Made by a program: the position numbers and the translations under genes
Part shown: positions 1 to 64,000 of the stretch, piece after piece
How positions within the stretch are numbered: the first letter of the stretch is position 1
Layout of the letters: the number at the start of each line of letters is the position of its first letter
Notes under the pieces: generated by a model
Told to the model about the DNA's origin: nothing
The model's database searches: none
Seen by the model: the letters and a program-made list of their open reading frames with translations, nothing else
Assembly (NCBI GenBank): GCA_014860575.1
Contig: JACZJK010000042.1
Span: 62,001-126,000, forward strand
Direction of reading: 5' to 3'
Source: Bacteroidales bacterium
GTDB lineage: Bacteria; Bacteroidota; Bacteroidia; Bacteroidales; JAAYJT01
Length of the DNA: 64,000 bases

Positions 1-567
1 TGTTTTGGTGCTGAACAAGGGGTGGAAATCAAAAATTGCTTCCATGATCATGGTTTCGCGCAACCGCACCGACGAAGCCATGGATCCAATAAAAACATTA
101 TCGTAAATAGAAATAGCGCCATCGCGGGTAAAAAAGAAATTATGCAAAGGTTTCAGTGAGAACCTCTCTTTGCTTAAGAAATTCGTTAGCGTATTCTTTT
201 GAAGTGGAACCCCTTCAATCAGCGATTGCGAGAGCTGCTCCTCATCCATTTCCACTAGTGCGGGCGAAATGCAGCCTGCTTCTTCGTTTTTGCAAATCTT
301 AAGAACAAGGCTCTCTTTGACCTTTTCATTTTTCAGAATATCGCGCAGCAAATCCCTGACTTCGAGGGTACGGGTAAAATGCTGCAATACGCCTTTGAAC
401 TGGTTATACTCTTCAATGGCAACGTTCAGGTTCAGAATATCGCTATAGAGTGCACGCTCAGCGTTTTCGGGAGTCATGTTTTCCACCTCAGCGCCGGGGG
501 TGTGAATCACCACGGCTTCAAGTTCGCCAATTTCGGAATAAATTTGGGTTGGTATTTTTTCCTGCAT
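1..567 (-). CDS. arcA: Arginine deiminase, N-terminal part (cut by window edge)
   Basis: The reverse strand from ATG at 567 stays open to base 1 and gives 189 residues of the amino end. It shows the family opening SEIGELEAVVIHTPG (residues 11-25), the E-N-M-T-P-E-N segment at 29-35, and FFTRDG near 145-150, which is the arginine deiminase FTRD motif of the guanidine-binding site. It is followed by RLRETMIMEAIF, matching the family's R-x-R-E-T segment. The enzyme hydrolyses arginine to citrulline and ammonia in the cytosol, often as the first step of ATP-yielding arginine fermentation. The catalytic Cys/His half lies beyond the left edge, so completeness and any neighbouring arc genes cannot be judged. 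Peptidyl-arginine deiminase or amidinotransferase relatives are less likely given the ADI-specific N-terminus. Confidence 0.85.
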   Translation of the reverse strand, partial: MQEKIPTQIYSEIGELEAVVIHTPGAEVENMTPENAERALYSDILNLNVAIEEYNQFKGVLQHFTRTLEVRDLLRDILKNEKVKESLVLKICKNEEAGCISPALVEMDEEQLSQSLIEGVPLQKNTLTNFLSKERFSLKPLHNFFFTRDGAISIYDNVFIGSMASSVRLRETMIMEAIFDFHPLFSTKT

Positions 568-741
568 AATGCTTGATCAATCAGTAAGCATGCAAATGTA
601 GGAAATATTTGCCGGAGAGAAAGGGGGCCTGAAGATACTCAGATATAGGCCATGGAAATAACATTAATTTAATGCTTATCCCTTTCAAAACACCTTATGC
701 CGGGATTCATTAACAATGTATTTTAAAATTATAACTTTTAA

Positions 742-899
742 AACCTTAAGCCCACACCGGAAAGCCACAAATTACTGATTTTTAGCGTTTATAGCCCCTA
801 ACCACTATAGGGAAAACGCTAAAATTCATCAATTTGTGAAAGTCCTCGCCACGGCGAGGATTTAGGGGTATATTGACTTTTCGGAGTAGACTTAACCTT
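742..899. mobile_element. MITE-like element, copy 1, with 6-bp target duplications
   Basis: A 146-bp element (748-893) is flanked on both sides by AACCTT (742-747 and 894-899). Its ends form imperfect 20-bp terminal inverted repeats (AAGCCCACACCGGAAAG at the left against the complement of the right end, about 15 of 20 matching). Inside is a second inverted repeat, 766-790 against 814-838, starting CACAAATT and ending AGCGTTT, with three mismatches in 25. It contains no ORF. The same structure recurs at 7719-7860. Size, inverted ends, target duplication and lack of coding capacity fit a non-autonomous miniature transposable element mobilised by a transposase outside this window. It sits just before the CNNM-type gene, so it could also affect that gene's transcription. 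Confidence 0.8.
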
Positions 900-1027
900 A
901 ATTGTATCCAACCCTATTGTGCATGTTTCTTGCGTTTACACTTTTCTCCAAATGGCTGGACTGCATCGTGCATATCAACTATATGATATGCAAAAAGGCA
1001 GAATGTCATATCTTTGTCAAAAAAACA

Positions 1028-2113
1028 ATGGTAACGCTTCTCGCCTATTTATTCCTGGCATTAGTTATTTCATTCTTATGTTCAATAATGGAAGCTGTGC
1101 TGCTTTCAACACCTCAATCCTTTTTAATAGTTAATAAGGAAGCCGGGCACCCCTGGGCAAAACAATTTTCAGAATTAAAAGTCAACATTGACAAACCCCT
1201 TTCTGCCATCCTTTCACTGAATACTGTTGCCCACACTATCGGAGCAGCTGGTGTGGGAGCCCAGGCGATCAAGGTTTTTGGTGATGCCTATTTTGGAATT
1301 GTGTCGGCCATTTTAACAATACTGATTCTTGTTTTAACTGAGATAATTCCTAAAACCATTGGCGCCAAGTATTGGAGGAGTTTGACAAAGAGTGCAGCAT
1401 ATATAATCAGGGGAATGGTCATTATCACCTATCCATTGGTAATGATATCGCTGGTGATCACAAAACTGATATCAAAAAACTCAACAGAGCATGTTACCAG
1501 CAGGGAAGAAATTGCAGCATTGACCAATATAGGAGCCAGCGAAGGTGTTTTCTCAGAAAAAGAACATCGGATCATCCAAAATTTACTGAAACTTAAAAAT
1601 GTAAGAGTTACTGAAATAATGACCCCCAGGGTGGTTGTGGCTGTTGCCGATGAAAATCTTCCGCTTAAGGATTTTCTTGAAGATAAAGATTATCTGAAAT
1701 TTTCACGCATTCCTGTGTTTAAAGACTCTGAGGAAAATATCACAGGCTATGTTTTCAGACAAACTGTTTTTGAAAAGCTTGCTGAAGGTCAGCATGAGCT
1801 GAAACTCAAAGATATCAAACGGGAAATAGTGATTGTTCCTAATTCCATTGTGTTGTTTTCGCTTTGGGAAAAACTGCTTGAGAAAAAAGAGCACATAGCC
1901 CTGATTGTTGATGAATATGGTGGCCTCGATGGAGTTGTAACCATGGAAGATATCATCGAAACATTCCTGGGCCTCGAAATTGTTGATGAAAAAGACACCA
2001 TCCCCGATATGCAGGTTTATGCCCGCGAAAGATGGAACACACGACAAGCCAAATATAATGCCCTGGATCAACTGGGTAAAAAAGGTAATCCGGATACCGG
2101 ATCAGGCCAATAA
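1028..2113 (+). CDS. CNNM/CorC-type membrane protein (DUF21 plus CBS pair)
   Basis: A 361-residue integral membrane protein. The first 150 or so residues carry the DUF21/CNNM transmembrane domain (hydrophobic start VTLLAYLFLALVISFLCS, then EIIPKTIGAKY, the family's conserved E-x-x-P-K segment). A pair of CBS-like regions follows, with the linker RVTEIMTPRV and the typical end VDEYGGLDGVVTMEDIIE. Such proteins (often labelled hemolysin) are linked to magnesium or cobalt efflux. The C-terminal CorC_HlyC domain seems missing or very short. The reading frame stays open upstream to a TTG at 902, but the ATG at 1028 starts exactly at the hydrophobic N-terminus and is preferred. The MITE at 748-893 lies about 135 bp upstream. 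Confidence 0.85.
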   Translation: MVTLLAYLFLALVISFLCSIMEAVLLSTPQSFLIVNKEAGHPWAKQFSELKVNIDKPLSAILSLNTVAHTIGAAGVGAQAIKVFGDAYFGIVSAILTILILVLTEIIPKTIGAKYWRSLTKSAAYIIRGMVIITYPLVMISLVITKLISKNSTEHVTSREEIAALTNIGASEGVFSEKEHRIIQNLLKLKNVRVTEIMTPRVVVAVADENLPLKDFLEDKDYLKFSRIPVFKDSEENITGYVFRQTVFEKLAEGQHELKLKDIKREIVIVPNSIVLFSLWEKLLEKKEHIALIVDEYGGLDGVVTMEDIIETFLGLEIVDEKDTIPDMQVYARERWNTRQAKYNALDQLGKKGNPDTGSGQ

Positions 2114-2165
2114 CTTATTTTGATCCACGATATTTTGTAAACTCCCCACTTGAAAAACCACGCTA

Positions 2166-2939
2166 ATGAAAGAGAAAAAATGGTATGAATTGTTGTTCGA
2201 AAACTATGGGCTTGAATATGATAACGAGCCCTTTACAAAAGGCACAATGGGTGAATGCGATTTTATTGAACAAGAATTAGAGTTCGATAAAACATTAAAA
2301 ATTATTGATATCGGATGCGGTACTGGCAGGCATTCCATTGAACTCGCTAAAAGAGGTTATTCATTAACTGGAATTGATTTAGCTGAGTCATTGCTTGAAA
2401 GGGCGAGACAAAAAGCAAAGGAAGTCAATGTGCAAATCGAGTTCTTAAAGCATGATGCCCGTGCATTGCCATTTGAAAGCCAGTTTGATGTTGCCATCAT
2501 GCTGTGTGAAGGAAGTTTTCCATTAATGGAAACCGATGAAATGAACTTCGGGATATTGAAGAATGTTGCCAAAGCGCTGAAGCCAAAGGCAAAGTTTATA
2601 TTTACCACGCTCAACGGTTTGTTCCCGCTTTACCACTCCATCAACGATTTTCATGAATCAAATAATGAGAAGGTGGGGGCAAAATACAAAAGCGAATCTT
2701 TTGACCTCATGACCTTCAGGGATTACAATAAAACAACATTTATAGATGATCACAGAATAACGCATAGCGTTGAATGCAATGAACGTTATTATATTCCCCC
2801 AGAGATTACATGGATGCTCAAAACACTTGACTTTCAGAAAATTGACATTTATGGCGCCAAACTCGGCGCTTTTTCAAGAAACGATATACTGACAACAGAA
2901 GATTTTGAAATGCTTGTAATCGCTGAAAAGCAAGCATGA
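2166..2939 (+). CDS. Class I SAM-dependent methyltransferase
   Basis: A 257-residue soluble protein with a Rossmann methyltransferase fold. Motif I is LKIIDIGCGTGRH at residues 44-56, an acidic residue ends strand 2 (GIDLAE), and FDVAIML is motif IV. The substrate cannot be told from the sequence. The C-terminal half (IPPEITWMLKTLDF) resembles the many small-molecule methyltransferases of this fold. Its stop codon overlaps the start of the next methyltransferase (ATGA at 2936-2939), so the two are surely co-translated. The two proteins are not close copies, which suggests different substrates or one shared pathway. Confidence 0.8.
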   Translation: MKEKKWYELLFENYGLEYDNEPFTKGTMGECDFIEQELEFDKTLKIIDIGCGTGRHSIELAKRGYSLTGIDLAESLLERARQKAKEVNVQIEFLKHDARALPFESQFDVAIMLCEGSFPLMETDEMNFGILKNVAKALKPKAKFIFTTLNGLFPLYHSINDFHESNNEKVGAKYKSESFDLMTFRDYNKTTFIDDHRITHSVECNERYYIPPEITWMLKTLDFQKIDIYGAKLGAFSRNDILTTEDFEMLVIAEKQA

Positions 2940-3715
2940 AATCCCTTGAAGAAAGTGTAGTAGCAGCACTGGATGGTTCAGACATAGAGCTGTACCCCTT
3001 TTTGCCATACATACTTCAGGATATTTGGGAAATAGGTACCGACCCTGATGTTGTCATTGCATTAATCGCCAAATACTTCAGCAACTATAACGATTTAGAA
3101 ATCCTTGACCTAGGTTGCGGAAAAGGAGCAGTTTCAGTGAAGCTGGCTCAGCGTTTTCATTGCAGTTGCCGGGGAATTGATGCTATGAGCGACTTTATTC
3201 AGACCGCAAAAGAAAAGGCGAAAGAATTTGGATATGAGAGCTACTGCACTTTTGAAGTTGGGGATATCAGAAAAAGTTTAACCCATTTGCCTGAGTTCGA
3301 CGTCATCATTCTTGGTGCCATTGGCCCTGTTTTAGGTGATTACAAGGAAACCTTGACTACTTTAAGCAAGCATCTAAAGGCCGGTGGAGTTTTTATCATT
3401 GATGATGCCTACATTGAAAACTCGAGTGATTTCACTTCTCCACACATGCTGAAGTATGATGAATTAATCATGCAGATCGAAAGCGCTGGAATATGTTTGG
3501 TTGAAAACCGGGTGGTCAGCAATCAGGAAGTTATTGAGTCTGATGATTTGATTTTAAGTTCAATTAAACAAAGATGCCGCGAATTGGCTGAAAAGCATCC
3601 TGAGAAAAAACATATTTTTGAAGATTATATAGCTGTTCAGGAGTTTGAAAGCGATGTAAATGCAAATAAAGCAGTTTGCACTACGCTGGTCATAAAGAAG
3701 AACCTGGATCGCTAA
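2936..3715 (+). CDS. Class I SAM-dependent methyltransferase
   Basis: A 259-residue methyltransferase. Motif I is EILDLGCGKGAVSV at about residues 55-68, and the strand-2 acidic residue is in CRGIDAMSDF. Motif IV is FDVIILGAIG, and GGVFIIDDAYI fits the later strand of the fold. The ATG overlaps the stop of the preceding methyltransferase by four bases, a sign of translational coupling. The N-terminus (YPFLPYILQDIWEIGTDP) resembles small-molecule methyltransferases found in many Bacteroidetes and Firmicutes, but the substrate is unknown. The gene runs convergently towards the secreted protein at 3846-5336, with a hairpin terminator between them. Confidence 0.8.
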   Translation: MKSLEESVVAALDGSDIELYPFLPYILQDIWEIGTDPDVVIALIAKYFSNYNDLEILDLGCGKGAVSVKLAQRFHCSCRGIDAMSDFIQTAKEKAKEFGYESYCTFEVGDIRKSLTHLPEFDVIILGAIGPVLGDYKETLTTLSKHLKAGGVFIIDDAYIENSSDFTSPHMLKYDELIMQIESAGICLVENRVVSNQEVIESDDLILSSIKQRCRELAEKHPEKKHIFEDYIAVQEFESDVNANKAVCTTLVIKKNLDR

Positions 3716-3784
3716 ACCTGTTATTCGCTGGAAAATCAATTAGCTCTATTTCTTCACGCAAAATGACCAACAGCCACTACTCAT

Positions 3785-3819
3785 CATAAAAAAATCGCAG
3801 CACACTTTGCGCTGCGATT
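3785..3819 (-). terminator. Rho-independent terminator of the Tyr/His-rich protein gene
   Basis: AATCGCAGC (3793-3801) pairs perfectly with GCTGCGATT (3811-3819) around a 9-base loop. Read on the minus strand, the stem is followed directly by a run of T (complement of A at 3788-3794), which makes it a terminator for the minus-strand gene that stops at 3846. The plus-strand side has no T run, so it is a weaker stop for the methyltransferase operon. Confidence 0.75.
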
Positions 3820-3845
3820 CAATTATAAAATACTAATATCTGCTT

Positions 3846-5336
3846 TTATCTTCCGCCTGAGCGTTTGTTGCTGCTCTTGGTTTCGGTGGAACTTTTACGA
3901 CTGCCTGAGCTTTTGCTTTCTACTTTGCCGGCACTTTTGTTGCTGCTGTTACGCTCCTGGGTTTTGACCCTATTTACAGTCCTGCTTTCAGATTTTGCAG
4001 GCTTTGATCTTTCAACGGCAGATCTGCTTTCTTTTTTAGATGAAGCCGGCGCGCTCCGTGTTACTGACTTTTTAGGTTCAGCTGATTTTGGCCTTTCAAT
4101 CCTACCTGAAGATGATTTTTCCTTTGAGGAATTGATAGTGGACTCTTTCTTTGGGCTTGCTGGCCTTGAGGTTCTGGTTGGTTCCACATTACGTGGAGGA
4201 GCAGCCTGTTCTCTTGACGACCTGTTTACCTTCTTTTCGATTGGCCTTGCATCTTCCCTTCGGGGAGCAGTTGTTCTTTGAGCATCTTCGCTGCGGCTGC
4301 TTCTGCCAGGGCTTGCTGTTTCGTTGCGGCTACTGCCGGTACGTAAATCGCGTACCTCTCTGGTTCTACCTTCATTTACAGACCTTGTGCCTCTTTCGTT
4401 TACATCAGGTGTCGGGCGTGATCCTTGTCTGCCTTCAGCAGCACCTACCGAACTCCGGCCAGGTAAGTTGCTTCCTGTTGATTGCCGATGTGCATATACT
4501 CTTTCGCCTTCACTTCTTTTTTCAGGGCGGCTGTAGGTATCTTTATAAGTTCCCTTGTTAATATTAACTACGACCGTTGGAGAATAGTTGCGTATACTCG
4601 AATAATATACGTTTCGGTAATGCACGCTGCGGGGTTGTTTCCAGGGGCGGTAATGTGCGTAGTAGTGATCATACCAGTTGTAGTGGTATCCGTAGTAGTA
4701 ATGGTAGTAATGAGGAGTCCAGGGATGCCAGTAAACAGGGTAGTATCCCCAGCGGTAAGCAGAGCGCCAAACCCTGTAAGTTGGCTGATACATATAAACT
4801 ATCACCGGCCAGCTAGCTACTTCATAATAAGTGGTTTGAACCACGGTAACATTGCGGCGTGTTTTTACTTTTTTGGTGACTGTAGTAGCATATCCGGGAT
4901 TGGGAGTTTCATCATACATAGGCTCGATGATGTAATTGGCGCCATAAAGCGCTTCATCGCCAATAAGCTGGATCTGTACCGCATCATCACGTAATTTCTC
5001 AACTGTAAAAACTGCAACATCCTGTTGTTCATTTTCGTTGAGAGCCACCCTTAAAACAATGGTGTGGATATTGCCATCAGCATAGTTATAAACCATGATG
5101 TAGTCAACAGCGTTGTCACCATTGAGATCGAGGTTGTTGATAATGGTTTCGGGATCGTTGAGGCTGCGTTCAAAACCTTCCAGTGTTTCTGAATTCTGGA
5201 AAAGGTGCATCACGGCGTAGAGGTTAAGGTTGTCGCCAGGCAGTCCGAGGTATTCGTCGGGTCTGTCCTGTGCTTTTAGTGCGCTGCTTGCTGCCAGCAA
5301 GAGGGCGAGGACGAAGGAAAAGAGTTGTGTTTTCAT
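3846..5336 (-). CDS. Secreted Tyr/His/Trp-rich protein with Ser/Arg/Lys-rich tail
   Basis: A 496-residue protein of unknown function. The ATG at 5336 gives a clean signal peptide (KTQLFSFVLALLLAASSALKA, cleavage near AQD). The longer frame to 5453 begins with TTG and adds an unlikely 39 residues. Residues 20-150 form a globular region with an EF-hand-like stretch, DLNGDNAVDYI. A strongly aromatic segment follows (HPWTPHYYHYYYGYHY and similar). The last 200 residues are low complexity, rich in Ser, Arg, Lys, Pro and Glu, and probably disordered and positively charged. It may bind cell-wall polymer, nucleic acid or metal, but none of these is shown. It has no T9SS sorting tail and is monocistronic with its own terminator. 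Confidence 0.7.
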   Translation of the reverse strand: MKTQLFSFVLALLLAASSALKAQDRPDEYLGLPGDNLNLYAVMHLFQNSETLEGFERSLNDPETIINNLDLNGDNAVDYIMVYNYADGNIHTIVLRVALNENEQQDVAVFTVEKLRDDAVQIQLIGDEALYGANYIIEPMYDETPNPGYATTVTKKVKTRRNVTVVQTTYYEVASWPVIVYMYQPTYRVWRSAYRWGYYPVYWHPWTPHYYHYYYGYHYNWYDHYYAHYRPWKQPRSVHYRNVYYSSIRNYSPTVVVNINKGTYKDTYSRPEKRSEGERVYAHRQSTGSNLPGRSSVGAAEGRQGSRPTPDVNERGTRSVNEGRTREVRDLRTGSSRNETASPGRSSRSEDAQRTTAPRREDARPIEKKVNRSSREQAAPPRNVEPTRTSRPASPKKESTINSSKEKSSSGRIERPKSAEPKKSVTRSAPASSKKESRSAVERSKPAKSESRTVNRVKTQERNSSNKSAGKVESKSSGSRKSSTETKSSNKRSGGR

Positions 5337-5517
5337 GGCTTTATGTATTAAAAGTAAAACGTCAATGTATTGCATAAACCAAAAGCCATGCCAAAAATTA
5401 TTGATTAAATCAAGATGCAATGAATGAGCGTTATCGGGTTGTGAAAGGCCCAATTAAGGCTTTAAATCCTCAAATCAGCAAATTTTGGAACAATTTAGAG
5501 TCTTCAGAAAGCAACTT

Positions 5518-6093
5518 TTAGCAATTACAGCAACTGCAGCCGCCTTTTGGTTTCACAAGCTGCGAAGAATTTACGAGGCTGGCACCTTTTGATGCCATTT
5601 CTTCGAGGGCTTTTTCTCCATCACCGGGATTCACTTCAACCGGATGGATGGCATCGGTTACAACAAATGTGCTGAAACCTTTCTGAAGTGAGTCTAATAC
5701 TGTTTCCTTCACACAGTAATCGGTAGCAAGGCCAGCGATGTACAGGTCGGTAATTCCCCTGTTAACCAGGTATTCTTCAAGGTCAATATTGGTGGCTTCA
5801 AAGGCTGAATACCCGTCGTCTTTTCCTTCGGTGCCTTTGAGAAATATTTTTTCGATCATACTCATGTGCAAATCCTGATGCATGTCGGCGCCATCGGTTT
5901 GCCTGACGCAATGTGGTGGCCATTTTTCGAAATGTTTGCTATCAACCGGATGCCAGTCCATGGAGGCAACGACGAGCGGGAAACCTGACATTATATTATT
6001 AATCACAGGAACTACCTGGTCGCCATTTTTTACTTCGAGGGCACCACCCGGGCAAAAATCATTTTGTACGTCAACTATTAATAAAGCTTTCAT
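5518..6093 (-). CDS. pncA: Nicotinamidase/pyrazinamidase with Cys-rich tail
   Basis: A 191-residue cysteine hydrolase of the isochorismatase fold that converts nicotinamide to nicotinate. The catalytic triad is visible: D8 (LLIVDVQNDF), K86 (FLKGTEG) and C127 (ATDYCVKET). Metal ligands fit D46, H48, H54 and H61 (DWHP...H...WPPHC). The gene follows pncB by 44 bp on the same strand, so the two form a short nicotinamide salvage operon. The oddity is the extreme C-terminus, GGCSCCNC, which places four cysteines in the last six residues. That is not part of the catalytic core and might bind a metal. Confidence 0.93.
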   Translation of the reverse strand: MKALLIVDVQNDFCPGGALEVKNGDQVVPVINNIMSGFPLVVASMDWHPVDSKHFEKWPPHCVRQTDGADMHQDLHMSMIEKIFLKGTEGKDDGYSAFEATNIDLEEYLVNRGITDLYIAGLATDYCVKETVLDSLQKGFSTFVVTDAIHPVEVNPGDGEKALEEMASKGASLVNSSQLVKPKGGCSCCNC

Positions 6094-6137
6094 TTATTTT
6101 ATTTAAGATTTAAAATTCAAAATTCCAGATTCTAAAA

Positions 6138-7559
6138 TTAGTTCTTAATATTTTTCCTGATCTGATTAACGAGCGATGAACGCAAATCCATCAGTTCACG
6201 GCTGATGCCAACTTTGTAAATATGCGGGAACTCGAAGCGTTTGTGTTCAGGGTAAAGCCTGGAAGTACTCTCTTTGACATACGAAGCTGCTTCCTGTGGC
6301 GATGGCAAATCATAGAGCTTTTTCCCTTTTTCAATGACTTTTTTGAGAACCACTTCGCTTTTTCTGTTTGCAACGGAAGAATGTTTGTCGGAATGGTGCG
6401 GATGGTAAATAGTATCAATTTCCTTCTCTGAATCCAGGACAACACCATCAGCATAATACATTCCATCATCATCGAAGAAGCGAAGCACATTTTTAATTCC
6501 CGGAAGAATCATTTTCTCAATATTCTCGGAGATTTTAAGCCTGGGTTTTCCATCACTGACAGCCAGTTTATAAACTCCATCAAGCACTGCATCATCCTGT
6601 CCGGTAACAAGCCTGGTTCCGACCCCAAAGAAATCAATAGGAGCAGCCTGATTGAGCAAGCTTCGGATCACAAATTCATCGAGTTGATTTGAGCACGCTA
6701 TTTTTACATATTTCAGGCCGGCATCATCCAGCATCTTGCGGGCTTTTTTACTCAAATACGCAAGGTCGCCACTATCAAGCCGGATGGCCAGTAATCTTTC
6801 GCCACGGTTTTCCATTTCTTTGGCAACAATGATGGCATTGGGAACACCGGTTCTCAAAGTGTCGTAAGTATCAACAAGTAAAATACAACGTTTGGGATAG
6901 GCTTCGGCGAAAGCACGAAACGATGAAAGTTCATCCTCGTAGCTTTGAATCCAGGAATGTGCCTGAGTACCTGTAGACTCAAGACCATAGGCAAATGCGC
7001 TGTAAACATTGCTGGTACTGTTGAACCCGCCTATAACCGCCGCTTTGCTGGCCAAAATGCTTCCAAGGCCCTGGGCACGGCGCATGCCAAAATCAACAAG
7101 TATCCGATCGCCTGCAACCATGCGGATGCGATGGGCTTTTGTAGCGATAAGCGAACCAAAATTTACAAGGTTCAACAAAGCCGTTTCAATAAGCTGGGCT
7201 TCAATCAGATTGCCTTCAACCCTTATGATGGGCTCAACCGGGAAAACCACTTCACCTTCCCTGGGCGCATACAAGCTTCCTTTGAATGTGAAGCTTCGAA
7301 GGTATTTTGTAAATCGTTTATCGAACCCAATAGAATCAAGGTATTCGCAATCTTCATCGCTGAAGTGAAGGTTCTCAAGATAATCAACGATATCGCTCAG
7401 TCCCGCAAAAATAACATACGCCCCGTTGAAAGGATTTTTACGGTAGAAATAGTCGAAACACGCCTGAACATTTTGTTTTCCGGTCAGCAGGTAGCCCTGC
7501 GCCATTGTAAGTTGGTAGTGATCGGTATATAAACCGGAATGTTCCTTCAGAAGGTGCAT
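6138..7559 (-). CDS. pncB: Nicotinate phosphoribosyltransferase
   Basis: This enzyme joins nicotinate and PRPP to give nicotinate mononucleotide, the second step of the Preiss-Handler route. The N-terminus has GLYTDHYQLTMAQGY, the family's LxTDxYxLTM motif, and the centre has ESTGTQAHSWI with the conserved AHSW histidine. VDTYDTLRTGVPNAI and IRLDSGDLAYLS are further family blocks. Length (473 residues) is normal. An ATG ten codons upstream (7589) is in frame, but a promoter-like TACCTTTG lies on the minus strand at 7576-7583 inside those codons, so 7559 is the better start. pncA follows in the same operon, and nadD, the next enzyme, lies at 14.2 kb. Confidence 0.92.
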   Translation of the reverse strand: MHLLKEHSGLYTDHYQLTMAQGYLLTGKQNVQACFDYFYRKNPFNGAYVIFAGLSDIVDYLENLHFSDEDCEYLDSIGFDKRFTKYLRSFTFKGSLYAPREGEVVFPVEPIIRVEGNLIEAQLIETALLNLVNFGSLIATKAHRIRMVAGDRILVDFGMRRAQGLGSILASKAAVIGGFNSTSNVYSAFAYGLESTGTQAHSWIQSYEDELSSFRAFAEAYPKRCILLVDTYDTLRTGVPNAIIVAKEMENRGERLLAIRLDSGDLAYLSKKARKMLDDAGLKYVKIACSNQLDEFVIRSLLNQAAPIDFFGVGTRLVTGQDDAVLDGVYKLAVSDGKPRLKISENIEKMILPGIKNVLRFFDDDGMYYADGVVLDSEKEIDTIYHPHHSDKHSSVANRKSEVVLKKVIEKGKKLYDLPSPQEAASYVKESTSRLYPEHKRFEFPHIYKVGISRELMDLRSSLVNQIRKNIKN

Positions 7560-7575
7560 AATTATATTTTGATCG

Positions 7576-7583
7576 CAAAGGTA
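7576..7583 (-). promoter_or_regulatory. Candidate -7 box for pncB-pncA
   Basis: The minus strand reads TACCTTTG, a full match to the Bacteroidetes -7 consensus TAnnTTTG, 16 bases before the ATG at 7559. No clear TTTG-like -33 box was found. If active, it gives a very short leader and excludes the ATG at 7589. Confidence 0.4.
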
Positions 7584-7617
7584 AGCCATTGCTTCTTAAT
7601 AGAACGACTGGGATAGG

Positions 7618-7712
7618 GAAAGTGAGAAAATGGGAAGGTGAGAAGATGAGAAGATGAGAGGCGGGAGATCAGGCAGAGTATATCAAATCCAAAGACCAAA
7701 ATTCAAAAATTC
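7618..7712. repeat. Short-period low-complexity spacer tract
   Basis: The spacer upstream of pncB holds a purine tract of near-repeats of GAGAAGATGA (7618-7672), followed by drifting copies of CAAAATTCAAA (7690-7712). It has no ORF and no stable hairpin. Similar tracts with other words appear in several other spacers of the window. Confidence 0.7.
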
Positions 7713-7866
7713 AAAATTGAGCCCACTCTGAAAAGTCACAAATTGCTGATTTTTATCGTTTTTAACCCCTGACCCCTAAAGGGGAAACGCTAAAAATCAG
7801 CAATTTGTGGAAGTCCCATTTAGGGGATTTAGGGGCATATTGACTTTTCAGAGGGGACTCAAAATT
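7713..7866. mobile_element. MITE-like element, copy 2, with 6-bp target duplications
   Basis: A 142-bp element (7719-7860) is flanked by AAAATT at 7713-7718 and 7861-7866. The terminal inverted repeats are 20 bp with about 18 matches (GAGCCCACTCTGAAAAG at the left end). An inner inverted repeat, 7737-7761 against 7785-7809, matches 24 of 25, so the element could fold into a large cruciform or RNA hairpin. It aligns along its whole length with copy 1 at 748-893, apart from about four bases of indels. It is inserted inside a low-complexity CAAAATTCAAA tract, whose repetitive sequence weakens the target-duplication evidence for this copy alone. Confidence 0.82.
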
Positions 7867-8062
7867 CAAAGATCAAAGCCAAAAATCCAAAGCCCCAAAT
7901 TCCAAAATTTCAAATTCAAAAAAACTGTCGTTTGTTGATTTACGAATCTTAAATCTGGAATTTTGAATTAATAATTCCACCACTCCACTACTCCAACAAC
8001 CAACCAATTAACAAATTAACCAATCGACTATTTAACCAATCAACCATTTAACCAATTCACTC
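7867..8062. repeat. Short-period low-complexity spacer tract
   Basis: The spacer between the MITE and the butyrate kinase stop holds drifting repeats of TCAAA/CCAAA words (7867-7925), a CCACTACTCCA-like stretch near 7980-7996, and then near-repeats of TTAACCAAT (8000-8060). There is no gene and no convincing terminator. Confidence 0.7.
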
Positions 8063-8066
8063 AGCC

Positions 8067-9146
8067 CTAAACGTATTCAATAATCTCAGCCTGGCCTTTG
8101 AGAACCAGCATTCCATTGGAGGCAAGGGAATCGAGATCATTAACTATAGGGTAAACTGTTATCGGAGCAATCTGGTCAACGCGCCTTGTAATTTCGTCGG
8201 TGAATTTTTTGTTATTTAATATATTGCCTGTCAGCAGGATTGAATCTACTTTGCCTTCCAGTACGGTAGCCATTGCACCAATTTCTTTGGCAACCTGGTA
8301 AGCCATTGCGTTCACATAAAACCACGCTTTTTCGTCGTTGGCGGCAAGACGCATTTCAATTTCACTGAGGCTGGAAGTTCCAAGGTAAGCGGATAAACCG
8401 CCTTCATCGGTGATCATTTTGCGAACCTCTTCCCTGGTATATTTTCCGCTGAAACAAAGCTCTACAAGATCGCCGACCGGAAGAGAACCACTGCGCATAA
8501 CGGCAAAAGGTCCATCGCCATCAAAAGCCTGGTTTACATCTACAACCTTTCCCTTACGGTGTGCGCCAATCGAAATACCTCCACCACCGATATGGGCAAC
8601 AATTAGATTGAGTTCGTTGTATGGCTTGTTGATTGACTTGGAATACTCGCGTGCCACATATTTATGGTTCAGGCAATGAAAAATGGATTTGCGTTCAATC
8701 AATGGATGCCCGCTCACCCTTGCCAGGTCGTCGAGTTCATCAACTACAACCGGATCGCCAAGATAAGCTTTTGCAGCAGGCAGTTGTTTGGCAATTTCAT
8801 CGGCAATTAAACCTCCCAGGTTGGTGGCATGGCGGCCCATTACACCTGTGCGCAGATCTTTTTTCATTTGTTCGTTTACCTCATAAATTCCGCTTTTTAA
8901 CGGCTTGATCAGTCCACCACGGGCCATGATCACTTTGATAGCGCCAAGCTCAATTTCGTTGTCTTTAAGTTCGTTCATAATGGCATCCACGCGGAATAAA
9001 AGCTGATCGTTGATATCATTGAAACTTTCGAGTTTGTCGGGTTTGTGCCTGATGGTTTTCAGAAACGTAACTTCACCGTTCTGATAAATAGCCATTTTTG
9101 TTTTTGTGACTTCAGGATAAATGACAAGGATTTTGGTGTTCAGCAT
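8067..9146 (-). CDS. buk: Butyrate kinase
   Basis: A 359-residue acetate/propionate/butyrate kinase family protein (ASKHA fold). It reversibly converts butyryl phosphate and ADP to butyrate and ATP, the last step of one butyrate fermentation route, and often also acts on isobutyrate. Visible signatures are ILVIYPEVTKTKMAIY at the N-terminus, VIMARGGLIKPLKSG, NLIVAHIGGGGISIGAH (phosphate binding) and ILLTGNILNN near the end. Length and blocks match Buk rather than AckA. The usual partner, phosphate butyryltransferase (ptb), is not adjacent. Isobutyryl-CoA mutase lies 1.4 kb upstream on the same strand. Confidence 0.92.
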   Translation of the reverse strand: MLNTKILVIYPEVTKTKMAIYQNGEVTFLKTIRHKPDKLESFNDINDQLLFRVDAIMNELKDNEIELGAIKVIMARGGLIKPLKSGIYEVNEQMKKDLRTGVMGRHATNLGGLIADEIAKQLPAAKAYLGDPVVVDELDDLARVSGHPLIERKSIFHCLNHKYVAREYSKSINKPYNELNLIVAHIGGGGISIGAHRKGKVVDVNQAFDGDGPFAVMRSGSLPVGDLVELCFSGKYTREEVRKMITDEGGLSAYLGTSSLSEIEMRLAANDEKAWFYVNAMAYQVAKEIGAMATVLEGKVDSILLTGNILNNKKFTDEITRRVDQIAPITVYPIVNDLDSLASNGMLVLKGQAEIIEYV

Positions 9147-9180
9147 AGCAGACAGGATATAAGGTTGGTAAAAAAACGCT

Positions 9181-9188
9181 CAAAGTTA
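9181..9188 (-). promoter_or_regulatory. Candidate -7 box for buk
   Basis: The minus strand reads TAACTTTG (TAnnTTTG consensus) 34 bases before the buk ATG at 9146. No good -33 box is evident 18-20 bp upstream. Confidence 0.4.
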
Positions 9189-9269
9189 CACAAGTGTTCG
9201 GAATTGAGTGGGATCATATTATATTTTACATGATCAAACCTTCCCCCTAGCTATTAAATCCTCGTTCAC

Positions 9270-9300
9270 TTGTTTTCACCCAAATTCATCACTATATTTG
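9270..9300 (+). promoter_or_regulatory. Bacteroidetes-type promoter upstream of the orphan gene
   Basis: TTG at 9270-9272 is followed after 20 bp by TATATTTG at 9293-9300, matching the TTTG/TAnnTTTG promoter of the phylum. The next gene starts at 9630, so the leader would be about 320 bases. That leader holds only small hairpins (GAGG/CCTC near 9505, CCAGG/CCTGG near 9551, TGGTCAGACCA near 9592) and no recognised RNA family. Confidence 0.5.
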
Positions 9301-9629
9301 CATAACTCTTTAAACTGAAGGTTAATGAAAAATATAATCAGGCATTTTTGATCTTTGAAACTTTTAATAAAACTTTTGAACACTACATGCTTTACTATCC
9401 CCATATTGCTCAATCATCTGACTAACCACGCTTCCTTGAATTGCTAACTGTATTGTCCAATTCCAATGCGGTTGAATTTATTAAACAAGATACTCTTCCT
9501 TAACGAGGGATAGCCTCATAAAACTAGTATAACTTATCAGGAATTTTAACCAGGTCTTGGCCTGGCTTTAATATTACCCGCCACTGTATGGTGGTCAGAC
9601 CATTATTAATTAAAATTGGAGGAATTATT

Positions 9630-10340
9630 ATGGACAAATTCAATGGTTACCTTTACGCGATGTTGGCTGAAATAGGTTCACGATCAGAAGGGCCAGCCTA
9701 CTACTTACAATTACTTGAACCACAAAGGGATATCACGGAATACCCCATCAAAAAGAAATCGGAACTGTGGGATATTGACCCGGTGCTGCATGCGTTCCTG
9801 GCAAGAAAGATCTCGATTGGAGGCGAACTGCAGGAAGGCCGTATCAACTACAAAACTATCATTCCTTATGGCGAAGAATTAACAGGCGAATTGCCAGCAA
9901 ACGAGCCAACCATCAGCAAGCTCAGTATGCAACTTTCATTCGTGGGAAACACTTACTCGGCCGAAGATCAAATGATGTGGGTGAATAAAATGCCACAGAT
10001 TGGAGGACCTCCACCTTTTCTGAACAACCTGAAAATAATCCTGGATTACAGATGGCTTGCCGTTGGCGAATACCGGGGCTCTTGCCCTACCTCCCAATTC
10101 TTTGAATTTACCATTCATGATCCTAACAGGACACTGATCTGGGAATGGGGTAAGACAATCAAGTTTAGCAATACCCATAATTCTTTTGAATTGACCGGGA
10201 ATTACAAATATTCATTCAATGTTGACTGGCCATTCTTTAACCACGCCATCCAGCATGAAGGTGATTATATAGTTACTGCCAAATTTCTGGCAACCGGGAA
10301 TATCCTTAAAAAAACCCTGAAGGTAACATTTGTTCACTAA
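9630..10340 (+). CDS. Conserved-looking orphan protein, function unknown
   Basis: A 236-residue protein without signal peptide or membrane segment, not recognised. The ATG at 9630 has GGAGGAATT just upstream, an almost ideal Shine-Dalgarno site that is unusual beside the other genes here and fixes the start; the ATG at 9588 is ignored. The N-terminal part has charged helical-looking stretches. The C-terminal half (FFEFTIHDPNRTLIWEWG, then GDYIVTAKFLATG) looks like an all-beta, Ig-like or BsuPI-like fold, but this is a guess. It stands alone between the divergent buk and the convergent icmF. A pair of AT-rich palindromes lies about 135 bp after the stop. Confidence 0.6.
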   Translation: MDKFNGYLYAMLAEIGSRSEGPAYYLQLLEPQRDITEYPIKKKSELWDIDPVLHAFLARKISIGGELQEGRINYKTIIPYGEELTGELPANEPTISKLSMQLSFVGNTYSAEDQMMWVNKMPQIGGPPPFLNNLKIILDYRWLAVGEYRGSCPTSQFFEFTIHDPNRTLIWEWGKTIKFSNTHNSFELTGNYKYSFNVDWPFFNHAIQHEGDYIVTAKFLATGNILKKTLKVTFVH

Positions 10341-10473
10341 GGAATGTTGAGGCAATTACAGGAGCGGTTGTTGGTAGATCCAGTGAGCAATGATTGTTGA
10401 ATTTATGAAGGCTTTTCTATCTGCGATAAATGAGCTGTGAGTTTAATATGCCCTTTTAAGCGTATAATTCGAT

Positions 10474-10503
10474 AAAGCTAGATAGCTTTAAAGCAATTGC
10501 TTT
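10474..10503. repeat. Two adjacent palindromes after the orphan gene
   Basis: AAAGCTA-GA-TAGCTTT (10474-10489) is followed immediately by the perfect palindrome AAAGCAATTGCTTT (10490-10503). They lie between convergent genes and may act as a weak bidirectional terminator or as a binding site. The T run is too short for a confident terminator call. Confidence 0.45.
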
Positions 10504-10548
10504 TGTACCTTTTGAATAAAATAGAAAAAATTGTAATTGTACCGGATT

Positions 10549-13500
10549 CTACATATTCCTCCGGTACTGCCCACCCACTTCAAACAACGCCTGGGTGATC
10601 TGTCCTAACGTACAGTTCTTTGTGGCTTCCATCAAAGCATCAAAAGTATTTTGATTGCGTAGGGCAGATTTCTTGAGGTTGTCAAGTGCAATATGAGATT
10701 CCTCTTCGTTGCGAACCAGGAGGTTTCGTAGTGTTGCAATCTGGTTTTGCTTTTCCTGTTCGGTGGCACGGATCACTTCGCCTGGAATAGTAGTGGGCGA
10801 ACCGCTTGCCGAAAGGAAAGTGTTCACACCCATAATGGGTAGTTTGCCGCTGTGCTTCAGGTGTTCGTAATACAATGATTCTTCCTGGATCTTGTTGCGC
10901 TGGTACATGGTTTCCATGGCGCCGAGCACACCACCGCGTTCCGTAATACGTTCAAATTCCTGTAATACGGCTTCTTCCACTAGATTGGTAAGTTGCTCAA
11001 TGATGAAAGAACCCTGCAGCGCATTCTGGTTCCTGGCGAGGCCCAACTCATGGTTGATGATCATTTGTATTGCTACCGCCCTGCGAACCGAATCCTCGGT
11101 GGGCGTAGTGATTGCTTCGTCGAAAGCGTTGGTGTGAAGGGAGTTGCAGTTATCATAAATAGCGCCCAACGCCTGCAAGGTGGTACGGATATCGTTAAAC
11201 TCAATTTCCTGGGCATGCAGCGAACGCCCGGATGTTTGAATATGATATTTCAGTTTTTGTGAACGATCAGAGGCTTTGTAAAGATGCTTGAGTGCTTTTG
11301 CCCAGATTATTCTTGCTACACGGCCTATCACTGTATATTCGGCATCCAGGCCATTGGAGAAAAAGAAGGAGAAGTTGGGTGCAAAATCGTCTACTTTCAT
11401 TCCGCGGGAGCGGTAATATTCAAGGAAGGTGAAGCCGTTGGCCAGTGTGAACGCCAGTTGCGTGATAGGATTTGCGCCGGCTTCAGCTATATGATACCCG
11501 GAAATAGAAACCGAATAAAAATTCCGGACCTTCTTAGTGATAAAATATTCCTGGATATCGCCCATCATTCGCAGGGCAAATTCTGTTGAGAAAATACAGG
11601 TGTTCTGCGCCTGGTCTTCTTTCAAAATATCGGCCTGAACCGTTCCACGTACAGCCGATAAAGTATCAGTTTTGATCTTTTCATACACTTCAGCCGGGAG
11701 CACCTGATCGCCGGTAACGCCCAGCAGCATGAGCCCAAGTCCGTCATTACCATCGGGAAGTGGACCATTATACATCGGGCGTGTGGTTTTGCGATCCTTG
11801 AAAATCTTTTTGATTTTTTTCCCGACTTCGTCAGTCAGGCCATGTTTCCTGATATATATCTCACACTGCTGATCAATGGCCGTGTTCATAAAATAGCCAA
11901 CCAATGCCGGCGCCGGGCCATTAATTGTCATGGAAACCGAAGTAGCCGGATCAGCAAGATTGAAGCCGGAATACAGTTTCTTGGCATCATCAAGACAGCA
12001 AACCGAAACTCCGGAGTTGCCTATCTTACCGTAAATATCTGGCCTTTCACCAGGATCGCGACCATACAATGTAACCGAATCAAAAGCCGTGGAAAGACGT
12101 CGTGCGGGCATGCCTTTACTCAGGTAATGAAAACGCTTGTTTGTGCGTTCAGGAGCGCCTTCGCCGGCAAACATGCGTGTGGGGTCTTCGGCTTCGCGTT
12201 TGAATGGGAAAACACCCGCTGCATAAGGAAATTCACCGGGAACATTTTCTAGCAGCTGCCATTTCAGTAGGTCTCCCCAACCCATAAATTCAGGGAGGAC
12301 GATTTTTGGAACCTGCAGGTGCGAAAGCGTTTCGGTGTGGGTTTCAACACGAATGGTTTTATTGCGAACCGTATACTCAAAAACCGCGTCGCTATAACTT
12401 TTCTTTAATGTTTCCCAGGATTCAATGAATCGAAGGTTTTCGGGTTCAAGCTTTGCTTTGATCTTTTCGGCTTTTTGTAAAAGGGATTTCTTCAGGTTCG
12501 AATCGGTCTCATTATCCTTGCCCATGTTCTCAGCGCTCAGCATAAGTGCATAATATTCCTGTGCAAGCGTTGATTGCTCCTCACTCCATGTATTATAGTT
12601 GCGAACCGTTTCGGCAATCTCAGAAAGATAGCGCACCCGTGAAGCTGGAATAATCGGAGTCATTTTTCCCGGCTCTTCCTCTACATGTAGTTTCCTGGAG
12701 AAATCCTGCATGGTGCGGTCGTCAATCATTTTGATGAGCGCGGTATACATGCGGTTCACACCCGGATCGTTAAACCGCGAGGCAATGGTTGGATAAATTG
12801 GCAGGCTTTCAGGATCGGACTCGAAAAGGAGGCGGTTGCGGGTGTATTGCTTGCGCACATGATTGAGGGCATCGGCTGCACCGGGGCGGTCGGCTTTGTT
12901 GAGCACAACCATATCAGCGAAATCGAGCATGTCAATTTTTTCAAGTTGGGTTGGGGCGCCAAATTCAGGGGTCATTACATAAAGCGCAAGGTCAGCATGC
13001 TCGGTTATTTGCGAGTCGCTTTGGCCTATCCCGGAAGTTTCAAGCAAAACAAGGTCAAATCCTGCATTTTTGATGATGCAGAGTACATCTTTGATATGTT
13101 TTGATAGAGCAACATTGGCCTGGCGTGTTGCCAGCGAACGCATATATACGTTCGGATGATGCACAGCATTCATACGGATGCGGTCGCCAAGCAAGGCGCC
13201 ACCGGAGCGTTTGCGTGTAGGATCAACCGAAATAATGGCAAAATGTTTTTCGGGAAAGTCAACCAGCAAGCGACGGATGATTTCATCGGTCACGGATGAC
13301 TTTCCTGCGCCTCCGGTTCCTGTAATCCCAATCACCGGCGACTGGATGCGACTGCAATCTTTGGCAATAGTATCAAGTAGCGTGCGGGTTTTTTCAGGAT
13401 AATTTTCGGTTGCCGTTATAAGGCGGGCAATGGTTTGCGGATTGTTGTGGCTTATGTCTTTGGCTTCAATTGATATATCTTTGCCGAGTGGGAAATCCAA

Positions 13501-13926
13501 CTTTTCAACCATATCGTTGATCATGCCCTGCAAGCCCATGGAGCGGCCATCGTCAGGCGAATAAATGCGCTCAATGCCATAATCCTGAAGTTCTTTGATC
13601 TCGTGGGGAAGGATCACACCACCGCCACCGCCAAATATTTTGATGTGTCCCGAACCGCGCTCCTGAAGCAAATCGTACATGTATTTGAAATATTCCATGT
13701 GGCCGCCCTGATAAGATGAAAGCGCAATGCCCTGAACATCTTCCTGGATAGCGCAGTCCACAATTTCCTGCACGGAACGATCGTGCCCGAGGTGTATGAC
13801 TTCGACGCCGGTGGATTGAATAATCCGGCGCATCACATTGATGGCGGCATCGTGCCCATCAAACAGCGAAGCGGCGGTTACAACGCGGATATGATTCTTT
13901 GACTTGTACGGTTCAATATTATTCAT
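10549..13926 (-). CDS. icmF: Fused isobutyryl-CoA mutase (IcmF)
   Basis: A 1125-residue fusion. Residues 10-140 are the B12-binding domain ([10 protein letters not shown] at 22-31, the D-x-H-D-x-x motif). Residues 195-410 are a MeaB-like G-protein chaperone (P-loop GTGGAGKS 203-210, NKAD 343-346). The rest is the TIM-barrel mutase. It interconverts isobutyryl-CoA and n-butyryl-CoA using adenosylcobalamin, and the GTPase part guards the cofactor. Two positions that hold Tyr and Arg in methylmalonyl-CoA mutase here read Phe (GVFPF, residue 573) and Gln (DQAQNTC, residue 774), which favours the isobutyryl enzyme. The cofactor-making adenosyltransferase is at 44917-45486. A TAGTTTTG -7-like box lies upstream at 14054-14061. 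Confidence 0.93.
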
Positions 13927-14053
13927 GACAGGGATTTTGGATTAAACACATAAACCCGGGCTTTGTTGATTTATCTGAAATTGTGAGCCTGTATTCCAAA
14001 CTGTTTTATTAAAAAATTCCTGCTTTTTGGATGCTTCAGTGTGAGGCTCCTTG

Positions 14054-14061
14054 CAAAACTA
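14054..14061 (-). promoter_or_regulatory. Candidate -7 box for icmF
   Basis: The minus strand reads TAGTTTTG, fitting TAnnTTTG, about 127 bases before the icmF ATG. No clear -33 partner. The 120-base leader shows no cobalamin-riboswitch B12-box that I could recognise. Confidence 0.3.
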
Positions 14062-14130
14062 AAATAAATATCTCTGTTTCTGTAGAGCGGCCAGGCTTCA
14101 CAAAAATACAGAGTTTGATGCAGGTAATGG

Positions 14131-14159
14131 TTGGGGCATACTTCTAATTGCTAATTTTG
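14131..14159 (+). promoter_or_regulatory. Bacteroidetes-type promoter for nadD
   Basis: TTG (14131-14133), 18 bp, then TAATTTTG (14152-14159) fits the phylum's -33/-7 pattern. The nadD start lies about 80 bases downstream. Together with the divergent icmF box at 14054, this accounts for most of the 313-bp spacer 13927-14239. Confidence 0.5.
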
Positions 14160-14239
14160 ACTTGCTTAAACAAACGGCGGATTGCTGGCATTTCCGGCAA
14201 AATACGATTGCTGATTCATTTATAAACCTCTGACCAGTC

Positions 14240-14830
14240 ATGAATCCTGATAAAATGAAGACAGGACTTTTTTTTGGTTCGTTTAATCCGTTGCACAACG
14301 GACACCTGATCATTGCAAGGTATATGCTTGAACACGAAAGCCTTGATGAGGTCTGGTTTATCGTTTCCCCTCAAAATCCGCTAAAGGATCCAGCATCGTT
14401 GGCCAGCGCTGAACAGCGGCTTGAGATGTTGAATGTGGCTGTTGGCTCTGAGCCCAGGCTCAAAGTAAGTGATGTGGAGTTTTGGATGCCAAAACCTTCT
14501 TATACTTTTGATACGCTGGAGTTACTATCAAAAAATCATCCCGAGAGAAGCTTTTTTCTAATGATAGGTTCGGATAACCTAGAAGAGTTCCAGCTTTGGA
14601 AAAACTATGAGCAGATTTTAGAAAAATATCAACTGCTGGTTTATCCAAGGCAAAAGAAAGTTAGCAGCCCCTTTGCCAGCAGACCCAATGTTACAATTAC
14701 ACAAGCTCCGCTGATAAAGATTTCGTCCACAAAAATCCGCAAGCTTCTGAAGGAAGGTAAAGATGTGGAATCATTTATTCCCCGTGAAATCATGAAATAC
14801 ATCATGGATCATGAGTTATATGGCATTTGA
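14240..14830 (+). CDS. nadD: Nicotinate-nucleotide adenylyltransferase
   Basis: A 196-residue nucleotidyltransferase that makes deamido-NAD from nicotinate mononucleotide and ATP. The N-terminal nucleotide-binding motif GLFFGSFNPLHNGHL contains the H-x-G-H signature, and IKISSTKIRKLL near the end is the conserved S-x-T-x-x-R block. A second ATG five codons in (14255) starts right at MKTGLFFGSF and is an equally good start. It completes, with pncB and pncA 7 kb upstream, the nicotinamide-to-deamido-NAD path. The stop codon abuts that of the convergent hydrolase without a single spare base. Confidence 0.92.
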   Translation: MNPDKMKTGLFFGSFNPLHNGHLIIARYMLEHESLDEVWFIVSPQNPLKDPASLASAEQRLEMLNVAVGSEPRLKVSDVEFWMPKPSYTFDTLELLSKNHPERSFFLMIGSDNLEEFQLWKNYEQILEKYQLLVYPRQKKVSSPFASRPNVTITQAPLIKISSTKIRKLLKEGKDVESFIPREIMKYIMDHELYGI

Positions 14831-15631
14831 TCAGGCTTTATTTATCCTTTTCGTAAAATCACTTATTACTCCAAGCGTAATTTCCGGCGCTTCCAGATAA
14901 CCCATATGCCCTACTCCTTCAAGTAACAATGCTTCGGCGTGCTTAGGAAGGGCAATCTGTTCTATCACTTTATCAATTGGGATTCGGGTGTCCTGCTTGC
15001 CGGCAATGAAAAGCACTGGAATTGTCAACGTTTGAAGCAGATCACGCCATCCGTGTCTTACCTTCATCCCTTCCAATGCAGCCACCAATCCTTTACCCGA
15101 AATGCTTCCCGCCTGATTTGTAAGCACTTCTATTTCACTGGCCAGGCGCTCACGGTTGGCAGGGGCAAATAAATCGGGAATAAACTGGTTGATAAAGCCT
15201 GAGCGGTCTTGTCGTACGATCTCAATGGTGCGATCGCGGTTGTGGCGGGCTTCTTCATTATCGGCATCCGCCTGCGAATGGAAAAGAACCAATCCTTTCA
15301 GAAATTCAGGATAAAGATGGGCAAAAGCCAGCGCCACATAACCACCCATGCTGTGTCCGACCATCACACATTGCTGAATCCTGCAAAAAGAAAGCACTGC
15401 ATGAACTACCTCTGTCATAAATTCCATGCTATGCACAGCTTCGAAATTCGCGGAGCGGCCATGCCCGGGCAAATCCACGCAAATCACCCGGAAAGATTTT
15501 GAAAGTTCTTCTGAAAAGGGTTTCCAGATTGCAAGCGATTCAGTGAATCCATGCAGCAACACCAGCACAGGCCCTTCGCCTGTATCGGTGTAATGTACGT
15601 TCTGTGAACGAAATTCAATGTATTGGCTCAT
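14831..15631 (-). CDS. Alpha/beta hydrolase
   Basis: A 266-residue soluble alpha/beta-hydrolase. Oxyanion segment LLHGFTES (26-33), nucleophile S94 in GHSMGG, acid D214 in GKQDTRIP and base H242 in GVGHMGY complete the catalytic triad. The cap region (about 120-200) gives no clear substrate. Relatives include esterases, MenH-like and peroxidase-like members. It is convergent with nadD, their stop codons directly adjacent. Its own upstream region is a low-complexity TTCAAA-type tract with no obvious promoter. Confidence 0.82.
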   Translation of the reverse strand: MSQYIEFRSQNVHYTDTGEGPVLVLLHGFTESLAIWKPFSEELSKSFRVICVDLPGHGRSANFEAVHSMEFMTEVVHAVLSFCRIQQCVMVGHSMGGYVALAFAHLYPEFLKGLVLFHSQADADNEEARHNRDRTIEIVRQDRSGFINQFIPDLFAPANRERLASEIEVLTNQAGSISGKGLVAALEGMKVRHGWRDLLQTLTIPVLFIAGKQDTRIPIDKVIEQIALPKHAEALLLEGVGHMGYLEAPEITLGVISDFTKRINKA

Positions 15632-15644
15632 AAGTCAGGTTTTT

Positions 15645-15795
15645 GCAAGTTCAAAATTCAAAGCTCAAAGTCTAAAATTCAAAGTCTAAAGTATTAAGCT
15701 CTAACTCCTTCAAATATTGAAAAATTATTCGCAGAACAGAATTATATTATGATACCATGGTCTTCCTTTGAATTTTGAACTTTGAATTTTAGCCT
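15645..15795. repeat. Short-period TTCAAA/TTTGAA tracts in a spacer
   Basis: The 171-bp spacer between the Xaa-Pro peptidase stop and the hydrolase start has drifting copies of TTCAAAGTCTAAAA (15650-15692) and, at the other end, the complementary words TTTGAATTTTGAACTTTGAA (15767-15789). The two ends could pair as a loose hairpin. It is one of the phrase-like tracts seen throughout the window. Confidence 0.65.
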
Positions 15796-15802
15796 TTGGG
15801 CT

Positions 15803-17191
15803 TTATTTCTTCATGATCTCTTCTATCTCAGCCACGGCTTTTGGCACGGGCTTGCCAAGCAACTGATACCCATCGGCTGTGATCAGGATATCATCTTCGA
15901 TGCGAACACCACCAAAACCTTTGTATTCCTCAACTTTGTCGTAATTGATAAACCCGGTATGGAGTCCTTCGGCTTTCCATTTGTCAATGAGCGCAGGAAT
16001 GAAATAGATACCAGGTTCAACTGTCAGCACGAATCCTTCCTGCAGGCGGCGGCCAAGGCGAAGGTAGGCGGTTCCAAACTGATCGCTGGGTCTTATTTCA
16101 TCATCGTAACCTACATAAATCTGGCCGAGGTCTTCCATATCGTGCACATCCAGGCCCATCATGTGGCCAAGGCCATGAGGGAAAAACAAAGCGTGTGCTC
16201 CGGCCTTAACGGCATCTTCCATATTTCCTTTCATCAAACCGGCTTCCTTCAGGCCATTGGCGATGATCCGGCTTGCAAGCAAATGAACTTCCTTGTAAGT
16301 GATTCCCGGGCGGCAGGCTTCAATAGCTTTCACGTTGGCTTCGAGTACAATTTCATAAATGGCTTTCTGTTTGGGTGAGAATTTCCCGCTGACAGGAACT
16401 GTGCGGGTAAAGTCGCTGGTATAATCCATGAAAGTGGCTGCACCGGCGTCAATCAATAACAGATCGCCATCTTTCATCACGTTGCCATGAAAATGATTAT
16501 GCAGTGTTTCGCCCCGAACCGAAAGGATCACAGGGAAAGAAGTTCCGTTGCCTTTACTCAGGGCAATGCCTTCGATCGCACCGGCAATTTCCTGCTCAAC
16601 TAAACCCGGACGGGCCATTTTCATGGCTGTGGTATGCATCTCATATCCTGTATTGCAGGCTTTTTCAATTTCAGCAATTTCATCGGCATCTTTTACTGAG
16701 CGCTGTTTAATTATAGCTTTGACCAACTCAAGTGATGCGTAATTCTTAATTTGTGATGGATGAATGCCAAGCATTTTTTCAAGCAGCAGAATATTCTTTG
16801 CCCGGTAAGGCGGGGTAAAATGAATCTTGCGGCCTTGTTTCACCGCGTCAGCTATATATCCGGAAAGTTTAATGTAAGGTTCAGTAATGCTGACGCCAAC
16901 TTTATCTGCCTTATCGCGCATTGATTCCTGGAGTCCCATCCAGATGATGTCTTCAATATCAATATCATCGCCAAAAAGAATATCGCTGCCATTATCAATA
17001 TCAATGATGCCTGCCAGGCCGGCAAGGTTATGCCCAAAGAAATACAGGAAATTGCTATCCTGCCTGTAATGATAAGTGTTGGCCGGATAATTCATCGGGG
17101 CATCCTCGTTGCCCAAGAACAATATCAATCCGGATGATACATCTTTTTTTAGTTGGTTTCTTCTTTCGGTGTAAACGCTTTTGTTGAACAT
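15803..17191 (-). CDS. Xaa-Pro aminopeptidase family (M24B) protein, second copy
   Basis: A 462-residue M24B (pita-bread) metallopeptidase that removes an N-terminal residue preceding proline. The five metal ligands are in place: Asp in LLIDAGA, Asp in YTSDFTRT, His in HGLGHMMGLDVHD, Glu in TVEPGIYF and Glu in VRIEDDIL. The N-terminal creatinase-like domain covers residues 1-170. It lies 34 bp after a second M24B gene on the same strand and is probably co-transcribed. The two differ clearly in sequence, so they are old paralogues that may differ in substrate or location. No signal peptide is seen. Confidence 0.88.
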   Translation of the reverse strand: MFNKSVYTERRNQLKKDVSSGLILFLGNEDAPMNYPANTYHYRQDSNFLYFFGHNLAGLAGIIDIDNGSDILFGDDIDIEDIIWMGLQESMRDKADKVGVSITEPYIKLSGYIADAVKQGRKIHFTPPYRAKNILLLEKMLGIHPSQIKNYASLELVKAIIKQRSVKDADEIAEIEKACNTGYEMHTTAMKMARPGLVEQEIAGAIEGIALSKGNGTSFPVILSVRGETLHNHFHGNVMKDGDLLLIDAGAATFMDYTSDFTRTVPVSGKFSPKQKAIYEIVLEANVKAIEACRPGITYKEVHLLASRIIANGLKEAGLMKGNMEDAVKAGAHALFFPHGLGHMMGLDVHDMEDLGQIYVGYDDEIRPSDQFGTAYLRLGRRLQEGFVLTVEPGIYFIPALIDKWKAEGLHTGFINYDKVEEYKGFGGVRIEDDILITADGYQLLGKPVPKAVAEIEEIMKK

Positions 17192-17225
17192 GTTATGTGT
17201 TTTAATTGGGATTTATAAATTTCGT

Positions 17226-18518
17226 CTATTGGTTTCTTTTGCCCATCAACGCTTCGATTTCATCAACTTCTATTGGAATGCCGGCCATCAGGTCAATGGG
17301 TTCATCGTCAACAACAATATCATTTTCCAGCCTGACCCCAATTCCTTCTTTTTCAATATAAATTGCAGGTTCGCAGGTAACTACCATTCCTTTCTGAAGC
17401 ACGATTTGCCGGTTGCCAACATCATGCACATCGAGGCCAAGAAAATGCGAAACCCCATGCATATAATAATCGAAGAAAAATTGCTTCTCAGGTTTTTGCT
17501 TCTTATCCTCTTCGATATATAAACCGAGCCCGATACACTCGGCATCAATAAGTATGATCACTTCGGTCTGCGCCTGATCCAGTGTGATACCTGGCACCAA
17601 AAGTTTAATCGCTTTTTTCAGAACCCTGAGAACGGCTTCATAAACCTGACGCTGCCGTGGGGTAAATTTCCCGTTTACCGGAATGGTGCGTGAGCAATCG
17701 GCTGCGTAATTGGCATATTCGGCTCCAAAATCCATCAGCAACAGATCGCCATCCTTGCAGGGTTTATCATTGATATTATAATGCAAAATACAGGCGCTTT
17801 TTCCAGAGGCGATGATAGGCGGATAAGCAAATCCGGCAGCGCCATGACGCAAAAATTCATGGCTGAACTCTGCTTCAACTTCGTATTCCATCATGCCAGG
17901 CCGAACAGAAGCAAGCACACGCCTGAATCCTTTTTCGGTAATGTCGCAGGCTTTTTGCATAATGGCGATTTCCGTTGGCCCTTTCACCAGCCTGAGTTCG
18001 GAAACAAGAGGAGCCAGCCTTTCAACCGGATGTGCCGGAAACTGTTCTCTAATTTTATTGGCGAAGCGTAAATCGCGGTAAGGCACTTCGGTGATGTATT
18101 TTGGGTATTCGTTCTGGTTCAAATAAATGCACTCTGAACGCGAAGCCAAATCTTTAAATGTAATTTCAAAATCTTCGAGAAATTTTACAGATTTAATCCC
18201 CGAAATTTCGCTTGCTTCTTCCGGCGAATATTTTTCACCGTACCAGATCACTTGCTCGCGGCTCACATTTGGAATGAAAACAAGCTCCCGCATGGCTTCA
18301 AGCGGATGGTTCGGACAAAGCACCAAAATACATTTTTCCTGATCAAGGCCGGTAAGGTAAAACAAATCCGAGTTTTGCCTGAACACAAAATTCTGATCGC
18401 CATTTCGGGGCATTTCATCATTGGAATTGACAACGGCGAGGGAATGCGGTTTTAGCTTCTTTACGAGCGATGCCCGGTTCTGAATAAAAAACTCTTTGCT
18501 GATAGGGTCGTATCTCAT
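17226..18518 (-). CDS. pepP: Xaa-Pro aminopeptidase (aminopeptidase P, M24B)
   Basis: A 430-residue M24B metallopeptidase. N-terminal domain FRQNSDLFYLTGLDQ is typical of aminopeptidase P. Metal ligands: Asp in LLMDFGAEY, Asp in AADCSRTIPV, His in HGVSHFLGLDVHD, Glu in TCEPAIYI, Glu in VRLENDIV. It is cytosolic, probably acting in the last steps of turnover of proline-containing peptides. It is the first gene of a two-gene operon with the paralogue at 15803-17191 and is divergent from sdhCAB across a 161-bp spacer. Confidence 0.9.
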   Translation of the reverse strand: MRYDPISKEFFIQNRASLVKKLKPHSLAVVNSNDEMPRNGDQNFVFRQNSDLFYLTGLDQEKCILVLCPNHPLEAMRELVFIPNVSREQVIWYGEKYSPEEASEISGIKSVKFLEDFEITFKDLASRSECIYLNQNEYPKYITEVPYRDLRFANKIREQFPAHPVERLAPLVSELRLVKGPTEIAIMQKACDITEKGFRRVLASVRPGMMEYEVEAEFSHEFLRHGAAGFAYPPIIASGKSACILHYNINDKPCKDGDLLLMDFGAEYANYAADCSRTIPVNGKFTPRQRQVYEAVLRVLKKAIKLLVPGITLDQAQTEVIILIDAECIGLGLYIEEDKKQKPEKQFFFDYYMHGVSHFLGLDVHDVGNRQIVLQKGMVVTCEPAIYIEKEGIGVRLENDIVVDDEPIDLMAGIPIEVDEIEALMGKRNQ

Positions 18519-18561
18519 GGCAACAGTATCTATTTAGATTGGCTATAAATTATTTAAAAAG

Positions 18562-18593
18562 TTTTCTGAAGATTAATATTGTATTTACTTTTG
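18562..18593 (+). promoter_or_regulatory. Bacteroidetes-type promoter for sdhCAB
   Basis: TTTT (18562-18565) is followed after 20 bp by TACTTTTG (18586-18593), fitting the TTTG/TAnnTTTG promoter with one change in the -33 box. The sdhC ATG is 87 bases downstream. Confidence 0.45.
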
Positions 18594-18679
18594 TTACTCG
18601 TCAGAAGCATACAAAATAAAGGAAAAAACCTGACATACCTTTCAGGCATTACAAATTATATGATTAACTAACCATCAAT

Positions 18680-19354
18680 ATGAGTGATTCAACTTTAACA
18701 TTTGCCTCTATCAGCAAAAAAGTTATTACCGCCCTGGCCGGTCTTTTTCTGATTACTTTTTTAGCTGTTCACCTGGTTATTAATTTACTGATGCTCAAGG
18801 CCGATGCAGGGGAAACTTTCCGGCAGGCAGTAAATTTCATGGCAACCAACCCGGTGATAAAAGTCATGGAAATAGTATTGTTTGCAGGATATATTATTCA
18901 CATTCTGCTGGGTATTCTGATCACAGTAAAGAATTGGGTTGCACGGCCGGTTGGTTACAAAGTTTCCCAAAAGTCACACACTTACTTCATGTCGAAATAC
19001 ATGTTTCACACCGGAGCAATCATTTTTGTTTTTCTGCTGCTTCACCTCTGGCATTTTTACGCCATCAAAATAGGAATGGCGCCCCAGCCTGGCATTATGG
19101 AAGACACACACGACTTTTATCCGCAAGCGATTTTTTTGTTCCAGCAGCCATTGTTCTCAGCGTTCTATCTGATTTCGTTTATATTCCTTGGCTTTCATCT
19201 GAGCCATGCCCTGCAATCCGCATTTCAGACCCTGGGTTTGAACCACACCAAATACACGCCTGCAGTAAAACTGATCAGCACGGTTTATGCCATCATCATT
19301 GCAGCAGGGTTCGCGGTTATCCCGATTTATTTCCTTTTCATATTCAAGGGATAA
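18680..19354 (+). CDS. sdhC: Succinate dehydrogenase/fumarate reductase cytochrome b subunit
   Basis: A 224-residue membrane anchor with five hydrophobic helices at about residues 15-37, 61-83, 110-128, 153-176 and 197-221. Histidines within or beside helices (H31, H74, H122, H125 and those in GFHLSHAL) are candidate ligands for two b hemes, as in the single-anchor type B enzymes typical of Bacteroidetes. It carries electrons between the quinone pool and the flavoprotein/iron-sulfur pair. First gene of sdhCAB; sdhA follows after 42 bp. The direction (succinate oxidation or fumarate reduction) cannot be read from the sequence. Confidence 0.92.
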   Translation: MSDSTLTFASISKKVITALAGLFLITFLAVHLVINLLMLKADAGETFRQAVNFMATNPVIKVMEIVLFAGYIIHILLGILITVKNWVARPVGYKVSQKSHTYFMSKYMFHTGAIIFVFLLLHLWHFYAIKIGMAPQPGIMEDTHDFYPQAIFLFQQPLFSAFYLISFIFLGFHLSHALQSAFQTLGLNHTKYTPAVKLISTVYAIIIAAGFAVIPIYFLFIFKG

Positions 19355-19396
19355 GCCATTAATTATCATTGATTAAACAGCTAATTCAATAATATT

Positions 19397-21316
19397 ATGA
19401 CCAAACTCGATGCAAAAGTACCCGCAGGCCCGCTGGCCGAAAAATGGGCAAAACATAAAGCAGCCATGCGACTGGTAAATCCTGCCAATAAAAAGAAACT
19501 GGATATTATCATTGTAGGAACCGGGCTTGCCGGCGCCGGTGCTGCATCATCGCTTGGAGAGCTTGGATACAATGTAAAAGTATTCTGTTACCAGGACAGT
19601 CCCCGGCGTGCGCATAGCGTTGCCGCACAAGGCGGGATCAACGCTGCAAAAAATTACCGCAACGACGGCGACAGCGTTTACCGGCTCTTTTTGGATATGA
19701 TCAAAGGCGGTGATTATCGTTCCCGCGAAGCCGATGTTTACCGTGCTGCCGAAGTCAGCAACCAGGTGATTGACCATTACACCGCTTTGGGTGTTCCCTT
19801 TGCACGGGATTACGGCGGCGCACTTACAACCCGCTCATTCGGCGGTGTGCAGGTTTCAAGAACCTTTTATGCCAAGGGGCAAACCGGTCAACAGTGTATT
19901 CTGGGCGCATACTCATCCATGAACAGGCAAATTGCAAAAGGAACTGTTACTATGTATGCCCGTCGAGAAATGCTCGACCTTGTAGTTGTTGACGGAAGGG
20001 CGCGAGGCATAATTGTCCGCAATCTTATAACAGGCGAAATCGAACGTCATGCTGCGCACGCAGTAGTTTTTGCAACTGGTGGTTACGGTACGGTGTATTA
20101 TCTTTCGACCCTGGCTGTAAACAGCAATGCCTCGGCAGCCTGGATCGGATATAAAAACGGTGCTCTGTTTGGCAACCCAAGTTTTATCCAGATCCACCCA
20201 ACCAGTATTCCGGTTCTCAATGAATTTCAAAGCAAATTGACCCTGATGTCGGAATCGCTGCGCAATGATGGCCGGGTTTGGGTCCCAAAACAAAAAGGCG
20301 ACAAACGACATCCCAACAGCATTCCTGAAGAAGAACGCGATTATTACCTCGAAAGAAGATATCCGGCATTTGGTAATCTGGTTCCCCGCGATGTGGCTTC
20401 GCGCGCTGCCAAAGAACGCTGCGATGCCGGTTATGGCGTTGGCGAAACCGGCTTGAGCGTTTATCTCGATTTCAAAGACGCCATCAATAAACAAGGAAAA
20501 AAGGCCATTGAAGACAAATATGGAAACCTGTTTGAAATGTATGAAAAAATCGCAGGAACAAACCCGTATGCCGAACCCATGCGAATTTATCCGGCAGGGC
20601 ACTATACCATGGGCGGGCTTTGGGTTGATTACAATATGATGACAACCATACCCGGTCTGTTTGCCATTGGCGAAGCAAATTTCAGTGTTCACGGTGCGAA
20701 CCGATTGGGTGCCGCTTCGCTGATGCAGTGTGCCGGCGATGGCTATTTCATTATTCCCTACACCATTTCTGATTATCTTTCGGATCAAATAAAGGTTCCC
20801 AAAATAAAAACCGACCTGCCCGAATTTGAAAAAACCGAAAACGAGGTGAAAGAAACTATTAGCAAGTTGCTTTCAATAAAAGGCAAACAAACTCCTTCAA
20901 CATTCCACAAACGGCTGGGCAAGATCATGTGGGATCATTGTGGTATGTTCCGTAACGCAGAAGGGTTGAATGTGGGCTTGAAAAAACTTGACGATCTTGA
21001 AAAGGAATTCTGGTCCGATCTGCTTGTGGCAGGAAACGGCGAAGAATTTAACCAGGAGCTTGAAAAAGCGGGAAGAATGATCGCTTTCTTTAAAGTTGGA
21101 AAACTGATGATCATTGATGCCTTGAACCGTGAAGAAAGCTGCGGGGCACATTTCCGTGAGGAGAGCCAGACCGAAACAGGCGAAGCCAAACGTGACGATT
21201 CCAATTTCACTTTCGTTTCAGCCTGGGAATTCATGGGCGAAGATCAGGACCCAGTGTTGCATAAAGAAGAACTTAATTTTGAGTTTGTGGAGCTCAAAGT
21301 AAGAAGTTACAAGTAA
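19397..21316 (+). CDS. sdhA: Succinate dehydrogenase/fumarate reductase flavoprotein subunit
   Basis: A 639-residue FAD subunit. The dinucleotide fold is [22 protein letters not shown] at residues 38-59, and the covalent-FAD region appears as [13 protein letters not shown]. The active-site Arg/His region reads [21 protein letters not shown], and the FAD-binding [18 protein letters not shown] comes later. The length suits the Bacteroidetes/epsilonproteobacterial type. It oxidises succinate or reduces fumarate at the cytoplasmic face and works with SdhB and SdhC encoded on either side. The spacer to sdhB is 47 bp without a terminator, consistent with one operon. Confidence 0.95.
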
Positions 21317-21363
21317 CACCTGAACAACAGCTTGTTAAAAACTAATCACTAAAATTCCAGATT

Positions 21364-22119
21364 ATGAAAATAAAACTCCAGATATGGCGCCAAAAGAATG
21401 CCAGAGCCAAAGGAAAATTTGAAACCTACGAACTCGATAATGTTTCGCCCGAAATGGGATTCCTTGAAATGATGGATGCCTTGAACCTGAAACTGGCCAA
21501 GGAAAGCAAGGATCCCGTCAGTTTCGACCACGACTGCCGCGAAGGGATATGCGGTTCATGCGGATTATATATTAACGGACAGCCTCACGGCCCCGAAGGC
21601 AAAACGACCACCTGTGAACTGCGCATGCGTTTCTTTAAAGACGGACAAACCATCGTGATCGAACCGTGGAGGGCTAAAGCATTTCCGGTTATCAAGGACC
21701 TGGTTGTTGACCGCACAGCCTTCGACAGGATCATCGCCGCCGGAGGTTATATTTCAATAGATAGCGGCTCAGCGCCCGAAGCAAACAATATTCCAGTCTG
21801 CAAAAATTCTGCCGACAAGGCATTTGATGCTGCCGTATGCATTGGTTGTGGAGCCTGTGTAGCTGCCTGTAAAAATTCTTCGGCCATGCTGTTTGTAGCA
21901 TCAAAGGTTTACCAGTTATCAACGCTTCCTCAGGGTAAAATTGAGGCCCGTGAAAGGGTTCAGAAAATGACGGCTGCTATGGACAGGGAAGGTTTCGGTA
22001 GCTGTTCGAATACCTACGCCTGCGAAGCCGAATGCCCGAAAGGGATTTCGGTGACTACGATTGCCCGTATGAACTCGGAGTTTCTGACTGCAAAAGTAGT
22101 GGCTCAAAAAAGTGAATAG
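21364..22119 (+). CDS. sdhB: Succinate dehydrogenase/fumarate reductase iron-sulfur subunit
   Basis: A 251-residue subunit that carries electrons from FAD to the quinone site. Cysteines C58, C63, C66 and C84 ([11 protein letters not shown] and TTCEL) bind the 2Fe-2S cluster. The second half has [15 protein letters not shown] and, further on, [10 protein letters not shown], the ligands for the 4Fe-4S and 3Fe-4S clusters. Last gene of sdhCAB, with a strong hairpin terminator 30 bases after the stop. Confidence 0.95.
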
Positions 22120-22149
22120 ACTTAAAAAATAGAGATAGCAAACAACGTA

Positions 22150-22177
22150 AAAAGCTGGCAGCAATGCCGGCTTTTTT
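22150..22177 (+). terminator. Terminator of sdhCAB, overlapping the queD stop
   Basis: AAAAGCTGGCA (22150-22160), loop GCAA, then TGCCGGCTTTT (22165-22175) and further T. The stem is complete apart from one G-T pair. The T run ends in the stop codon of the convergent queD gene (22176-22178). The A run on the other side makes it plausible in both directions. Confidence 0.85.
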
Positions 22178-22619
22178 ATTGGTTGTCACTTGCGAACCAT
22201 TCGGCGTAGGCCGTGGTGGTTTCGCGAAGCCGCAGGCTGTGGAGTTTCACATCCGAGGGAAGTGCTTCATTTAGAATCCGTGCATATTCCGCCACCAGGT
22301 TTTCGCTGGTGGGTTCAAAAGGAAGCACAATGAGCTTGCAACTTTGAGCACCTTTGTCAGTTGCCCATGGTGATCGTTCACTTACCACAAAAGCGTGATC
22401 GTAAAGCTTTACAATATTCTTGTTTACAATTTCCTTCAAGTCTTTAAAATCCATGATCATGCCATTAGCCGGGTGGCCATCCTCGGCTTTGGGTTCGCCA
22501 ATAATGGTAACGAATAGCTCATAAGTATGGCCGTGGATATTGCGGCAAGCCCCTTCGTGATCTTTGAGGGCATGTGCCATTTCAAAATTGAAAGCTTTGG
22601 TGATGCGTATGATTGCCAT
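22176..22619 (-). CDS. queD: 6-carboxytetrahydropterin synthase (QueD/PTPS family)
   Basis: A 147-residue T-fold enzyme. The zinc-binding histidines are in EMAHALK and NIHGHTYEL, with the active-site Cys in ACRNIHGH. The later blocks YDHAFVV and TSENLVAEYA fit the family. In most bacteria it turns dihydroneopterin triphosphate into 6-carboxytetrahydropterin for queuosine synthesis; a tetrahydrobiopterin-type role cannot be excluded. The ATG at 22619 is preferred over the TTG two codons upstream, which overlaps the mntP stop. It follows mntP with two bases between stop and start, so the two are probably coupled. Confidence 0.87.
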   Translation of the reverse strand: MAIIRITKAFNFEMAHALKDHEGACRNIHGHTYELFVTIIGEPKAEDGHPANGMIMDFKDLKEIVNKNIVKLYDHAFVVSERSPWATDKGAQSCKLIVLPFEPTSENLVAEYARILNEALPSDVKLHSLRLRETTTAYAEWFASDNQ

Positions 22620-22621
22620 AA

Positions 22622-23185
22622 TCAATAATTTAAGTGTTGAATCAGCATATTTATTCCGATGCCGATTAGGATCAGGCCGCCGAGCAATTCGGCCCTGTTA
22701 CCCAACAAACGAAATCCGTTTTTGATGCCGAGTATGAAACCTGTAAGAGAAAATATTATTGTCACCAATCCAATCAACGCAACCGATAAAAGAATTGGCA
22801 TTTCCAAAAAACCCAACCCCATGCCAACGATCAGTGCGTCAATACTTGTTGCAATGGAAAGGCCGATAAGAATCAGGTATTTTTCAACATTGAACGACCT
22901 GTCGCCGGGGTTGGATCGAATAGATTCCCAGATCATTTTGCTTCCAATACCAAGCAAAAGAGCGAAAGCCACCCAGTGATCGAAATGTTCGATCATTTCT
23001 TTAAACGACTGACTAAACCACCAGCCCAGTGCGGCAAAACCGCCCTGAAAAATCCCAAAGAAAAATACGGCCCGTATCACGACAGGCCAGCGCATTTTTT
23101 TGTGCGACATGCCTACAGCCAGCGAAACTGCAAATGAGTCCAATGAAAGGCCAATAGCTATAAAAAGGATTTCTACGAATCGCAC
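22622..23185 (-). CDS. mntP: Manganese efflux pump MntP family
   Basis: A 187-residue protein with six hydrophobic helices and the two repeated halves of the MntP (DUF204/YebN) fold. The repeated signatures are GLSLDSFAVSLAVGM at residues 12-26 and GLSIATSIDALIVGMGLG in the second half, whose aspartates are thought to line the ion path. It should export Mn(II) across the inner membrane. The start appears to be GTG at 23183-23185; no ATG exists before residue 26. A TATTTTTG -7-like box lies 20 bases upstream. No yybP-ykoY manganese riboswitch was recognised in the short leader. Confidence 0.88.
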   Translation of the reverse strand: MRFVEILFIAIGLSLDSFAVSLAVGMSHKKMRWPVVIRAVFFFGIFQGGFAALGWWFSQSFKEMIEHFDHWVAFALLLGIGSKMIWESIRSNPGDRSFNVEKYLILIGLSIATSIDALIVGMGLGFLEMPILLSVALIGLVTIIFSLTGFILGIKNGFRLLGNRAELLGGLILIGIGINMLIQHLNY

Positions 23186-23204
23186 AATGGGAAGATTTGT
23201 GGGG

Positions 23205-23212
23205 CAAAAATA
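23205..23212 (-). promoter_or_regulatory. Candidate -7 box for mntP-queD
   Basis: The minus strand reads TATTTTTG (TAnnTTTG) 19 bases before the GTG start at 23185. No convincing -33 box. Confidence 0.3.
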
Positions 23213-23308
23213 AGGTTAATTCAATACGCAGATAATATGTTAAGTAAAGTTCAGGAGAGGAAAAAAATTCAGTTCCTATCATTTAATCAAGAAAAGGCAC
23301 AACAATTG

Positions 23309-23316
23309 TAACTTTG
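23309..23316 (+). promoter_or_regulatory. Candidate -7 box for the PEGA lipoprotein
   Basis: TAACTTTG at 23309-23316 fits TAnnTTTG and lies 45 bases before the ATG at 23362. The -33 region is TTTAA-like rather than TTTG. Confidence 0.4.
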
Positions 23317-23361
23317 CGCTCACGGAAATGTCTAACATCAATTCACAAAATCATTATTGTC

Positions 23362-23718
23362 ATGAAAAAACAAACTTTATCCTCAAAAATCCTGGTGGGG
23401 CTTATGGCTGCTACCATTTTTCTAAGCAGTTGCGTAAGCACTACATTGATCCAATCGGTTCCCAGCGGAGCTAAGATTTACATTGATGGCGAAACTGTAG
23501 GTACAACCCCCCACACGCACTCTGATAAAAAGATTATTTTCTCCAGCACTTCCGTGGTGCTTGAGAAGGAAGGTTATGAGCCGTTTGCAACAACAGTGAC
23601 CCGAAATGAAGAACCCAACGTGGGCGCCATCATCGGTGGATTTTTCATCTGGCCAATCTGGCTGTGGGCGCTGGATTACAAACCAATGCGAACCTACGAA
23701 CTAAGACCTGCTGAATAA
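23362..23718 (+). CDS. PEGA-domain lipoprotein
   Basis: A 118-residue lipoprotein: a signal peptide ending in the lipobox FLSSC (Cys 23 or close), then one PEGA domain (VPSGAKIYIDGETVGTTPHTH, later VVLEKEGYEPF). After it comes a hydrophobic GAIIGGFFIWPIWLWALDY segment that may lie in or against the membrane. PEGA domains are small beta folds found in surface lipoproteins; their ligand is usually unknown. The in-frame TTG at 23314 is rejected because the ATG at 23362 starts a proper lipoprotein signal. It stands alone, with its own promoter-like box and a shared bidirectional terminator after it. Confidence 0.8.
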   Translation: MKKQTLSSKILVGLMAATIFLSSCVSTTLIQSVPSGAKIYIDGETVGTTPHTHSDKKIIFSSTSVVLEKEGYEPFATTVTRNEEPNVGAIIGGFFIWPIWLWALDYKPMRTYELRPAE

Positions 23719-23739
23719 AACAACCAGCCTGAAATTGTA

Positions 23740-23780
23740 AAACCCCGGCAGAATATTAATTTCTGACGGGGTTTCTTTTT
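23740..23780 (+). terminator. Bidirectional terminator between the PEGA gene and sprE
   Basis: AAACCCCGGCAGAA (23740-23753) pairs with TTCTGACGGGGTTT (23761-23774) with one internal mismatch, followed by CTTTTTT. On the other strand the stem ends in TTTTAC. It serves the plus-strand lipoprotein gene and probably the convergent sprE gene (stop at 23794). Confidence 0.85.
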
Positions 23781-23793
23781 TAAGCTTATAAAA

Positions 23794-26439
23794 CTATTTT
23801 TGAAAGTAATGCTTCTGGAAAAATTCCATATAGGTGGCAATTGCCTTATCACGATAAAAGACCGGGTAGTTATCGGAAGAAATCACAAAGAACTGTGAAT
23901 CCCTTCTCAGTTGCGGTGAGAAAACATAATCGCTTTCATTTATTGCATTAAAGTAAGCCATTGCTTTCTCAATACCGGCAAAGTTGCTTACAGATATCAT
24001 CTGGTTGTTATCGTCAATCAGCACCGTGTTTACGCTTAAATTGTCAAGTTTGTAATTTCTGGTGTTGTAATCGGAAATACGGATACGTGTGGCATCAACA
24101 TTGGTTTTGTTGTGATCAACCACAAGTACAAAGAAATGGTTTTGCTCAGGCGAAAACGAATAAATTGAAGGCGCTTCCTGTTGAACGGCAACTTTGCCAT
24201 CTTCATCTTCAAATCCCTCTATGCCATAACCGGCAAGGATTCCTTGTGCCAAAGGTATAATTTCACTTGACGGATAGTCGGCAATAAAGCTTTTCAGTTC
24301 TGCAATAAGCGTGTCCTGATTATGCATTCCACCTTTAGACAAAGCGCGCAGATAAGCAAATTTTGGAAGCAAGGGAGAGTCGGGATAAGTGTTTTCAGCC
24401 TCATTGCTGTAAATAACCACCATCTGGTGCTGATTGCTTTTATAGGCCTTGTAGGTGTCTTCGTAAAGAAGTTCCACTTTTCTTTTCTCCGCTTCCTGCC
24501 GCGAAAAATATTCAGGATCGGATAAGATTGAGGCATATTCACTATCGGGATAGCGTTGAATGATGATGCGTTTGTACTCATCGGCCTTGGCTTGATTGCA
24601 TTCAATTGTATGAAGTGTGTACAAGTGATAATGGGCGTTGAGTACCTGTTCGTCAGCGGGGAACCTGTTAAGGAAAGCCTCAAAAGTTGCAGCCGATCTG
24701 GGATAATCCTGTAAGCCTTCCCTGAAAACATAGGCGAGTTGGTACATGGCAGCCGAAATCAATCGGTTTGAGGCTTCAATCTGCTCAGGACTGGATGGAA
24801 TATTGGCCAGGTAGGTTTCACGTTTCAGCGGATCGCTGGCACCTTTCCCACCCCCTTTTTCATCAATCGAGTCGGTTTCAGCTGCAAGCATATCGTTTCC
24901 ATCAAAACTATAAGTGCGTTTATCGCTAAGCCTCCAGTTGTCTTCAAGTTTCCTGCGACCCCATTTTCGGGTAAAGTCAGAAAACCCGAAACTGATAGCC
25001 TGCGGATTGTAGAAATACCAGCCACCGCCGGTTACCTGCTGCAACATGCCACGACTTGGATCACGCCCAGGCATTGGAGTAAATGATGGTGTTGCAGAGG
25101 CTAGCAGTTCTTCTTCTTTTTTTATCCGATCCTGTTCGGCCTGGTAATCTGCAATAATCTGGTCAACAATTTTATTGCGGGCTTCTTCCGGCAGGGCAGC
25201 AAGCATCTGCAGACTGTCCTGGAGTTGAATGGTGTTCAAATGGCCAACCAATTCCCTGAGCACTGTAGTTTTTTTGTCAATGGCAGCATAATCGGGATGG
25301 TCGAACTGCAGCGTCTGCATTGTTGTATCATAATAAACGTAGGCATCCTGGTATTGTGGGATCGCAAAATACAAATCGGCAAGCTTGCGGGCCGACAAGG
25401 TTTTCTGGAAATCGTTGGTAACGCTGGTAGCCACTGATTCACGAAGATATCTGTAGGCGGCGCTGTCGTTGTTTTCGCGTAAAGCAACATGGGCAAGCGC
25501 ATAATAAATCTGGTCCTGATAGTCTTTGTTCTTGGAGTCTTTCAGCAGTTTGTTAAGATCGGCAACTATTTGCCGGCTGCTTCCGCTTGTTGCATCAAAA
25601 CTCTGGGCCATACTTATCTGGGCGCTGAAACGCATTTCGTAAGCAGGATTTAGCTTAATCACCTTAGCATAATAACTGCTGGCATCGGCAAAAGCGCCTT
25701 CTTCCTGGTGGATCTGAGCCAGAATATAATACATGCGTGCCGTGAAATCCTTGTCGCGGCTGAGTTCTGCCGCCTTACGCAGGAAAGGTTTTGCTTCCTG
25801 GTAGCTTTTCTGTTCGGTGTAATGCAAGGCATACACAACGGGTATCTGAGGAATCAGCTCTTTGGGGAAATCTTTACGCCTGACCTGGTTCTGAAGATTG
25901 TCGAGCAGGGTAACGGAGCGTTCAAATTCACCTAACTGTATAGCAGTGCGGGCTTGCCATAACTGAGCTTTGAAGCGGATTGGCTGACGTTCGTATTTTT
26001 GTGCGACAAACTCAAATGTTTGCCTTGCACTGAAGTAATCCTGTTTATAGAAGTATGCCTTCCCAATCAGTTGGTAACTATCCGGAACTCTTTTTACCTG
26101 CTCCTTACGCTCAAAAAACATGGTGTGTTTTTGAACCACTTTCGATGCTTTCTCAATGGCCCGGTCCATATAGGTATTGATAGCCTGTGCCTGTTGCATA
26201 TCGCCAAAATCTTCAACCGGAAGAATTTCGGTGTAGTTAATCTTTATCTGCTTATCAAGTTCGCGCAAACCTTCCTCATAGGCCTCATTGCCATTCCAAT
26301 AAGTATTGTAATGCGATGTAAGGTTGTGAAAAGCCCTGCGCGTGAACGAGTTCTTTTTTGTTGAACACGAAGTAAGCGTTACTGCAAGGATCAGTAACAA
26401 AAAGGAAACAAACGATATTGAGCGGTAATTGATTCTCAA
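23794..26439 (-). CDS. sprE: T9SS/gliding lipoprotein SprE (PorW), TPR-rich
   Basis: An 881-residue outer-membrane-directed lipoprotein: a signal peptide ending in LAVTLTSCS with the lipobox Cys at 25, then the conserved N-terminus (RRAFHNLTSHYNTYWNGNEA) typical of SprE/PorW, and a long series of TPR-like helical pairs (for example AKPFLRKAAELSRDKDFTARMYYILAQIH). It is required for type IX secretion in species where it has been studied and is thought to couple the outer-membrane machinery to the GldK-N motor. The start is TTG at 26437-26439; an in-frame stop lies two codons earlier and no ATG precedes the signal peptide. It is unlinked to gldK-N (11 kb away), as is common. A -7-like TACTTTTG lies at 26548-26555. 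Confidence 0.88.
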   Translation of the reverse strand: MRINYRSISFVSFLLLILAVTLTSCSTKKNSFTRRAFHNLTSHYNTYWNGNEAYEEGLRELDKQIKINYTEILPVEDFGDMQQAQAINTYMDRAIEKASKVVQKHTMFFERKEQVKRVPDSYQLIGKAYFYKQDYFSARQTFEFVAQKYERQPIRFKAQLWQARTAIQLGEFERSVTLLDNLQNQVRRKDFPKELIPQIPVVYALHYTEQKSYQEAKPFLRKAAELSRDKDFTARMYYILAQIHQEEGAFADASSYYAKVIKLNPAYEMRFSAQISMAQSFDATSGSSRQIVADLNKLLKDSKNKDYQDQIYYALAHVALRENNDSAAYRYLRESVATSVTNDFQKTLSARKLADLYFAIPQYQDAYVYYDTTMQTLQFDHPDYAAIDKKTTVLRELVGHLNTIQLQDSLQMLAALPEEARNKIVDQIIADYQAEQDRIKKEEELLASATPSFTPMPGRDPSRGMLQQVTGGGWYFYNPQAISFGFSDFTRKWGRRKLEDNWRLSDKRTYSFDGNDMLAAETDSIDEKGGGKGASDPLKRETYLANIPSSPEQIEASNRLISAAMYQLAYVFREGLQDYPRSAATFEAFLNRFPADEQVLNAHYHLYTLHTIECNQAKADEYKRIIIQRYPDSEYASILSDPEYFSRQEAEKRKVELLYEDTYKAYKSNQHQMVVIYSNEAENTYPDSPLLPKFAYLRALSKGGMHNQDTLIAELKSFIADYPSSEIIPLAQGILAGYGIEGFEDEDGKVAVQQEAPSIYSFSPEQNHFFVLVVDHNKTNVDATRIRISDYNTRNYKLDNLSVNTVLIDDNNQMISVSNFAGIEKAMAYFNAINESDYVFSPQLRRDSQFFVISSDNYPVFYRDKAIATYMEFFQKHYFQK

Positions 26440-26547
26440 GGTTCAGAATATTAAAATGAGGCGCTTCAACAAAACCTGTGATATGCTTTAGGAGTTCTTT
26501 GTATTAACTCATTCCCGGCAAAATTATTATTTTATGGGGAATCTTTG

Positions 26548-26555
26548 CAAAAGTA
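26548..26555 (-). promoter_or_regulatory. Candidate -7 box for sprE
   Basis: The minus strand reads TACTTTTG (TAnnTTTG) about 110 bases before the sprE start. A TTG lies 17 bp further upstream, slightly short of the usual spacing. Confidence 0.4.
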
Positions 26556-26659
26556 TAACAAGCTTTCAATTGCAAGCGTTCTGATTGATGTTTGGTTCAA
26601 AATAATCCGGCAAAGGTATTTTAACGATATTTGCACCCGCTTAACCTCCTCTTTATCCC

Positions 26660-27553
26660 ATGAATGAATTGCTCCAGGAACTTGATAAGCCGAAAAAAAA
26701 GCGCTGGTATCAGCGCATGCGGGCCAGGTATCGCCTGGTGATCAGGGATGATGAAACGTATGAGGAAAAACTTTCCTTCAGACTTTCGCGATTGAATGTA
26801 TTTGTGTTTGCAGGGTCCATAGCCATTTTACTCATTATATTAACAACTTACATAATCGCTTTCACCTCGTTGCGCGAATACATTCCGGGCTATACGGATG
26901 TGAATCTGAGCAAGAATGTGTATGATTTGCACACCCGTGCCGACAGCCTGGAGTTTGTGCTGGGCGCTAACGAACAATATCTTTCAAACCTGCGCCTCAT
27001 ACTGTTGGGCGAAGACCCTGAAGATATCAATTATGAAAAAAACGATTCATTGCTCAGGCAGTACACCGAAGTGCAAATAACGCATTCAAAAGCCGATTCC
27101 CTTCTTCGCGAAGAATTTGAGAACCAGGTAAGGATGTATTCAATTACTGGTACCTCAGAAATCATATCAACCGGGAAACTGAGCGGGCAGCTTTTTTTTT
27201 CCCCATTAAAGGGGATCGTAACCAACGAGTTTAACCCACTTGAAAACCATTATGGGATTGATATAGTTGCACCCGAGAATGAAGTTGTGAAAGCAACACT
27301 TGATGGCATTGTGCTTATCTCAAGCTGGACAATTGAAACCGGCCATGTGATTGTGATCCAGCACCAGCAAAATTATATAAGCGTGTATAAACATAATGCC
27401 GTGCTGTTTAAAAAAGAAGGCGCCTATGTACGTGCCGGCGAACCGATTGCCATTGTTGGCGAATCGGGCGAGTATTCCACCGGCCCGCATCTTCATTTCG
27501 AACTCTGGTACAATGGCAATGCCTTGAACCCAAGGGATTACATGATTTTCTGA
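26660..27553 (+). CDS. M23 family metallopeptidase, membrane-anchored
   Basis: A 297-residue protein with a cytoplasmic N-terminus, one membrane helix at about residues 51-73, a coiled-coil-like stretch to about 170 and a C-terminal LytM/M23 domain. The zinc-site residues are present: His and Asp in NHYGIDIV, and the H-x-H in GPHLHFELW. It should therefore be an active peptidoglycan endopeptidase working in the periplasm. The gene is 42 bp upstream of dxr on the same strand, so it may be the first gene of an M23-dxr-rseP operon. Its substrate bond and cell-cycle role cannot be deduced. Confidence 0.85.
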   Translation: MNELLQELDKPKKKRWYQRMRARYRLVIRDDETYEEKLSFRLSRLNVFVFAGSIAILLIILTTYIIAFTSLREYIPGYTDVNLSKNVYDLHTRADSLEFVLGANEQYLSNLRLILLGEDPEDINYEKNDSLLRQYTEVQITHSKADSLLREEFENQVRMYSITGTSEIISTGKLSGQLFFSPLKGIVTNEFNPLENHYGIDIVAPENEVVKATLDGIVLISSWTIETGHVIVIQHQQNYISVYKHNAVLFKKEGAYVRAGEPIAIVGESGEYSTGPHLHFELWYNGNALNPRDYMIF

Positions 27554-27595
27554 CAACAATACATCTGCACTGACAACCATCACCACCATCAACCA

Positions 27596-28759
27596 ATGAA
27601 GAAGAAAATTGCCATACTGGGTTCAACGGGCTCAATAGGAACCCAGGCCCTGGAGGTTATCAGGCAGTTTCCTGAACGCTTCAGCGTGGAAGTGCTCACC
27701 GCAATGTCGAACGCCGGTTTACTGATAAAACAAGCCATTGAATTTTTGCCCAATGCGGTGGTGATTGGCAATGAAAAATATTACAATGAAGTAAAGAACG
27801 CTTTGATGCCGCATGATATTAAAGTGTTTGCAGGCGAAGATTCGTTATTCCAGATTGTGCAGATGGATGAAATTGACCTGGTGTTATCAGCATTGGTAGG
27901 TTTTTCGGGTCTGAAACCAACCCTTTGTGCCATTGAAGCCGGAAAGCATATTGCCCTTGCAAATAAAGAAACCCTGGTGGTTGCCGGTGATCTGGTTATG
28001 CGCAAAGCAGCTGAAAAACGGATTGCTATTTTGCCCGTTGATTCTGAGCACAGCGCTATTTTTCAATGCCTGCAGGGCGAATTTCACAATCCGGTTGAGA
28101 AAATTTACCTCACCGCTTCCGGCGGCCCGTTCCGGGGTATGAGCCGCGAAGCATTGCAAAGGGTTACAAAAAATGAAGCTTTGAACCATCCCAACTGGAA
28201 AATGGGCTGTAAGGTCACTATTGACTCAGCTTCCATGATGAACAAGGGCCTGGAGGTGATTGAAGCAAAATGGCTGTTTCATTTGAACCCTTCACAAATT
28301 GAGGTAGTAGTGCATCCGCAGTCGGTGATTCATTCCATGGTTCAATTTGAAGACGGTTCAATAAAAGCGCAGATGGGCCTGCCTGATATGCGCCTGCCCA
28401 TTCAATATGCGCTTGCTTTTCCCGAAAGGCTTCCATCGAACTTTCCCCGTTTCAGCTTTTTAGCTTATCCGAACCTTAGTTTCGAACCGCCTGATACCGC
28501 AAATTTTCGTAATCTTGCACTCGCTTATTCAGCGCTTGAAAAAGGCGGCAACGCAGCCTGCATGCTCAATGCCGCCAATGAAATTGTGGTCGCAGCATTT
28601 TTAAAAGATAAAATAGGGTTCCTGCAAATGAGCGATGCAATTGAACAATGTATGGAACTGCTTCCTTTTATACCCGAACCAAATCTTGATGATTATATTC
28701 TCACAGACAATGAAACAAGGATCAGGGCGTTAGAGCTGATCAGAAAAATTAATTTATAA
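27596..28759 (+). CDS. dxr: 1-deoxy-D-xylulose 5-phosphate reductoisomerase
   Basis: A 387-residue enzyme of the MEP isoprenoid pathway that turns DXP into MEP with NADPH. The NADPH site is ILGSTGSIGTQALEV at residues 6-20. LPVDSEHSAIFQCL holds the metal-binding Asp and Glu, and TASGGPFRGMSRE is the flexible active-site loop. MGCKVTIDSASMMNKGLEVIEA is the other conserved substrate and metal block. It is followed without any gap by rseP and preceded by the M23 peptidase gene. dxs, the enzyme before it in the pathway, lies 1.6 kb downstream on the opposite strand. Confidence 0.96.
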   Translation: MKKKIAILGSTGSIGTQALEVIRQFPERFSVEVLTAMSNAGLLIKQAIEFLPNAVVIGNEKYYNEVKNALMPHDIKVFAGEDSLFQIVQMDEIDLVLSALVGFSGLKPTLCAIEAGKHIALANKETLVVAGDLVMRKAAEKRIAILPVDSEHSAIFQCLQGEFHNPVEKIYLTASGGPFRGMSREALQRVTKNEALNHPNWKMGCKVTIDSASMMNKGLEVIEAKWLFHLNPSQIEVVVHPQSVIHSMVQFEDGSIKAQMGLPDMRLPIQYALAFPERLPSNFPRFSFLAYPNLSFEPPDTANFRNLALAYSALEKGGNAACMLNAANEIVVAAFLKDKIGFLQMSDAIEQCMELLPFIPEPNLDDYILTDNETRIRALELIRKINL

Positions 28760-30085
28760 ATGGAAATACTTATTAAAGCAGCGCAACTCTTACTCAGTCT
28801 CAGCATACTGGTTATCTTTCATGAACTCGGGCATTATATTGCAGCCCGAATTTTCAAGGTACGTGTTGAGAGTTTTTATCTTTTCTTCAACCCATGGTTT
28901 TCACTTTTTAAAAAGAAGATTGGAGAAACCACTTACGGGATTGGTTGGCTGCCATTGGGAGGTTATGTGAAAATTGCCGGTATGATTGACGAATCTCTCG
29001 ACCGCGAACAAATGAAGCGTGAGCCACAGCCCTGGGAGTTCCGTTCAAAACCTGCATGGCAGCGCCTGATCATCATGGTTGGCGGAGTAACTGTGAATAT
29101 CATCCTGGCTTTTGCAATCTATATTGCAGTTTTAGCCACCTGGGGCGAACAATATTTGCCCGCCGAAGAAGTAAAGTTTGGTATCGTGGCCAGTCCAATG
29201 GCAGAAGAAATGGGGTTGCAGAGTGGCGATCGCATTGTTGCCCTTGATGGTAAACCAGCTGGCGAGTTCTTTAAAATCCCAATTACAATCATACTCGATA
29301 ATATTCAAACCGTGAGTGTGATCCGCGATGAAGAACCTGTAAACATCCAGGTTCCTGACGGATTTGTCACAAAACTTTTGCAGCAGCGCGAACCCGATTT
29401 CATTGGCATTCGCTTTCCGTTTGAGGTGGGTGGGTTCGCAGCAAGCTCGCCGGCAAAGAATGCCGGAATTGAAACAGGCGACCGCATTATTTCCATCAAC
29501 GGCGAACTTGTACCTTATTTTGATCAATTCCGCGCTCGCATTCCCGATTTCAAAAATCAAACCGTGGATATAGGCGTTGTTCGGGCAACCGACACTTTGC
29601 AGTTTGCCGTTGCTGTGCCGGAAGAAGGCCTGATCGGCGTTTCCACCGTTCAGCAACTTGAGCACTATTTTAATCTGAAAACAAAAGAATATAACCTTAT
29701 CCAGGCGATCCCTGCCGGCATCTCAAAAGGCTATACCGGCATCGGTAATTATCTGAAACAGCTCAGGCTGCTGATTTCGCCCAAAACCAAGGCGTATGAA
29801 TCGGTAGGCGGATTTATCACCATCGGCAGCATTTTCCCTTCGGTGTGGAACTGGCAGGCTTTTTGGGAATTGACGGCATTTCTTTCCATCATGCTGGCGG
29901 TGCTGAATATTTTGCCAATACCGGCATTGGATGGCGGGCATGTGCTGTTCCTGGTGTATGAACTTATCTCGGGCCGCAAGCCCAGCGACAAGGTACTAGA
30001 GTACGCACAGGTTGTTGGAATGATACTTTTGCTGGCATTGGTAGTTTTTGCCAATACCAACGATATCAGGAATCTTTTCAGGTAG
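28760..30085 (+). CDS. rseP: RIP metalloprotease RseP (site-2 protease)
   Basis: A 441-residue intramembrane zinc protease. The zinc motif HELGH is at residues 21-25 in the first helix, and the second conserved site LDGGHVLF is near the C-terminus. Two PDZ-like domains lie between (GLQSGDRIVALDGKPAG and AGIETGDRIISINGE). It cleaves transmembrane anti-sigma factors and remnant signal peptides within the inner membrane. The ATG directly follows the dxr stop codon, a dxr-rseP arrangement common to many bacteria. No terminator was seen after it; a hairpin without T run is at 30217-30250. Confidence 0.93.
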   Translation: MEILIKAAQLLLSLSILVIFHELGHYIAARIFKVRVESFYLFFNPWFSLFKKKIGETTYGIGWLPLGGYVKIAGMIDESLDREQMKREPQPWEFRSKPAWQRLIIMVGGVTVNIILAFAIYIAVLATWGEQYLPAEEVKFGIVASPMAEEMGLQSGDRIVALDGKPAGEFFKIPITIILDNIQTVSVIRDEEPVNIQVPDGFVTKLLQQREPDFIGIRFPFEVGGFAASSPAKNAGIETGDRIISINGELVPYFDQFRARIPDFKNQTVDIGVVRATDTLQFAVAVPEEGLIGVSTVQQLEHYFNLKTKEYNLIQAIPAGISKGYTGIGNYLKQLRLLISPKTKAYESVGGFITIGSIFPSVWNWQAFWELTAFLSIMLAVLNILPIPALDGGHVLFLVYELISGRKPSDKVLEYAQVVGMILLLALVVFANTNDIRNLFR

Positions 30086-30165
30086 ATTTTTCTTCCCGGT
30101 CGAACACAGATGACGCGGATTCAGCGGATTTTCGCAGTTTGATTATTGTTGTCTGGGTTTATTAC

Positions 30166-30194
30166 CCGTCTGACCGCTCCAGGCGGTCTGACGG
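30166..30194. repeat. CCGTCAGACCGC-type palindromic repeat, copy 1
   Basis: CCGTCTGACCGC (30166-30177) pairs with GCGGTCTGACGG (30183-30194), one mismatch in 12, with a five-base loop. The right arm and following GATA recur at 40050-40062. It lies in the 311-bp spacer between the convergent rseP and dxs genes. Confidence 0.75.
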
Positions 30195-30216
30195 ATATTG
30201 TTGCCAAGGGTTTTTT

Positions 30217-30250
30217 ACCCATCCGATCGCTGGGAGTGATAGGATGGGGT
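30217..30250. repeat. Long hairpin in the rseP-dxs spacer
   Basis: ACCCATCC-G-ATCGCT, loop GGG, AGTGAT-A-GGATGGGGT forms a stem of about 13 pairs with one opposed mismatch and one G-T pair. No T run follows on either strand. Upstream, at 30100-30145, are CGGATT-type words like those at 62040-62100. The remaining spacer (30251-30396) shows nothing identifiable. Confidence 0.5.
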
Positions 30251-30396
30251 TAGTGCACCTTAAACTTCTCCTTTATCATAGACTTGCTGTTATTTCTGAT
30301 TTACGAACATGTCCGCCGAAGGAGGAACGAGGATTAACGATGTTAGAAGTGTTCTTAAACTATGCAAATCGCTATTCATTGATCCTTGGTCTTAAA

Positions 30397-32334
30397 TCAA
30401 ATATTAATGCTAGTCACTGCAAGGCTTTCCTGTTTCAGGTTCAAGAGCGAAAAAATGGTTTTATAAATCCCTTCGGCATCATACCCGCATTCGTGATATA
30501 GCTCTTCCACGCTGCCTTGCTCAATAAATTTATCGGGGATGCCCAGGCGGGTTACGGCAGCTTTGTAATTGTGGGCGGCCATAAATTCCAGTACTGCACT
30601 TCCCAATCCGCCAACAATGGTTCCGTCTTCAAGGGTAATAATTTGTTTGAATTTGCGGAACACTTCATGCAGGATTTCTTCATCAATGGGTTTCAGGAAA
30701 CGCATATCGTAATGCGCGATGCTGATTCCGGCAGCCAGCAGTTTTTCACGCACTTCCTGCACGTAATTCCCCACATGCCCAATGGAAATGATGGCCAGTT
30801 CGTTGCCATCACACATCCTGCGGCCCTTGCCCGGTTCAAGTATTTTAAAAGGCGTTTTCCATTGCAGCATCACGCCACGGCCTTTGGGATATCGGATCAC
30901 AAAGGGACCTGTGTTGTGTTCCTGTGCTGTAAACATAAGGTTGCGCAGTTCTTCCTCGTTCATGGGAGCCGAAATGATCATGTTTGGGATCGCACGAAAA
31001 TAAGCCAGATCGTAAGCGCCGTGGTGGGTGGCGCCGTCTTCGCCCACTAGTCCCCCACGGTCGAGGCAGAAAACCACATGCAGGTTTTGCAGCGCCACAT
31101 CATGAATCACTTGGTCGTAAGCCCGCTGCATGAAACTGGAGTAAATGTTACAGAAGGGGATCATTCCTCCGGCAGCCAACCCGGCCGAAAAAGTAACGGC
31201 GTGTTGCTCGGCGATGCCCACATCAAAAACACGCTCGGGCATTTTTGCCATCATATAAGTGAGCGAACTGCCTGTTGGCATGGCCGGGGTGATGGCTACA
31301 ATTTTATCATTCTTTTCGGCCAGTTCCAATATTGTTTTTCCGAACACAACCTGGTATTTGGGGGGTTGGTTCGCACATGGGTGTTCAATCAGTATCCCGG
31401 TTTTGCGGTCATACAAACCTGGAGCATGATAAGTGGTCTGATCCTTTTCGGCATTGGCAAAGCCCTTGCCTTTTTTAGTGATCACATGCAGCAGTTTTGG
31501 GCCGGGAATGTTTTTTAAATCGCGCAAAAGGTTGGTTAGCCGGATGATATCATGCCCGTCAACGGGGCCGAAATAGCGAAAATTAAAAGCTTCAAAAAGA
31601 TTGCTTTTCCTGAAAATGGTAGTTTTAAGGGCATTACCTATTTGTTTGACAATGGCACGGGAATTCTTGCCATAGGAACCGCGGCCACCCATCATCAGCC
31701 AGACTTTGTCTTTGAGTTTGTTATATGCCCGCGAAGTAACAATATCGGTCAGATATTCTTTTAAAGCGCCCACGTTTTTATCAATGGCGATGCCGTTGTC
31801 GTTGAGCACTACCAGCAGGTTGGTATTTGAAACGCCGGCATTGTTCAGCGCTTCCAGGGCCATTCCGCCGGTCATGGATCCATCGCCGATAATGGCAACA
31901 TGTTGGCGGCTGGGTTCTTTCAAAAAATCCGATGCAATGGCCATACCTAACGCTGCGGAAATGGAGGTGGAGGAATGTCCAGTTCCAAAAGCATCGTACT
32001 CGCTTTCGCTCATGCGTGGAAACCCGCTTATGCCTTTATATAAGCGGTTGGTATGAAACACATCGCGGCGGCCGGTGAGAATTTTGTGAGCATAAGCCTG
32101 GTGGCCAACGTCCCAGATAAGGCGATCAAACGGCGTATTGAAAACATGATGCAGGGCAACGGTAAGTTCCACTACACCAAGGCTGGCTCCCAGATGGCCC
32201 GGATTTAACGAAACCACATCAATGATATACTGCCTGAGTTCATCGCATAATGCCGGAAGCAAATCTTCAGGCAATTGCCTCAAATCTGCAGGGGTGTTGA
32301 TGGTAGCCAGCAGTTTCCCGGGTTCTGTGGTCAT
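30397..32334 (-). CDS. dxs: 1-deoxy-D-xylulose-5-phosphate synthase
   Basis: A 645-residue thiamine-diphosphate enzyme joining pyruvate and glyceraldehyde 3-phosphate, the entry to the MEP pathway. The N-terminal block SLNPGHLGASLGVVELTVALH, the ThDP site GDGSMTGGMALEALNN with the later NDN, the GIAEQHAVTFSAGLA block of the pyrimidine-binding domain and the C-terminal transketolase domain are all present. Length is normal. It is convergent with the M23-dxr-rseP operon. Its promoter is at 32369-32397 inside a low-complexity spacer. Confidence 0.96.
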   Translation of the reverse strand: MTTEPGKLLATINTPADLRQLPEDLLPALCDELRQYIIDVVSLNPGHLGASLGVVELTVALHHVFNTPFDRLIWDVGHQAYAHKILTGRRDVFHTNRLYKGISGFPRMSESEYDAFGTGHSSTSISAALGMAIASDFLKEPSRQHVAIIGDGSMTGGMALEALNNAGVSNTNLLVVLNDNGIAIDKNVGALKEYLTDIVTSRAYNKLKDKVWLMMGGRGSYGKNSRAIVKQIGNALKTTIFRKSNLFEAFNFRYFGPVDGHDIIRLTNLLRDLKNIPGPKLLHVITKKGKGFANAEKDQTTYHAPGLYDRKTGILIEHPCANQPPKYQVVFGKTILELAEKNDKIVAITPAMPTGSSLTYMMAKMPERVFDVGIAEQHAVTFSAGLAAGGMIPFCNIYSSFMQRAYDQVIHDVALQNLHVVFCLDRGGLVGEDGATHHGAYDLAYFRAIPNMIISAPMNEEELRNLMFTAQEHNTGPFVIRYPKGRGVMLQWKTPFKILEPGKGRRMCDGNELAIISIGHVGNYVQEVREKLLAAGISIAHYDMRFLKPIDEEILHEVFRKFKQIITLEDGTIVGGLGSAVLEFMAAHNYKAAVTRLGIPDKFIEQGSVEELYHECGYDAEGIYKTIFSLLNLKQESLAVTSINI

Positions 32335-32368
32335 GAGATGTTCGTTTGCTCCGTAGGATTACAGGATG

Positions 32369-32397
32369 CAAAAGTAATGTTTTTCATCAAGAGCCAA
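32369..32397 (-). promoter_or_regulatory. Bacteroidetes-type promoter for dxs
   Basis: Minus strand: TTG (complement of 32395-32397), 18 bp, then TACTTTTG (complement of 32369-32376). The dxs ATG is 34 bases downstream. The -33 box is itself part of a drifting CAAGA repeat tract. Confidence 0.5.
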
Positions 32398-32635
32398 GAA
32401 ACAAGAGACAAGAACCAAGACACAAGAACCAAGACACTAGAGACAAGAGGAGCGCAGAGCACCATGTTAAGAACCCTAAAACCAAACTAAACCTCTAAAC
32501 TCCTAAACCCTATAAACCTGGTACCACGACCTTGAACTAACAATAGAACAATTGAACAATAGAACATTCGAATTATGAACCCGGAACCTTGAACCCGGAA
32601 CGTCAAACCTCGAACGCCGAACACCGATCTCCTCA
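32385..32635. repeat. Short-period phrase-like tract between dxs and the YitT gene
   Basis: This 250-bp stretch contains near-repeats of AGACAAGAACCAAG (32390-32450), then AACCTCTAAACTCCTAAACC (32488-32515), AATAGAACAATTGAAC (32540-32570), and CCGGAACCTTGAACCCGGAA and relatives (32578-32625). Each word drifts into the next. It encodes nothing and almost fills the spacer. Confidence 0.7.
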
Positions 32636-33553
32636 ATCCGCTACTTTCTCGTCAAGCGATTTGAAGCCTTCCCCGATGATATCGTTGGCATCCATCACGG
32701 TAAGGAATGCCCGGGGGTCGGTTTTATGTATAAACTCCTCGATCATGGCCAGTTCACGGCGGTTCACAACTGTGAAGATGATTGTTTTTTCTGCGCCGTT
32801 AAACATACCTTTCCCGGAAATGAATGTGCCTCCGCGATCCAGGTCATTGATGATTTTATCACGGATGGCGTCGTATTTATCGGAAATAATAAACAGCGTT
32901 TTGTCGTAATTAACGCCCTGCATGACCACATCAATTACTTTGCCGGTAATAAATATTACGATCCAGGAATACAAAGGAATTTTCCAATCGCCAAAGGCTG
33001 CCAGGCCCACCAGAACGATCACGGAATCAACATAAATGATAAGTTGACCCACCGGCAGCCGGGTGTACTTGTTAAAGATCATAGCAACAATATCGCTGCC
33101 TCCGGAGCTGGCTTTTGATTTAAAGATCAGCCCCAGCCCGAACCCGATCAGTACTCCGCCAAAGATTGATGAAAGTAGCGCATCGTTTTCAACCAAGGGC
33201 AAATCGCCCCGCCAGTAAGTTAAGCCATCCATGAAGGCTGAGGTCAGCACAAAACCCAGCACAGTTTTAACTCCAAACTTTGGTCCCAGTACCCTGATTC
33301 CAATGATTGTGAGTGGAATATTTAGAATCAGCCCCATTAAACCAATAGGAAATCCATCCGGAGCAAAGGAAAACATTCCCTTGGTCATAAAATGGATCAC
33401 AATAGAGATCCCATACACACCTCCGGGAACAATCCTGTAGGGAGTGATAAAAAATACGAATCCCGCTGCAAGTATAAAGGACCCAATGACGATCAATCCA
33501 TAATTGATCAGCCAACGCCTGGAAAAGGGTTTTTCCTGTGAAATAAAGGACAT
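32633..33553 (-). CDS. YitT family membrane protein (DUF161 plus DUF2179)
   Basis: A 306-residue inner-membrane protein. About five or six hydrophobic helices make up residues 14-205, with the family pattern GSFILAAGFVFFITPYRIVPGG and SKASSGGSDIVAMI. The last 80 residues are the soluble DUF2179 domain (FTVVNRRELAMIEEFIHKTDP). The family is widespread; its role is not settled. A TAATTTTG -7-like box is at 33594-33601. The gene stands alone, divergent from porP. Confidence 0.85.
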   Translation of the reverse strand: MSFISQEKPFSRRWLINYGLIVIGSFILAAGFVFFITPYRIVPGGVYGISIVIHFMTKGMFSFAPDGFPIGLMGLILNIPLTIIGIRVLGPKFGVKTVLGFVLTSAFMDGLTYWRGDLPLVENDALLSSIFGGVLIGFGLGLIFKSKASSGGSDIVAMIFNKYTRLPVGQLIIYVDSVIVLVGLAAFGDWKIPLYSWIVIFITGKVIDVVMQGVNYDKTLFIISDKYDAIRDKIINDLDRGGTFISGKGMFNGAEKTIIFTVVNRRELAMIEEFIHKTDPRAFLTVMDANDIIGEGFKSLDEKVAD

Positions 33554-33593
33554 GTTGTAATGAATTGGTGATTGAAAAATTTAAATGCGACCG

Positions 33594-33601
33594 CAAAATT
33601 A
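33594..33601 (-). promoter_or_regulatory. Candidate -7 box for the YitT gene
   Basis: The minus strand reads TAATTTTG (TAnnTTTG) 41 bases before the ATG at 33553, with a TTTA 18 bp upstream of it. The rest of the 297-bp spacer up to porP (33602-33850) shows only an AT-rich sequence with TATTATTG at 33720-33727, a weak candidate for porP. Confidence 0.4.
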
Positions 33602-33850
33602 GAAGTTTATCATGCAGGATAAATCCATCCTCATAATAAAAGGAGCTTCATTGAGTTATTTTAGTCTGTTAACGCTTAAGATTTCAATGTTATCAATAGG
33701 GGCAGGCAAAAAAAAATTGTATTATTGCACCGTTTTAAACAAATGGTGGTCGTTGCCGGTTTACAACTATTTGATAAACAGTTGATGTCTTTTAATTGCG
33801 ATGATTATTGTTTTGATTGCCCGACTATTTCTGACATTAAGATCATTTGA

Positions 33851-34813
33851 ATGCACTTTTTTGGTAAAATTATTTTACTCTTGCTTACCACTTTTTTTGC
33901 AATGCAAACCAAGGGGCAACAGGAACCACAATTCAGCCAGAATATGTTTAACCACATGGGCGTAAATCCCGGTTTTGCCGGGCTTAGCAATGCTATTTGC
34001 GCTACAGGGCTTGCAAGACAGCAGTGGGTTGGGTTCAAGGACACCTCCACAGGCGAAAGGGTCTCACCCGAATCTTATCTAATCACCGTTGATGGCACCG
34101 TGCCTGCATTAAGGGGTGGAATTGGCGGAAGTGTGATGCAGGAAAATCTTGGATTTTTTACAATCAACGATGTCCGCCTTGGTTATTCTTATCATAGAAC
34201 AATGCGTGAAGGTCGGCTGGGAATAGGCTTACAGGTAAATTTTATCAATTCGGTTCTGGACGCAGGCAAATTTCAGGCTGTTGATGAGACTGACCCGAGG
34301 CTTAACAGCCTTGGCGGCGGTGAGGCCAGCATTATGATGATTGATATGAACTTTGGGCTCTTTTATCAAATGCCCGGAAAATATTATGTTGGTTTTTCCT
34401 CATCAAGATTGCTTGAAAGCAGCAAAGAATACAGCAATGCCGCGGGTGCATTTAACAATTTCAGGAGGCATTATTTTTTATCGGGCGGATACCAGTTAAC
34501 GCTGGCAGGAAATTCGGCCTACGAATTACAGCCTTCGGTATTTATAAAGTCCGATGGAGCCAGTATTCAATATGATTTTAATACCCTTGTCATGTATAAC
34601 CAAAAGGTTTGGGGCGGATTAAGCTACAGGCCTCAGGATGCAATAGTGCTATTAGTAGGGGCAACATTGAATGAATTAAGAATTGGCTATTCCTACGATG
34701 TACCTCTTTCAGCCGTTGGGGCAACAGGCAGCCATGAAATAATGATCAATTATTGTTTTAAGCTGGAGTTAGAACAAATACGAAAAAGTTACCGCAATAC
34801 CCGTCATTTATAA
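33851..34813 (+). CDS. porP: Type IX secretion membrane protein, PorP/SprF family
   Basis: A 320-residue outer-membrane protein. The signal peptide (IILLLLTTFFAMQTKG) is followed by QQEPQFSQNMFNHMGVNPGFAG, the hallmark start of PorP/SprF proteins. Repeated beta strands follow (GLQVNFINS, YYVGFSSSRLL) to a terminal strand. Family members attach to the T9SS ring and are linked to secretion or anchoring of particular substrates. It lies directly upstream of gldKLMN on the same strand, the usual order in Bacteroidetes, with a 96-bp spacer holding a -7-like box. Confidence 0.92.
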   Translation: MHFFGKIILLLLTTFFAMQTKGQQEPQFSQNMFNHMGVNPGFAGLSNAICATGLARQQWVGFKDTSTGERVSPESYLITVDGTVPALRGGIGGSVMQENLGFFTINDVRLGYSYHRTMREGRLGIGLQVNFINSVLDAGKFQAVDETDPRLNSLGGGEASIMMIDMNFGLFYQMPGKYYVGFSSSRLLESSKEYSNAAGAFNNFRRHYFLSGGYQLTLAGNSAYELQPSVFIKSDGASIQYDFNTLVMYNQKVWGGLSYRPQDAIVLLVGATLNELRIGYSYDVPLSAVGATGSHEIMINYCFKLELEQIRKSYRNTRHL

Positions 34814-34821
34814 TTAATACT

Positions 34822-34829
34822 TACCTTTG
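34822..34829 (+). promoter_or_regulatory. Candidate -7 box for gldKLMN
   Basis: TACCTTTG fits TAnnTTTG and lies 80 bases before the gldK ATG at 34910. No clear -33 box. The secretion core might thus also be transcribed apart from porP. Confidence 0.35.
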
Positions 34830-34909
34830 GCCGCCAAATTTAAAGGAGCGGTAAATAATAATAAGATGCTATATCCGTTAATCTGCTTAATGAACACATT
34901 GATTTAACA

Positions 34910-36265
34910 ATGAAACGATTATCCATTTATTTTCTTAGTCTTGTCCTGCTTGGCAGTTGTGGAAGCGCCGGCAAAGGAGAACTGGTTGGAGTTCAAAAAC
35001 GCACCAAATTTTATCAGCCCGACCCTTATGGAATGGCATACATCCCAATGGGAAGTTACTCTATGGGCGTAGGTGATGAAGATATTACTGGGGCTTTTGT
35101 GCATCAACCCCGAACGGTTTCCATTTCCGCATTTTTCATGGATGAGACTGAAGTTACCAATAACGAATACCGCCAGTTTGTCCATTGGGTGAGGGACTCC
35201 ATTGCCCGTTACCTTCTTGGCGAATCATTTCCGGAAACTTATCTCATTGAAGAAGACAGAAGGACCGGTGAAGTATATGACCCGCCACGCATCAATTGGG
35301 ACCAGGACATCGAATGGGACGGAGAAGAAGAACGGGCCATCCTCGAAGACATGTTTCTTCCTGAGAACGAGCGCTATTTCCGCCTCAAGGAAATTGACTC
35401 ACGTAAACTCTATTATGAGTATTATTGGGTTGATCTTCGCGCAGCCGCTTCAAAAGACTATACCGGAGGGGATTCAAAAGACGGCGCTTTTGCGAACCGT
35501 CCACAGGGAATGCGCGACCGCTCGGTATATGTGCGCAAAGAAGTAATCAACGTTTTTCCTGATACCCTTGTGTGGATACATGATTACGCCTATGCTTTTA
35601 ACGATCCCTTGACAGAAAAATACTTCTGGCATCCGGCTTACGACCATTATCCTGTGGTAGGTGTGAACTGGAAACAAGCCCGTGCTTTCAGCATCTGGCG
35701 TACACAATTACTCTCTGCTTATCTTGTTGGCCGTGGTCAGGCTACTGTTATGGATTTCCGCCTTCCTACCGAAGCTGAATGGGAATGGGCAGCACGTGGC
35801 GGAAACACCCTTAGCCCTTATCCCTGGGGTGGGCCTTATTCCCGCAATGATCAGGGTTGCTTCCTTGGCAACTTCAAACCTTTACGTGGCGATTATGCCG
35901 TTGATGGCGGTCTTACCACATTGATTGTTGCCCATTATCCACCCAATGATTTCGGACTTTATGATATGGCCGGAAACGTGGCTGAGTGGACCAACGATGC
36001 TTACCATGAAGCAGCATATAACTTTACCTGGGACCTGAACCCTGCCTATACCTACAACGCCAGCGAAACCGATCCTCCGGTGCTAAAGCGCAAGGTAATC
36101 AGGGGCGGTTCGTGGAAAGATATTGCATACTACCTGAACACAAGCACTCGCTCTTACGAATACCAGGATACGGCGAAATCTTACGTTGGATTCCGCAATG
36201 TACAAAGTTACCTTGGCCGTCAACAAGGCGATAACCCGAGAAGGGCGTCAAGAATATATAATTAG
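34910..36265 (+). CDS. gldK: Gliding motility/T9SS lipoprotein GldK (PorK)
   Basis: A 451-residue lipoprotein (lipobox LVLLGSCGS, Cys 17) with a formylglycine-generating-enzyme-like (SUMF1) fold: IPMGSYSMGVGDED and MDETEVTNNEYRQF at the start of the domain, FRLPTEAEWEWAARGG and GGSWKDIAYYLNTSTR near the end. GldK/PorK forms, with GldN/PorN, the large ring attached under the outer membrane in the T9SS. The fold is not expected to be a sulfatase activator here, given the neighbours. First of gldKLMN; gldL follows after 48 bp. Confidence 0.95.
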   Translation: MKRLSIYFLSLVLLGSCGSAGKGELVGVQKRTKFYQPDPYGMAYIPMGSYSMGVGDEDITGAFVHQPRTVSISAFFMDETEVTNNEYRQFVHWVRDSIARYLLGESFPETYLIEEDRRTGEVYDPPRINWDQDIEWDGEEERAILEDMFLPENERYFRLKEIDSRKLYYEYYWVDLRAAASKDYTGGDSKDGAFANRPQGMRDRSVYVRKEVINVFPDTLVWIHDYAYAFNDPLTEKYFWHPAYDHYPVVGVNWKQARAFSIWRTQLLSAYLVGRGQATVMDFRLPTEAEWEWAARGGNTLSPYPWGGPYSRNDQGCFLGNFKPLRGDYAVDGGLTTLIVAHYPPNDFGLYDMAGNVAEWTNDAYHEAAYNFTWDLNPAYTYNASETDPPVLKRKVIRGGSWKDIAYYLNTSTRSYEYQDTAKSYVGFRNVQSYLGRQQGDNPRRASRIYN

Positions 36266-36313
36266 GATCTACTCTTTTAACTACATCATTTTTAATTTAA
36301 ACATCAAATCAAA

Positions 36314-37357
36314 ATGGGTCTGAACAACATTGTAAGAAGCAAAGGCTTCAGAAACTTCATGTCGAAGCTTTATGGATGGGGAGCTGCATTGGTAATTTTA
36401 GGTGCACTATTCAAAATCAACCATTATCCTTATGCTGACATTATGCTGATCGTCGGACTTGGTACCGAGGCAATAATATTCTTTTTCTCAGCGTTCGAAC
36501 CACCCCATGTTGAACCCGACTGGAGCCTTGTGCACCCTGAACTTGCTCACATGTATCATGACGGCAAAGACGGCCCGAAACCAGCCATGAAAGTGGCATC
36601 GAAACAAGGCTCAGCCTCTCAGCAGCTTGATAAAATGCTTGATGAAGCCAAGATAGGGCCCGAACTGATTCAAAGCCTTGGCGATGGATTGCGCAAATTC
36701 AGCGACAATGCAACACATCTTGCTGATGTAACTACTGCAGCCGTAGCCTCCAAAGAATTCGTCAGCAGTATGAAAGGTGCATCAGCATCGGTGAACAAGC
36801 TCACCGAAACTTCTGGATTGGCATCAGAAATTTTAGAACAGAACAGTCTGGCTTCAAAAGAATTTGCAACAAATATGAACAATGCTTCCCGGAAAGCTGC
36901 AGATTTAACAACTGCTTACGTAGAAGCATCGGCCACTATTAAGGGAGATATAAATGCTACCGGTGAGTTTTCGCAGGCAGTAAAGAAAGCTACCCTTGCC
37001 GCAAATGAATTATCACAACATTACACACATTCAGCTGAGCAGATTGCAAAATCAGCCGAAATGCTTGACCTTACCAAGATTGATGGTAGCGACTACAATA
37101 CACAGCTCAAGAAAATATCAACAAACCTTTCTGCTTTAAATACGGTTTATGAACTCCAATTGAAATCGCTTAGCGAACAAATTGAAACTAGTAGCAAACT
37201 TCAGGGAACGGTAAATCAATTTGTTTCAAACGTTGATATGACCGCTGAAAACATGAACAAATACAGGCAGGAGGTTGATGCGCTTACCAAAAAGATATCC
37301 GCTCTCAATAATGTTTATGGCAATATGCTTACAGCCATGAATGTAAACCCTAAATAA
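36314..37357 (+). CDS. gldL: Gliding motility/T9SS motor protein GldL (PorL)
   Basis: A 347-residue inner-membrane protein. Two N-terminal helices (about residues 20-37 and 42-62) include YGWGAALVILGALFKINHYPYADIMLIVGLGTEA-type sequence with the acidic residue of the second helix used for proton coupling. A long cytoplasmic helical and coiled-coil tail runs to the end. With GldM it forms the proton-driven rotary motor that powers secretion and gliding. The tail is longer than in the shortest homologues and Ala/Ser/Thr-rich. Spacing to gldM is 51 bp. Confidence 0.95.
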   Translation: MGLNNIVRSKGFRNFMSKLYGWGAALVILGALFKINHYPYADIMLIVGLGTEAIIFFFSAFEPPHVEPDWSLVHPELAHMYHDGKDGPKPAMKVASKQGSASQQLDKMLDEAKIGPELIQSLGDGLRKFSDNATHLADVTTAAVASKEFVSSMKGASASVNKLTETSGLASEILEQNSLASKEFATNMNNASRKAADLTTAYVEASATIKGDINATGEFSQAVKKATLAANELSQHYTHSAEQIAKSAEMLDLTKIDGSDYNTQLKKISTNLSALNTVYELQLKSLSEQIETSSKLQGTVNQFVSNVDMTAENMNKYRQEVDALTKKISALNNVYGNMLTAMNVNPK

Positions 37358-37408
37358 TTCAGGGATCAAAAAATCATCTTGTTTAACAAAAAATAACTAA
37401 TCTGAATT

Positions 37409-38980
37409 ATGGCTGGATATAAAGAGACACCGCGGCAAAAGATGATCGCCATGATGTACCTGGTGCTCACAGCCTTGCTGGCACTCAATGTGTCAGTTCA
37501 AGTGCTGGACGCTTTTGTGACGGTGAATGAGAGCATGGAAGCTACCAACGAGAATTTTGCAGAAAAGATTGAAGCGACTTATTATTCCTTTGAGAAACAA
37601 AACCAGCTTAACCCTGCCAAGGTTGGCCCCTTTTACAGCAAAGCCCAGGAAGTAAGAACTTTGTCGAACGAAATTGTTGAATATCTCAATGAGATGATTG
37701 TTGCCGCAATTGCTTATTCTGAAAGAATTGATATTGAACAAGCCAGAACATTATCGCTGCGCGAAGCCAAAACAAAAGATAAGTACGACGCAACCACCAC
37801 TTTCTATATTAATGAAAAGCGGGCGGAACAGATCAAAGAACGCATCGTGCAGTACCGCGAAAATGTACTGAACGTGCTTGACCCCGTTGACCGCGAAAGA
37901 ATCAAAATAGGCCTTGACACCGAAGGGCCGTTCTATGATAAAAGCGGCAACAGGAATTCCTGGGAAATGCACAACTTTTATCACACTATTCTTGCTGCCA
38001 ACACTACCATCCTTAACAAGATGATCAACGAGGTTCAGAATGCCGAATATGATATTATCAGTTTGCTCTATTCTGCTGTTGATGCCGATAGCTATAAATT
38101 CGACAAGATTGATGCAAAGGTTATCCCGTCAAGCAACTTTGTATTCCTTGGCGATACTTACCAGGCCGAAATCCTTGTTGCAGCTTACGATACCAAAAGT
38201 ACTCCAGAAGTATTATTCGTGGATGGCGCTGAAAGCGTTACCGAACAAAATTTACGCACTGCCCGCCGGATCGCAGGTAAAGACGGTGCGGTACTCATAG
38301 AACTCCCTGCCAGCAGCGAAGGCCTGAAGCGTTATGCAGGCACAATCCAGGTTCCAGATCCAACCGGACAAATGAAATCCTATCCTTTCAGTCACGAATT
38401 TATGGTTGGAAAACCTTCTCTTACAGTGTCAGCAACCAAGATGAACGTATTTTACGTGGGCGTTGATAACCCGGTTTCTATCTCTGTTTCAGGTATGGCG
38501 GATTCCCAGATTCAACCCCGGATATCCTCCGGTGAGATTAAAAGGGTTGGCAATGAATGGATCGTAACGGTACCCGAAACTTCCCCCACTGCAGTGATCA
38601 GTATATTGGCAGAAGGACGGCAGATGGGATCTTCAGAGTTTCGTGTAAAACGTGTTCCCGACCCTACAGCTACCATTGCCGGTATCAATGGGGGAAATAT
38701 TGACAAGAGCCGCCTGCTCGCAGCAACTGCTATCATTCCCACCATGCCTGCCGATTTCGAATTTGACCTCGATTTCAGGATTACTACTTTTAATTTTGTG
38801 GCAACTAGATCAGGTGATATTTTCCAGCGTCCGGCCAATGGTAACCGCCTTTCAGAAGAAATGATTACCTATATTCAGAATGCCCGCCGTGGCGACAGAA
38901 TCTGGCTCGAAGATATTGTTGCAAGAGGTCCGGATGGTGGTTCACGCCGTTTAGGAACAATCAGTCTCACAATACAATAA
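37409..38980 (+). CDS. gldM: Gliding motility/T9SS motor protein GldM (PorM)
   Basis: A 523-residue protein. The N-terminus AGYKETPRQKMIAMMYLVLTALLALNVS is the diagnostic GldM start with a single membrane helix (about residues 12-32). The periplasmic part has four domains: a helical one, then beta-rich ones (for example IQVPDPTGQMKSYPFSHEFMVG and VDNPVSISVSGM). The dimer spans the periplasm and passes motor torque from GldL to the GldK-GldN ring. In the operon between gldL and gldN. Confidence 0.95.
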   Translation: MAGYKETPRQKMIAMMYLVLTALLALNVSVQVLDAFVTVNESMEATNENFAEKIEATYYSFEKQNQLNPAKVGPFYSKAQEVRTLSNEIVEYLNEMIVAAIAYSERIDIEQARTLSLREAKTKDKYDATTTFYINEKRAEQIKERIVQYRENVLNVLDPVDRERIKIGLDTEGPFYDKSGNRNSWEMHNFYHTILAANTTILNKMINEVQNAEYDIISLLYSAVDADSYKFDKIDAKVIPSSNFVFLGDTYQAEILVAAYDTKSTPEVLFVDGAESVTEQNLRTARRIAGKDGAVLIELPASSEGLKRYAGTIQVPDPTGQMKSYPFSHEFMVGKPSLTVSATKMNVFYVGVDNPVSISVSGMADSQIQPRISSGEIKRVGNEWIVTVPETSPTAVISILAEGRQMGSSEFRVKRVPDPTATIAGINGGNIDKSRLLAATAIIPTMPADFEFDLDFRITTFNFVATRSGDIFQRPANGNRLSEEMITYIQNARRGDRIWLEDIVARGPDGGSRRLGTISLTIQ

Positions 38981-39022
38981 TCGTTTTTGAGTTATAAATA
39001 AACGCAATTAAACATTCAAACA

Positions 39023-39880
39023 ATGAAAAGATTAATCCTGGCTCTGGCAATCATAGGAATCAGTGTTTCCTTTAGCACCCAGGCTTTCGCTCAGATCCTC
39101 GACAGTCCGCCCCGCGATGCTGTTTACGATAAAATTCACACACCTGAACGCGGGCCTATTCCGTATGCTCACATCCGTGAAGCCGATGTAATGTGGATGA
39201 AACGCATCTGGAGGGTGATAGATATGCGCGAAAGAATGAACCAGCCATTCTATTATCCCGAATATCCGCACAACGGTTGGAGAAACCTGATTACCGTGCT
39301 GATGGATGCATTGAAAGAAGGCTCAATTACAGCGTATGATGCTTCAAGTCCGACGGATGAGTTCCTTGTGCCGCTCACCTATCACGAAATTATGCGCAGG
39401 CTCGAACGCACTGACACCATGCGTTACCAACGTCCGAACCCGCCTTACGAATGGTATGATACCGTTGTTATTACCAGGTTCAATGCGATGGATGTGAAAC
39501 GGTTCAGGGTTAAAGAAGACTGGGTGTTTGACAAGCAACGTTCCATGATGGAAGCCAGAATACTGGGTATTTGCCCGGTTCGCGACAGCTATGATGAGCG
39601 TGGCGAATTGCGTGGTTATGAGCCTCTTTTCTGGATTTATTTCCCAGAAGCCCGCAACGTGCTGGCCAAGGCCGAAGTTTTCAACAGGTTCAACAGCGCA
39701 CACCGGCTAAGTTATGATGATGTTTTCCTCAAGCGCATGTTTGCCAGCTATATCTACAAGGAAGACAATGTGTACGACCGCCAGATCAGCGATTATGCCA
39801 TCGGCCTGGATGCATTGCTCGAAGCCGAAAGAATCAGGAACCAGATGTTCCTTTGGGAAACGGATTTGTGGGAATACTAA
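39023..39880 (+). CDS. gldN: Gliding motility/T9SS protein GldN (PorN)
   Basis: A 285-residue periplasmic protein: a signal peptide (ALAIIGISVSFSTQAFA), then RDAVYDKIHTPERGPIPYAHIREADVMWMKRIWRVIDMRE, the hallmark GldN block (residues about 33-75). A conserved EYPHNGWRNLI and FWIYFPEARNVLAK follow. With GldK it builds the periplasmic ring of the T9SS. Last gene of the cluster, followed 20 bases later by a strong terminator. Confidence 0.95.
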   Translation: MKRLILALAIIGISVSFSTQAFAQILDSPPRDAVYDKIHTPERGPIPYAHIREADVMWMKRIWRVIDMRERMNQPFYYPEYPHNGWRNLITVLMDALKEGSITAYDASSPTDEFLVPLTYHEIMRRLERTDTMRYQRPNPPYEWYDTVVITRFNAMDVKRFRVKEDWVFDKQRSMMEARILGICPVRDSYDERGELRGYEPLFWIYFPEARNVLAKAEVFNRFNSAHRLSYDDVFLKRMFASYIYKEDNVYDRQISDYAIGLDALLEAERIRNQMFLWETDLWEY

Positions 39881-39900
39881 GCGTATAAACGAAATTACAG

Positions 39901-39931
39901 AAGGCTGCTTTATTCAAGGCAGCCTTTTTTT
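39901..39931 (+). terminator. Terminator of the gldKLMN operon
   Basis: AAGGCTGC (39901-39908) pairs with GCAGCCTT (39919-39926) over a 10-base loop and is followed by TTTTT. Confidence 0.85.
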
Positions 39932-40031
39932 GTTCGGAATGAAGCTATTATTTCAGCAAGCTACAACAACTTAATATTACTAAGGAATTTTCATAATGCC
40001 ATTCAGCAATTCGTAAAAGGCTTGTTTCTGA

Positions 40032-40060
40032 CCGTCAGACCGTTCAAAGCGGTCTGACGG
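40032..40060. repeat. CCGTCAGACCGC-type palindromic repeat, copy 2
   Basis: CCGTCAGACCG (40032-40042) pairs perfectly with CGGTCTGACGG (40050-40060), loop TTCAAAG. It shares both arms with the copy at 30166-30194, in both cases in a spacer. Confidence 0.78.
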
Positions 40061-40149
40061 ATAAAGTTAGGATTAGCTCAAAGCAGACAAGTTGTGATCT
40101 GGAATTGTAAATAGGCACTAAGCAGGAAAGTGTTATTCATGTTTCCGGA

Positions 40150-40370
40150 GTGACTAAACACTCCTGTTCAAGATTGTTAAGCACTATTGTGTAGCTACAA
40201 ATGTTTATCCACTACGTAGAAAATAATAGAAATACTAAACCCATAATCTACAATACTTTATCCGCTACGCGGAATTCCCTTTTACGAAGCGGGTTCGCTG
40301 CAGGCAATAAAAGTATTGCAGCGAAATGTACAAGAACGTGTCTTCGCGTCTCCCGATAGCCATCGGGAGC
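40150..40370. repeat. Hairpin-dense spacer between gldN and pyrH
   Basis: The gene-free stretch holds several foldable units: ATCCACTACGTAG and ATCCGCTACGCGGA as diverged direct copies (near 40208 and 40259), a bulged hairpin TTCGCTG/CAATA against TATTG/CAGCGAA at 40294-40325, and CTCCCGAT-AGCC-ATCGGGAG at 40350-40369. The last may act as a T-less stop for the minus-strand pyrH gene (stop at 40395). No known RNA family is recognised. Confidence 0.5.
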
Positions 40371-40394
40371 GCCATCGCGGTGAACACACCCGGC

Positions 40395-41102
40395 TCAGGC
40401 AGAAACGAAAGTTCCTATGTTTTCGCCCTCAATAATTTTCTTCAGGTTGCCCTTTTGGTTCGCATTGAAAACCACCACAGGCATATTGTTTTCGCGGCAT
40501 AGCGTAAATGCTGTGAGATCCATGACCCTTAATTGTTTATCAATGGCTTCATCAAAGCTGAGGGTGTCATATTTCACAGCATTGGGGTCTTTTTCGGGAT
40601 CGGCAGAATAAATGCCATCTACCCTGGTCCCTTTCAGGATCACATCGGCCTTGATCTCAACAGCGCGAAGTGCCGCAGCCGAATCAGTTGTGAAAAAAGG
40701 ATTGCCGGTTCCCCCACTGATGATTACAACTCTGCCTTCTTCAAGTTTCTGTATGGCTCGCTCGCGGCTGATTTTTTCGCAAAGCGGATCAATGGCAATC
40801 CCACCCATTACCACCGATGGAATATCAATATTGTCAAGAACCTCCTTCAGGCCAAGACTATTGATCACTGTAGCCAACATGCCCATATAATCGCCTTGTA
40901 CGCGGTCAATGCCCGTGGTGTTGCCCTGGAAACCCCTGAATATATTTCCGCCGCCAAGCACTACGGCTATTTGGGTTCCCATAGCATGAACAGATGCAAT
41001 TTCGGTGGCATACTCTTCCAGTTTTGCAGCGTCAATTCCATATTGGTTATTTCCTGCCAGCGATTCGCCGCTAAATTTCAACAAGATTCGTTTATATTTC
41101 AT
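40395..41102 (-). CDS. pyrH: UMP kinase
   Basis: A 235-residue amino-acid-kinase-fold enzyme that phosphorylates UMP to UDP. Signatures: KYKRILLKFSGESLAG at the start, VVLGGGNIFRG, QGDYMGMLATVINSLGL, and SGGTGNPFFTTDSAAALRAVEI. The frame stays open for 25 further codons upstream, overlapping secA, but the ATG at 41102 fits the family start. It follows secA by 53 bp and is probably in the same transcript. Cytosolic; essential in most bacteria. Confidence 0.95.
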   Translation of the reverse strand: MKYKRILLKFSGESLAGNNQYGIDAAKLEEYATEIASVHAMGTQIAVVLGGGNIFRGFQGNTTGIDRVQGDYMGMLATVINSLGLKEVLDNIDIPSVVMGGIAIDPLCEKISRERAIQKLEEGRVVIISGGTGNPFFTTDSAAALRAVEIKADVILKGTRVDGIYSADPEKDPNAVKYDTLSFDEAIDKQLRVMDLTAFTLCRENNMPVVVFNANQKGNLKKIIEGENIGTFVSA

Positions 41103-41155
41103 CTGCGATTGATTTAATAAAAATGAGATGTATACACGAGAAATAGTATTCAGGA

Positions 41156-44100
41156 TCAAGCCATTTTCCCATGGCATTGTTTAAACTTCTTTCCGCTGCC
41201 GCAGGGGCAGGGGTCATTGCGGCCAACCTTCTTTTCGACCCTCACCGGCTGTGTGACCTGTGGCTCACTTGTGCGGTGTGCCTGCGAAAGCATATCGGTA
41301 CGTTCGGTTTTGAGCCTGCTGTTGTCAATTCCTTTCGGGGCTTTGGCTTCGCGTACATTATCGGCATTTTGAAGTGGCAATTTGCCTTTGATCAAAAATG
41401 AAACAATTTCGCGGTTTACTTTCTGCATGAGCGTTTTAAATAGCTCAAAAGATTCAAACTTATAGATTAGCAAGGGGTCTTTTTGTTCGTAGGTGGCTGA
41501 TTGTACGCTTTGTTTCAGCTCGTCCATTTCGCGCAGGTGGTCTTTCCACGAATCGTCAATCATGGCCAGTGTGATCCCTTTTTCAACGGATACCATTACT
41601 TCGCGGCCATGATCATCATAGGCTTTTTTAAGGTTCGTAACAACCTGCATGGTTTTGATACCATCGGTAATGGGTATCGCAATATTCTCGTACCGGGTTT
41701 CCCGTTCAAACACATCCTTGATGATCGGGAAGGTTTTCTCGGCGATAAAATGCGATTTGTCCTTGTAGTTCTTTGATGCGGCTTCAAATAACTTCTGTGT
41801 GATAACAGCCTGATTTGCTGCCAGAAATTCCTTTTCGCTGATTGGGTTTTCAAGCGCCAGGGTTTTCAGGATTTCCATGCTGAAACCTGTATAGTCGCGG
41901 TTGTCCTGGTAATCACCAACAATCTGTTCGCAGAGGTCGAAGGTCATGTTGGAGATATCAATGGCAAGGCGTTCGCCAAACAAAGCGTTGCGTCGTTTTC
42001 CGTAAATCACCTCGCGCTGGGTGTTCATTACATCGTCGTATTCCAGCAGCCTCTTGCGAACACCAAAATTGTTTTCCTCCACCTTTTTCTGCGCCCTTTC
42101 AATGGACTTGGTAATCATGGAGTGCTGGATCATTTCACCTTCTTCCACACCCATACGGTCCATTATTCGTGCAATCCTGTCCGAACCAAACATGCGCATC
42201 AGATCATCGTCAAGCGAAACGAAGAACTGTGAACTTCCGGGGTCGCCCTGACGTCCGGCACGTCCGCGCAACTGCCGGTCAACACGACGCGACTCATGTC
42301 TTTCGGTTCCAATGATGGCCAACCCACCGGCATCTTTAACACCAGGTCCCAGCTTGATGTCAGTTCCACGGCCTGCCATATTGGTAGCAATGGTAACGGT
42401 TCCAGCTTTACCGGCTTCAAGAACAATGTCCGCTTCCTTTTGGTGAAGTTTTGCGTTCAGCACATTGTGCCTGATGGTTTTGCGCTGAAGCATGCGACTC
42501 AGCAACTCAGAGGTCTCAACCGATGTTGTACCTACCAGCACCGGTCTGCCTTTATTCACCAGCGCTTCAATTTCATCAATTACGGCATTGAACTTCTCGC
42601 GTTTTGTTTTGTAAACAAGGTCTTCGCGGTCGTCGCGGGTAATGGGTTTGTTGGTTGGGATCACCACCACATCCAGCTTATAGATGTTCCAGAGCTCACC
42701 GGCTTCAGTTTCAGCAGTACCTGTCATACCAGCCAGCTTTTTATACATCCTGAAATAATTCTGCAGGGTAACGGTAGCGTAGGTTTGCGTTGCAGCCTCA
42801 ACCTTAACATTTTCCTTGGCTTCAATTGCCTGGTGCAATCCATCAGAATAACGCCTGCCTTCGAGAATACGGCCGGTTTGCTCATCAACGATCTTCACCT
42901 TGTTATCCATCACAACATATTCTACATCTTTTTCAAACAGCGTATAAGCCTTCAACAGTTGATTGATGGTGTGCAAGCGTTCTGATTTTATTGAAAAGTC
43001 CTGCAATAATTCATTCTTCTTTTCAATCTTTTCTTTATCGCTGATTGTCATTTTCTCAATTTCGGCAACGGCGGCGCCCATATCGGGAATGATGTAGAAG
43101 TTAGGATCTTCATACACCGTTGTGATCAGATCAATGCCTTTTTCAGTTAACTGCACCGAGTTGTTTTTTTCTTCGATCACAAAATACAGCTCATCATCAA
43201 TGATGTGCATGTGTTTTGACTGCTCCTGCATGTAGAAATTTTCGGTTTTCTGCATCAGAGCTTTCATGCCCGGTTCACTTAAAAACTTTATCAGCGCTTT
43301 GTTCTTTGGTAAGCCGTGGTGGCTTCGCAGCAGCAGTTCCCCGCCATGCTTCTCATTTTCAGGAGTTGGTACCGGGTTCTCAAGGATTGACTTTGCATCG
43401 GCCAGCATTTTTGTAACCAACTGCCTTTGGGCATTGTAAAGTTTCTGAACCTCTGATTTGAAGGCTTCAAATTCCTGTTTTTCGCCCATGGCTGTTGGGC
43501 CGGAAATAATCAATGGCGTACGTGCATCATCAATTAAGACCGAGTCAACCTCATCAACAATTGAATAATTATGTTTGCGCTGCACCAGGTCGTCCACGTT
43601 CCTGGCCATATTATCGCGCAGGTAATCGAAACCAAATTCATTATTGGTTCCGTAAGTAATTTCGGCCTGATATGCATTGCGGCGGGCGGGAGAGTTGGGC
43701 TCGTGCTTGTCAATGCAATCAACCCTGAGTCCGTGAAACTCAAACAACACGCCCATCCATTCCGAGTCGCGGCGTGCCAGGTAATCGTTTACGGTTACTA
43801 TGTGAACCCCTTTGCCGGGCAGCGCATTCAGGTAAACCGGAAGGGTAGCCACAAGGGTTTTACCTTCACCGGTTGCCATTTCGGCAATTTTCCCCTGGTG
43901 CAGCACCATACCACCGATAAGCTGAACATCGTAATGCACCATGTCCCAGGTAATCTTATTTCCACCAGCTGACCAGCTATTCTGATAATAAGCCTTATCG
44001 TTCTTCACTTCAACATGGGCGCGGGTTGTGGCAAGGTTGCGGTCAAAATCATTGGCTGTTACTTCAATCAATTCATTTTCCTTGAACCTGCGAGCGGTTT

Positions 44101-44449
44101 CTTTGATCACCGCGAAGGCTTCCGGCAGAATCTTGTTGAGAATTTCCTGGGTTTTCTCGTAGCTTGTTTTCTCCAGTTCATCAAGTTCCTTATAAAGATT
44201 TTCCTTCTCATTCACATCCATATCGTATTCAGTATCGAGCCTGAGCTTGAGTTCTGCAATACGGTTTTCCTCAATTGAAAGGAATTCATGGATTGTTTTT
44301 CTGAATTCTGCTGTCTTTAACCTGAGCTCATCATTGCTTAGGTTTTTGATGACTTCATAAGCTTCTTTGATTTTTGCAAGTTGTGGCAGAACTGCTTTTA
44401 CGTCACGCTGTGATTTTGTTTTGAATAGTTGTCTGAAAAATGAAACCAT
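41156..44449 (-). CDS. secA: Protein translocase ATPase SecA
   Basis: A 1097-residue motor ATPase of the Sec pathway. Walker A is in [17 protein letters not shown], the DEAD-like Walker B is [13 protein letters not shown], and helicase motifs [25 protein letters not shown] and [28 protein letters not shown] are intact. The C-terminus carries the zinc/SecB-binding motif [18 protein letters not shown]. It is longer than E. coli SecA because of insertions in the first half (about residues 340-470), usual in Bacteroidetes. It feeds proteins, including the T9SS cargo, across the inner membrane. A TACCTTTG -7-like box is at 44544-44551. Confidence 0.96.
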
Positions 44450-44543
44450 GATGCTACGTTCTTTATGTGAATAGGTTCAAAAAACCTGTTGTATTTCAAG
44501 ATATTGCTTACTACAGGATAATTCCTGTTTTTTAAAAATCATG

Positions 44544-44551
44544 CAAAGGTA
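44544..44551 (-). promoter_or_regulatory. Candidate -7 box for secA
   Basis: The minus strand reads TACCTTTG (TAnnTTTG) about 95 bases before the secA ATG, just after the terminator of the DUF2795 gene. No clear -33 box. Confidence 0.35.
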
Positions 44552-44553
44552 AA

Positions 44554-44590
44554 GGAAAAATGGTTGAAGCCGCCTTGCGGGCGGCTTCAA
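44554..44590 (-). terminator. Terminator of the DUF2795 gene
   Basis: TTGAAGCCGCC (44564-44574) and GGCGGCTTCAA (44580-44590) form a perfect 11-bp stem with a five-base loop. On the minus strand it is followed by CCATTTTTCC. The gene's stop is at 44598. Confidence 0.8.
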
Positions 44591-44597
44591 ATAAAGG

Positions 44598-44819
44598 TTA
44601 GTACTCGTCTTCGTGGAAAAAGAAATCTTCCTTTGTTGGGTAATCTGGCCAGATGTCTTCGATGCTTTCGTAAATTTCGCCCTCATCTTCAATTTCGTTG
44701 AGGTTTTCGATAACTTCTGGCGGAGCACCCGATCTGATTGCAAAATCAATCAGTTCTTCCTTGGTTGCAGGCCAGGGAGCATCTTCGAGTTTTGAAGCCA
44801 ATTCAAGGGTCCAGTACAT
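44598..44819 (-). CDS. DUF2795 domain small acidic protein
   Basis: A 73-residue protein starting MYWTLELASKLEDAPWPATKEE and ending IWPDYPTKEDFFFHEDEY, which is the Bacteroidetes form of DUF2795. It is strongly acidic, single-domain and highly conserved in the phylum, but its function is not known. It has its own promoter (44846-44875) and terminator (44554-44590), which argues for a separately controlled, well-expressed gene just upstream of secA. Confidence 0.88.
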   Translation of the reverse strand: MYWTLELASKLEDAPWPATKEELIDFAIRSGAPPEVIENLNEIEDEGEIYESIEDIWPDYPTKEDFFFHEDEY

Positions 44820-44845
44820 TTATGGAATTAGGTGTTAGTTTTTTG

Positions 44846-44875
44846 CAAAAGTAATTTTTTTAACAAATAAATCAA
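44846..44875 (-). promoter_or_regulatory. Bacteroidetes-type promoter of the DUF2795 gene
   Basis: Minus strand: TTG (complement of 44873-44875), exactly 19 bp, then TACTTTTG (complement of 44846-44853). The ATG at 44819 is 26 bases further. The clearest promoter match in the window. Confidence 0.6.
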
Positions 44876-44916
44876 GTGTTTTGTTAAATATCTGATATAA
44901 ACAGTAAATCAATAGC

Positions 44917-45486
44917 TTAGCCTTCAATCCTTGCCTTCCATTGAATTTCTTCGCCGTTGTGATCGTAAATAAACTTGCGTGCGAGCACAAAAAGGTAATC
45001 AGATAGCCGGTTAAGATACCTGATAACGACAGGCTCAACAGGATGTTGCATGTCGAGTTTAATTGTGATTCGCTCGGCACGCCGGCATACGCAACGTGCT
45101 ATATGCGCCAATGATGAAAGGCGATGCCCGCCCGGAAGAATAAACGATTTCAACGCCGGAAGTGTTTCATTCATGAGGTCAATTTCCTTCTCAAGAAGCA
45201 CCACATCGCTATCGCTTAATTGAGGCAATTTTACTTTCGGTGGATTGTCAGGGTCGGCAGCCAGAATAGATTCGGCAGTGAAAATGCGGTCCTGCACTTC
45301 ACGAAGGATGTTGAGTGTATGTGCATCGGCGCCTTCGTCACAGATCAAACCGATGAATGAGTTAAGTTCGTCGAGTGTTCCGTAGGCTTCAATCCGATCG
45401 TGGAATTTGGGTACACGAGTTCCGCCAAGCAATGAGGTTTCACCTTTGTCGCCGGTTTTAGTATAGATTTTCCATTCCTGGCTCAT
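44917..45486 (-). CDS. Cob(I)alamin adenosyltransferase, PduO type
   Basis: A 189-residue ATP:cob(I)alamin adenosyltransferase. The N-terminal ATP-binding block is YTKTGDKGETSLLGGTRVPK (6-25), followed by YGTLDELNSFIG. The C-terminal blocks are FILPGGHRLSSLAHIARCVCRRAER and RYLNRLSDYLFVLARK. It makes adenosylcobalamin, the cofactor of IcmF encoded at 10.5-13.9 kb. It is not in an obvious operon: a low-complexity spacer separates it from the ABC ATPase gene. No B12 riboswitch is seen in the short upstream region. Confidence 0.93.
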   Translation of the reverse strand: MSQEWKIYTKTGDKGETSLLGGTRVPKFHDRIEAYGTLDELNSFIGLICDEGADAHTLNILREVQDRIFTAESILAADPDNPPKVKLPQLSDSDVVLLEKEIDLMNETLPALKSFILPGGHRLSSLAHIARCVCRRAERITIKLDMQHPVEPVVIRYLNRLSDYLFVLARKFIYDHNGEEIQWKARIEG

Positions 45487-45591
45487 ACTTTTTGGTTGTT
45501 ATTTATTAACGTTCATTGGAAACGGAATGCGGTTTGTTTTGTTCAGTGCTACGCAAGCCCCAAGCTCCAAGCACCTGGCTACTTTGAACCC

Positions 45592-46323
45592 TTATATCCC
45601 AGCGATCTTTTCTTCTTCGCTTATCCTTCGTGCTTCACGATTCACTTCATCAGAGGCTACTTCACCATCAATCAAGCGGATAATGCGGTGGGCGTGGCGG
45701 GCTATATCTTCTTCGTGTGTGACCACAATAATTGTATTTCCTGCACGATGAATGTCCCGTATCAGGTTCATGATTTCCACCGTGGTTTTGGAATCGAGAT
45801 TTCCTGTTGGCTCATCAGCAAGAATAATAGATGGATTGTTTACCAACGCACGGGCAATGGCCACACGCTGGCGCTGTCCTCCGGATAGCTCATTTGGTTT
45901 GTGGTGGGTGCGGTCGGCCAGGCCAACGGAAGTCATCACCTGTGTTGCCCTTTCGGTGCGTTGCGCTTTGCTGATTCCCGCGTAGATTTGCGGGAGGATC
46001 ACGTTTTCAAGCGCAGTACTTCGGGGAAGCAGGTTAAAGGTTTGGAAAACAAAACCAATTTCCTTGTTTCTGATCTCGGCCAGGTGATTGTCATCCAGTT
46101 TGCTAACATCTTTTCCATTGAGAAAGTACTGCCCTGAAGTGGGTGTGTCGAGGCAACCTAAAATATTCATCAGTGTTGACTTGCCTGAACCCGAAGGCCC
46201 CATCAGCGCAACAAATTCGTTTCTTTTAATACTCAGGTTGATTCCCCGCAAAGCCCTTACTGTTTCGGCTCCTACGTGATAGTTTCTTACAATATCATTG
46301 AGTTGGATGACTTCCTGGTTCAT
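45592..46323 (-). CDS. ABC transporter ATP-binding protein (LolD/MacB type)
   Basis: A 243-residue ATPase: Walker [12 protein letters not shown]-loop VFQTFNLLP, signature [15 protein letters not shown], Walker [14 protein letters not shown], and the H-loop VVTHEED. The GNLDS ending and length place it in the MacB/LolD/FtsE group, which drives lipoprotein release or macrolide/peptide export with a separate FtsX-like permease. No permease gene is next to it, so its partner must lie elsewhere. The ATG at 46323 is used; the TTG three codons upstream is rejected. The 130-bp upstream spacer is a drifting CCGACTTCTGACTT tract. Confidence 0.88.
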
Positions 46324-46379
46324 TGTGTTCAATTTGTTTTACAAGCAAAAATACTAAACTTTTATAGTTGCCGGTTCGA

Positions 46380-46460
46380 AACAGGAATTAAACAAGCCAT
46401 CCTCCTACTGCCTGCCTCCTACCTACCGACTTCTGACTTCCGACTTCGGACTTTCGATCC
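46380..46460. repeat. Short-period phrase-like tract
   Basis: Near-repeats of CTGCCTCCTACC (46400-46425) pass into near-repeats of CGACTTCTGACTTC (46427-46457). No gene or hairpin. A similar CAAGCCCCAAGCTCCAAGC stretch lies at 45553-45571 near the ABC gene's other end. Confidence 0.6.
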
Positions 46461-46462
46461 CA

Positions 46463-47251
46463 TTATCTTATCACAAAGTTCTCCTTACTCAACTCTTCCC
46501 TGAAAAAAACAATACCGAACCTGAAAAGATCAATGCTCACACTGACCTGCGGATGGGCTTTAATTTTCGTCCAGGCTTGCTTCATTCCTTTCGACCAGTA
46601 AATGTCATCAAAAACCAGGATAGTACCGTTATGCGATTTCTCAAGGCAAGCATTGAAATAATGCAAGGTTGGTTCTTTGCGATGATTTCCATCAATAAAG
46701 GCAAAATCGAGCCGGGGCATTTCCTTAACAACATGATCGAGCATATGGCGAAACTCCCCGCATCGCAGTTCAATATTTTCAAGTTGGTGATCCTTGAAAT
46801 TCTTTTGGGCAATTTCGGCGGTGGTGGCACATCCTTCGATGGTTGTGATCCTTGCATCGGGGTTTGCAAGCGATAAGTACATGGTGCTGATCCCCAGCGA
46901 GGTTCCCAACTCAATTATATTTTCTGGTTTGTAATGCCTGACAATTCTAAAAAGTAATTCACCCATACGGGCCGGCACACCGGAACCTCCGGCAATTTGA
47001 CCTACCCTTCGGAAGCGGGTCTTAAAACGGTGCTTTCCTGCAAAAGCTCCGAAATCAGTTATCTCAATCAATTGCTTTGAACGGCGAAAACGGTTTCTGG
47101 CGTTTTTTACCAATTCATATCCGGCGAAATAAGTTTTATCATGCAGTACTTCTGTAATAAACTGGTACACAAAAGGCGAATGAATGCCATGAGCGGACTT
47201 TGATTTCCGCAAATAATCAAGGTAATTGATTAAATGGACAAGCTTTCTCAT
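46463..47251 (-). CDS. Class I SAM-dependent methyltransferase (O-methyltransferase-like)
   Basis: A 262-residue soluble methyltransferase. Motif I is NIIELGTSLGISTMYLSLA at about residues 114-132; the following acidic residue is in TTIEGCA, and DFAFIDGNHRKEPTLHYFNAC is the catechol-O-methyltransferase-like metal/substrate block. TILVFDDIYWSKGM follows. The N-terminal 90 residues (LDYLRKSKSAHGIHSPFVYQFITEVL) are a conserved extension seen in Bacteroidetes homologues. Substrate unknown. Separated by 45 bp from tmk on the same strand, so perhaps co-transcribed. Confidence 0.85.
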   Translation of the reverse strand: MRKLVHLINYLDYLRKSKSAHGIHSPFVYQFITEVLHDKTYFAGYELVKNARNRFRRSKQLIEITDFGAFAGKHRFKTRFRRVGQIAGGSGVPARMGELLFRIVRHYKPENIIELGTSLGISTMYLSLANPDARITTIEGCATTAEIAQKNFKDHQLENIELRCGEFRHMLDHVVKEMPRLDFAFIDGNHRKEPTLHYFNACLEKSHNGTILVFDDIYWSKGMKQAWTKIKAHPQVSVSIDLFRFGIVFFREELSKENFVIR

Positions 47252-47296
47252 GGTCCAAAAAAGGGGAGGTTAAAATTAAGCAAAAAGTCTGTATGA

Positions 47297-47923
47297 TTAT
47301 GGAGTAGCAATCTGAGAAATTGCATTCCAAATATCCGATGCTATTGCTTCTGGCGCCCGGTTGCCATCTGTTACAAAAATCCGTTCTTTATTCCTGAGTA
47401 GCTCAAACACTTCTGAATATTTGTTTCTTACATTTCTGAGATTATCCATTGTTTCGTAAAGTTCGATTGAGTTTCTACCGCTATTTAATCGCTGCATGCT
47501 GATTTCGGGTGAAATGTCAATATAGATGTTTAAATCAGGACGAAGCAGGTCAGCGCTTAATGAATTGGCTTCAATTACCCAGTTAAGCGGCATGTGTATT
47601 CCCTGGTAAGCATAGGAAGAAAAATAATACCGGTCGGTAATAACGGTGTAACCTTCTTCCAGCATTTTCAAAATTCCGTCAGTTTTGTTTAGCAAATGGT
47701 TTAGCCTGTCGGCGACAAAAAGGCCTGCAATTACACGGTGGTCGGCCTCTATTTTATGCTGGAAGATGTTTCGGATGATGGAACCGATTGGACTATCTGT
47801 AGGTTCAAAAGTGGAATAGACTTTATGACCGGCTTTTATCAAACTCTCAGCCAGTAGTTTCACCTGCAAGCTTTTCCCACTTCCGTCAATGCCCTCAAAG
47901 GCGATAAATAAATTATTTCTCAT
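47297..47923 (-). CDS. tmk: Thymidylate kinase
   Basis: A 208-residue P-loop kinase that phosphorylates dTMP to dTDP. P-loop FEGIDGSGKSLQ (9-20), DR motif VITDRYYFSSYAYQG, and a LID region near NSGRNSIELYE. Length and motifs are standard. A TATCTTTG -7-like box lies at 47962-47969 upstream. The methyltransferase gene follows 45 bp downstream. Confidence 0.93.
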   Translation of the reverse strand: MRNNLFIAFEGIDGSGKSLQVKLLAESLIKAGHKVYSTFEPTDSPIGSIIRNIFQHKIEADHRVIAGLFVADRLNHLLNKTDGILKMLEEGYTVITDRYYFSSYAYQGIHMPLNWVIEANSLSADLLRPDLNIYIDISPEISMQRLNSGRNSIELYETMDNLRNVRNKYSEVFELLRNKERIFVTDGNRAPEAIASDIWNAISQIATP

Positions 47924-47961
47924 TGTTTATTGTTCGTAGTACTTTGTTGGTTTTTCAAGTT

Positions 47962-47969
47962 CAAAGATA
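47962..47969 (-). promoter_or_regulatory. Candidate -7 box for tmk
   Basis: The minus strand reads TATCTTTG (TAnnTTTG) 38 bases before the tmk ATG. No clear -33 box. Confidence 0.35.
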
Positions 47970-47988
47970 GGCTCATTTATTTTGAATT

Positions 47989-48047
47989 ATTGGACAGATG
48001 CAAAATACAATCTTGAAAAATGAACAAGAAACACGCATGTGTCCAAT
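47989..48047. repeat. Imperfect inverted repeat upstream of tmk
   Basis: ATTGGACAGATGC (47989-48001) and GCATGTGTCCAAT (48035-48047) pair at 12 of 13 positions across a 33-base loop, and ATTGGACA occurs once more at 48098-48105. It may be a terminator-like structure for the lipoprotein gene upstream or a repeat remnant. Confidence 0.4.
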
Positions 48048-48108
48048 TACAGAAGTGTTTTGAACATTCTTAGGCGCTCTCCAATGTTTTTTCTGTTATT
48101 GGACAATA

Positions 48109-49119
48109 TTATTCCTTTGCAATTCCGACAAAATACAAGTCAAACCCTCCTAATCCGCCCGGCCTGTTTGACGAGAACACCATCATTGTTTGGGTCTGAG
48201 AAACACCTTCATCAATCAGGACAGGCCTAAACTCATCAAATTCTGTATTGATCGTTTCTCCGAAATTTATAGGTTCGCACCATATTCCATTTCCCAGGAT
48301 GCTATAATACAAATCATAACCCCCATAACCACCTTCCCGGTTTGATGCAAAAACCATTTTATCCTCAAAGAAAAACGGACATTTATCATCTGAACTGCTT
48401 GATAAAACTGTATCCCTGAAAATTTCGTAGCTTAAATTTTCCGATAGCAATAGTTCAATGTCTGTTTCAGGGTTCACATTCACAAAATAGAAGTCAAAAC
48501 GTGCTCCATTTCTGTTTGAGCAAAAATTTAGCTTAGTCCGTCCGGAATTGAAAGCGGGATACATATCTTCAAATTCAGAGTTTAGAAACGAAACTTCTTC
48601 GGGTTCTGAGAAATTTTCATCAGTTTTATTTGAAGTAAAGTTGATTTGTGAATTTCCTGTTATGTCTGTAGAATACAATAAAGTGAAATTATACTTATTT
48701 GAACTGTAAGCAGGTATAAGGTTTGGCCCAAACTCATTTCCGGTGGTGGTAATTTTCGTAAGACCCGTTTTAATGATTTCATAATCATTCATATATATTC
48801 CCCAATTATCGTATTCATTTGTAACTTTTAAAATTCCTGTTGTTTTATCAAAATTTACATTCATGGGTTGGTAAATAATGTCAAACTCATTTCCCTGGCT
48901 ATTTCTATTTGTTGAAAAGCAAAATGGAAGTAAGAAACCTAAACTGGGAGCTGTGGAGTTATAATCATCATACGCTGTATTAAAATCAGACAGATTTACA
49001 GGTGTTTCCGGCAGGCTACCTCGTTCAAATTTATAGCCTTTGAAAGGTTTTTCGCAGGAGCTTGAAGCAAGTAACAAAATTAGTAATACCATTATTGTAA
49101 TATTATTCATCTGTCTCAT
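48109..49119 (-). CDS. Lipoprotein with PD40/WD40-like beta-propeller repeats
   Basis: A 336-residue lipoprotein: signal peptide ending in LLLASSSCEK (lipobox Cys near residue 23), then a beta-propeller of PD40-type blades. Repeats are visible as LNFCSNRNGARFDFYFV, MVFASNREGGYGGYDLYY and MVFSSNRPGGLGGFDLYFVG. Such proteins sit in the outer membrane and often accompany OmpA- or SusC-like systems, but none is adjacent. The gene marks the start of an AT-rich accessory stretch reaching to about 52.1 kb. An alternative ATG three codons in (49110) is equally good. Confidence 0.75.
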   Translation of the reverse strand: MRQMNNITIMVLLILLLASSSCEKPFKGYKFERGSLPETPVNLSDFNTAYDDYNSTAPSLGFLLPFCFSTNRNSQGNEFDIIYQPMNVNFDKTTGILKVTNEYDNWGIYMNDYEIIKTGLTKITTTGNEFGPNLIPAYSSNKYNFTLLYSTDITGNSQINFTSNKTDENFSEPEEVSFLNSEFEDMYPAFNSGRTKLNFCSNRNGARFDFYFVNVNPETDIELLLSENLSYEIFRDTVLSSSSDDKCPFFFEDKMVFASNREGGYGGYDLYYSILGNGIWCEPINFGETINTEFDEFRPVLIDEGVSQTQTMMVFSSNRPGGLGGFDLYFVGIAKE

Positions 49120-49174
49120 TCTTAGTATGGTGTGTTATATCAGTCAGCCCGGTTGTTACGATGCTTAAGGGAAT

Positions 49175-49870
49175 TTAGATTTTAGAATCAATTGCAGAGA
49201 AAAATTGACCATTTGGCCCATCATCGTCAACTAAAACAGGCGCCAGTACTCCTGGTAGCACGGCTTCAACAGGGTTTTCGGCATTTACACCACCCATATC
49301 CGTCTTTATCCAGCCCGGATCTATATAATTGATTCGAACTGGTGTATCCTTTAGTGCAGAAGCTATATCGTGGGATAACTTATCCACTGCCCATTTTGAT
49401 GCACCATAAGGAGCTAACTGCGGTTGGTTCATTATTCGTGAAGTAGTATTAACAACCCTCCCAAATTTATTTTTAATCATTGAAGGAATAAATGCACCGC
49501 AAAGTTTATACATGGCAACTACGTTGACTTTGTACGTTTCCAACCAGTCCTCTGATGTGTGTGCCCATATGTCTCCCCGATAATCCCTCATTATAGCCGC
49601 ATTATTGTATAATATATCAACTGACACATTTAAAGCGCTCACCTGACCTATGAGATTGCTCACCTGTTTTTCATCAGACAAGTCGCCAAAAACACTATAT
49701 GTTTTCACGGGAAAGCCTTTCAGCAGCTCCAGCGTTTTTTTAGTATTTTCTTCCTTTCTGCCGTGCACAATAATATTGCATCCGTGTTGGGCAAGGCCCA
49801 GTGCTATTTGTTGTCCGATACCACGGCTAGAACCTGTTATCAGAGCATTTTTCCCTTTTAGATTTATCAT
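49175..49870 (-). CDS. Short-chain dehydrogenase/reductase
   Basis: A 231-residue SDR oxidoreductase. Cofactor motif ALITGSSRGIGQQIA (T-G-x-x-x-G-I-G) at the N-terminus, with HGRKE after strand 2 suggesting NADPH preference. NNAA is conserved, the catalytic Ser lies in VVNTTSRI, and Tyr/Lys in PYGASKWAVD. YIDPGWIKTDMGG is the conserved PG block. The longer frame to 49960 is unlikely; the ATG at 49870 is the usual SDR start. Substrate unknown. It is AT-rich, like its neighbours. Confidence 0.85.
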   Translation of the reverse strand: MINLKGKNALITGSSRGIGQQIALGLAQHGCNIIVHGRKEENTKKTLELLKGFPVKTYSVFGDLSDEKQVSNLIGQVSALNVSVDILYNNAAIMRDYRGDIWAHTSEDWLETYKVNVVAMYKLCGAFIPSMIKNKFGRVVNTTSRIMNQPQLAPYGASKWAVDKLSHDIASALKDTPVRINYIDPGWIKTDMGGVNAENPVEAVLPGVLAPVLVDDDGPNGQFFSAIDSKI

Positions 49871-50005
49871 TTGATCTGAATTTATGGTGTAAATTGGTTC
49901 AATCCTGTTCTTGAAAGAACTCTTCGCTGGTTTCCTGGCAAACCGCATCAGGCAATGCAAACCGCTCAGAGGCCTTTTTATTGGGCAATGTTATTAGTAT
50001 TCTTT

Positions 50006-50320
50006 TTATTTCGTCAATACTTCATTTAGTTCTTGCACTTCTTTTTCGGTCAGGTCAAACCATTCTCCCCTGACCCTTTTGTCAGCGTATGATTGATGTA
50101 ATGCTAGTTCAAAACTAGTTGCAATTTTTCTGTTGGGAAAACGCTTGTAACAAAGCATTTCTATCGTCGGTTTTTCGCTTTGGAGTGTTTTCTCTCTATA
50201 TCCTGGCTTATTGGATATTCCGATTTTATGATAGTTGTTTGTTAAGTCAATCATTAGATAAACATAGCAATGATCATTGTCGATTGTTATTTCCGCAGAT
50301 ATATCTTGCTTGTCAGTCAA
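50006..50320 (-). CDS. GIY-YIG-like T5orf172 domain protein
   Basis: A 104-residue protein with the T5orf172/MUG113 variety of the GIY-YIG nuclease fold: CYVYLMIDL (the GIY-like strand), YHKIGISNKPGYREKTLQ (the YIG-like strand and conserved Arg), a central FELALHQSYADKRVRGEWFDLTEKEV with the family's E/H...GEWF block. The start must be TTG at 50318-50320, four bases after the stop of the upstream gene, as no ATG precedes the domain. This suggests translation coupled to that gene. Whether it cuts DNA is unknown; such domains occur in phage and accessory loci. Confidence 0.75.
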   Translation of the reverse strand: MTDKQDISAEITIDNDHCYVYLMIDLTNNYHKIGISNKPGYREKTLQSEKPTIEMLCYKRFPNRKIATSFELALHQSYADKRVRGEWFDLTEKEVQELNEVLTK

Positions 50321-50323
50321 TGG

Positions 50324-51247
50324 CTAGTAATTGTCTATTTGGTTTTGAACAAGATCGAAATACTCTTTGACAAGTTTTCTAACTGCGTACTGGGCATCAC
50401 TATCAAGTTGCCCTGAAACCTTTTTATCTGACTTAGCAAATTCAATTTGCCATTGAGTAAAAACTTGATTTTTCAAGGTTTCCAGTTCACTTGTTGTCAA
50501 TTGTACTTTGGTTTCGAAAATGTGACCCCAAGCATAATGCTCTGAATATTTGTATGGCTTTGAAGATATTTCAAGTTTTATGATTTCTCCATTACTGAAG
50601 AGGAAGGAAATTGCTGATCCAATTGTCAATTTGTAATCTTTAGTTGGGTATTTGAAGACAGCGTAATCCTTGTTGTCTGTGCAGTTGATCGTAAAGAAAA
50701 GGGTGTCATTGTTTATGTTTCCAGCAAGAAACATGAAGCTATCGAAAGTACCCCTGTCATACCATTTATCTGGTCTCCGGCCAGCAACGACCTCCCATTT
50801 AATTTCTTTTATCCCTGTGAATTGGTCTGTTAATATGAACGGAACATTCTCGAATCTTTTGTCTTTAAGTTCTTGGGCTTTTTGGTCATCAATCTCTCGA
50901 TGAATACTGAATATTTTTTCTTTGTCCTGTAAGTAATTGAGATTGTTTTCTGTCGGTGATTGTTTATGTATCTCTAGATACCCACTTACAGTCGCGTAAA
51001 GGATTATTGGTTTTGTCCATAATTTCTCAATTTCAAATTCACAGAGCGTCTCGCCTGCCTTAACATAGTCACCACTTGATTTGCTCCAATGTTTAACCCA
51101 CATTTTGTGATGTCGGTATTCTTGTGGAATTACGTCAAGTCCGAATTTGAAGTTAGTAGTGTTGTCATGCTCCTCATTTGCTGTCTCCAATGTAGGTTTT
51201 GAAGGTGTCAGGGCAGTCTGCATTTTCTTTTTGAATAAGTTAAACAT
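50324..51247 (-). CDS. Unknown protein with biotinyl/lipoyl-like (barrel-sandwich) segment
   Basis: A 307-residue protein not recognised as a whole. Residues about 50-100 (WVKHWSKSSGDYVKAGETL, then CEFEIEKLWTKP, ATVSGYLEI) follow the biotinyl-lipoyl/barrel-sandwich pattern: a G-D-x-V-x-x-G-E turn, an acidic strand with a lysine (EIEK) at the tip, and an A-x-x-S-G-x-L return strand. The second half (ISFLFSNGEIIKLEI to the end) looks like another globular domain seen in Bacteroidetes hypothetical proteins. No signal peptide. It is translated just before the T5orf172 gene. Both are AT-rich against the surrounding chromosome. Confidence 0.55.
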   Translation of the reverse strand: MFNLFKKKMQTALTPSKPTLETANEEHDNTTNFKFGLDVIPQEYRHHKMWVKHWSKSSGDYVKAGETLCEFEIEKLWTKPIILYATVSGYLEIHKQSPTENNLNYLQDKEKIFSIHREIDDQKAQELKDKRFENVPFILTDQFTGIKEIKWEVVAGRRPDKWYDRGTFDSFMFLAGNINNDTLFFTINCTDNKDYAVFKYPTKDYKLTIGSAISFLFSNGEIIKLEISSKPYKYSEHYAWGHIFETKVQLTTSELETLKNQVFTQWQIEFAKSDKKVSGQLDSDAQYAVRKLVKEYFDLVQNQIDNY

Positions 51248-51277
51248 TGTCGTCTTTTAAGGGGTGGTCAATGTTCA

Positions 51278-51389
51278 GTGTATATGATTAGTTACGGATT
51301 GCTGGGCACTTTCCTGTCGAAAAGTACCGAGGTTGTTGCGGGTGATAATGTTGATTATCTGCACTTAAACCGCAATTAATTATATACAC
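51278..51389. repeat. 112-bp inverted-repeat element with internal hairpins
   Basis: The outer arms GTGTATATGATTAGTTACGG (51278-51297) and the complement of 51370-51389 match at 17 of 20 positions. Inside are two small hairpins: GCACTTT against AAAGTAC (near 51309-51328) and GATAAT-GTTG-ATTATC (about 51343-51358). It fills the spacer between two genes of unknown function and contains no ORF. It resembles a folded mobile-repeat or recombination site, but it lacks the integron GTTRRRY/RYYYAAC ends and shows no target duplication. Confidence 0.6.
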
Positions 51390-51399
51390 CGAGGCATAT

Positions 51400-52098
51400 T
51401 TATTTCCTATTCATTTTACCTCTCTCAATCATCTCTCTAATCTCGGATTCAACATCGACTCTAATCCATTTTTCAGAAATAGAATCAAAATATACGTAAT
51501 CCGGATGTTTATATTGATCATTCGCTTTTTGTTCCCTTAAGAAGTCCAGTACTTTATCCAGGGAGTTTTGGATTACTGCTTCATCCAAATCACCCTTTAG
51601 ATCCATATTGAAAGTTGTATTTCTATCCAGTGAAACCTTTAAACCAAAAGAAATCTCTTTCCTTTCTGAAATTTGAGAAGTAGATCGAGTGTAAAATTTA
51701 TTTCGAATTTTTTTCCATGAAGAAATCAATAAATACTTTATTACATCCCAAGTTACATTTGAACCAGTGCCTTTGAGCAATTCAACTATTATTGGTGGAG
51801 CTAACGAAATGTAAGTGACAAGATCAAACTTGTCCATGCAGGCATACATTACACAACTTTTATCAAATCGACTTAACTCAAGGCCTACACCAATAAGTTT
51901 ATTTTCATATTCATCAAAATCAGTCTTTGAAAAAATTGAATTTAAATATTCTATATGGATTACATTTGGCCCATTTTTAAGGTATTTCTCCTTTTCAATC
52001 ATTTTTTCCTTATATGCTTTCCATTCCTCACTATTCAGCAAATCATTTAGTGAATCTGTCATAATTGATGTTTTAGTAGGGTGCACTGTTAAAATCAT
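51400..52098 (-). CDS. Hypothetical protein
   Basis: A 232-residue soluble protein that I do not recognise. It is charged and helix-rich at the N-terminus (LNSEEWKAYKEKMIEKEKYLKNG). A central segment contains LVTYISLAPPIIVELLKGTGSNVTWDVIKYLLISSW, which is only mildly hydrophobic. The end is acidic and basic in turn (RVDVESEIREMIERGK). The ATG at 52098 is preceded by AAAGGT at a suitable distance; an ATG 12 codons later (52062) is the alternative. No links to the neighbours beyond strand and AT-richness. It lies next to the inverted-repeat element, whose arm begins 11 bases after the stop. Confidence 0.6.
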   Translation of the reverse strand: MILTVHPTKTSIMTDSLNDLLNSEEWKAYKEKMIEKEKYLKNGPNVIHIEYLNSIFSKTDFDEYENKLIGVGLELSRFDKSCVMYACMDKFDLVTYISLAPPIIVELLKGTGSNVTWDVIKYLLISSWKKIRNKFYTRSTSQISERKEISFGLKVSLDRNTTFNMDLKGDLDEAVIQNSLDKVLDFLREQKANDQYKHPDYVYFDSISEKWIRVDVESEIREMIERGKMNRK

Positions 52099-52113
52099 TT
52101 ATACCTTTGACAA

Positions 52114-52155
52114 AGTCATACTATCACACCCCCAATTGTCAGTATATGTATGACT
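52114..52155. repeat. Inverted repeat between the hypothetical gene and yifB
   Basis: AGTCATAC (52114-52121) pairs with GTATGACT (52148-52155) across 26 bases. It could be a weak terminator for yifB or an operator; there is no T run. Confidence 0.35.
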
Positions 52156-52193
52156 GCTTTCATCTTTTAACATTTGCTTACAATCGTATTTTT

Positions 52194-53732
52194 TTACCCT
52201 CCCCACGTTTCCCTGTCCAGGCTACGGTAATGGATGGCTTCGGCCAGATGCTCGGTTCGGATATTGGTGCTGTCTTCAAGATCGGCAATGGTGCGGGCCA
52301 CCTTTAGGATGCGGTCGTAAGCCCGTGCGGAAAGGCTAAGTTTTTCCATGGCGGTTTTCAGCAGGGTTAAGCCGGTATTATCAATTTCACAAATGGTTCG
52401 CAACAGTTTACTGCTCATCTGGGCATTGCAGAAAATATTTTTGTGTTCCTCAAACCGTCTTTCCTGCAAATATCTTGCTTTCTCAACTCGCTCACGAATA
52501 ATGGCGCTGGGTGTTGAAGGCTTCGTACCTGTCAGTTCTTTAAATGGAACCGGCACCACTTCAATCTGAATATCTATCCGGTCAAGCAAGGGGCCGCTTA
52601 TTTTGTTGAGGTATTTCTGAACCGTACCTGGCGGGCAAACACAGTCACGTTCCGGGTGATTGTAAAAACCGCAAGGGCAGGGGTTCATGGCTGCCACCAG
52701 CATAAAACTGCTGGGATATTCTACTGTGAACCGGGCCCGGGAAATCGTGATCACGCGGTCTTCAAGCGGTTGCCTGAGCACTTCCAGCACCGTTCGTTTA
52801 AACTCCGGCAATTCATCAAGGAAAAGTACGCCGTTGTGCGCCAATGAAATTTCCCCGGGCTGTGGGTTCGAACCGCCACCCACCAAAGCCACATCGCTGA
52901 TGGTGTGGTGCGGCGAGCGGAAGGGCCTCACCGAAACCAACGAGGCTTCCTTGCTCATTTTCCCGGCTACGGAATGGATCTTGGTGGTTTCCAGCGCTTC
53001 ATGCAAATTGAGCGGGGGCAGGATGGAAGAAAGCCTTTTGGCAAGCATTGTTTTTCCTGATCCCGGAGGGCCAATCAAAATTACATTATGACCTCCGGCA
53101 GCGGCAATTTCCAGCGCACGCTTTATGTTTTCCTGTCCTTTTACATCGGAAAAATCGTGCTCATAATGGTTCAACTGCGAATAGAACTCTTCGCGGGTGT
53201 TCACATGCACACGATCCAGGTGGCCGTTGCCATCAAAAAAATCAATCACCTGTTTGATGTTTTCAGCGCCATAAACCTCGAGATCGGAAACAATTGCAGC
53301 TTCGCGGGCATTCTGCATAGGCAGTATAAATCCTTTGAACCCCTGCTTGCGTGCCTCAATGGAAATAGGTAAAGCACCTTTGATAGGGTGCAGGCTGCCA
53401 TCGAGCGAAAGCTCACCCATGATGATAAAATCTCCGACACGGTCGGCTTGTATCTGTCCGGATGCGGCAAGAATTCCGATGGCCAGCGTAAGGTCATAGG
53501 CCGATCCTTCCTTGCGGATATCGGCAGGCGCCATATTGATCACAATCTTTTTGCCGGGAATTTTGTAGCCGTTGTTCCTGAGCGCCGCCTCAATCCGCTG
53601 ATGGCTTTCTTTCACAGCGCTGTCGGGCAAACCCACCATCATAAACTGAACACCGATATCAATATTTACCTCAACGGTGATTGTAATTGCATTGATACCG
53701 TAAATGGAGCTTCCGAAAGTCTTGACAAGCAT
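52194..53732 (-). CDS. comM: YifB/ComM family Mg-chelatase-like AAA ATPase
   Basis: A 512-residue protein: an N-terminal Lon-protease-like S5-fold domain ([29 protein letters not shown]), then an AAA core with Walker [18 protein letters not shown], Walker [12 protein letters not shown] and a four-cysteine insertion ([22 protein letters not shown]). The C-terminal helical domain is [20 protein letters not shown]. ComM-type proteins are hexameric DNA helicases that promote branch migration during natural transformation. Full length, intact. The gene closes the accessory stretch on its right and starts the well-conserved chromosome again. Confidence 0.92.
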
Positions 53733-54117
53733 AATTCAACAATTAGGAGGGTCAGAAATAACGTTGCTGAAAATTTGAATAAAAATAGGAAATAAATCAA
53801 AGGCAATATTGGTTCAGCAAAGATCACATCATTTTTTTATTAAAAAGAACAGAAAAGGGAGAGGTTCACATTCACAAGGATGGAACAGGGAGATAATCCG
53901 GTTCAGACTATATTTGAAAACGCAATGAACACATTGGCAATATAAGCTGGTGTTTACGCGAAAATGTAAATAACGAAGTACCTATCCTTCAAATTACCCA
54001 ACCAATTCCAAGACAGAGCAGGAATCATTTAACCCAAATTTATGTAAAATTGAAGTTGACTTGAACTCTTTATACATACTCTAGTTTATAAGTGTATTAA
54101 ACAAAGATTTATTAACC
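53733..54117. other. Gene-free spacer, nothing identified
   Basis: This 385-bp spacer separates the divergent yifB and the UbiA-type gene. It is AT-rich, with no ORF of note, no stable hairpin and no match to the repeats elsewhere. A single TATATTTG (-7-like) at 53909-53916 points towards the UbiA gene but lacks a -33 partner and is 200 bases away. Confidence 0.5.
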
Positions 54118-55044
54118 ATGAGTACAAAACCTGGTATCGCCAAAATGGTCAGAGCACAATTTCTGAGCTCAATTGTTGCCCCAATTATAGTGGGTACATT
54201 GTTGAGCGTTTATATTAACGGTAGTCTGGACGTTATCAACTTTATAATCGTATTGGTCATCGGAATCGGCCTGCACGTAGCCACCAATGTGTACAATGAT
54301 ATATACGACACCATCCAGGGTACCGATAAAGTGAATGTACACCGCAATGAAGCCAGTGGCGGATCAGGCGTCTTGCTCGACAATCCTGCACTTTTTGGTA
54401 AAATGTATTTTCTTGCCCGTGCCGGCCTGCTAGTGGCGCTTGCAGGAACCATTGCGCTTACATTTCTCATAAGCCGGGAATTGTGGCCATATTTATGGGG
54501 ATTATTTTTGCTTTCGGCATTTTTTAGCAAGTATTATACTGCTCCTCCCATCAAGCTTGCCTATCGGGGCTTGGGCGAGTTTTTCGTTTGGCTTGCATTT
54601 GGACCAATGGCTATTCTCATTGCCACCGTAGGCCAGGGTATTGGTTTTCATCCTATGGTGCTTCTACTTATGCCCATTACAGGGCTAAGCACCTCATCCA
54701 TTTTACTGGCTGGCCAATTGATTGATTTGGATGCCGACCGCGATGGCGGAAAGCATGGAGTGGCATCACGCATGGGCACCCGCTTTACATCGGTATTATA
54801 TATTTTGGTGCAACTTGCCATAGTCGCCAACATTATTGCGCTTTATTTTTATTACCCCGGAAACACCTGGGCATTGCTCTTGGCTCTGATTCCCTATGTA
54901 TTCATATTTCCGAAGGCAGCGGGTATCATTCTTAAACACCATGATGATGCGGATAAAATTAAAGTTGGTGCAAAATTCACCGTACTTGTTCATATAGCAT
55001 TTTCCTTCCTGCTGATTGTGGGGTTTTTGATTTATTTGATTTAA
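54118..55044 (+). CDS. menA: UbiA family prenyltransferase (MenA-like)
   Basis: A 308-residue protein with about eight or nine membrane helices. The two prenyl-diphosphate/Mg binding motifs are NVYNDIYDTIQGTD (about residues 58-71) and DLDADRDGGKHGVASRMG (about 203-220). It attaches a prenyl chain to an aromatic acceptor, most likely 1,4-dihydroxy-2-naphthoate in menaquinone synthesis, in the inner membrane. The length and the first motif fit MenA better than UbiA or heme O synthase, but other acceptors are possible. No other men gene is near. It converges on a fused prenol-kinase-like gene. Confidence 0.82.
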   Translation: MSTKPGIAKMVRAQFLSSIVAPIIVGTLLSVYINGSLDVINFIIVLVIGIGLHVATNVYNDIYDTIQGTDKVNVHRNEASGGSGVLLDNPALFGKMYFLARAGLLVALAGTIALTFLISRELWPYLWGLFLLSAFFSKYYTAPPIKLAYRGLGEFFVWLAFGPMAILIATVGQGIGFHPMVLLLMPITGLSTSSILLAGQLIDLDADRDGGKHGVASRMGTRFTSVLYILVQLAIVANIIALYFYYPGNTWALLLALIPYVFIFPKAAGIILKHHDDADKIKVGAKFTVLVHIAFSFLLIVGFLIYLI

Positions 55045-55140
55045 AAGGTGTTTCTCAAAACGGCAAGTTGATACCCTTGTTATTTTGGGATCCGACAATG
55101 CATAAGCTTGTTGAAATTCCAAATTTTTTGTGACGCAATG

Positions 55141-56499
55141 TTAGAATAGATATCTCAACAAAAGAAAAAACAGAAAGGCCGTAAACGAGCCACCAAGGTT
55201 TACAATATCATTGGGCGACAATGATTCCTGGTTTATCCTGTTCTGAAAATAGAGCCGGTTCAACAACTTCCCTTCTACAAAAGTACCCAGCAAGGTATCG
55301 GCAAAACATGCCATAAATGCTGAAAATGAAAGCAATGAAATGACTTCCCAGTTCCATTCACCAAAAAATAGGTAAAAAGAGACTGAAGAAATAAAAAATG
55401 CGCCTGCCATTGCTGCCAGCGTTCCAAAAAATGAAATTCCTCCTGTGATCCCAGCTTCATGGAAACGAAAATCAGCCAGGGAAAAACTGCGTCTATTTAA
55501 TAAGGGACCTATTTCACTGGCCCAGGTGTCAGCGGTAACGGCAGCCACAAAAGCAATGAAAAAGTAAATGAAAATTTCATTTTGAGTAATTAGAAACAAA
55601 GCCGAGCTGACAAGCGCCCATAAAATATTAGCCGTAACCTGCCATACATTTCTGCTGCCGGATTCTTTTTTCTTCTTCTTTAATCCCGAATGAATTTTTG
55701 TGAAAGCCACCGAAGTAATGAAAAACATCAGCACCGGCAGAAACCATTTCCATCCAATAACACCCAACAGATAAAACCCCAGCAAGAATGAAACAAAGCT
55801 TCCGATGCGGGACAGGATGCGTAATTTATACAAGAAAAAACTTCCTGCTGCCATAATTAGCAACACTCCAAAAAGGAATAAATAATCTGCTTGTTGGGTC
55901 TGGGTTAGTTTCAAAACTATTGCCAGTCCAACGGGAATTGTAAAATTATCAGAACCCCGCCATGAAGCAAGCTCAAGAATTACTGCAAGAAAGAGCAGCG
56001 TGGCCATGAAAAATATATCGGCAGTAAGATTGGAGGGCAAAAAGATGTAAAAAATGATGAGCGCTGAAAAGACGTATCCCACAATGCCATGCATGCTTTT
56101 TTTGTCATGTAGGATAATTACAATCTGATTTCCATTTTTAATCTGCCCGGCAAAATTTGCCAATGTATCCGAAACCGTAAGAACCAACAGGCTGGTTTGA
56201 AAGTAAAAAACAGGCATGTTATATAGAATCAGAAAGGACGATAAAATCCCAAGAGGATAAAAAAGTGTACCAAAGCTTTTATAAGTTGTTTTGTGAAGCA
56301 GATTAAGCTTCTTGTAGTTAAACGTCAGAAAAGAAAAAAATGATCCTGCAATAATGAGCCACAAAAGAGTTTCCCTTTGTAAAAGAAAAGTGAGAGCAAC
56401 GATCATCAGACCTGTAATCAGGTGTGTTAATTTTCTGATGACCAAACTTTTGGGATAAGTCATGAAAAACTTGTCAGCGTATGAATAAGCAACAGTCAT
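55141..56499 (-). CDS. Fused phytol/dolichol-kinase-like and DUF92 (VTE6-like) protein
   Basis: A 452-residue polytopic membrane protein with two halves. The first (about 1-210) resembles the CTP-dependent prenol kinases (RKLTHLITGLM near the start, DTLANFAGQIKNGN and the KKSMHGIVGYVFSALII block). The second (about 215-452) is a DUF92 domain (VTADTWASEIGPLLN, then GITGGISFFGTLAAMAGA, FADTLLGTFVEGK). In plants and cyanobacteria the matching separate enzymes VTE5 and VTE6 phosphorylate phytol in two steps to phytyl diphosphate. A fusion would thus convert a prenol to its diphosphate. The UbiA-type gene next to it would use such a product. An alternative ATG lies 12 codons downstream. Confidence 0.78.
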   Translation of the reverse strand: MTVAYSYADKFFMTYPKSLVIRKLTHLITGLMIVALTFLLQRETLLWLIIAGSFFSFLTFNYKKLNLLHKTTYKSFGTLFYPLGILSSFLILYNMPVFYFQTSLLVLTVSDTLANFAGQIKNGNQIVIILHDKKSMHGIVGYVFSALIIFYIFLPSNLTADIFFMATLLFLAVILELASWRGSDNFTIPVGLAIVLKLTQTQQADYLFLFGVLLIMAAGSFFLYKLRILSRIGSFVSFLLGFYLLGVIGWKWFLPVLMFFITSVAFTKIHSGLKKKKKESGSRNVWQVTANILWALVSSALFLITQNEIFIYFFIAFVAAVTADTWASEIGPLLNRRSFSLADFRFHEAGITGGISFFGTLAAMAGAFFISSVSFYLFFGEWNWEVISLLSFSAFMACFADTLLGTFVEGKLLNRLYFQNRINQESLSPNDIVNLGGSFTAFLFFLLLRYLF

Positions 56500-56544
56500 T
56501 TACTGTCATTTGTTTCAGAAGCTTAAAGTTTCCTTGCATAATCG

Positions 56545-56575
56545 CCTTCGGTGTCGCCGATTATCCTGAGGAACA
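56545..56575. repeat. Hairpin after the LytTR gene
   Basis: ATAATCG pairs with CGATTAT across about 12 bases in the 111-bp spacer 56500-56610 between the LytTR stop and the DUF92 gene start. There is no T run; it may be a weak terminator of the LytTR gene. Confidence 0.35.
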
Positions 56576-56610
56576 AGCATCACAATGCAGGGCGTGAAAA
56601 CTGTTCAAAT

Positions 56611-57099
56611 TTAAAAAAGAAAGCTTTCGAGGTCGCCGGCGATCCTTTCCTGCCTGATGAAATCCACAGGAATTTTCACACCATCATTCAATTCCAGGAA
56701 GGGTTCTTCACCAAATTGCAGCTTCATGATTGCTGAAATGCTGACCAGGTGATCATGATGGACTCTTAAAAATCCATGTTCTCCCAGTTTATTCTGCCAA
56801 TAACGAATGTCTTCGTTGGTTCGCAAGGAATTGGAATTGCTAAGAATTAGCAGTGACTTCCCCCGGATTGCCTCAACCCTGATGATTTCCGAAAAACTCA
56901 CAAGATAATTGCTCCCTCCTGACTTTACGGTAAGCTTCTTTTGTCCGGGTATTTCCGTGATGCTATCAAGCAATAATTGCTTAGGTAAAGAATTTCCGGT
57001 AATTGCAACATCATACTGCACATGCGTACCAAGCAACTTCAGGAAATTCTCAAGCGATGGCTTGCATTTGGTATCGTCAATGATGATGATGCGTTGCAT
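56611..57099 (-). CDS. LytTR-type DNA-binding regulator with vestigial receiver part
   Basis: A 162-residue protein. The last 105 residues are a LytTR DNA-binding domain (KKLTVKSGGSNYLVSFSEIIRVEA, LRTNEDIRYWQNKLGEHGFLRVHHDHLVSISAI). The N-terminal 50 residues begin like a receiver domain (QRIIIIDDTKCKPSLENFLKLLG) but end before any phosphoacceptor region, so phosphorylation control seems lost or moved to another signal. The family binds direct repeats upstream of targets and often controls surface and extracellular functions. It follows the beta-helix T9SS protein gene by 33 bp on the same strand and may be co-transcribed with it. Confidence 0.8.
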   Translation of the reverse strand: MQRIIIIDDTKCKPSLENFLKLLGTHVQYDVAITGNSLPKQLLLDSITEIPGQKKLTVKSGGSNYLVSFSEIIRVEAIRGKSLLILSNSNSLRTNEDIRYWQNKLGEHGFLRVHHDHLVSISAIMKLQFGEEPFLELNDGVKIPVDFIRQERIAGDLESFLF

Positions 57100-57132
57100 A
57101 ATAGTTAAATTTTACCCTGACAGGGCTAATAT

Positions 57133-58995
57133 TTAAAGCTTTATCAGTTTCTTTACTGAAGTACTGCCATTGGTTTGAACCCTGCAAAAATAGATGCCGG
57201 GTGGCAAAAGACTAATATCTATCTCTATTACTCCATTGTTACGCTGTGTAAGAGTTCGATCTTTATGGCATTTCATAATCTTTCCAGAAATGTCCATGAT
57301 TTCAACAGTATGAACAGAAACTCTCCAGTTATCAAATATCAGCTTGACCTTTGAGTGGGTCGGGTTGGGGTACAACATGATATCAGTTACCTCGTATTCC
57401 TCAATGCTGAATGACTGTATCGGCTCAAACATGACCAGTGCTCTGGACGGGTCGTCCATGGCATCATAAATATCAAACTGTCCGACTTCTTCTTCGGTGT
57501 CATGCGACCATTCGTTATTCTGCGCCCAAATAGTATCGACAAAGGCAGCGGAGGTTTCCACATAAAGATCATAGCCACCATTGTCCTTGATAATATTATA
57601 GCCTGTACCCGGCTCCTTCAGGCTGCCCATTGGGCAGTTTCCTTTCGTCCAGATACCGTGACCGCCATTGTTCCGGATGATATTGTAATTCAACCTGATG
57701 GCGTTGGTGTCTCCATATTCCGGTTGATAATCCAGGACCATGCCGTCGCCGATGCAATACTCCACCCGGTTGCTGTCGACATACCCCGAAACACTTTGTA
57801 GGTATAGACCAAAGTGCGAATCCTCAATCTCGTTTTTATCAAATTCATTCGAAGCGATGGCCGACAGGTAAACCCCATAAGCGCCGCCGCTGATCTTGTT
57901 GCCCTTCATCCCCCCGAAAGAAGTCGATCGCACATGGATTGCGCACACCGCTAACGTATCTTCTTCAAAAGGCAAGCCGGAGGATTCAAAATACGGCAGG
58001 GTTATGGTGTTGTTTTCAAAATATCCCCCTGCTGTTGTTTTTAGCCTGATCCCGGCTACCGAGCCATCGGTGTGGATTTCATTATCCTTAATTTTGATAT
58101 CCCCTGCTATTGCTTTGAAGTTTATTCCGCCATTCAGAAAAGTATTTTCTTCTATCACCGATTCGGAAAGTGCCGTATATGTAGCTGAAAGAGAACCTTG
58201 CTGAACCTGGTTTCCTGTGAAACGAAAACCGCTGTGAGCTACGGCATACATTCTGATGCCACCGCCTACCTGGTTATTCGAGATCAAATCAGGGTCCGAG
58301 GCCGTTGAAAGAATTACCAAGCTGTCTGAAATCGTGTTACCTGTGATAAAGATCGTATCACTTTTAGATACCGTTCTCACTCTCAGGCTTCCGGTTACCT
58401 GGTTGCCTTCGAGCCTTATTAAGCCGTCGGATGAAGTGCTGCAAACCCATAGTCCAGCTCCAGTTTCACAATCAATAACCTCCCTTCTGGCAGCGCATGA
58501 TGCACTCTCAATGTGAATACTGTCCGTGACTATGCTGTTCTTTAACACTATCCGGCCTGTTTCGCTCACTGAGGGGGTGTTATCGTTCAGGACCTGCAGG
58601 CCGCATTCCAAGATTGAAAGTGGTGTTTGTGTATAACCGCTGTCGCTGTGCATGATGTTTTCGCACCACAGGTTCCTGATCAGCACGAGCAAGGTATCCA
58701 GTTTTGATGAGAGGATGAATCTTCCTTCCACCATTGTGGAGAAACGGCTTTCCCCTGCAATGGAGACGCATTTCTCAATGAGAATCGGATCCTCAGGATA
58801 ATTACCGGGAAAAACTGAGATTGAATCGCCATTCTGGGAGAGTTGTAACCCCTCCAGGATGGTGTTGAACGGGTGCGCCATCGTCCCGTCCTCAATGCCA
58901 GTGTTGTTCGAGGCATCGACGTATATCACCTGCTGGGCGAGTGAAGTGTGAAGAGTGAACAGTAAGCAAAGAAGGAGGATTTGGGATATTTTCAT
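57133..58995 (-). CDS. Secreted right-handed beta-helix protein with T9SS sorting tail
   Basis: A 620-residue T9SS cargo protein: signal peptide (KISQILLLCLLFTLHTSLAQ), then VIYVDASNNTGIEDGTMAHPFNTILEGL, the usual start of a parallel beta-helix (DUF1565/NosD-like). Helix rungs follow with repeated N and V/I/G patterns (DNEIHTDGSVAGIRLKTTAGG, NKISGGAYGVYLSAIASN, NKNEIEDSHFGLYLQ). The last 85 residues are the type A sorting domain (DIMLYPNPTHSKVKLIF ... GIYFCRVQTNGSTSVKKLIKL). Such proteins may bind or cut polysaccharides, but no catalytic residues are evident. The ATG at 58995 starts the signal peptide; the further 18 codons to 59049 are rejected. Confidence 0.82.
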   Translation of the reverse strand: MKISQILLLCLLFTLHTSLAQQVIYVDASNNTGIEDGTMAHPFNTILEGLQLSQNGDSISVFPGNYPEDPILIEKCVSIAGESRFSTMVEGRFILSSKLDTLLVLIRNLWCENIMHSDSGYTQTPLSILECGLQVLNDNTPSVSETGRIVLKNSIVTDSIHIESASCAARREVIDCETGAGLWVCSTSSDGLIRLEGNQVTGSLRVRTVSKSDTIFITGNTISDSLVILSTASDPDLISNNQVGGGIRMYAVAHSGFRFTGNQVQQGSLSATYTALSESVIEENTFLNGGINFKAIAGDIKIKDNEIHTDGSVAGIRLKTTAGGYFENNTITLPYFESSGLPFEEDTLAVCAIHVRSTSFGGMKGNKISGGAYGVYLSAIASNEFDKNEIEDSHFGLYLQSVSGYVDSNRVEYCIGDGMVLDYQPEYGDTNAIRLNYNIIRNNGGHGIWTKGNCPMGSLKEPGTGYNIIKDNGGYDLYVETSAAFVDTIWAQNNEWSHDTEEEVGQFDIYDAMDDPSRALVMFEPIQSFSIEEYEVTDIMLYPNPTHSKVKLIFDNWRVSVHTVEIMDISGKIMKCHKDRTLTQRNNGVIEIDISLLPPGIYFCRVQTNGSTSVKKLIKL

Positions 58996-58996
58996 A

Positions 58997-59080
58997 GCGT
59001 CATGTTTTTCTCTGTGATTTTGCGTCTCCGCGGTTTTGTTATTTGCCACAGAAGCACAGAGAAACAGAGGGATTACTATT
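58997..59080. repeat. Short-period CACAGAG-type tract
   Basis: The spacer between two T9SS cargo genes carries TTTCTCTGTGATTTTGCGTC (59007-59026) and ACAGAAGCACAGAGAAACAG (59049-59068), near-complementary CACAGAG/CTCTGTG words that could pair. It is of the same phrase-like character as the other spacers. Confidence 0.5.
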
Positions 59081-59108
59081 TGGTATTATGTTTTTATTAA
59101 TCCTTAAT

Positions 59109-61997
59109 TTATATTTTGATGATTTTCTTTACGATTATTTGATTTTCAGGATAGATTCTCGCAAAATATATTCCCGACGGCAATTCACTCATATCAAAAA
59201 TAATTTCTCCTTCTCCTCTTCTCCCTATCTCCTTTTCGAAAACCACCTTACCAAACAGATCAACTATTTCAACTTTGAGTTTTGAATTTTGGAATTTGGA
59301 ATTTGCGATTTGAAATTTCCCTCGTGTAGGGTTAGGAAATACCACCACGCCTCCGCACCTCCATGCCTCCATGCCTCCCTGCTCATCAACCCCTGTCGCG
59401 ATATCAACCGTCGCCACCCAGTCTTTTTCAGTCTGGCCATTACCGGAGGTCACTACATAGGTGAACGGGTAGGTGAAGTCCTGCATCATGCCGCCGGGGG
59501 GATCAACCGTTGCATCCGGGGAAAGGAAAATTTCGGGGATCAACTGGCTGACATCGGTTCCTTCCTCAACAATGACATGAACGGTTTGTGCGTCTTCATC
59601 AATTTCTGCCGGTTGCACCTGCTGGTCGACGACAAAATCGATCATATTGGCTTCTCCGGAGGGGAATCCTTCCAGCACACCGTAGCGGTATAAGGTCCCA
59701 TTGTTTCCAATGGCCCAGGCATGGTGGGCATCGGAGGCAAACACATCCGTCAGGTAACCGTCTGTCACGTGGTCGGCAAAAAAATGCACGGTATCGGCAT
59801 TTCCATTGGCACACATCAGCACATCGCCACTGCTGGTGACAGCCCAGATAGTATCAAGGCCGGATGTGAATACACCAAGGACCGATGCAAGGGTATCTTC
59901 ATAGTAGGTTTGAAGCATACCTTCTCTCAGGCGTAACATTTTCCCTCCATAGCTGATCCAGGCCTGGTTGTGTCTGTTAAACTGGATATCACCAAAGCAG
60001 GGGAAATATTGCGCTCCACCGTAAAAAGTCCAGGTGTCATTGTCATAGATCATTTTCCGGCCAAAGCATCCTGTGGTCCATCCATAATCGTTGGAGCCAA
60101 AGGCGATACCGTCCCAGTCGGTATAGGTGCCGCTGTTTTGTGGTACAAGGCCTGTTTCGGTAATTTCAGCAATCCAGCCTTCCACGCAGCCACACCAGCC
60201 CATCGATCCATCGGGTGAAAAACCTATGCTCAGGATCTGGCCGGGCGACAAGCCAAAGAAATTCCAGTTCTGACCTCCATCGGTCGTTTTGCAGAGCAAT
60301 CCGCTTTCTCCGCCGGCATAGCCTGTTTCGGAGGACAACATGTAAATGGCATGGTTCGCACCCAATGTTGTCTGTACATCCCAGGTTTCCCCACCATCCG
60401 CAGTGTGGTAGATTTCATTATAAAAGCAGCTATTAGTGATCCAGCCTTCGTTGCCGATGAACCAGAGGCTGGAGAGACAGCCTCCGGCTGCACCTCCTAC
60501 AGGAAAGAGGTTCTCGCTGATATCCACCCAGCCATAAGCCCGCGTGTAAGAGGCATCGAAGTCACAGGTGGAGGTGCTGTTGTTCAGGTCGACGCTGTAA
60601 CTTAACGGATCGAAGCGCGCGTATTTATGGGTAGGGGTGACAGTATAATTCCCATCCGGGAGATGGTTGAATTCATACTCCCCGTTAAGGTTGGCTCGGA
60701 TAAAGCTGCTGATGGGTCCGCTCAGGTAAACCTCGGCGTGGGGATAGGGATTGCTGTCAAGTGTTATGGTTCCATTGATGGAAGAAGTGGGCAGGGGGGT
60801 GTTGTCGGTCCGCACGGGCCAGACATGCCAGTCGGCCGTTTTCAAATACTGCAGCCGGTTGCCGCCTCCCATCATGCCATCGGTAAACCATACGATCCAG
60901 GCCTGGTCGGTTTCATCCGCGCGTGTCGTGGAGGTCCAGTAAGAAAGATCGAAGTTGAACCCCATGAGATTGGTAAACGGGTACTGTTCAGGCATCGCTG
61001 GATTATTCCGGCTCATGTCCACCAGGCTGGTCATCTCATTACGGTTGGGCATGCGCCAGTCGCTATGGCCCAGGTAGTTCTCCGAGTTCAACAGGGCGAT
61101 GTAGTCCAGGGCATGCTGCCAGTTGATGGCCCCGTCGACCCATTGGTTGGTGTCGAATTCCGGGTCGCGGGTGAGCATCAGGTTGGCGTCCTTGGTCCAC
61201 ATCAGCCCGGTAAGGCGGTCGGTGACGGTGCCGTTGTTGTTGTCGACGAGCCGTGGTGTGGGCCATTCGGTCCCTTCCGCCAGGAAACCATCATCCCCCG
61301 GATAGAATGTGTAACGCTGGCCGGTGGCCGGGTTTTGCACCGACCCCGGATTTCCGCTGTCACGGACAGGAAGAAGGTAGTATTTCCAATTCGTGCCGCC
61401 GCTAATCTCAGGATCTTTTGCAAAATCCTCCGTTTCTCCGGCGGGGTTGATGATGTTGGAATGGGCGTAATGCTCCTGTAGCAGGACAGTGATGGCCAGG
61501 CTGCGCATTTGCTCCGAAGTGGTGGATGACCAGTAAACGTCTTTCAGGTTGATAAACGGATGATCCGGTGGCAGGGCAATGTCCGGATATCCAAGGTTGA
61601 CCAGGGATTTCATTTCCACCATATTGGGCATGCGCCAGTCGTTGTGCCCCAGGTAATTTTCACTGTTGAGTAGTTCCATATAATCCAGTGCCGTTTTCCA
61701 ATCGATATCACCATCCCCCGGCGTCCGGTCCTGATCGAAGTCCGGGTTACGGGTGGCGATGAGGTTGGCGTCCTTTGTCCACATCAACCCGGTGAATGAA
61801 TCGGTTACCGAACCATCGCCATTATCGGTGAAGCGGTTGTCAGGGATGGGTACTCCCATCTGTAGGTCGCCGTCGTCACCGGGGTAATAGCTGGTGTTCT
61901 GGCCGGTGGCGGGGAGCTGAATGATGCCCTGCTGACTATGAGCGTAGGGCATAGAGAATAGGGCTAAGAGCAGAAGGAGGATGTAGGGTTTTTTCAT
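59109..61997 (-). CDS. Large secreted DUF1566/Ycf48-like protein with T9SS sorting tail
   Basis: A 962-residue cargo protein: signal peptide (KKPYILLLLLALFSMPYAHS), two tandem DUF1566/Lcl-type modules (residues about 40-215 and 225-405; repeated blocks TGLMWTKDANL, LNSENYLGHNDWRMPN and LNSENYLGHSDWRMPN), a carboxypeptidase-regulatory-like beta domain (about 410-485), a Ycf48-like beta-propeller (about 490-780; TADGGETWDVQTTLGANH, TTDGGQNWNFFG), a further beta domain and the type A sorting tail (VVVFPNPTRGKFQI ... GIYFARIYPENQIIVKKIIKI). Function unknown; surface binding is likely. The DUF1566/propeller part is markedly GC-richer than its neighbours. The tail linker holds a drifting repeat, IANSKFQNSKLK. 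Confidence 0.82.
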   Translation of the reverse strand: MKKPYILLLLLALFSMPYAHSQQGIIQLPATGQNTSYYPGDDGDLQMGVPIPDNRFTDNGDGSVTDSFTGLMWTKDANLIATRNPDFDQDRTPGDGDIDWKTALDYMELLNSENYLGHNDWRMPNMVEMKSLVNLGYPDIALPPDHPFINLKDVYWSSTTSEQMRSLAITVLLQEHYAHSNIINPAGETEDFAKDPEISGGTNWKYYLLPVRDSGNPGSVQNPATGQRYTFYPGDDGFLAEGTEWPTPRLVDNNNGTVTDRLTGLMWTKDANLMLTRDPEFDTNQWVDGAINWQHALDYIALLNSENYLGHSDWRMPNRNEMTSLVDMSRNNPAMPEQYPFTNLMGFNFDLSYWTSTTRADETDQAWIVWFTDGMMGGGNRLQYLKTADWHVWPVRTDNTPLPTSSINGTITLDSNPYPHAEVYLSGPISSFIRANLNGEYEFNHLPDGNYTVTPTHKYARFDPLSYSVDLNNSTSTCDFDASYTRAYGWVDISENLFPVGGAAGGCLSSLWFIGNEGWITNSCFYNEIYHTADGGETWDVQTTLGANHAIYMLSSETGYAGGESGLLCKTTDGGQNWNFFGLSPGQILSIGFSPDGSMGWCGCVEGWIAEITETGLVPQNSGTYTDWDGIAFGSNDYGWTTGCFGRKMIYDNDTWTFYGGAQYFPCFGDIQFNRHNQAWISYGGKMLRLREGMLQTYYEDTLASVLGVFTSGLDTIWAVTSSGDVLMCANGNADTVHFFADHVTDGYLTDVFASDAHHAWAIGNNGTLYRYGVLEGFPSGEANMIDFVVDQQVQPAEIDEDAQTVHVIVEEGTDVSQLIPEIFLSPDATVDPPGGMMQDFTYPFTYVVTSGNGQTEKDWVATVDIATGVDEQGGMEAWRCGGVVVFPNPTRGKFQIANSKFQNSKLKVEIVDLFGKVVFEKEIGRRGEGEIIFDMSELPSGIYFARIYPENQIIVKKIIKI

Positions 61998-62034
61998 GGC
62001 TTGATTTTTTTAGAGCACTTGGATCCAGATATCT

Positions 62035-62105
62035 ATCGGGACGGATGCGGCGGATTTACACGGATTTTGATCCGCGATTATCCGTTGTATCCGAGTCATT
62101 CGCGT
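62035..62105. repeat. Short-period CGGATTT-type tract
   Basis: Drifting CGGATTTACACGGATTTT-like words (62051-62070) and their near complement ATCCGCGATTATCCGTTGTA (62072-62091) fill the spacer between two T9SS cargo genes. Related words occur at 30108-30136. Confidence 0.5.
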
Positions 62106-62112
62106 TCTATTA

Positions 62113-64000
62113 TTATAATTTGATGATCTTCTTCATAATTATTTGATTTTCAATATATATTTTGCAAATGTAAACCCCTGTTGGCAGTTGGGTAATATTA
62201 AGTTCCGGGTTCAGAGTTCCGGGTTTTAGGTTTAAGTTTAAAAGTATCTTTCCATTCAAATCTAAAATCTCAAGTATGGTCGTTTCTGAACCAAACCCTG
62301 AAAATTGAACCTTGAACCATCCCGAAGTTGGGTTCGGGTAAATAATTAGGTAATCTGCTTCATCCCTCACAATCAAGTTTTCCATGTTTTCTTCATCAAC
62401 TGCAGCCAGCATACTTTCTTCCAATTCACAGAACTCTCCATATTGAGATATTTTAGCGTGCAGTTTTCCACCGCTGAAAACCCTTACACCCGGCAGTAAC
62501 TGAACTTTGTAACCTGCAATCAAATTGGCGGTTCCACCGTTTTGAACAAAAAATGTTTTACCATCGCCGCCCACTGTGATTATTTCGGTAGCTTCAATAC
62601 AGTCGGTTTCACCATTTGCGATAGTGATATCTACCGTTTGATCGAAATAGGTAGGACCCAGAAAATTCCAGCCAATATTGTTGCCCAGATCGGTTCCGTT
62701 GTAAACATTGAAAATGGAACCCCCAGTGGCTTTCATGTCCTTTAATTGAACGCGGTTTGCCCACACAGTTTCCGAGGCTTTTGAAATGGTTGCTTGCGAA
62801 CCGGAAGTGGTTGCCTGCATGTTGATCTGGCTTCCATCATTCACCCAGGCATGAAAATTTTCAAGGATGGTCTGGGTTTTCCCCGATTCAAGAATATAAG
62901 AATTGCCTGGCGAAAAAATCAAGGTGTTATATGTGTGATCGCCATTGATTGTTCCGTTCCCTATAAAAATCACCTTGCCAAATATGCCTGAACCGGAAAG
63001 AGTCGAAACTCCGGTGGCACTTTCAAAAGTTACATCATTGTAGCTCAATGCTGCCGGAGTCTGGCTCCACAATCCGGCTCCACCGCTGGCAAACATGATT
63101 TCGGATGTTCCGGGTGTAACGCTCATGTTTGAACCGGTAACATACCATGCCTGGTTGGAGTTCGAACCCAGGTTAAACAAAGATGAACCCATATTCAATG
63201 AGCGGGCAAGGCTTGTAGTGGAAATAAAGCGCCGGCATTCCACATTATTGTCATTGGTATTCAGGGCGCCTTGGTTCAGGTAAAGGTCGTTATTATTGAG
63301 GGTCAGGTTATCCTGTAATGTCCATACACCGCCTGCACCATTAAAATACACGGCATTGTTGAAAAGTTTTCCGGCCATGGTGATTGAATACGATGATTTG
63401 GCTGGTGTTTCTCCTTCAAAATAAGTAATGCCATTGAATGAGAAGTTCATGTTGGGGTTTAGCGTAAGCGAACCATTGATTCTCAGGTTATAGCTGCTTG
63501 AGGACGCAGAGAAGGCAGGATTATTGGTTACTCCCGACCAATCCATATCGGTACACCCTGCATTGGCAATATTGACTGATACCACCTGTCCGGGTAAGGT
63601 GAAAGAATTGGCATCGAAAAACAGGTTATCAAGTTCTGTAGGAACGCAAAAGGATGGCTCTCCTCCGCTGGAGAGGGACCAGTGGCTGCCATCGTCCCAG
63701 TTTCCTGCATTACCAATCCAGTATAGATCCTGGCCTGAAAGCGTATTGATGGTCCAGCCCAGGTTATTGCCAAGGTCGTTACAGTTATTGGCAACAAATG
63801 CTGCCCCGCCGGTGGCATTGTTATCTTTCAGGTTCACCCGGTTGATGGTTACAGTACCATTGGCTATTGAGAATATGGCCTGGTTTCCCGAAGATGTTGA
63901 TTGGATTGTGATTACCTCGCTGCATGTTCCATTGGCAATCAGATTGCCGGTGAAGGTTTGTGTACCATTGTGTTGAAATGAATAGGTTTTGCCAGGCCAG
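62113..64000 (-). CDS. Large repetitive T9SS cargo protein, 5' end cut by window edge
   Basis: The reverse frame is open from the window edge to the stop at 62113 (at least 628 residues; amino end missing). An apparent GTG at 63837 is internal, since coding sequence continues upstream (NQAIFSIANGTVTINR). It has repeated modules of about 200 residues with the pattern NRVNLKDNNATGGAAFV ... NDLGNNLGW and its relative NRVQLKDMKATGGSIF ... TDLGNNIGW, plus the YWIGNAGNWDDGSHWS segment common in Bacteroidetes adhesin-like repeats. The end is a type A sorting domain (LIIYPNPTSGWFKVQFSG ... KIYIENQIIMKKIIKL). It is a surface or extracellular protein, likely adhesive, with no catalytic motif seen. Its tail resembles that of the gene at 59109. 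Confidence 0.8.
   Translation of the reverse strand, partial: WPGKTYSFQHNGTQTFTGNLIANGTCSEVITIQSTSSGNQAIFSIANGTVTINRVNLKDNNATGGAAFVANNCNDLGNNLGWTINTLSGQDLYWIGNAGNWDDGSHWSLSSGGEPSFCVPTELDNLFFDANSFTLPGQVVSVNIANAGCTDMDWSGVTNNPAFSASSSSYNLRINGSLTLNPNMNFSFNGITYFEGETPAKSSYSITMAGKLFNNAVYFNGAGGVWTLQDNLTLNNNDLYLNQGALNTNDNNVECRRFISTTSLARSLNMGSSLFNLGSNSNQAWYVTGSNMSVTPGTSEIMFASGGAGLWSQTPAALSYNDVTFESATGVSTLSGSGIFGKVIFIGNGTINGDHTYNTLIFSPGNSYILESGKTQTILENFHAWVNDGSQINMQATTSGSQATISKASETVWANRVQLKDMKATGGSIFNVYNGTDLGNNIGWNFLGPTYFDQTVDITIANGETDCIEATEIITVGGDGKTFFVQNGGTANLIAGYKVQLLPGVRVFSGGKLHAKISQYGEFCELEESMLAAVDEENMENLIVRDEADYLIIYPNPTSGWFKVQFSGFGSETTILEILDLNGKILLNLNLKPGTLNPELNITQLPTGVYICKIYIENQIIMKKIIKL

What the first reader, a model, noticed from the sequence alone, without database searches (positions are those of the whole stretch)
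742..899. MITE family, copy 1: double inverted repeat with a perfect 6-bp target duplication
A 146-bp non-coding element with 20-bp terminal inverted repeats, a nested 25-bp inner inverted repeat and flanking AACCTT on both sides. Copy 2 at 7719-7860 shares the whole architecture, yet has a different target (AAAATT), which defines the ends precisely. Two copies in 7 kb suggest many in the genome. The nested palindromes let the transcript fold as one long hairpin, and copy 1 sits in a gene's upstream region, so it may affect expression as well as move. I cannot assign it to a known family.
Basis: seen in the sequence. Interest (0 to 1): 0.75.

Follow-up and report, generated by a model that had tools for sequence, protein, structure and literature searches.

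The report
Bacteroidales MITE mobilised by IS1182-like transposase
This is a real short hitch-hiking DNA element, with at least 38 relatives in its genome, whose ends and 6-base target mark match a family of full-length jumping genes found in related bacteria, so it is an ordinary kind of element whose unusual hairpin interior shares a sequence with repeats around a nuclease gene.

Summary
Copy 1 (748-893) and copy 2 (7719-7860) are flanked by perfect 6-bp duplications, AACCTT and AAAATT. The genome holds at least 38 copies. Among 40 TIR pairs, 21 have perfect 6-bp duplications, none has a perfect 5- or 8-bp one, and 20 of the 21 fit AANNTT. The end GAGTCCACTCCGAAAAGTC occurs in 88 of 393 genomes of the order. 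It also bounds 1.8-2.0 kb insertion sequences encoding a DUF772/IS1182-like DDE transposase: 51 of 61 transposase loci have it on both sides (reversed-pattern control 0), 18 with perfect 6-bp duplications. MITE and IS share only their ends. No homologue was found in the window's own genome (95% complete), so its copies may now be stranded. The interior is a covarying hairpin carrying a 26-bp palindromic module identical to the repeat unit around the genome's only DUF559 nuclease gene. In this order 27 of 30 DUF559 loci sit beside pyrimidine/purine palindromes (control loci 0/113 and 3/78); I found no publication on this. Verdict: a new MITE family of a known kind, plus a possibly new DUF559-palindrome association.

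The parts
742..747 (.). left target site duplication of copy 1, AACCTT
   Evidence: read directly; 6-bp length supported over 40 pairs
748..893 (+). MITE copy 1, 146 bp
748..767 (+). left terminal inverted repeat of copy 1 (AAGCCCACACCGGAAAGCCA; family GAGTCCACTCCGAAAAGTCA)
   Evidence: same type as the IS ends
766..790 (+). left arm of the inner inverted repeat, copy 1
795..812 (+). tip of the inner hairpin, copy 1 (degenerate form of CCCCTGACCCCTAAAGGGG)
814..838 (+). right arm of the inner inverted repeat, copy 1
843..860 (+). second hairpin, copy 1 (TCCTCGCCACGGCGAGGA, in place of the family's TCCCCTTTAGGGGA)
874..893 (-). right terminal inverted repeat of copy 1
894..899 (.). right target site duplication of copy 1, AACCTT
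7713..7718 (.). left target site duplication of copy 2, AAAATT
7719..7860 (+). MITE copy 2, 142 bp
7719..7738 (+). left terminal inverted repeat of copy 2
7737..7761 (+). left arm of the inner inverted repeat, copy 2
7766..7784 (+). palindromic tip of the inner hairpin, CCCCTGACCCCTAAAGGGG
7785..7809 (+). right arm of the inner inverted repeat, copy 2
7812..7837 (+). second palindromic module AAGTCCCATTTAGGGGATTTAGGGGC; its family consensus (AAGTCCCCTTTAGGGGATTTAGGGGC) is identical to the repeat unit around the genome's DUF559 gene
7841..7860 (-). right terminal inverted repeat of copy 2
7861..7866 (.). right target site duplication of copy 2, AAAATT

Best explanation
The element is a non-autonomous MITE mobilised in trans by a DDE transposase of an IS1182-like group (DUF772 domain). 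The transposase recognises the terminal repeat GAGTCCACTCCGAAAAGTC at both ends and inserts the element at AT-rich AANNTT sites through a 6-bp staggered cut, giving the 6-bp duplication. Shown: shared ends, shared duplication length, an invariant D-D-E triad in the transposase, and many copies. Inferred: the transposition reaction itself, and that the partner IS was present in an ancestor or in unassembled DNA, because no homologue was found in the assembly. The interior is not IS-derived. It is a long hairpin with two inverted palindromic modules, one of them also found in an array around the genome's DUF559 gene; this probably reflects capture of a local palindromic repeat. The covarying arms show that palindromy is maintained, by selection or by arm-to-arm copying.
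For: At least 38 copies. 21/40 perfect 6-bp duplications, 20/21 AANNTT, none at 5 or 8 bp. TIR in 88/393 genomes of the order, 237 sites in one genome, reversed-pattern control near zero. Full IS with the identical 19-bp end and an AAGATT duplication, 1923 bp, in G230, whose contig is Seramator thermalis NZ_RXHS01000008.1. 51/61 transposase loci carry the end on both sides (control 0), 18 with perfect 6-bp duplications. The single-contig genome G334 has three transposase places with identical match scores; the two IS copies examined have duplications AAAGAT and AATATT. Transposase: DUF772 above cut-off, best NCBIfam model IS1182, invariant D160, D371, E487. MITE and IS share only the ends.
Against: No homologue of the transposase was found in the own genome. 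The IS is rarer than the TIR in the order (27 genomes with any match, about 13 close, against 88). NCBIfam's IS1182 score (94.6) is below its cut-off (270), so strict IS1182 membership is not established. No empty site was shown, and no mobilisation was tested.
Confidence: 0.92

Rival explanations
1. It is a REPIN-like element (inverted REP pair) spread by a RAYT/Y1 transposase, and the outer repeat is incidental.
For: The interior has two inverted palindromic modules, and the genome has one Y1_Tnp gene.
Against: The Y1 gene has a stop codon and is surrounded by a different palindrome, GGCGCGTAGCGCC. The duplications and the terminal repeats match a DDE transposase, not Y1 chemistry.
Confidence: 0.03
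2. It is a selected, fixed regulatory or structural RNA/DNA element (such as a bidirectional terminator) rather than a mobile element.
For: Strong folding (z -6 to -10). 14 complementary double changes in the inner arms against 2.0 expected by re-pairing, maximum 9 in 2000. Most examined sites are not inside long open frames.
Against: Copies have their own 6-bp duplications and different flanks; nothing significant in Rfam; a 45-bp remnant still has its duplication (L058). Structure can coexist with mobility, so this is a possible secondary role only.
Confidence: 0.05
3. The interior palindromes are themselves spread by the DUF559 nuclease, and the MITE is a chimera of two mobile systems. This is an addition to the best explanation rather than an alternative to it.
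For: The 26-bp module is identical in the MITE and in the array around the only DUF559 gene. 27/30 DUF559 loci lie beside pyrimidine/purine palindromes, controls 0/113 and 3/78. Hairpin tips are exchanged as blocks between copies.
Against: Association only; in this genome most copies of the module are inside MITEs and were presumably moved with them; MITE loci fetched from other genomes with the same ends carried no such palindromes (L071-L130).
Confidence: 0.3

Closest known systems
IS1182 family insertion sequences (ISfinder; NCBIfam NF033551)
   Same: Single-ORF DDE transposase with DUF772; best curated model; D-D-E triad; terminal inverted repeats.
   Different: Scores 94.6 against a cut-off of 270. 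Duplication is 6 bp here; ISPse1, an IS1182 member, has 4 bp and is 1653 bp with 16-bp repeats (PMC3281130).
Porphyromonas gingivalis MITEs (BrickBuilt, MITEPgRS, MITE239; PMC4596501)
   Same: Short non-coding Bacteroidales elements that share only terminal repeats with resident IS.
   Different: Those repeats match IS5-family elements, with 4-bp duplications reported; ends and interiors differ from those here.
REPIN/RAYT systems
   Same: Inverted palindromic modules in intergenic DNA.
   Different: No RAYT link: the genome's Y1 gene is broken and has other palindromes; this element has DDE-type ends and duplications.

Membership tests
MITE (non-autonomous DDE element) | 50-1000 bp, no transposase, terminal inverted repeats | tested here: met
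   142-179 bp, TIR about 19 bp, no transposase inside
MITE (non-autonomous DDE element) | target site duplication of fixed length | tested here: met
   21/40 perfect at 6 bp, none at 5 or 8
MITE (non-autonomous DDE element) | ends shared with an autonomous IS having the same duplication length | tested here: met
   51/61 transposase loci bounded by the same ends; 18 with perfect 6-bp duplications
MITE (non-autonomous DDE element) | mobility shown by empty sites or assay | tested here: inconclusive
   no close counterpart of the neighbouring gene in the genus; no assay possible
IS1182 family (for the partner IS) | NCBIfam NF033551 curated cut-off | tested here: not met
   94.6 bits against 270, though it is the best model and covers residues 22-528
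IS1182 family (for the partner IS) | DUF772 domain and DDE triad | tested here: met
   PF05598 35.3 bits against 23.1; invariant D160, D371, E487
REPIN/RAYT | associated RAYT gene flanked by the same palindrome | tested here: not met
   Y1 gene flanked by GGCGCGTAGCGCC instead

The most novel reading that the evidence does not exclude
In Bacteroidales, small DUF559 (Vsr-like, PD-(D/E)XK type) nuclease genes are the dedicated partners of a class of pyrimidine-loop-purine palindromic repeats, as RAYTs are of REPs. The MITE interior would be such a repeat captured between IS1182-like ends, giving a chimeric element that two different systems can copy or rewrite.
Probability: 0.35. Interest if true: 0.75.

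Novelty: new member of a known kind. Interest (0 to 1): 0.45.

Why it matters
It gives an unassigned repeat a transposase, an exact end sequence and a target rule (AANNTT), which lets MITEs be annotated across an order where the end occurs in about a fifth of sampled genomes. It shows the same ends carrying many unrelated interiors, and a genome with many MITEs but no detected transposase. The hairpin interior led to an association between DUF559 nucleases and palindromic repeats that, if functional, would be a repeat-spreading system not based on RAYTs.

Tried and rejected
Generic DDE_Tnp_1 (PF01609) search in five genomes: no match was bounded by these ends. REPIN/RAYT: rejected on the flanks of the Y1 gene. 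MITE as an internal-deletion derivative of the IS: interiors share nothing beyond the ends. Candidate 1.0, 1.8 and 2.2 kb 'IS' in G297 from TIR positions: turned out to be pairs of separate MITEs. Class-A core pattern in named genomes: no match. Relatives on plasmids: only 22-33% identical. Rfam: one sub-threshold chance match. Empty site in the genus: no close counterpart of the neighbouring gene. One family scan failed on wrong coordinates and was not needed.

Full report
Observation. The two copies are as described. Copy 1 is 748-893 with AACCTT on both sides; copy 2 is 7719-7860 with AAAATT on both sides. The genome (4.41 Mb, 66 contigs) has at least 38 places matching copy 1, plus degenerate ones found through the terminal repeat or the palindrome. 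Consensus, compiled by eye: GAGTCCACTCCGAAAAGTCACAAATTGCTGATTTTTATCGTTTTTAGCCCCTGACCCCTAAAGGGGAAACGCTAAAAATCAGCAATTTGTGGAAGTCCCCTTTAGGGGATTTAGGGGCAGATTGACTTTTCGGAGTGGACTC.

Ends and target. Of 40 TIR pairs in the own genome, 21 have a perfect 6-bp duplication, one a perfect 7-bp one, and none a perfect one of 3-5 or 8-10 bp. Random re-pairing of flanks gives a mean of 1.6 and a maximum of 6 in 2000. Nearly all of the 21 duplications fit AANNTT: each of the four outer positions agrees in 20 of 21. A 45-bp remnant at L058, little more than the two terminal repeats, still has its duplication GATATT.

Distribution of the ends. The 19-bp end with up to 2 mismatches is in 88 of 393 genomes of the order, with up to 237 sites in one genome and near-zero matches to the reversed pattern. 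Interiors differ widely, also within the own genome (L051, L052, L054, L055). Genome G015 of another family has a relative with the same nested design but other ends, from about AGGCCGGTCTAAAAAGCC to GAGTTCAGTCTAAAAAGCC. L094 in genome G192 has the same design with the same ends.

Partner. A search with the generic DDE_Tnp_1 family gave nothing bounded by these ends. Reading inward from ends that lack a near partner gave ORFs starting MFK.. about 150 bp inside. One full IS, 1923 bp in G230, has the identical 19-bp end and AAGATT on both sides; its named contig is Seramator thermalis SYSU GA16112. The protein has DUF772 above cut-off. IS1182 is its best NCBIfam model but is below cut-off. Aligned homologues (33-44% identical) keep D160, D371 and E487. 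Of 61 transposase loci in named genomes, 56 have the end on the left within 4 mismatches in 16, 55 on the right and 51 on both sides; the reversed pattern gives 0. Eighteen have perfect 6-bp duplications. MITE consensus and IS share only these ends. In the order sample 27 of 393 genomes have any match to the protein, about 13 close; the own genome has none.

Interior. The element folds strongly on either strand (z -6.1 to -9.9). In 35 copies the inner arms show 14 complementary double changes, against a mean of 2.0 and a maximum of 9 in 2000 re-pairings. The copies are related, so these are not all independent events. The palindromy is maintained; selection and arm-to-arm copying cannot be told apart here. 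Hairpin tips are exchanged as blocks: CCCCTAAAGGGG or TCCGCCGCGGCGGA in the first, TCCCCTTTAGGGGA or TCCTCGCCACGGCGAGGA or a longer insert in the second.

Origin of the palindrome. CCCCTNAAGGGGA occurs at 63 listed sites in the genome; most are inside MITEs, and 14 lie on contig C49 at 13369-15134. There the unit AAGTCCCCTTTAGGGGATTTAGGGGC is repeated in an array that encloses the genome's only DUF559 gene, C49:14284-14592. Two more copies stand at L201. Across the order 27 of 30 DUF559 loci have pure pyrimidine-loop-purine palindromes within 420 bp of the matched domain (2.6/kb, against 0.4/kb further out). Control loci from transposase and TIR searches have them in 0 of 113 and 3 of 78, the latter all purine-first. 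The control sets are not composition-matched, and related loci are not independent. Ten of 11 genomes with at least 20 CCCCTN2-4AGGGG sites and at least twice the reversed control carry DUF559, against 59 of 149 overall (Fisher p 4e-4, with a threshold chosen after seeing the counts). Three literature searches found no paper on this; the library holds only open-licence papers. I treat it as a lead, not as part of the MITE's assignment.

Context. Copy 1 lies between divergent arginine deiminase and CNNM/CBS genes; copy 2 between nicotinate phosphoribosyltransferase and an acetate-kinase-family gene on the same strand. Of 20 sites rejoined in a script, 19 have no open frame longer than 106 aa across them (the exception, L032, has 164 aa), as expected for intergenic insertion. 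An empty site could not be shown in the genus.

Conclusion. A MITE family of an IS1182-like transposase group: a known kind of element, newly assigned. The surprising part is the DUF559-associated palindrome in its interior.

Noticed in passing
G000:C49:13369-15134 (L200), and L204-L233: DUF559 nuclease genes in this order lie among pyrimidine-loop-purine palindromes in 27 of 30 loci (controls 0/113 and 3/78); the own genome's copy sits inside a 36-bp and about 117/155-bp repeat array built of the same palindrome as the MITE interior.
   Followed up: partly
L199 (G000:C11:110372-110620): A single Y1_Tnp (RAYT-like) gene with an in-frame TGA, surrounded by many GGCGCGTAGCGCC palindromes, a separate REP family.
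   Followed up: partly
L051, L052, L054, L055 (own genome): Elements with the same ends but other interiors, including pieces resembling TTGTCATCCTGA..GATCCGCCGCGGCGGA and ACATAGACCACATAG repeats.
   Followed up: partly
L061-L070 (genome G015): A second MITE group with the same nested hairpin design but different ends and with the palindrome variant of its own genome (CCCCTTCAGGGG), which also flanks a DUF559 gene there (L227).
   Followed up: partly
L036, L030, L032, L034, L037, L040, L041: An insert of about 35-40 bp (GAACTTAGCGAAGCGATCTCACGAACGAAGTGAGTAATTT) sits at the same place in the second hairpin of several MITE copies.
   Followed up: no

Follow-up and report, generated by a model that had tools for sequence, protein, structure and literature searches.

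A spacer filled with short words that are repeated with small changes, each run giving way to another word, separates dxs (30397-32334, minus strand), upstream of which it lies, from the YitT/DUF2179 gene whose downstream end it adjoins (32633-33553, minus strand). Do such tracts form one class of sequence, and how are they written? An earlier note on this DNA had described similar phrases in many spacers, knew no accepted name for them, and proposed a shared generating process or copying between sites rather than random drift. The window, which is the whole stretch of 64,000 nucleotides under analysis (G000:C42:62001-126000), belongs to a Bacteroidales assembly of 4.4 Mb in 66 contigs (G000), and its dxs protein finds its best matches in Bacteroidetes MAGs (71% identity). 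A self-match scan divides the focal spacer into four tracts in succession, with a short non-repetitive leader after the first (Table 1).

The tracts of G000 are more than chance. Scoring self-matches (match +1, mismatch -1.5) at lags of 3-30 bases against a null of dinucleotide-preserving block shuffles, we found tracts in the window at lags 7, 8, 14, 16, 21 and 28 only, and about zero per lag in the shuffles. The wider sample of 61 G000 stretches (1.264 Mb), some of them picked for BLAST matches so that absolute density is slightly inflated, gave a lag spectrum of the same shape as that of the unselected window: 123 tracts at lag 7, 110 at lag 8, 16 at lag 9, 84 at lag 14 and 68 at lag 16, against 0-2 in the shuffles, with 0, 0, 12, 1, 4, 6 and 3 at lags 4, 5, 6, 10, 11, 12 and 13 respectively. 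Units of eight bases are as common as units of seven, and the tracts are mainly intergenic (108 of the 123 at lag 7 and 98 of the 110 at lag 8), intergenic DNA making up about 11% of the sampled sequence. The core of the earlier observation is confirmed by these comparisons with shuffled sequence, imperfect word tracts being present in spacers at 6.1, 7.6, 7.7-7.9, 8.0, 15.65-15.80 and 46.4 kb as well as in the focal spacer. Two of the words that it had listed, CACAGAG (59.0 kb) and CGGATTT (30.1 and 62.0 kb), proved to be just 2-3 loose copies each, below threshold, and its unit size of 7-14 bases narrows in the window to periods that are all 7, 8 or multiples of these, with 9-mers occurring in the wider genome.

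Table 1. Word tracts and composite repeat elements located in the window (positions are those of the window).
Feature	Position	Strand	Remarks
Focal spacer	32335..32632	.	Nearly all filled by a type A composite element; A/C-rich strand is +
CAAGAGA/CAAGAAC heptamer tract, ~9 units	32388..32449	+	Lags 7, 14, 21, 28
Segment common to focal spacer and a spacer in G000:C52 (opposite strand)	32447..32572	+	78%
CTAAACCT / CTCTAAACC tract, 8-9-mers	32487..32519	+	
AACAATAG octamer tract, then conserved junction ATTCGAATTATGAACC	32539..32572	+	
CCGGAACCTTGAAC (CCGGAAC/CTTGAAC) heptamer tract	32576..32622	+	Lag 14
ATTCAAA heptamer tract	6101..6132	+	
TTCTCATC-class octamer tract (GAGAAGAT on +)	7616..7659	-	
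CCCAAAG/TTCAAAA tract, part of type B composite	7875..7914	+	
Type B non-tandem conserved core (GCTGTCGTTTGTTGATTTACGAATCTTAAATCTTGAATTTTGAATTAATAATT)	7918..7979	+	97% identity with two other copies
ACTCCATY, then AACCAATT octamer tracts; 3' part of type B composite	7976..8060	+	
TTCAAAA/TTCAAAG heptamer tract, left arm of inverted pair	15647..15692	+	Inverted score 21
TTTGAATTTTGAAC tract, right arm of inverted pair	15767..15790	-	Inverted score 16
CCGACTTCTGACTT heptamer tract	46401..46457	+	

Some neighbouring features differ from these. A MITE-like fold-back element of about 130 bp (CTGAAAAGTCACAAATTGCTGATTTTTATCG...CAATTTGTGGAAGTCCC...TTGACTTTTCAGAG; window 7728-7860 and 761-892) is dispersed, with 33 BLAST matches in the G000 sample, and often directly adjoins a tract. 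At 59267-59382, tracts of TTTGAAT and CCTCCATG lie inside a called 962-aa ORF (59109-61997, minus strand), near its stop; perhaps the ORF reads through the tract into the spacer. Elsewhere in the genome, the final 5 kb of one contig (G000:C16:359849-364495) is almost wholly made of heptamer and octamer tracts that are nested and recur in several copies, and a stretch of ATATCGT/ACGATA fold-back units with a 28-base period, unlike the other tracts, runs over a gene end (stretch L123, 7402-7476).

Within tracts of period 7, unit identity is 0.78 for adjacent units and declines steadily to about 0.55 at a separation of nine; at period 8 it declines from 0.77 to 0.39 at a separation of ten. That neighbouring units are most alike, with similarity decaying over distance, points to local duplication followed by mutation, probably by slippage or unequal exchange of units. 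Methyl-directed mismatch repair is in general less efficient for loops larger than about 3 bases (PMC4060949), and units of 7-8 bases would therefore escape correction. It is conceivable, if unlikely, that slippage is the whole story, the tracts being STRR-like 7/8-mer repeats that arise in place and share words through base composition or slippage preference only. The 7-8-base period, the intergenic location and the decay of unit similarity all fit such an origin, heptamer SSR enrichment is known in some bacteria (PMC4692102, PMC4679880), and unrelated plasmids hold perfect arrays of the same words. Those plasmid matches, however, stem from a search for these very words, and the words are lineage-specific, so that no universal preference is at work; moreover, an order of several words, long shared non-tandem cores, a shared leader and 31-base sentences found in exact form at dozens of loci all need copying.

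The word order in question involves about 10 word classes, which recur across unrelated G000 spacers in a fixed sequence on one strand. Along the A/C-rich strand the leading class is that of the CCCAAGA-type heptamers, followed by TTCAAAA with a core, ACTCCATY, AACCAATT and finally ACTGCATC. Class 8a preceded class 8c by 25:1, and class 7P preceded 8a by 18:1, 8b by 15:0 and 8c by 12:0. Over the 77 spacers with at least two word classes, the order statistic was 136, against a mean of 57 (sd 8.3, maximum 98 of 2000 permutations) when words were permuted within spacers. This fixed order, together with the shared non-tandem cores, indicates that the words belong to larger dispersed units that are copied between sites, although copies sharing the order are sometimes just 73-80% alike, so that selection on position could account for part of it.

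Searched against its own genome, the focal spacer gave 62 matches at E <= 0.01, of which the best non-self match (3e-20) was the G000:C52 spacer. The segment common to these two spacers takes in the non-tandem leader GAGGAGCGCAGAGCACC...AAGAACCC and was, on that ground, copied as a unit. The focal mid-segment has 23 matches in the sampled part of G000, and the type B core, which is unrelated to it, has 16, up to 97-100% identical; in the whole genome ACTGCATCACTGCATCAC and AACCTTGAACCTTGAACC occur in 12 and 13 copies, their reversed controls in none. The same words do, then, recur in unrelated spacers as the earlier note had claimed, and its view of the tracts as one class agrees with their common 7-8-base period, their mostly intergenic position and their common lineage-specific dictionary. 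Its preference for a shared process or copying over drift stands in the first part, given the fixed order and the shared cores, but not in the second, since the decay in unit similarity shows drift as well.

We consider it probable that the tracts are dispersed, non-coding families of composite intergenic repeats that are copied between spacers, eroded and expanded by unit slippage, and tolerated. Each family would be an oriented ‘sentence’ of tandem blocks of 7-, 8- or 9-base units, set in fixed order and linked by short non-repetitive cores. The pattern shows that complete sentences, or sizeable portions, have been copied between the spacers of one genome, by some enzyme or recombination route; within a block, units of 7-8 bases would be locally duplicated or deleted, through replication slippage or unequal exchange, and would then mutate, giving the drift of words.

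Tracts cover 7.2% of intergenic bases in G000 versus 0.24% in its congener G001, and the orthologous dxs spacers of congeners G001 and G002 hold no tract, the G002 sample being of limited size and in part selected through a match. We read the load in G000 as a lineage-specific burst. What speaks against the preferred reading is that G000 yielded neither a target-site duplication nor a transposase partner or an empty site, the congener spacers being too distant to align. Among 149 genomes of the order, tandems of ACTGCATC were found in 1 and tandems of GAACCTT in 6, and a search with the whole sentence returned weak partial matches in 16, its own genome included. Tracts of this kind, made of different words, are present in other Bacteroidota. 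A universal vocabulary was rejected: 7-mers from elsewhere resemble the G000 dictionary no more than letter-shuffled words do (152/300), and 8-mers just slightly more than shuffled letters do (8/300). On these sequence comparisons, the tract class is widespread and its dictionary local.

Perfect arrays of G000 words (ACTGCATC, ACAGCATC, AACCAAG) turned up in unrelated Proteobacteria, namely on an E. albertii plasmid, an E. coli IncX1 plasmid and an Acinetobacter plasmid and in Caballeronia. We rejected a plasmid origin of the words, as these are perfect single-word arrays obtained by a word-specific search, which gives no sign of transfer and may have returned coincidences.

A closer comparison comes from two sister species, Mucilaginibacter sp. 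SG564 (G150) and OK268 (G151), over about 200 kb of synteny with genes 88% identical. A tract was present in at least one species in 21 of 50 orthologous spacers and in both in 6 of 50, raw counts that overstate turnover, since in some spacers scored for one species alone the other has a homologous tract that falls just short of the threshold. The related form in both species is a hairpin with heptamer arms, and in several orthologous spacers the hairpins of the two species coincide in position but differ in the words of either arm (AGTATCAAGTAGCTAGTATCAAG versus AGAGTTAAGAACCAAGAGTCAAG between conserved flanks at A@61869, for instance). One orthologous hairpin pair sits in the divergent spacer upstream of dxs, and at the 3' end of dxs both species have stems of about 30 bp whose sequences are unlike. 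With up to 2 mismatches, the 31-base heptameric arm sentence AGTATCAAGTAGNNAGTATCAAGTATCAAGA is matched about 159 times in G150 and 64 times in G151 (reversed controls, 4 and 0), and not at all in G000.

In 26 of 43 paired copies (a few overlapping pairs being counted twice) the two arms of these hairpins carried matching bases at their variable NN positions, against 15.4 +/- 2.8 and a maximum of 24 in 5000 shuffles, and their inner ends are polar, with CACGA on one arm and CAAGA on the other. Such concordance and polarity indicate copies of oriented hairpin elements in which the arm sequence is kept paired. The loops, of 17-129 bases, are mostly unlike, with weak similarity at their ends. Inside some of them we observed CGTCATTGCGAGG...GAAGCAATC units, like the CGTC REP (PMC3733652), and GTCATGCCGAACTTGTTTCGGCATC units (stretch L052, ~16440-16550; the G151 C12 orthologue of A@40791). 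As a general architecture, hairpin arms hold for Mucilaginibacter, where 83% of the tracts in a small set (10/12) have a nearby inverted partner, and fail in G000, where 3% do; the two architectures are related by unit type, which does not imply one family.

Between the sister species both presence/absence and replacement of elements are seen, with no target duplication discerned. Replacement might reflect concerted rewriting in place, that is, a dedicated or semi-dedicated process by which the two arms of an element already present receive new short words. Orthologous spacers would on this reading switch words (for example, TATCAAG to AGTCAAG) in every unit of both arms with no change in position, frame or complementarity, possibly through template switching or through conversion by copies elsewhere, instead of loss and re-insertion. 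We hold this suggestion to be rather doubtful.

Mobilization of REP-like or MITE-like elements in trans, whether the transposase is of the Y1 (RAYT) type or another, would suit the oriented, palindromic and dispersed elements of Mucilaginibacter and the MITE-like fold-back family (33 matches) beside some G000 tracts, and Y1 transposases are present in most of the genomes. We nevertheless find it very improbable: stems of about 31 bp and loops of 17-129 bases misfit the GTAG/CGTC REPs (stems 5-13 bp, loops 2-20 bp; PMC3733652), and the G000 composites are mostly non-palindromic, with inverted arms in 3%. Few Y1 transposases were found (G000, 1 partial match; G150, 1; G151, 3). RAYT mobilization in particular was rejected on the absence of heptamer arms flanking either of the two Y1 genes inspected, one each in G150 and G151, within 3.3 kb around the gene.

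Dispersed composite repeats, our preferred reading, would persist where they do least harm, in convergent more than in co-directional and in co-directional more than in divergent spacers, and mainly at gene 3' ends. On simple longest-ORF gene calls, in which individual assignments may be wrong, tracts occur in 24 of 74 convergent (32%), 87 of 407 co-directional (21%) and 10 of 106 divergent spacers (9%; convergent versus divergent, p = 2e-4). The A/C-rich strand is sense in 83 co-directional spacers and antisense in 48 (p = 0.003). Composites of both orientations can lie within a few kb of one another (stretch L129), which makes an explanation by replication strand less likely.

Placement and strand also bear on a function at the RNA level, in which the C-rich, G-poor words would act on the transcript as Rho-utilization or other protein-binding sites and the hairpins as terminators. 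We judge this improbable, although tracts avoid divergent spacers, their sense strand, which is the A/C-rich one in those 83 of 131 co-directional spacers, has more C than G (0.24 vs 0.15), and the Mucilaginibacter hairpins keep their position while their words change, as do the unlike stems at the 3' end of dxs in both species. The orientation is opposite in 37% of spacers, including every co-directional one in the window; the congeners are nearly without tracts; the orthologous hairpin pair upstream of dxs sits between divergent genes; no Rfam family matched in the window; and dispersal would be left unexplained. A secondary role of the inverted forms of Mucilaginibacter as putative hairpin terminators is plausible. 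The composite repeats themselves are most likely tolerated, selfish or neutral DNA, with the qualification that the sense bias of 83:48 counts against a purely inert element, which need show no such bias.

Matches crowd at contig ends: of the 48 that were placed, 7 are no more than 500 bp from one (0.5 expected). Taken in isolation, this might suggest an artefact of metagenome assembly with mis-joined repeats, an explanation to which we give next to no credence, for repeats are expected to end contigs anyway, and the same kind of tract lies inside long contigs and in the named-strain (non-MAG) genomes of Mucilaginibacter. We take the excess to mean that the assembly is broken up by the repeats.

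Spacer sequence of this type tends to be dismissed as low-complexity noise; in G000 it accounts for about 7% of the non-coding DNA and follows a grammar that can be measured, and its load varies about thirty-fold between congeners. A vague impression has thereby become a set of countable objects (word classes, order, cores), and the tracts are a natural setting in which to ask how 7-8-base units come to be copied and why this length should be favoured, with word replacement between sister species making the speed of the process directly measurable.

As to the name said to be lacking, heptameric intergenic repeats are already known, as STRRs, as the TAACTGA repeats (PMC4679880) and as the GGGNATC repeats (PMC4692102). 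TAACTGA direct repeats occur in Beggiatoaceae, cyanobacteria and some Bacteroidetes, and in Elizabethkingia bigger assemblages of heptamer repeats, with contigs breaking at the repeats, have already been seen (PMC4679880). The tracts of G000 resemble these repeats and the STRRs of cyanobacteria in their heptamers, intergenic position, lineage-specific abundance, mixed heptamers within a spacer and contig breaks (PMC4679880). They differ in having units of 7, 8 and 9 bases together in degenerate arrays, and about 10 word classes in fixed order with common non-tandem cores; where STRRs are one or a few exact words per genome in independently formed arrays, G000 has many drifting, ordered words. 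A partial literature search found no description of fixed multi-word order, mixed 7/8/9 units or word replacement between sister species.

With the GGGNATC repeats of Xanthomonas and Nostoc (PMC4692102) the G000 tracts share a period of 7, dispersal, a mostly non-coding location and avoidance of divergent spacers; unlike those G-tract quadruplex formers, their words are A/C-rich and stand in ordered multi-word composites. The Mucilaginibacter form is dispersed, oriented, palindromic and intergenic like GTAG/CGTC REPs (PMC3733652) and MITEs, but its heptamer stems of about 31 bp enclose unrelated, variable loops and come without a terminal GTAG/CGTC tag or an adjoining transposase. The tandem repeats of Borgs (PMC9879509) are likewise fast-evolving, A-enriched and partly intergenic; they are described there as arising independently, whereas G000 sentences recur across the spacers of one chromosome. 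The nearest kin of the G000 tracts are the heptamer repeats of PMC4679880 and PMC4692102, and the tracts are a variation on STRR-like DNA.
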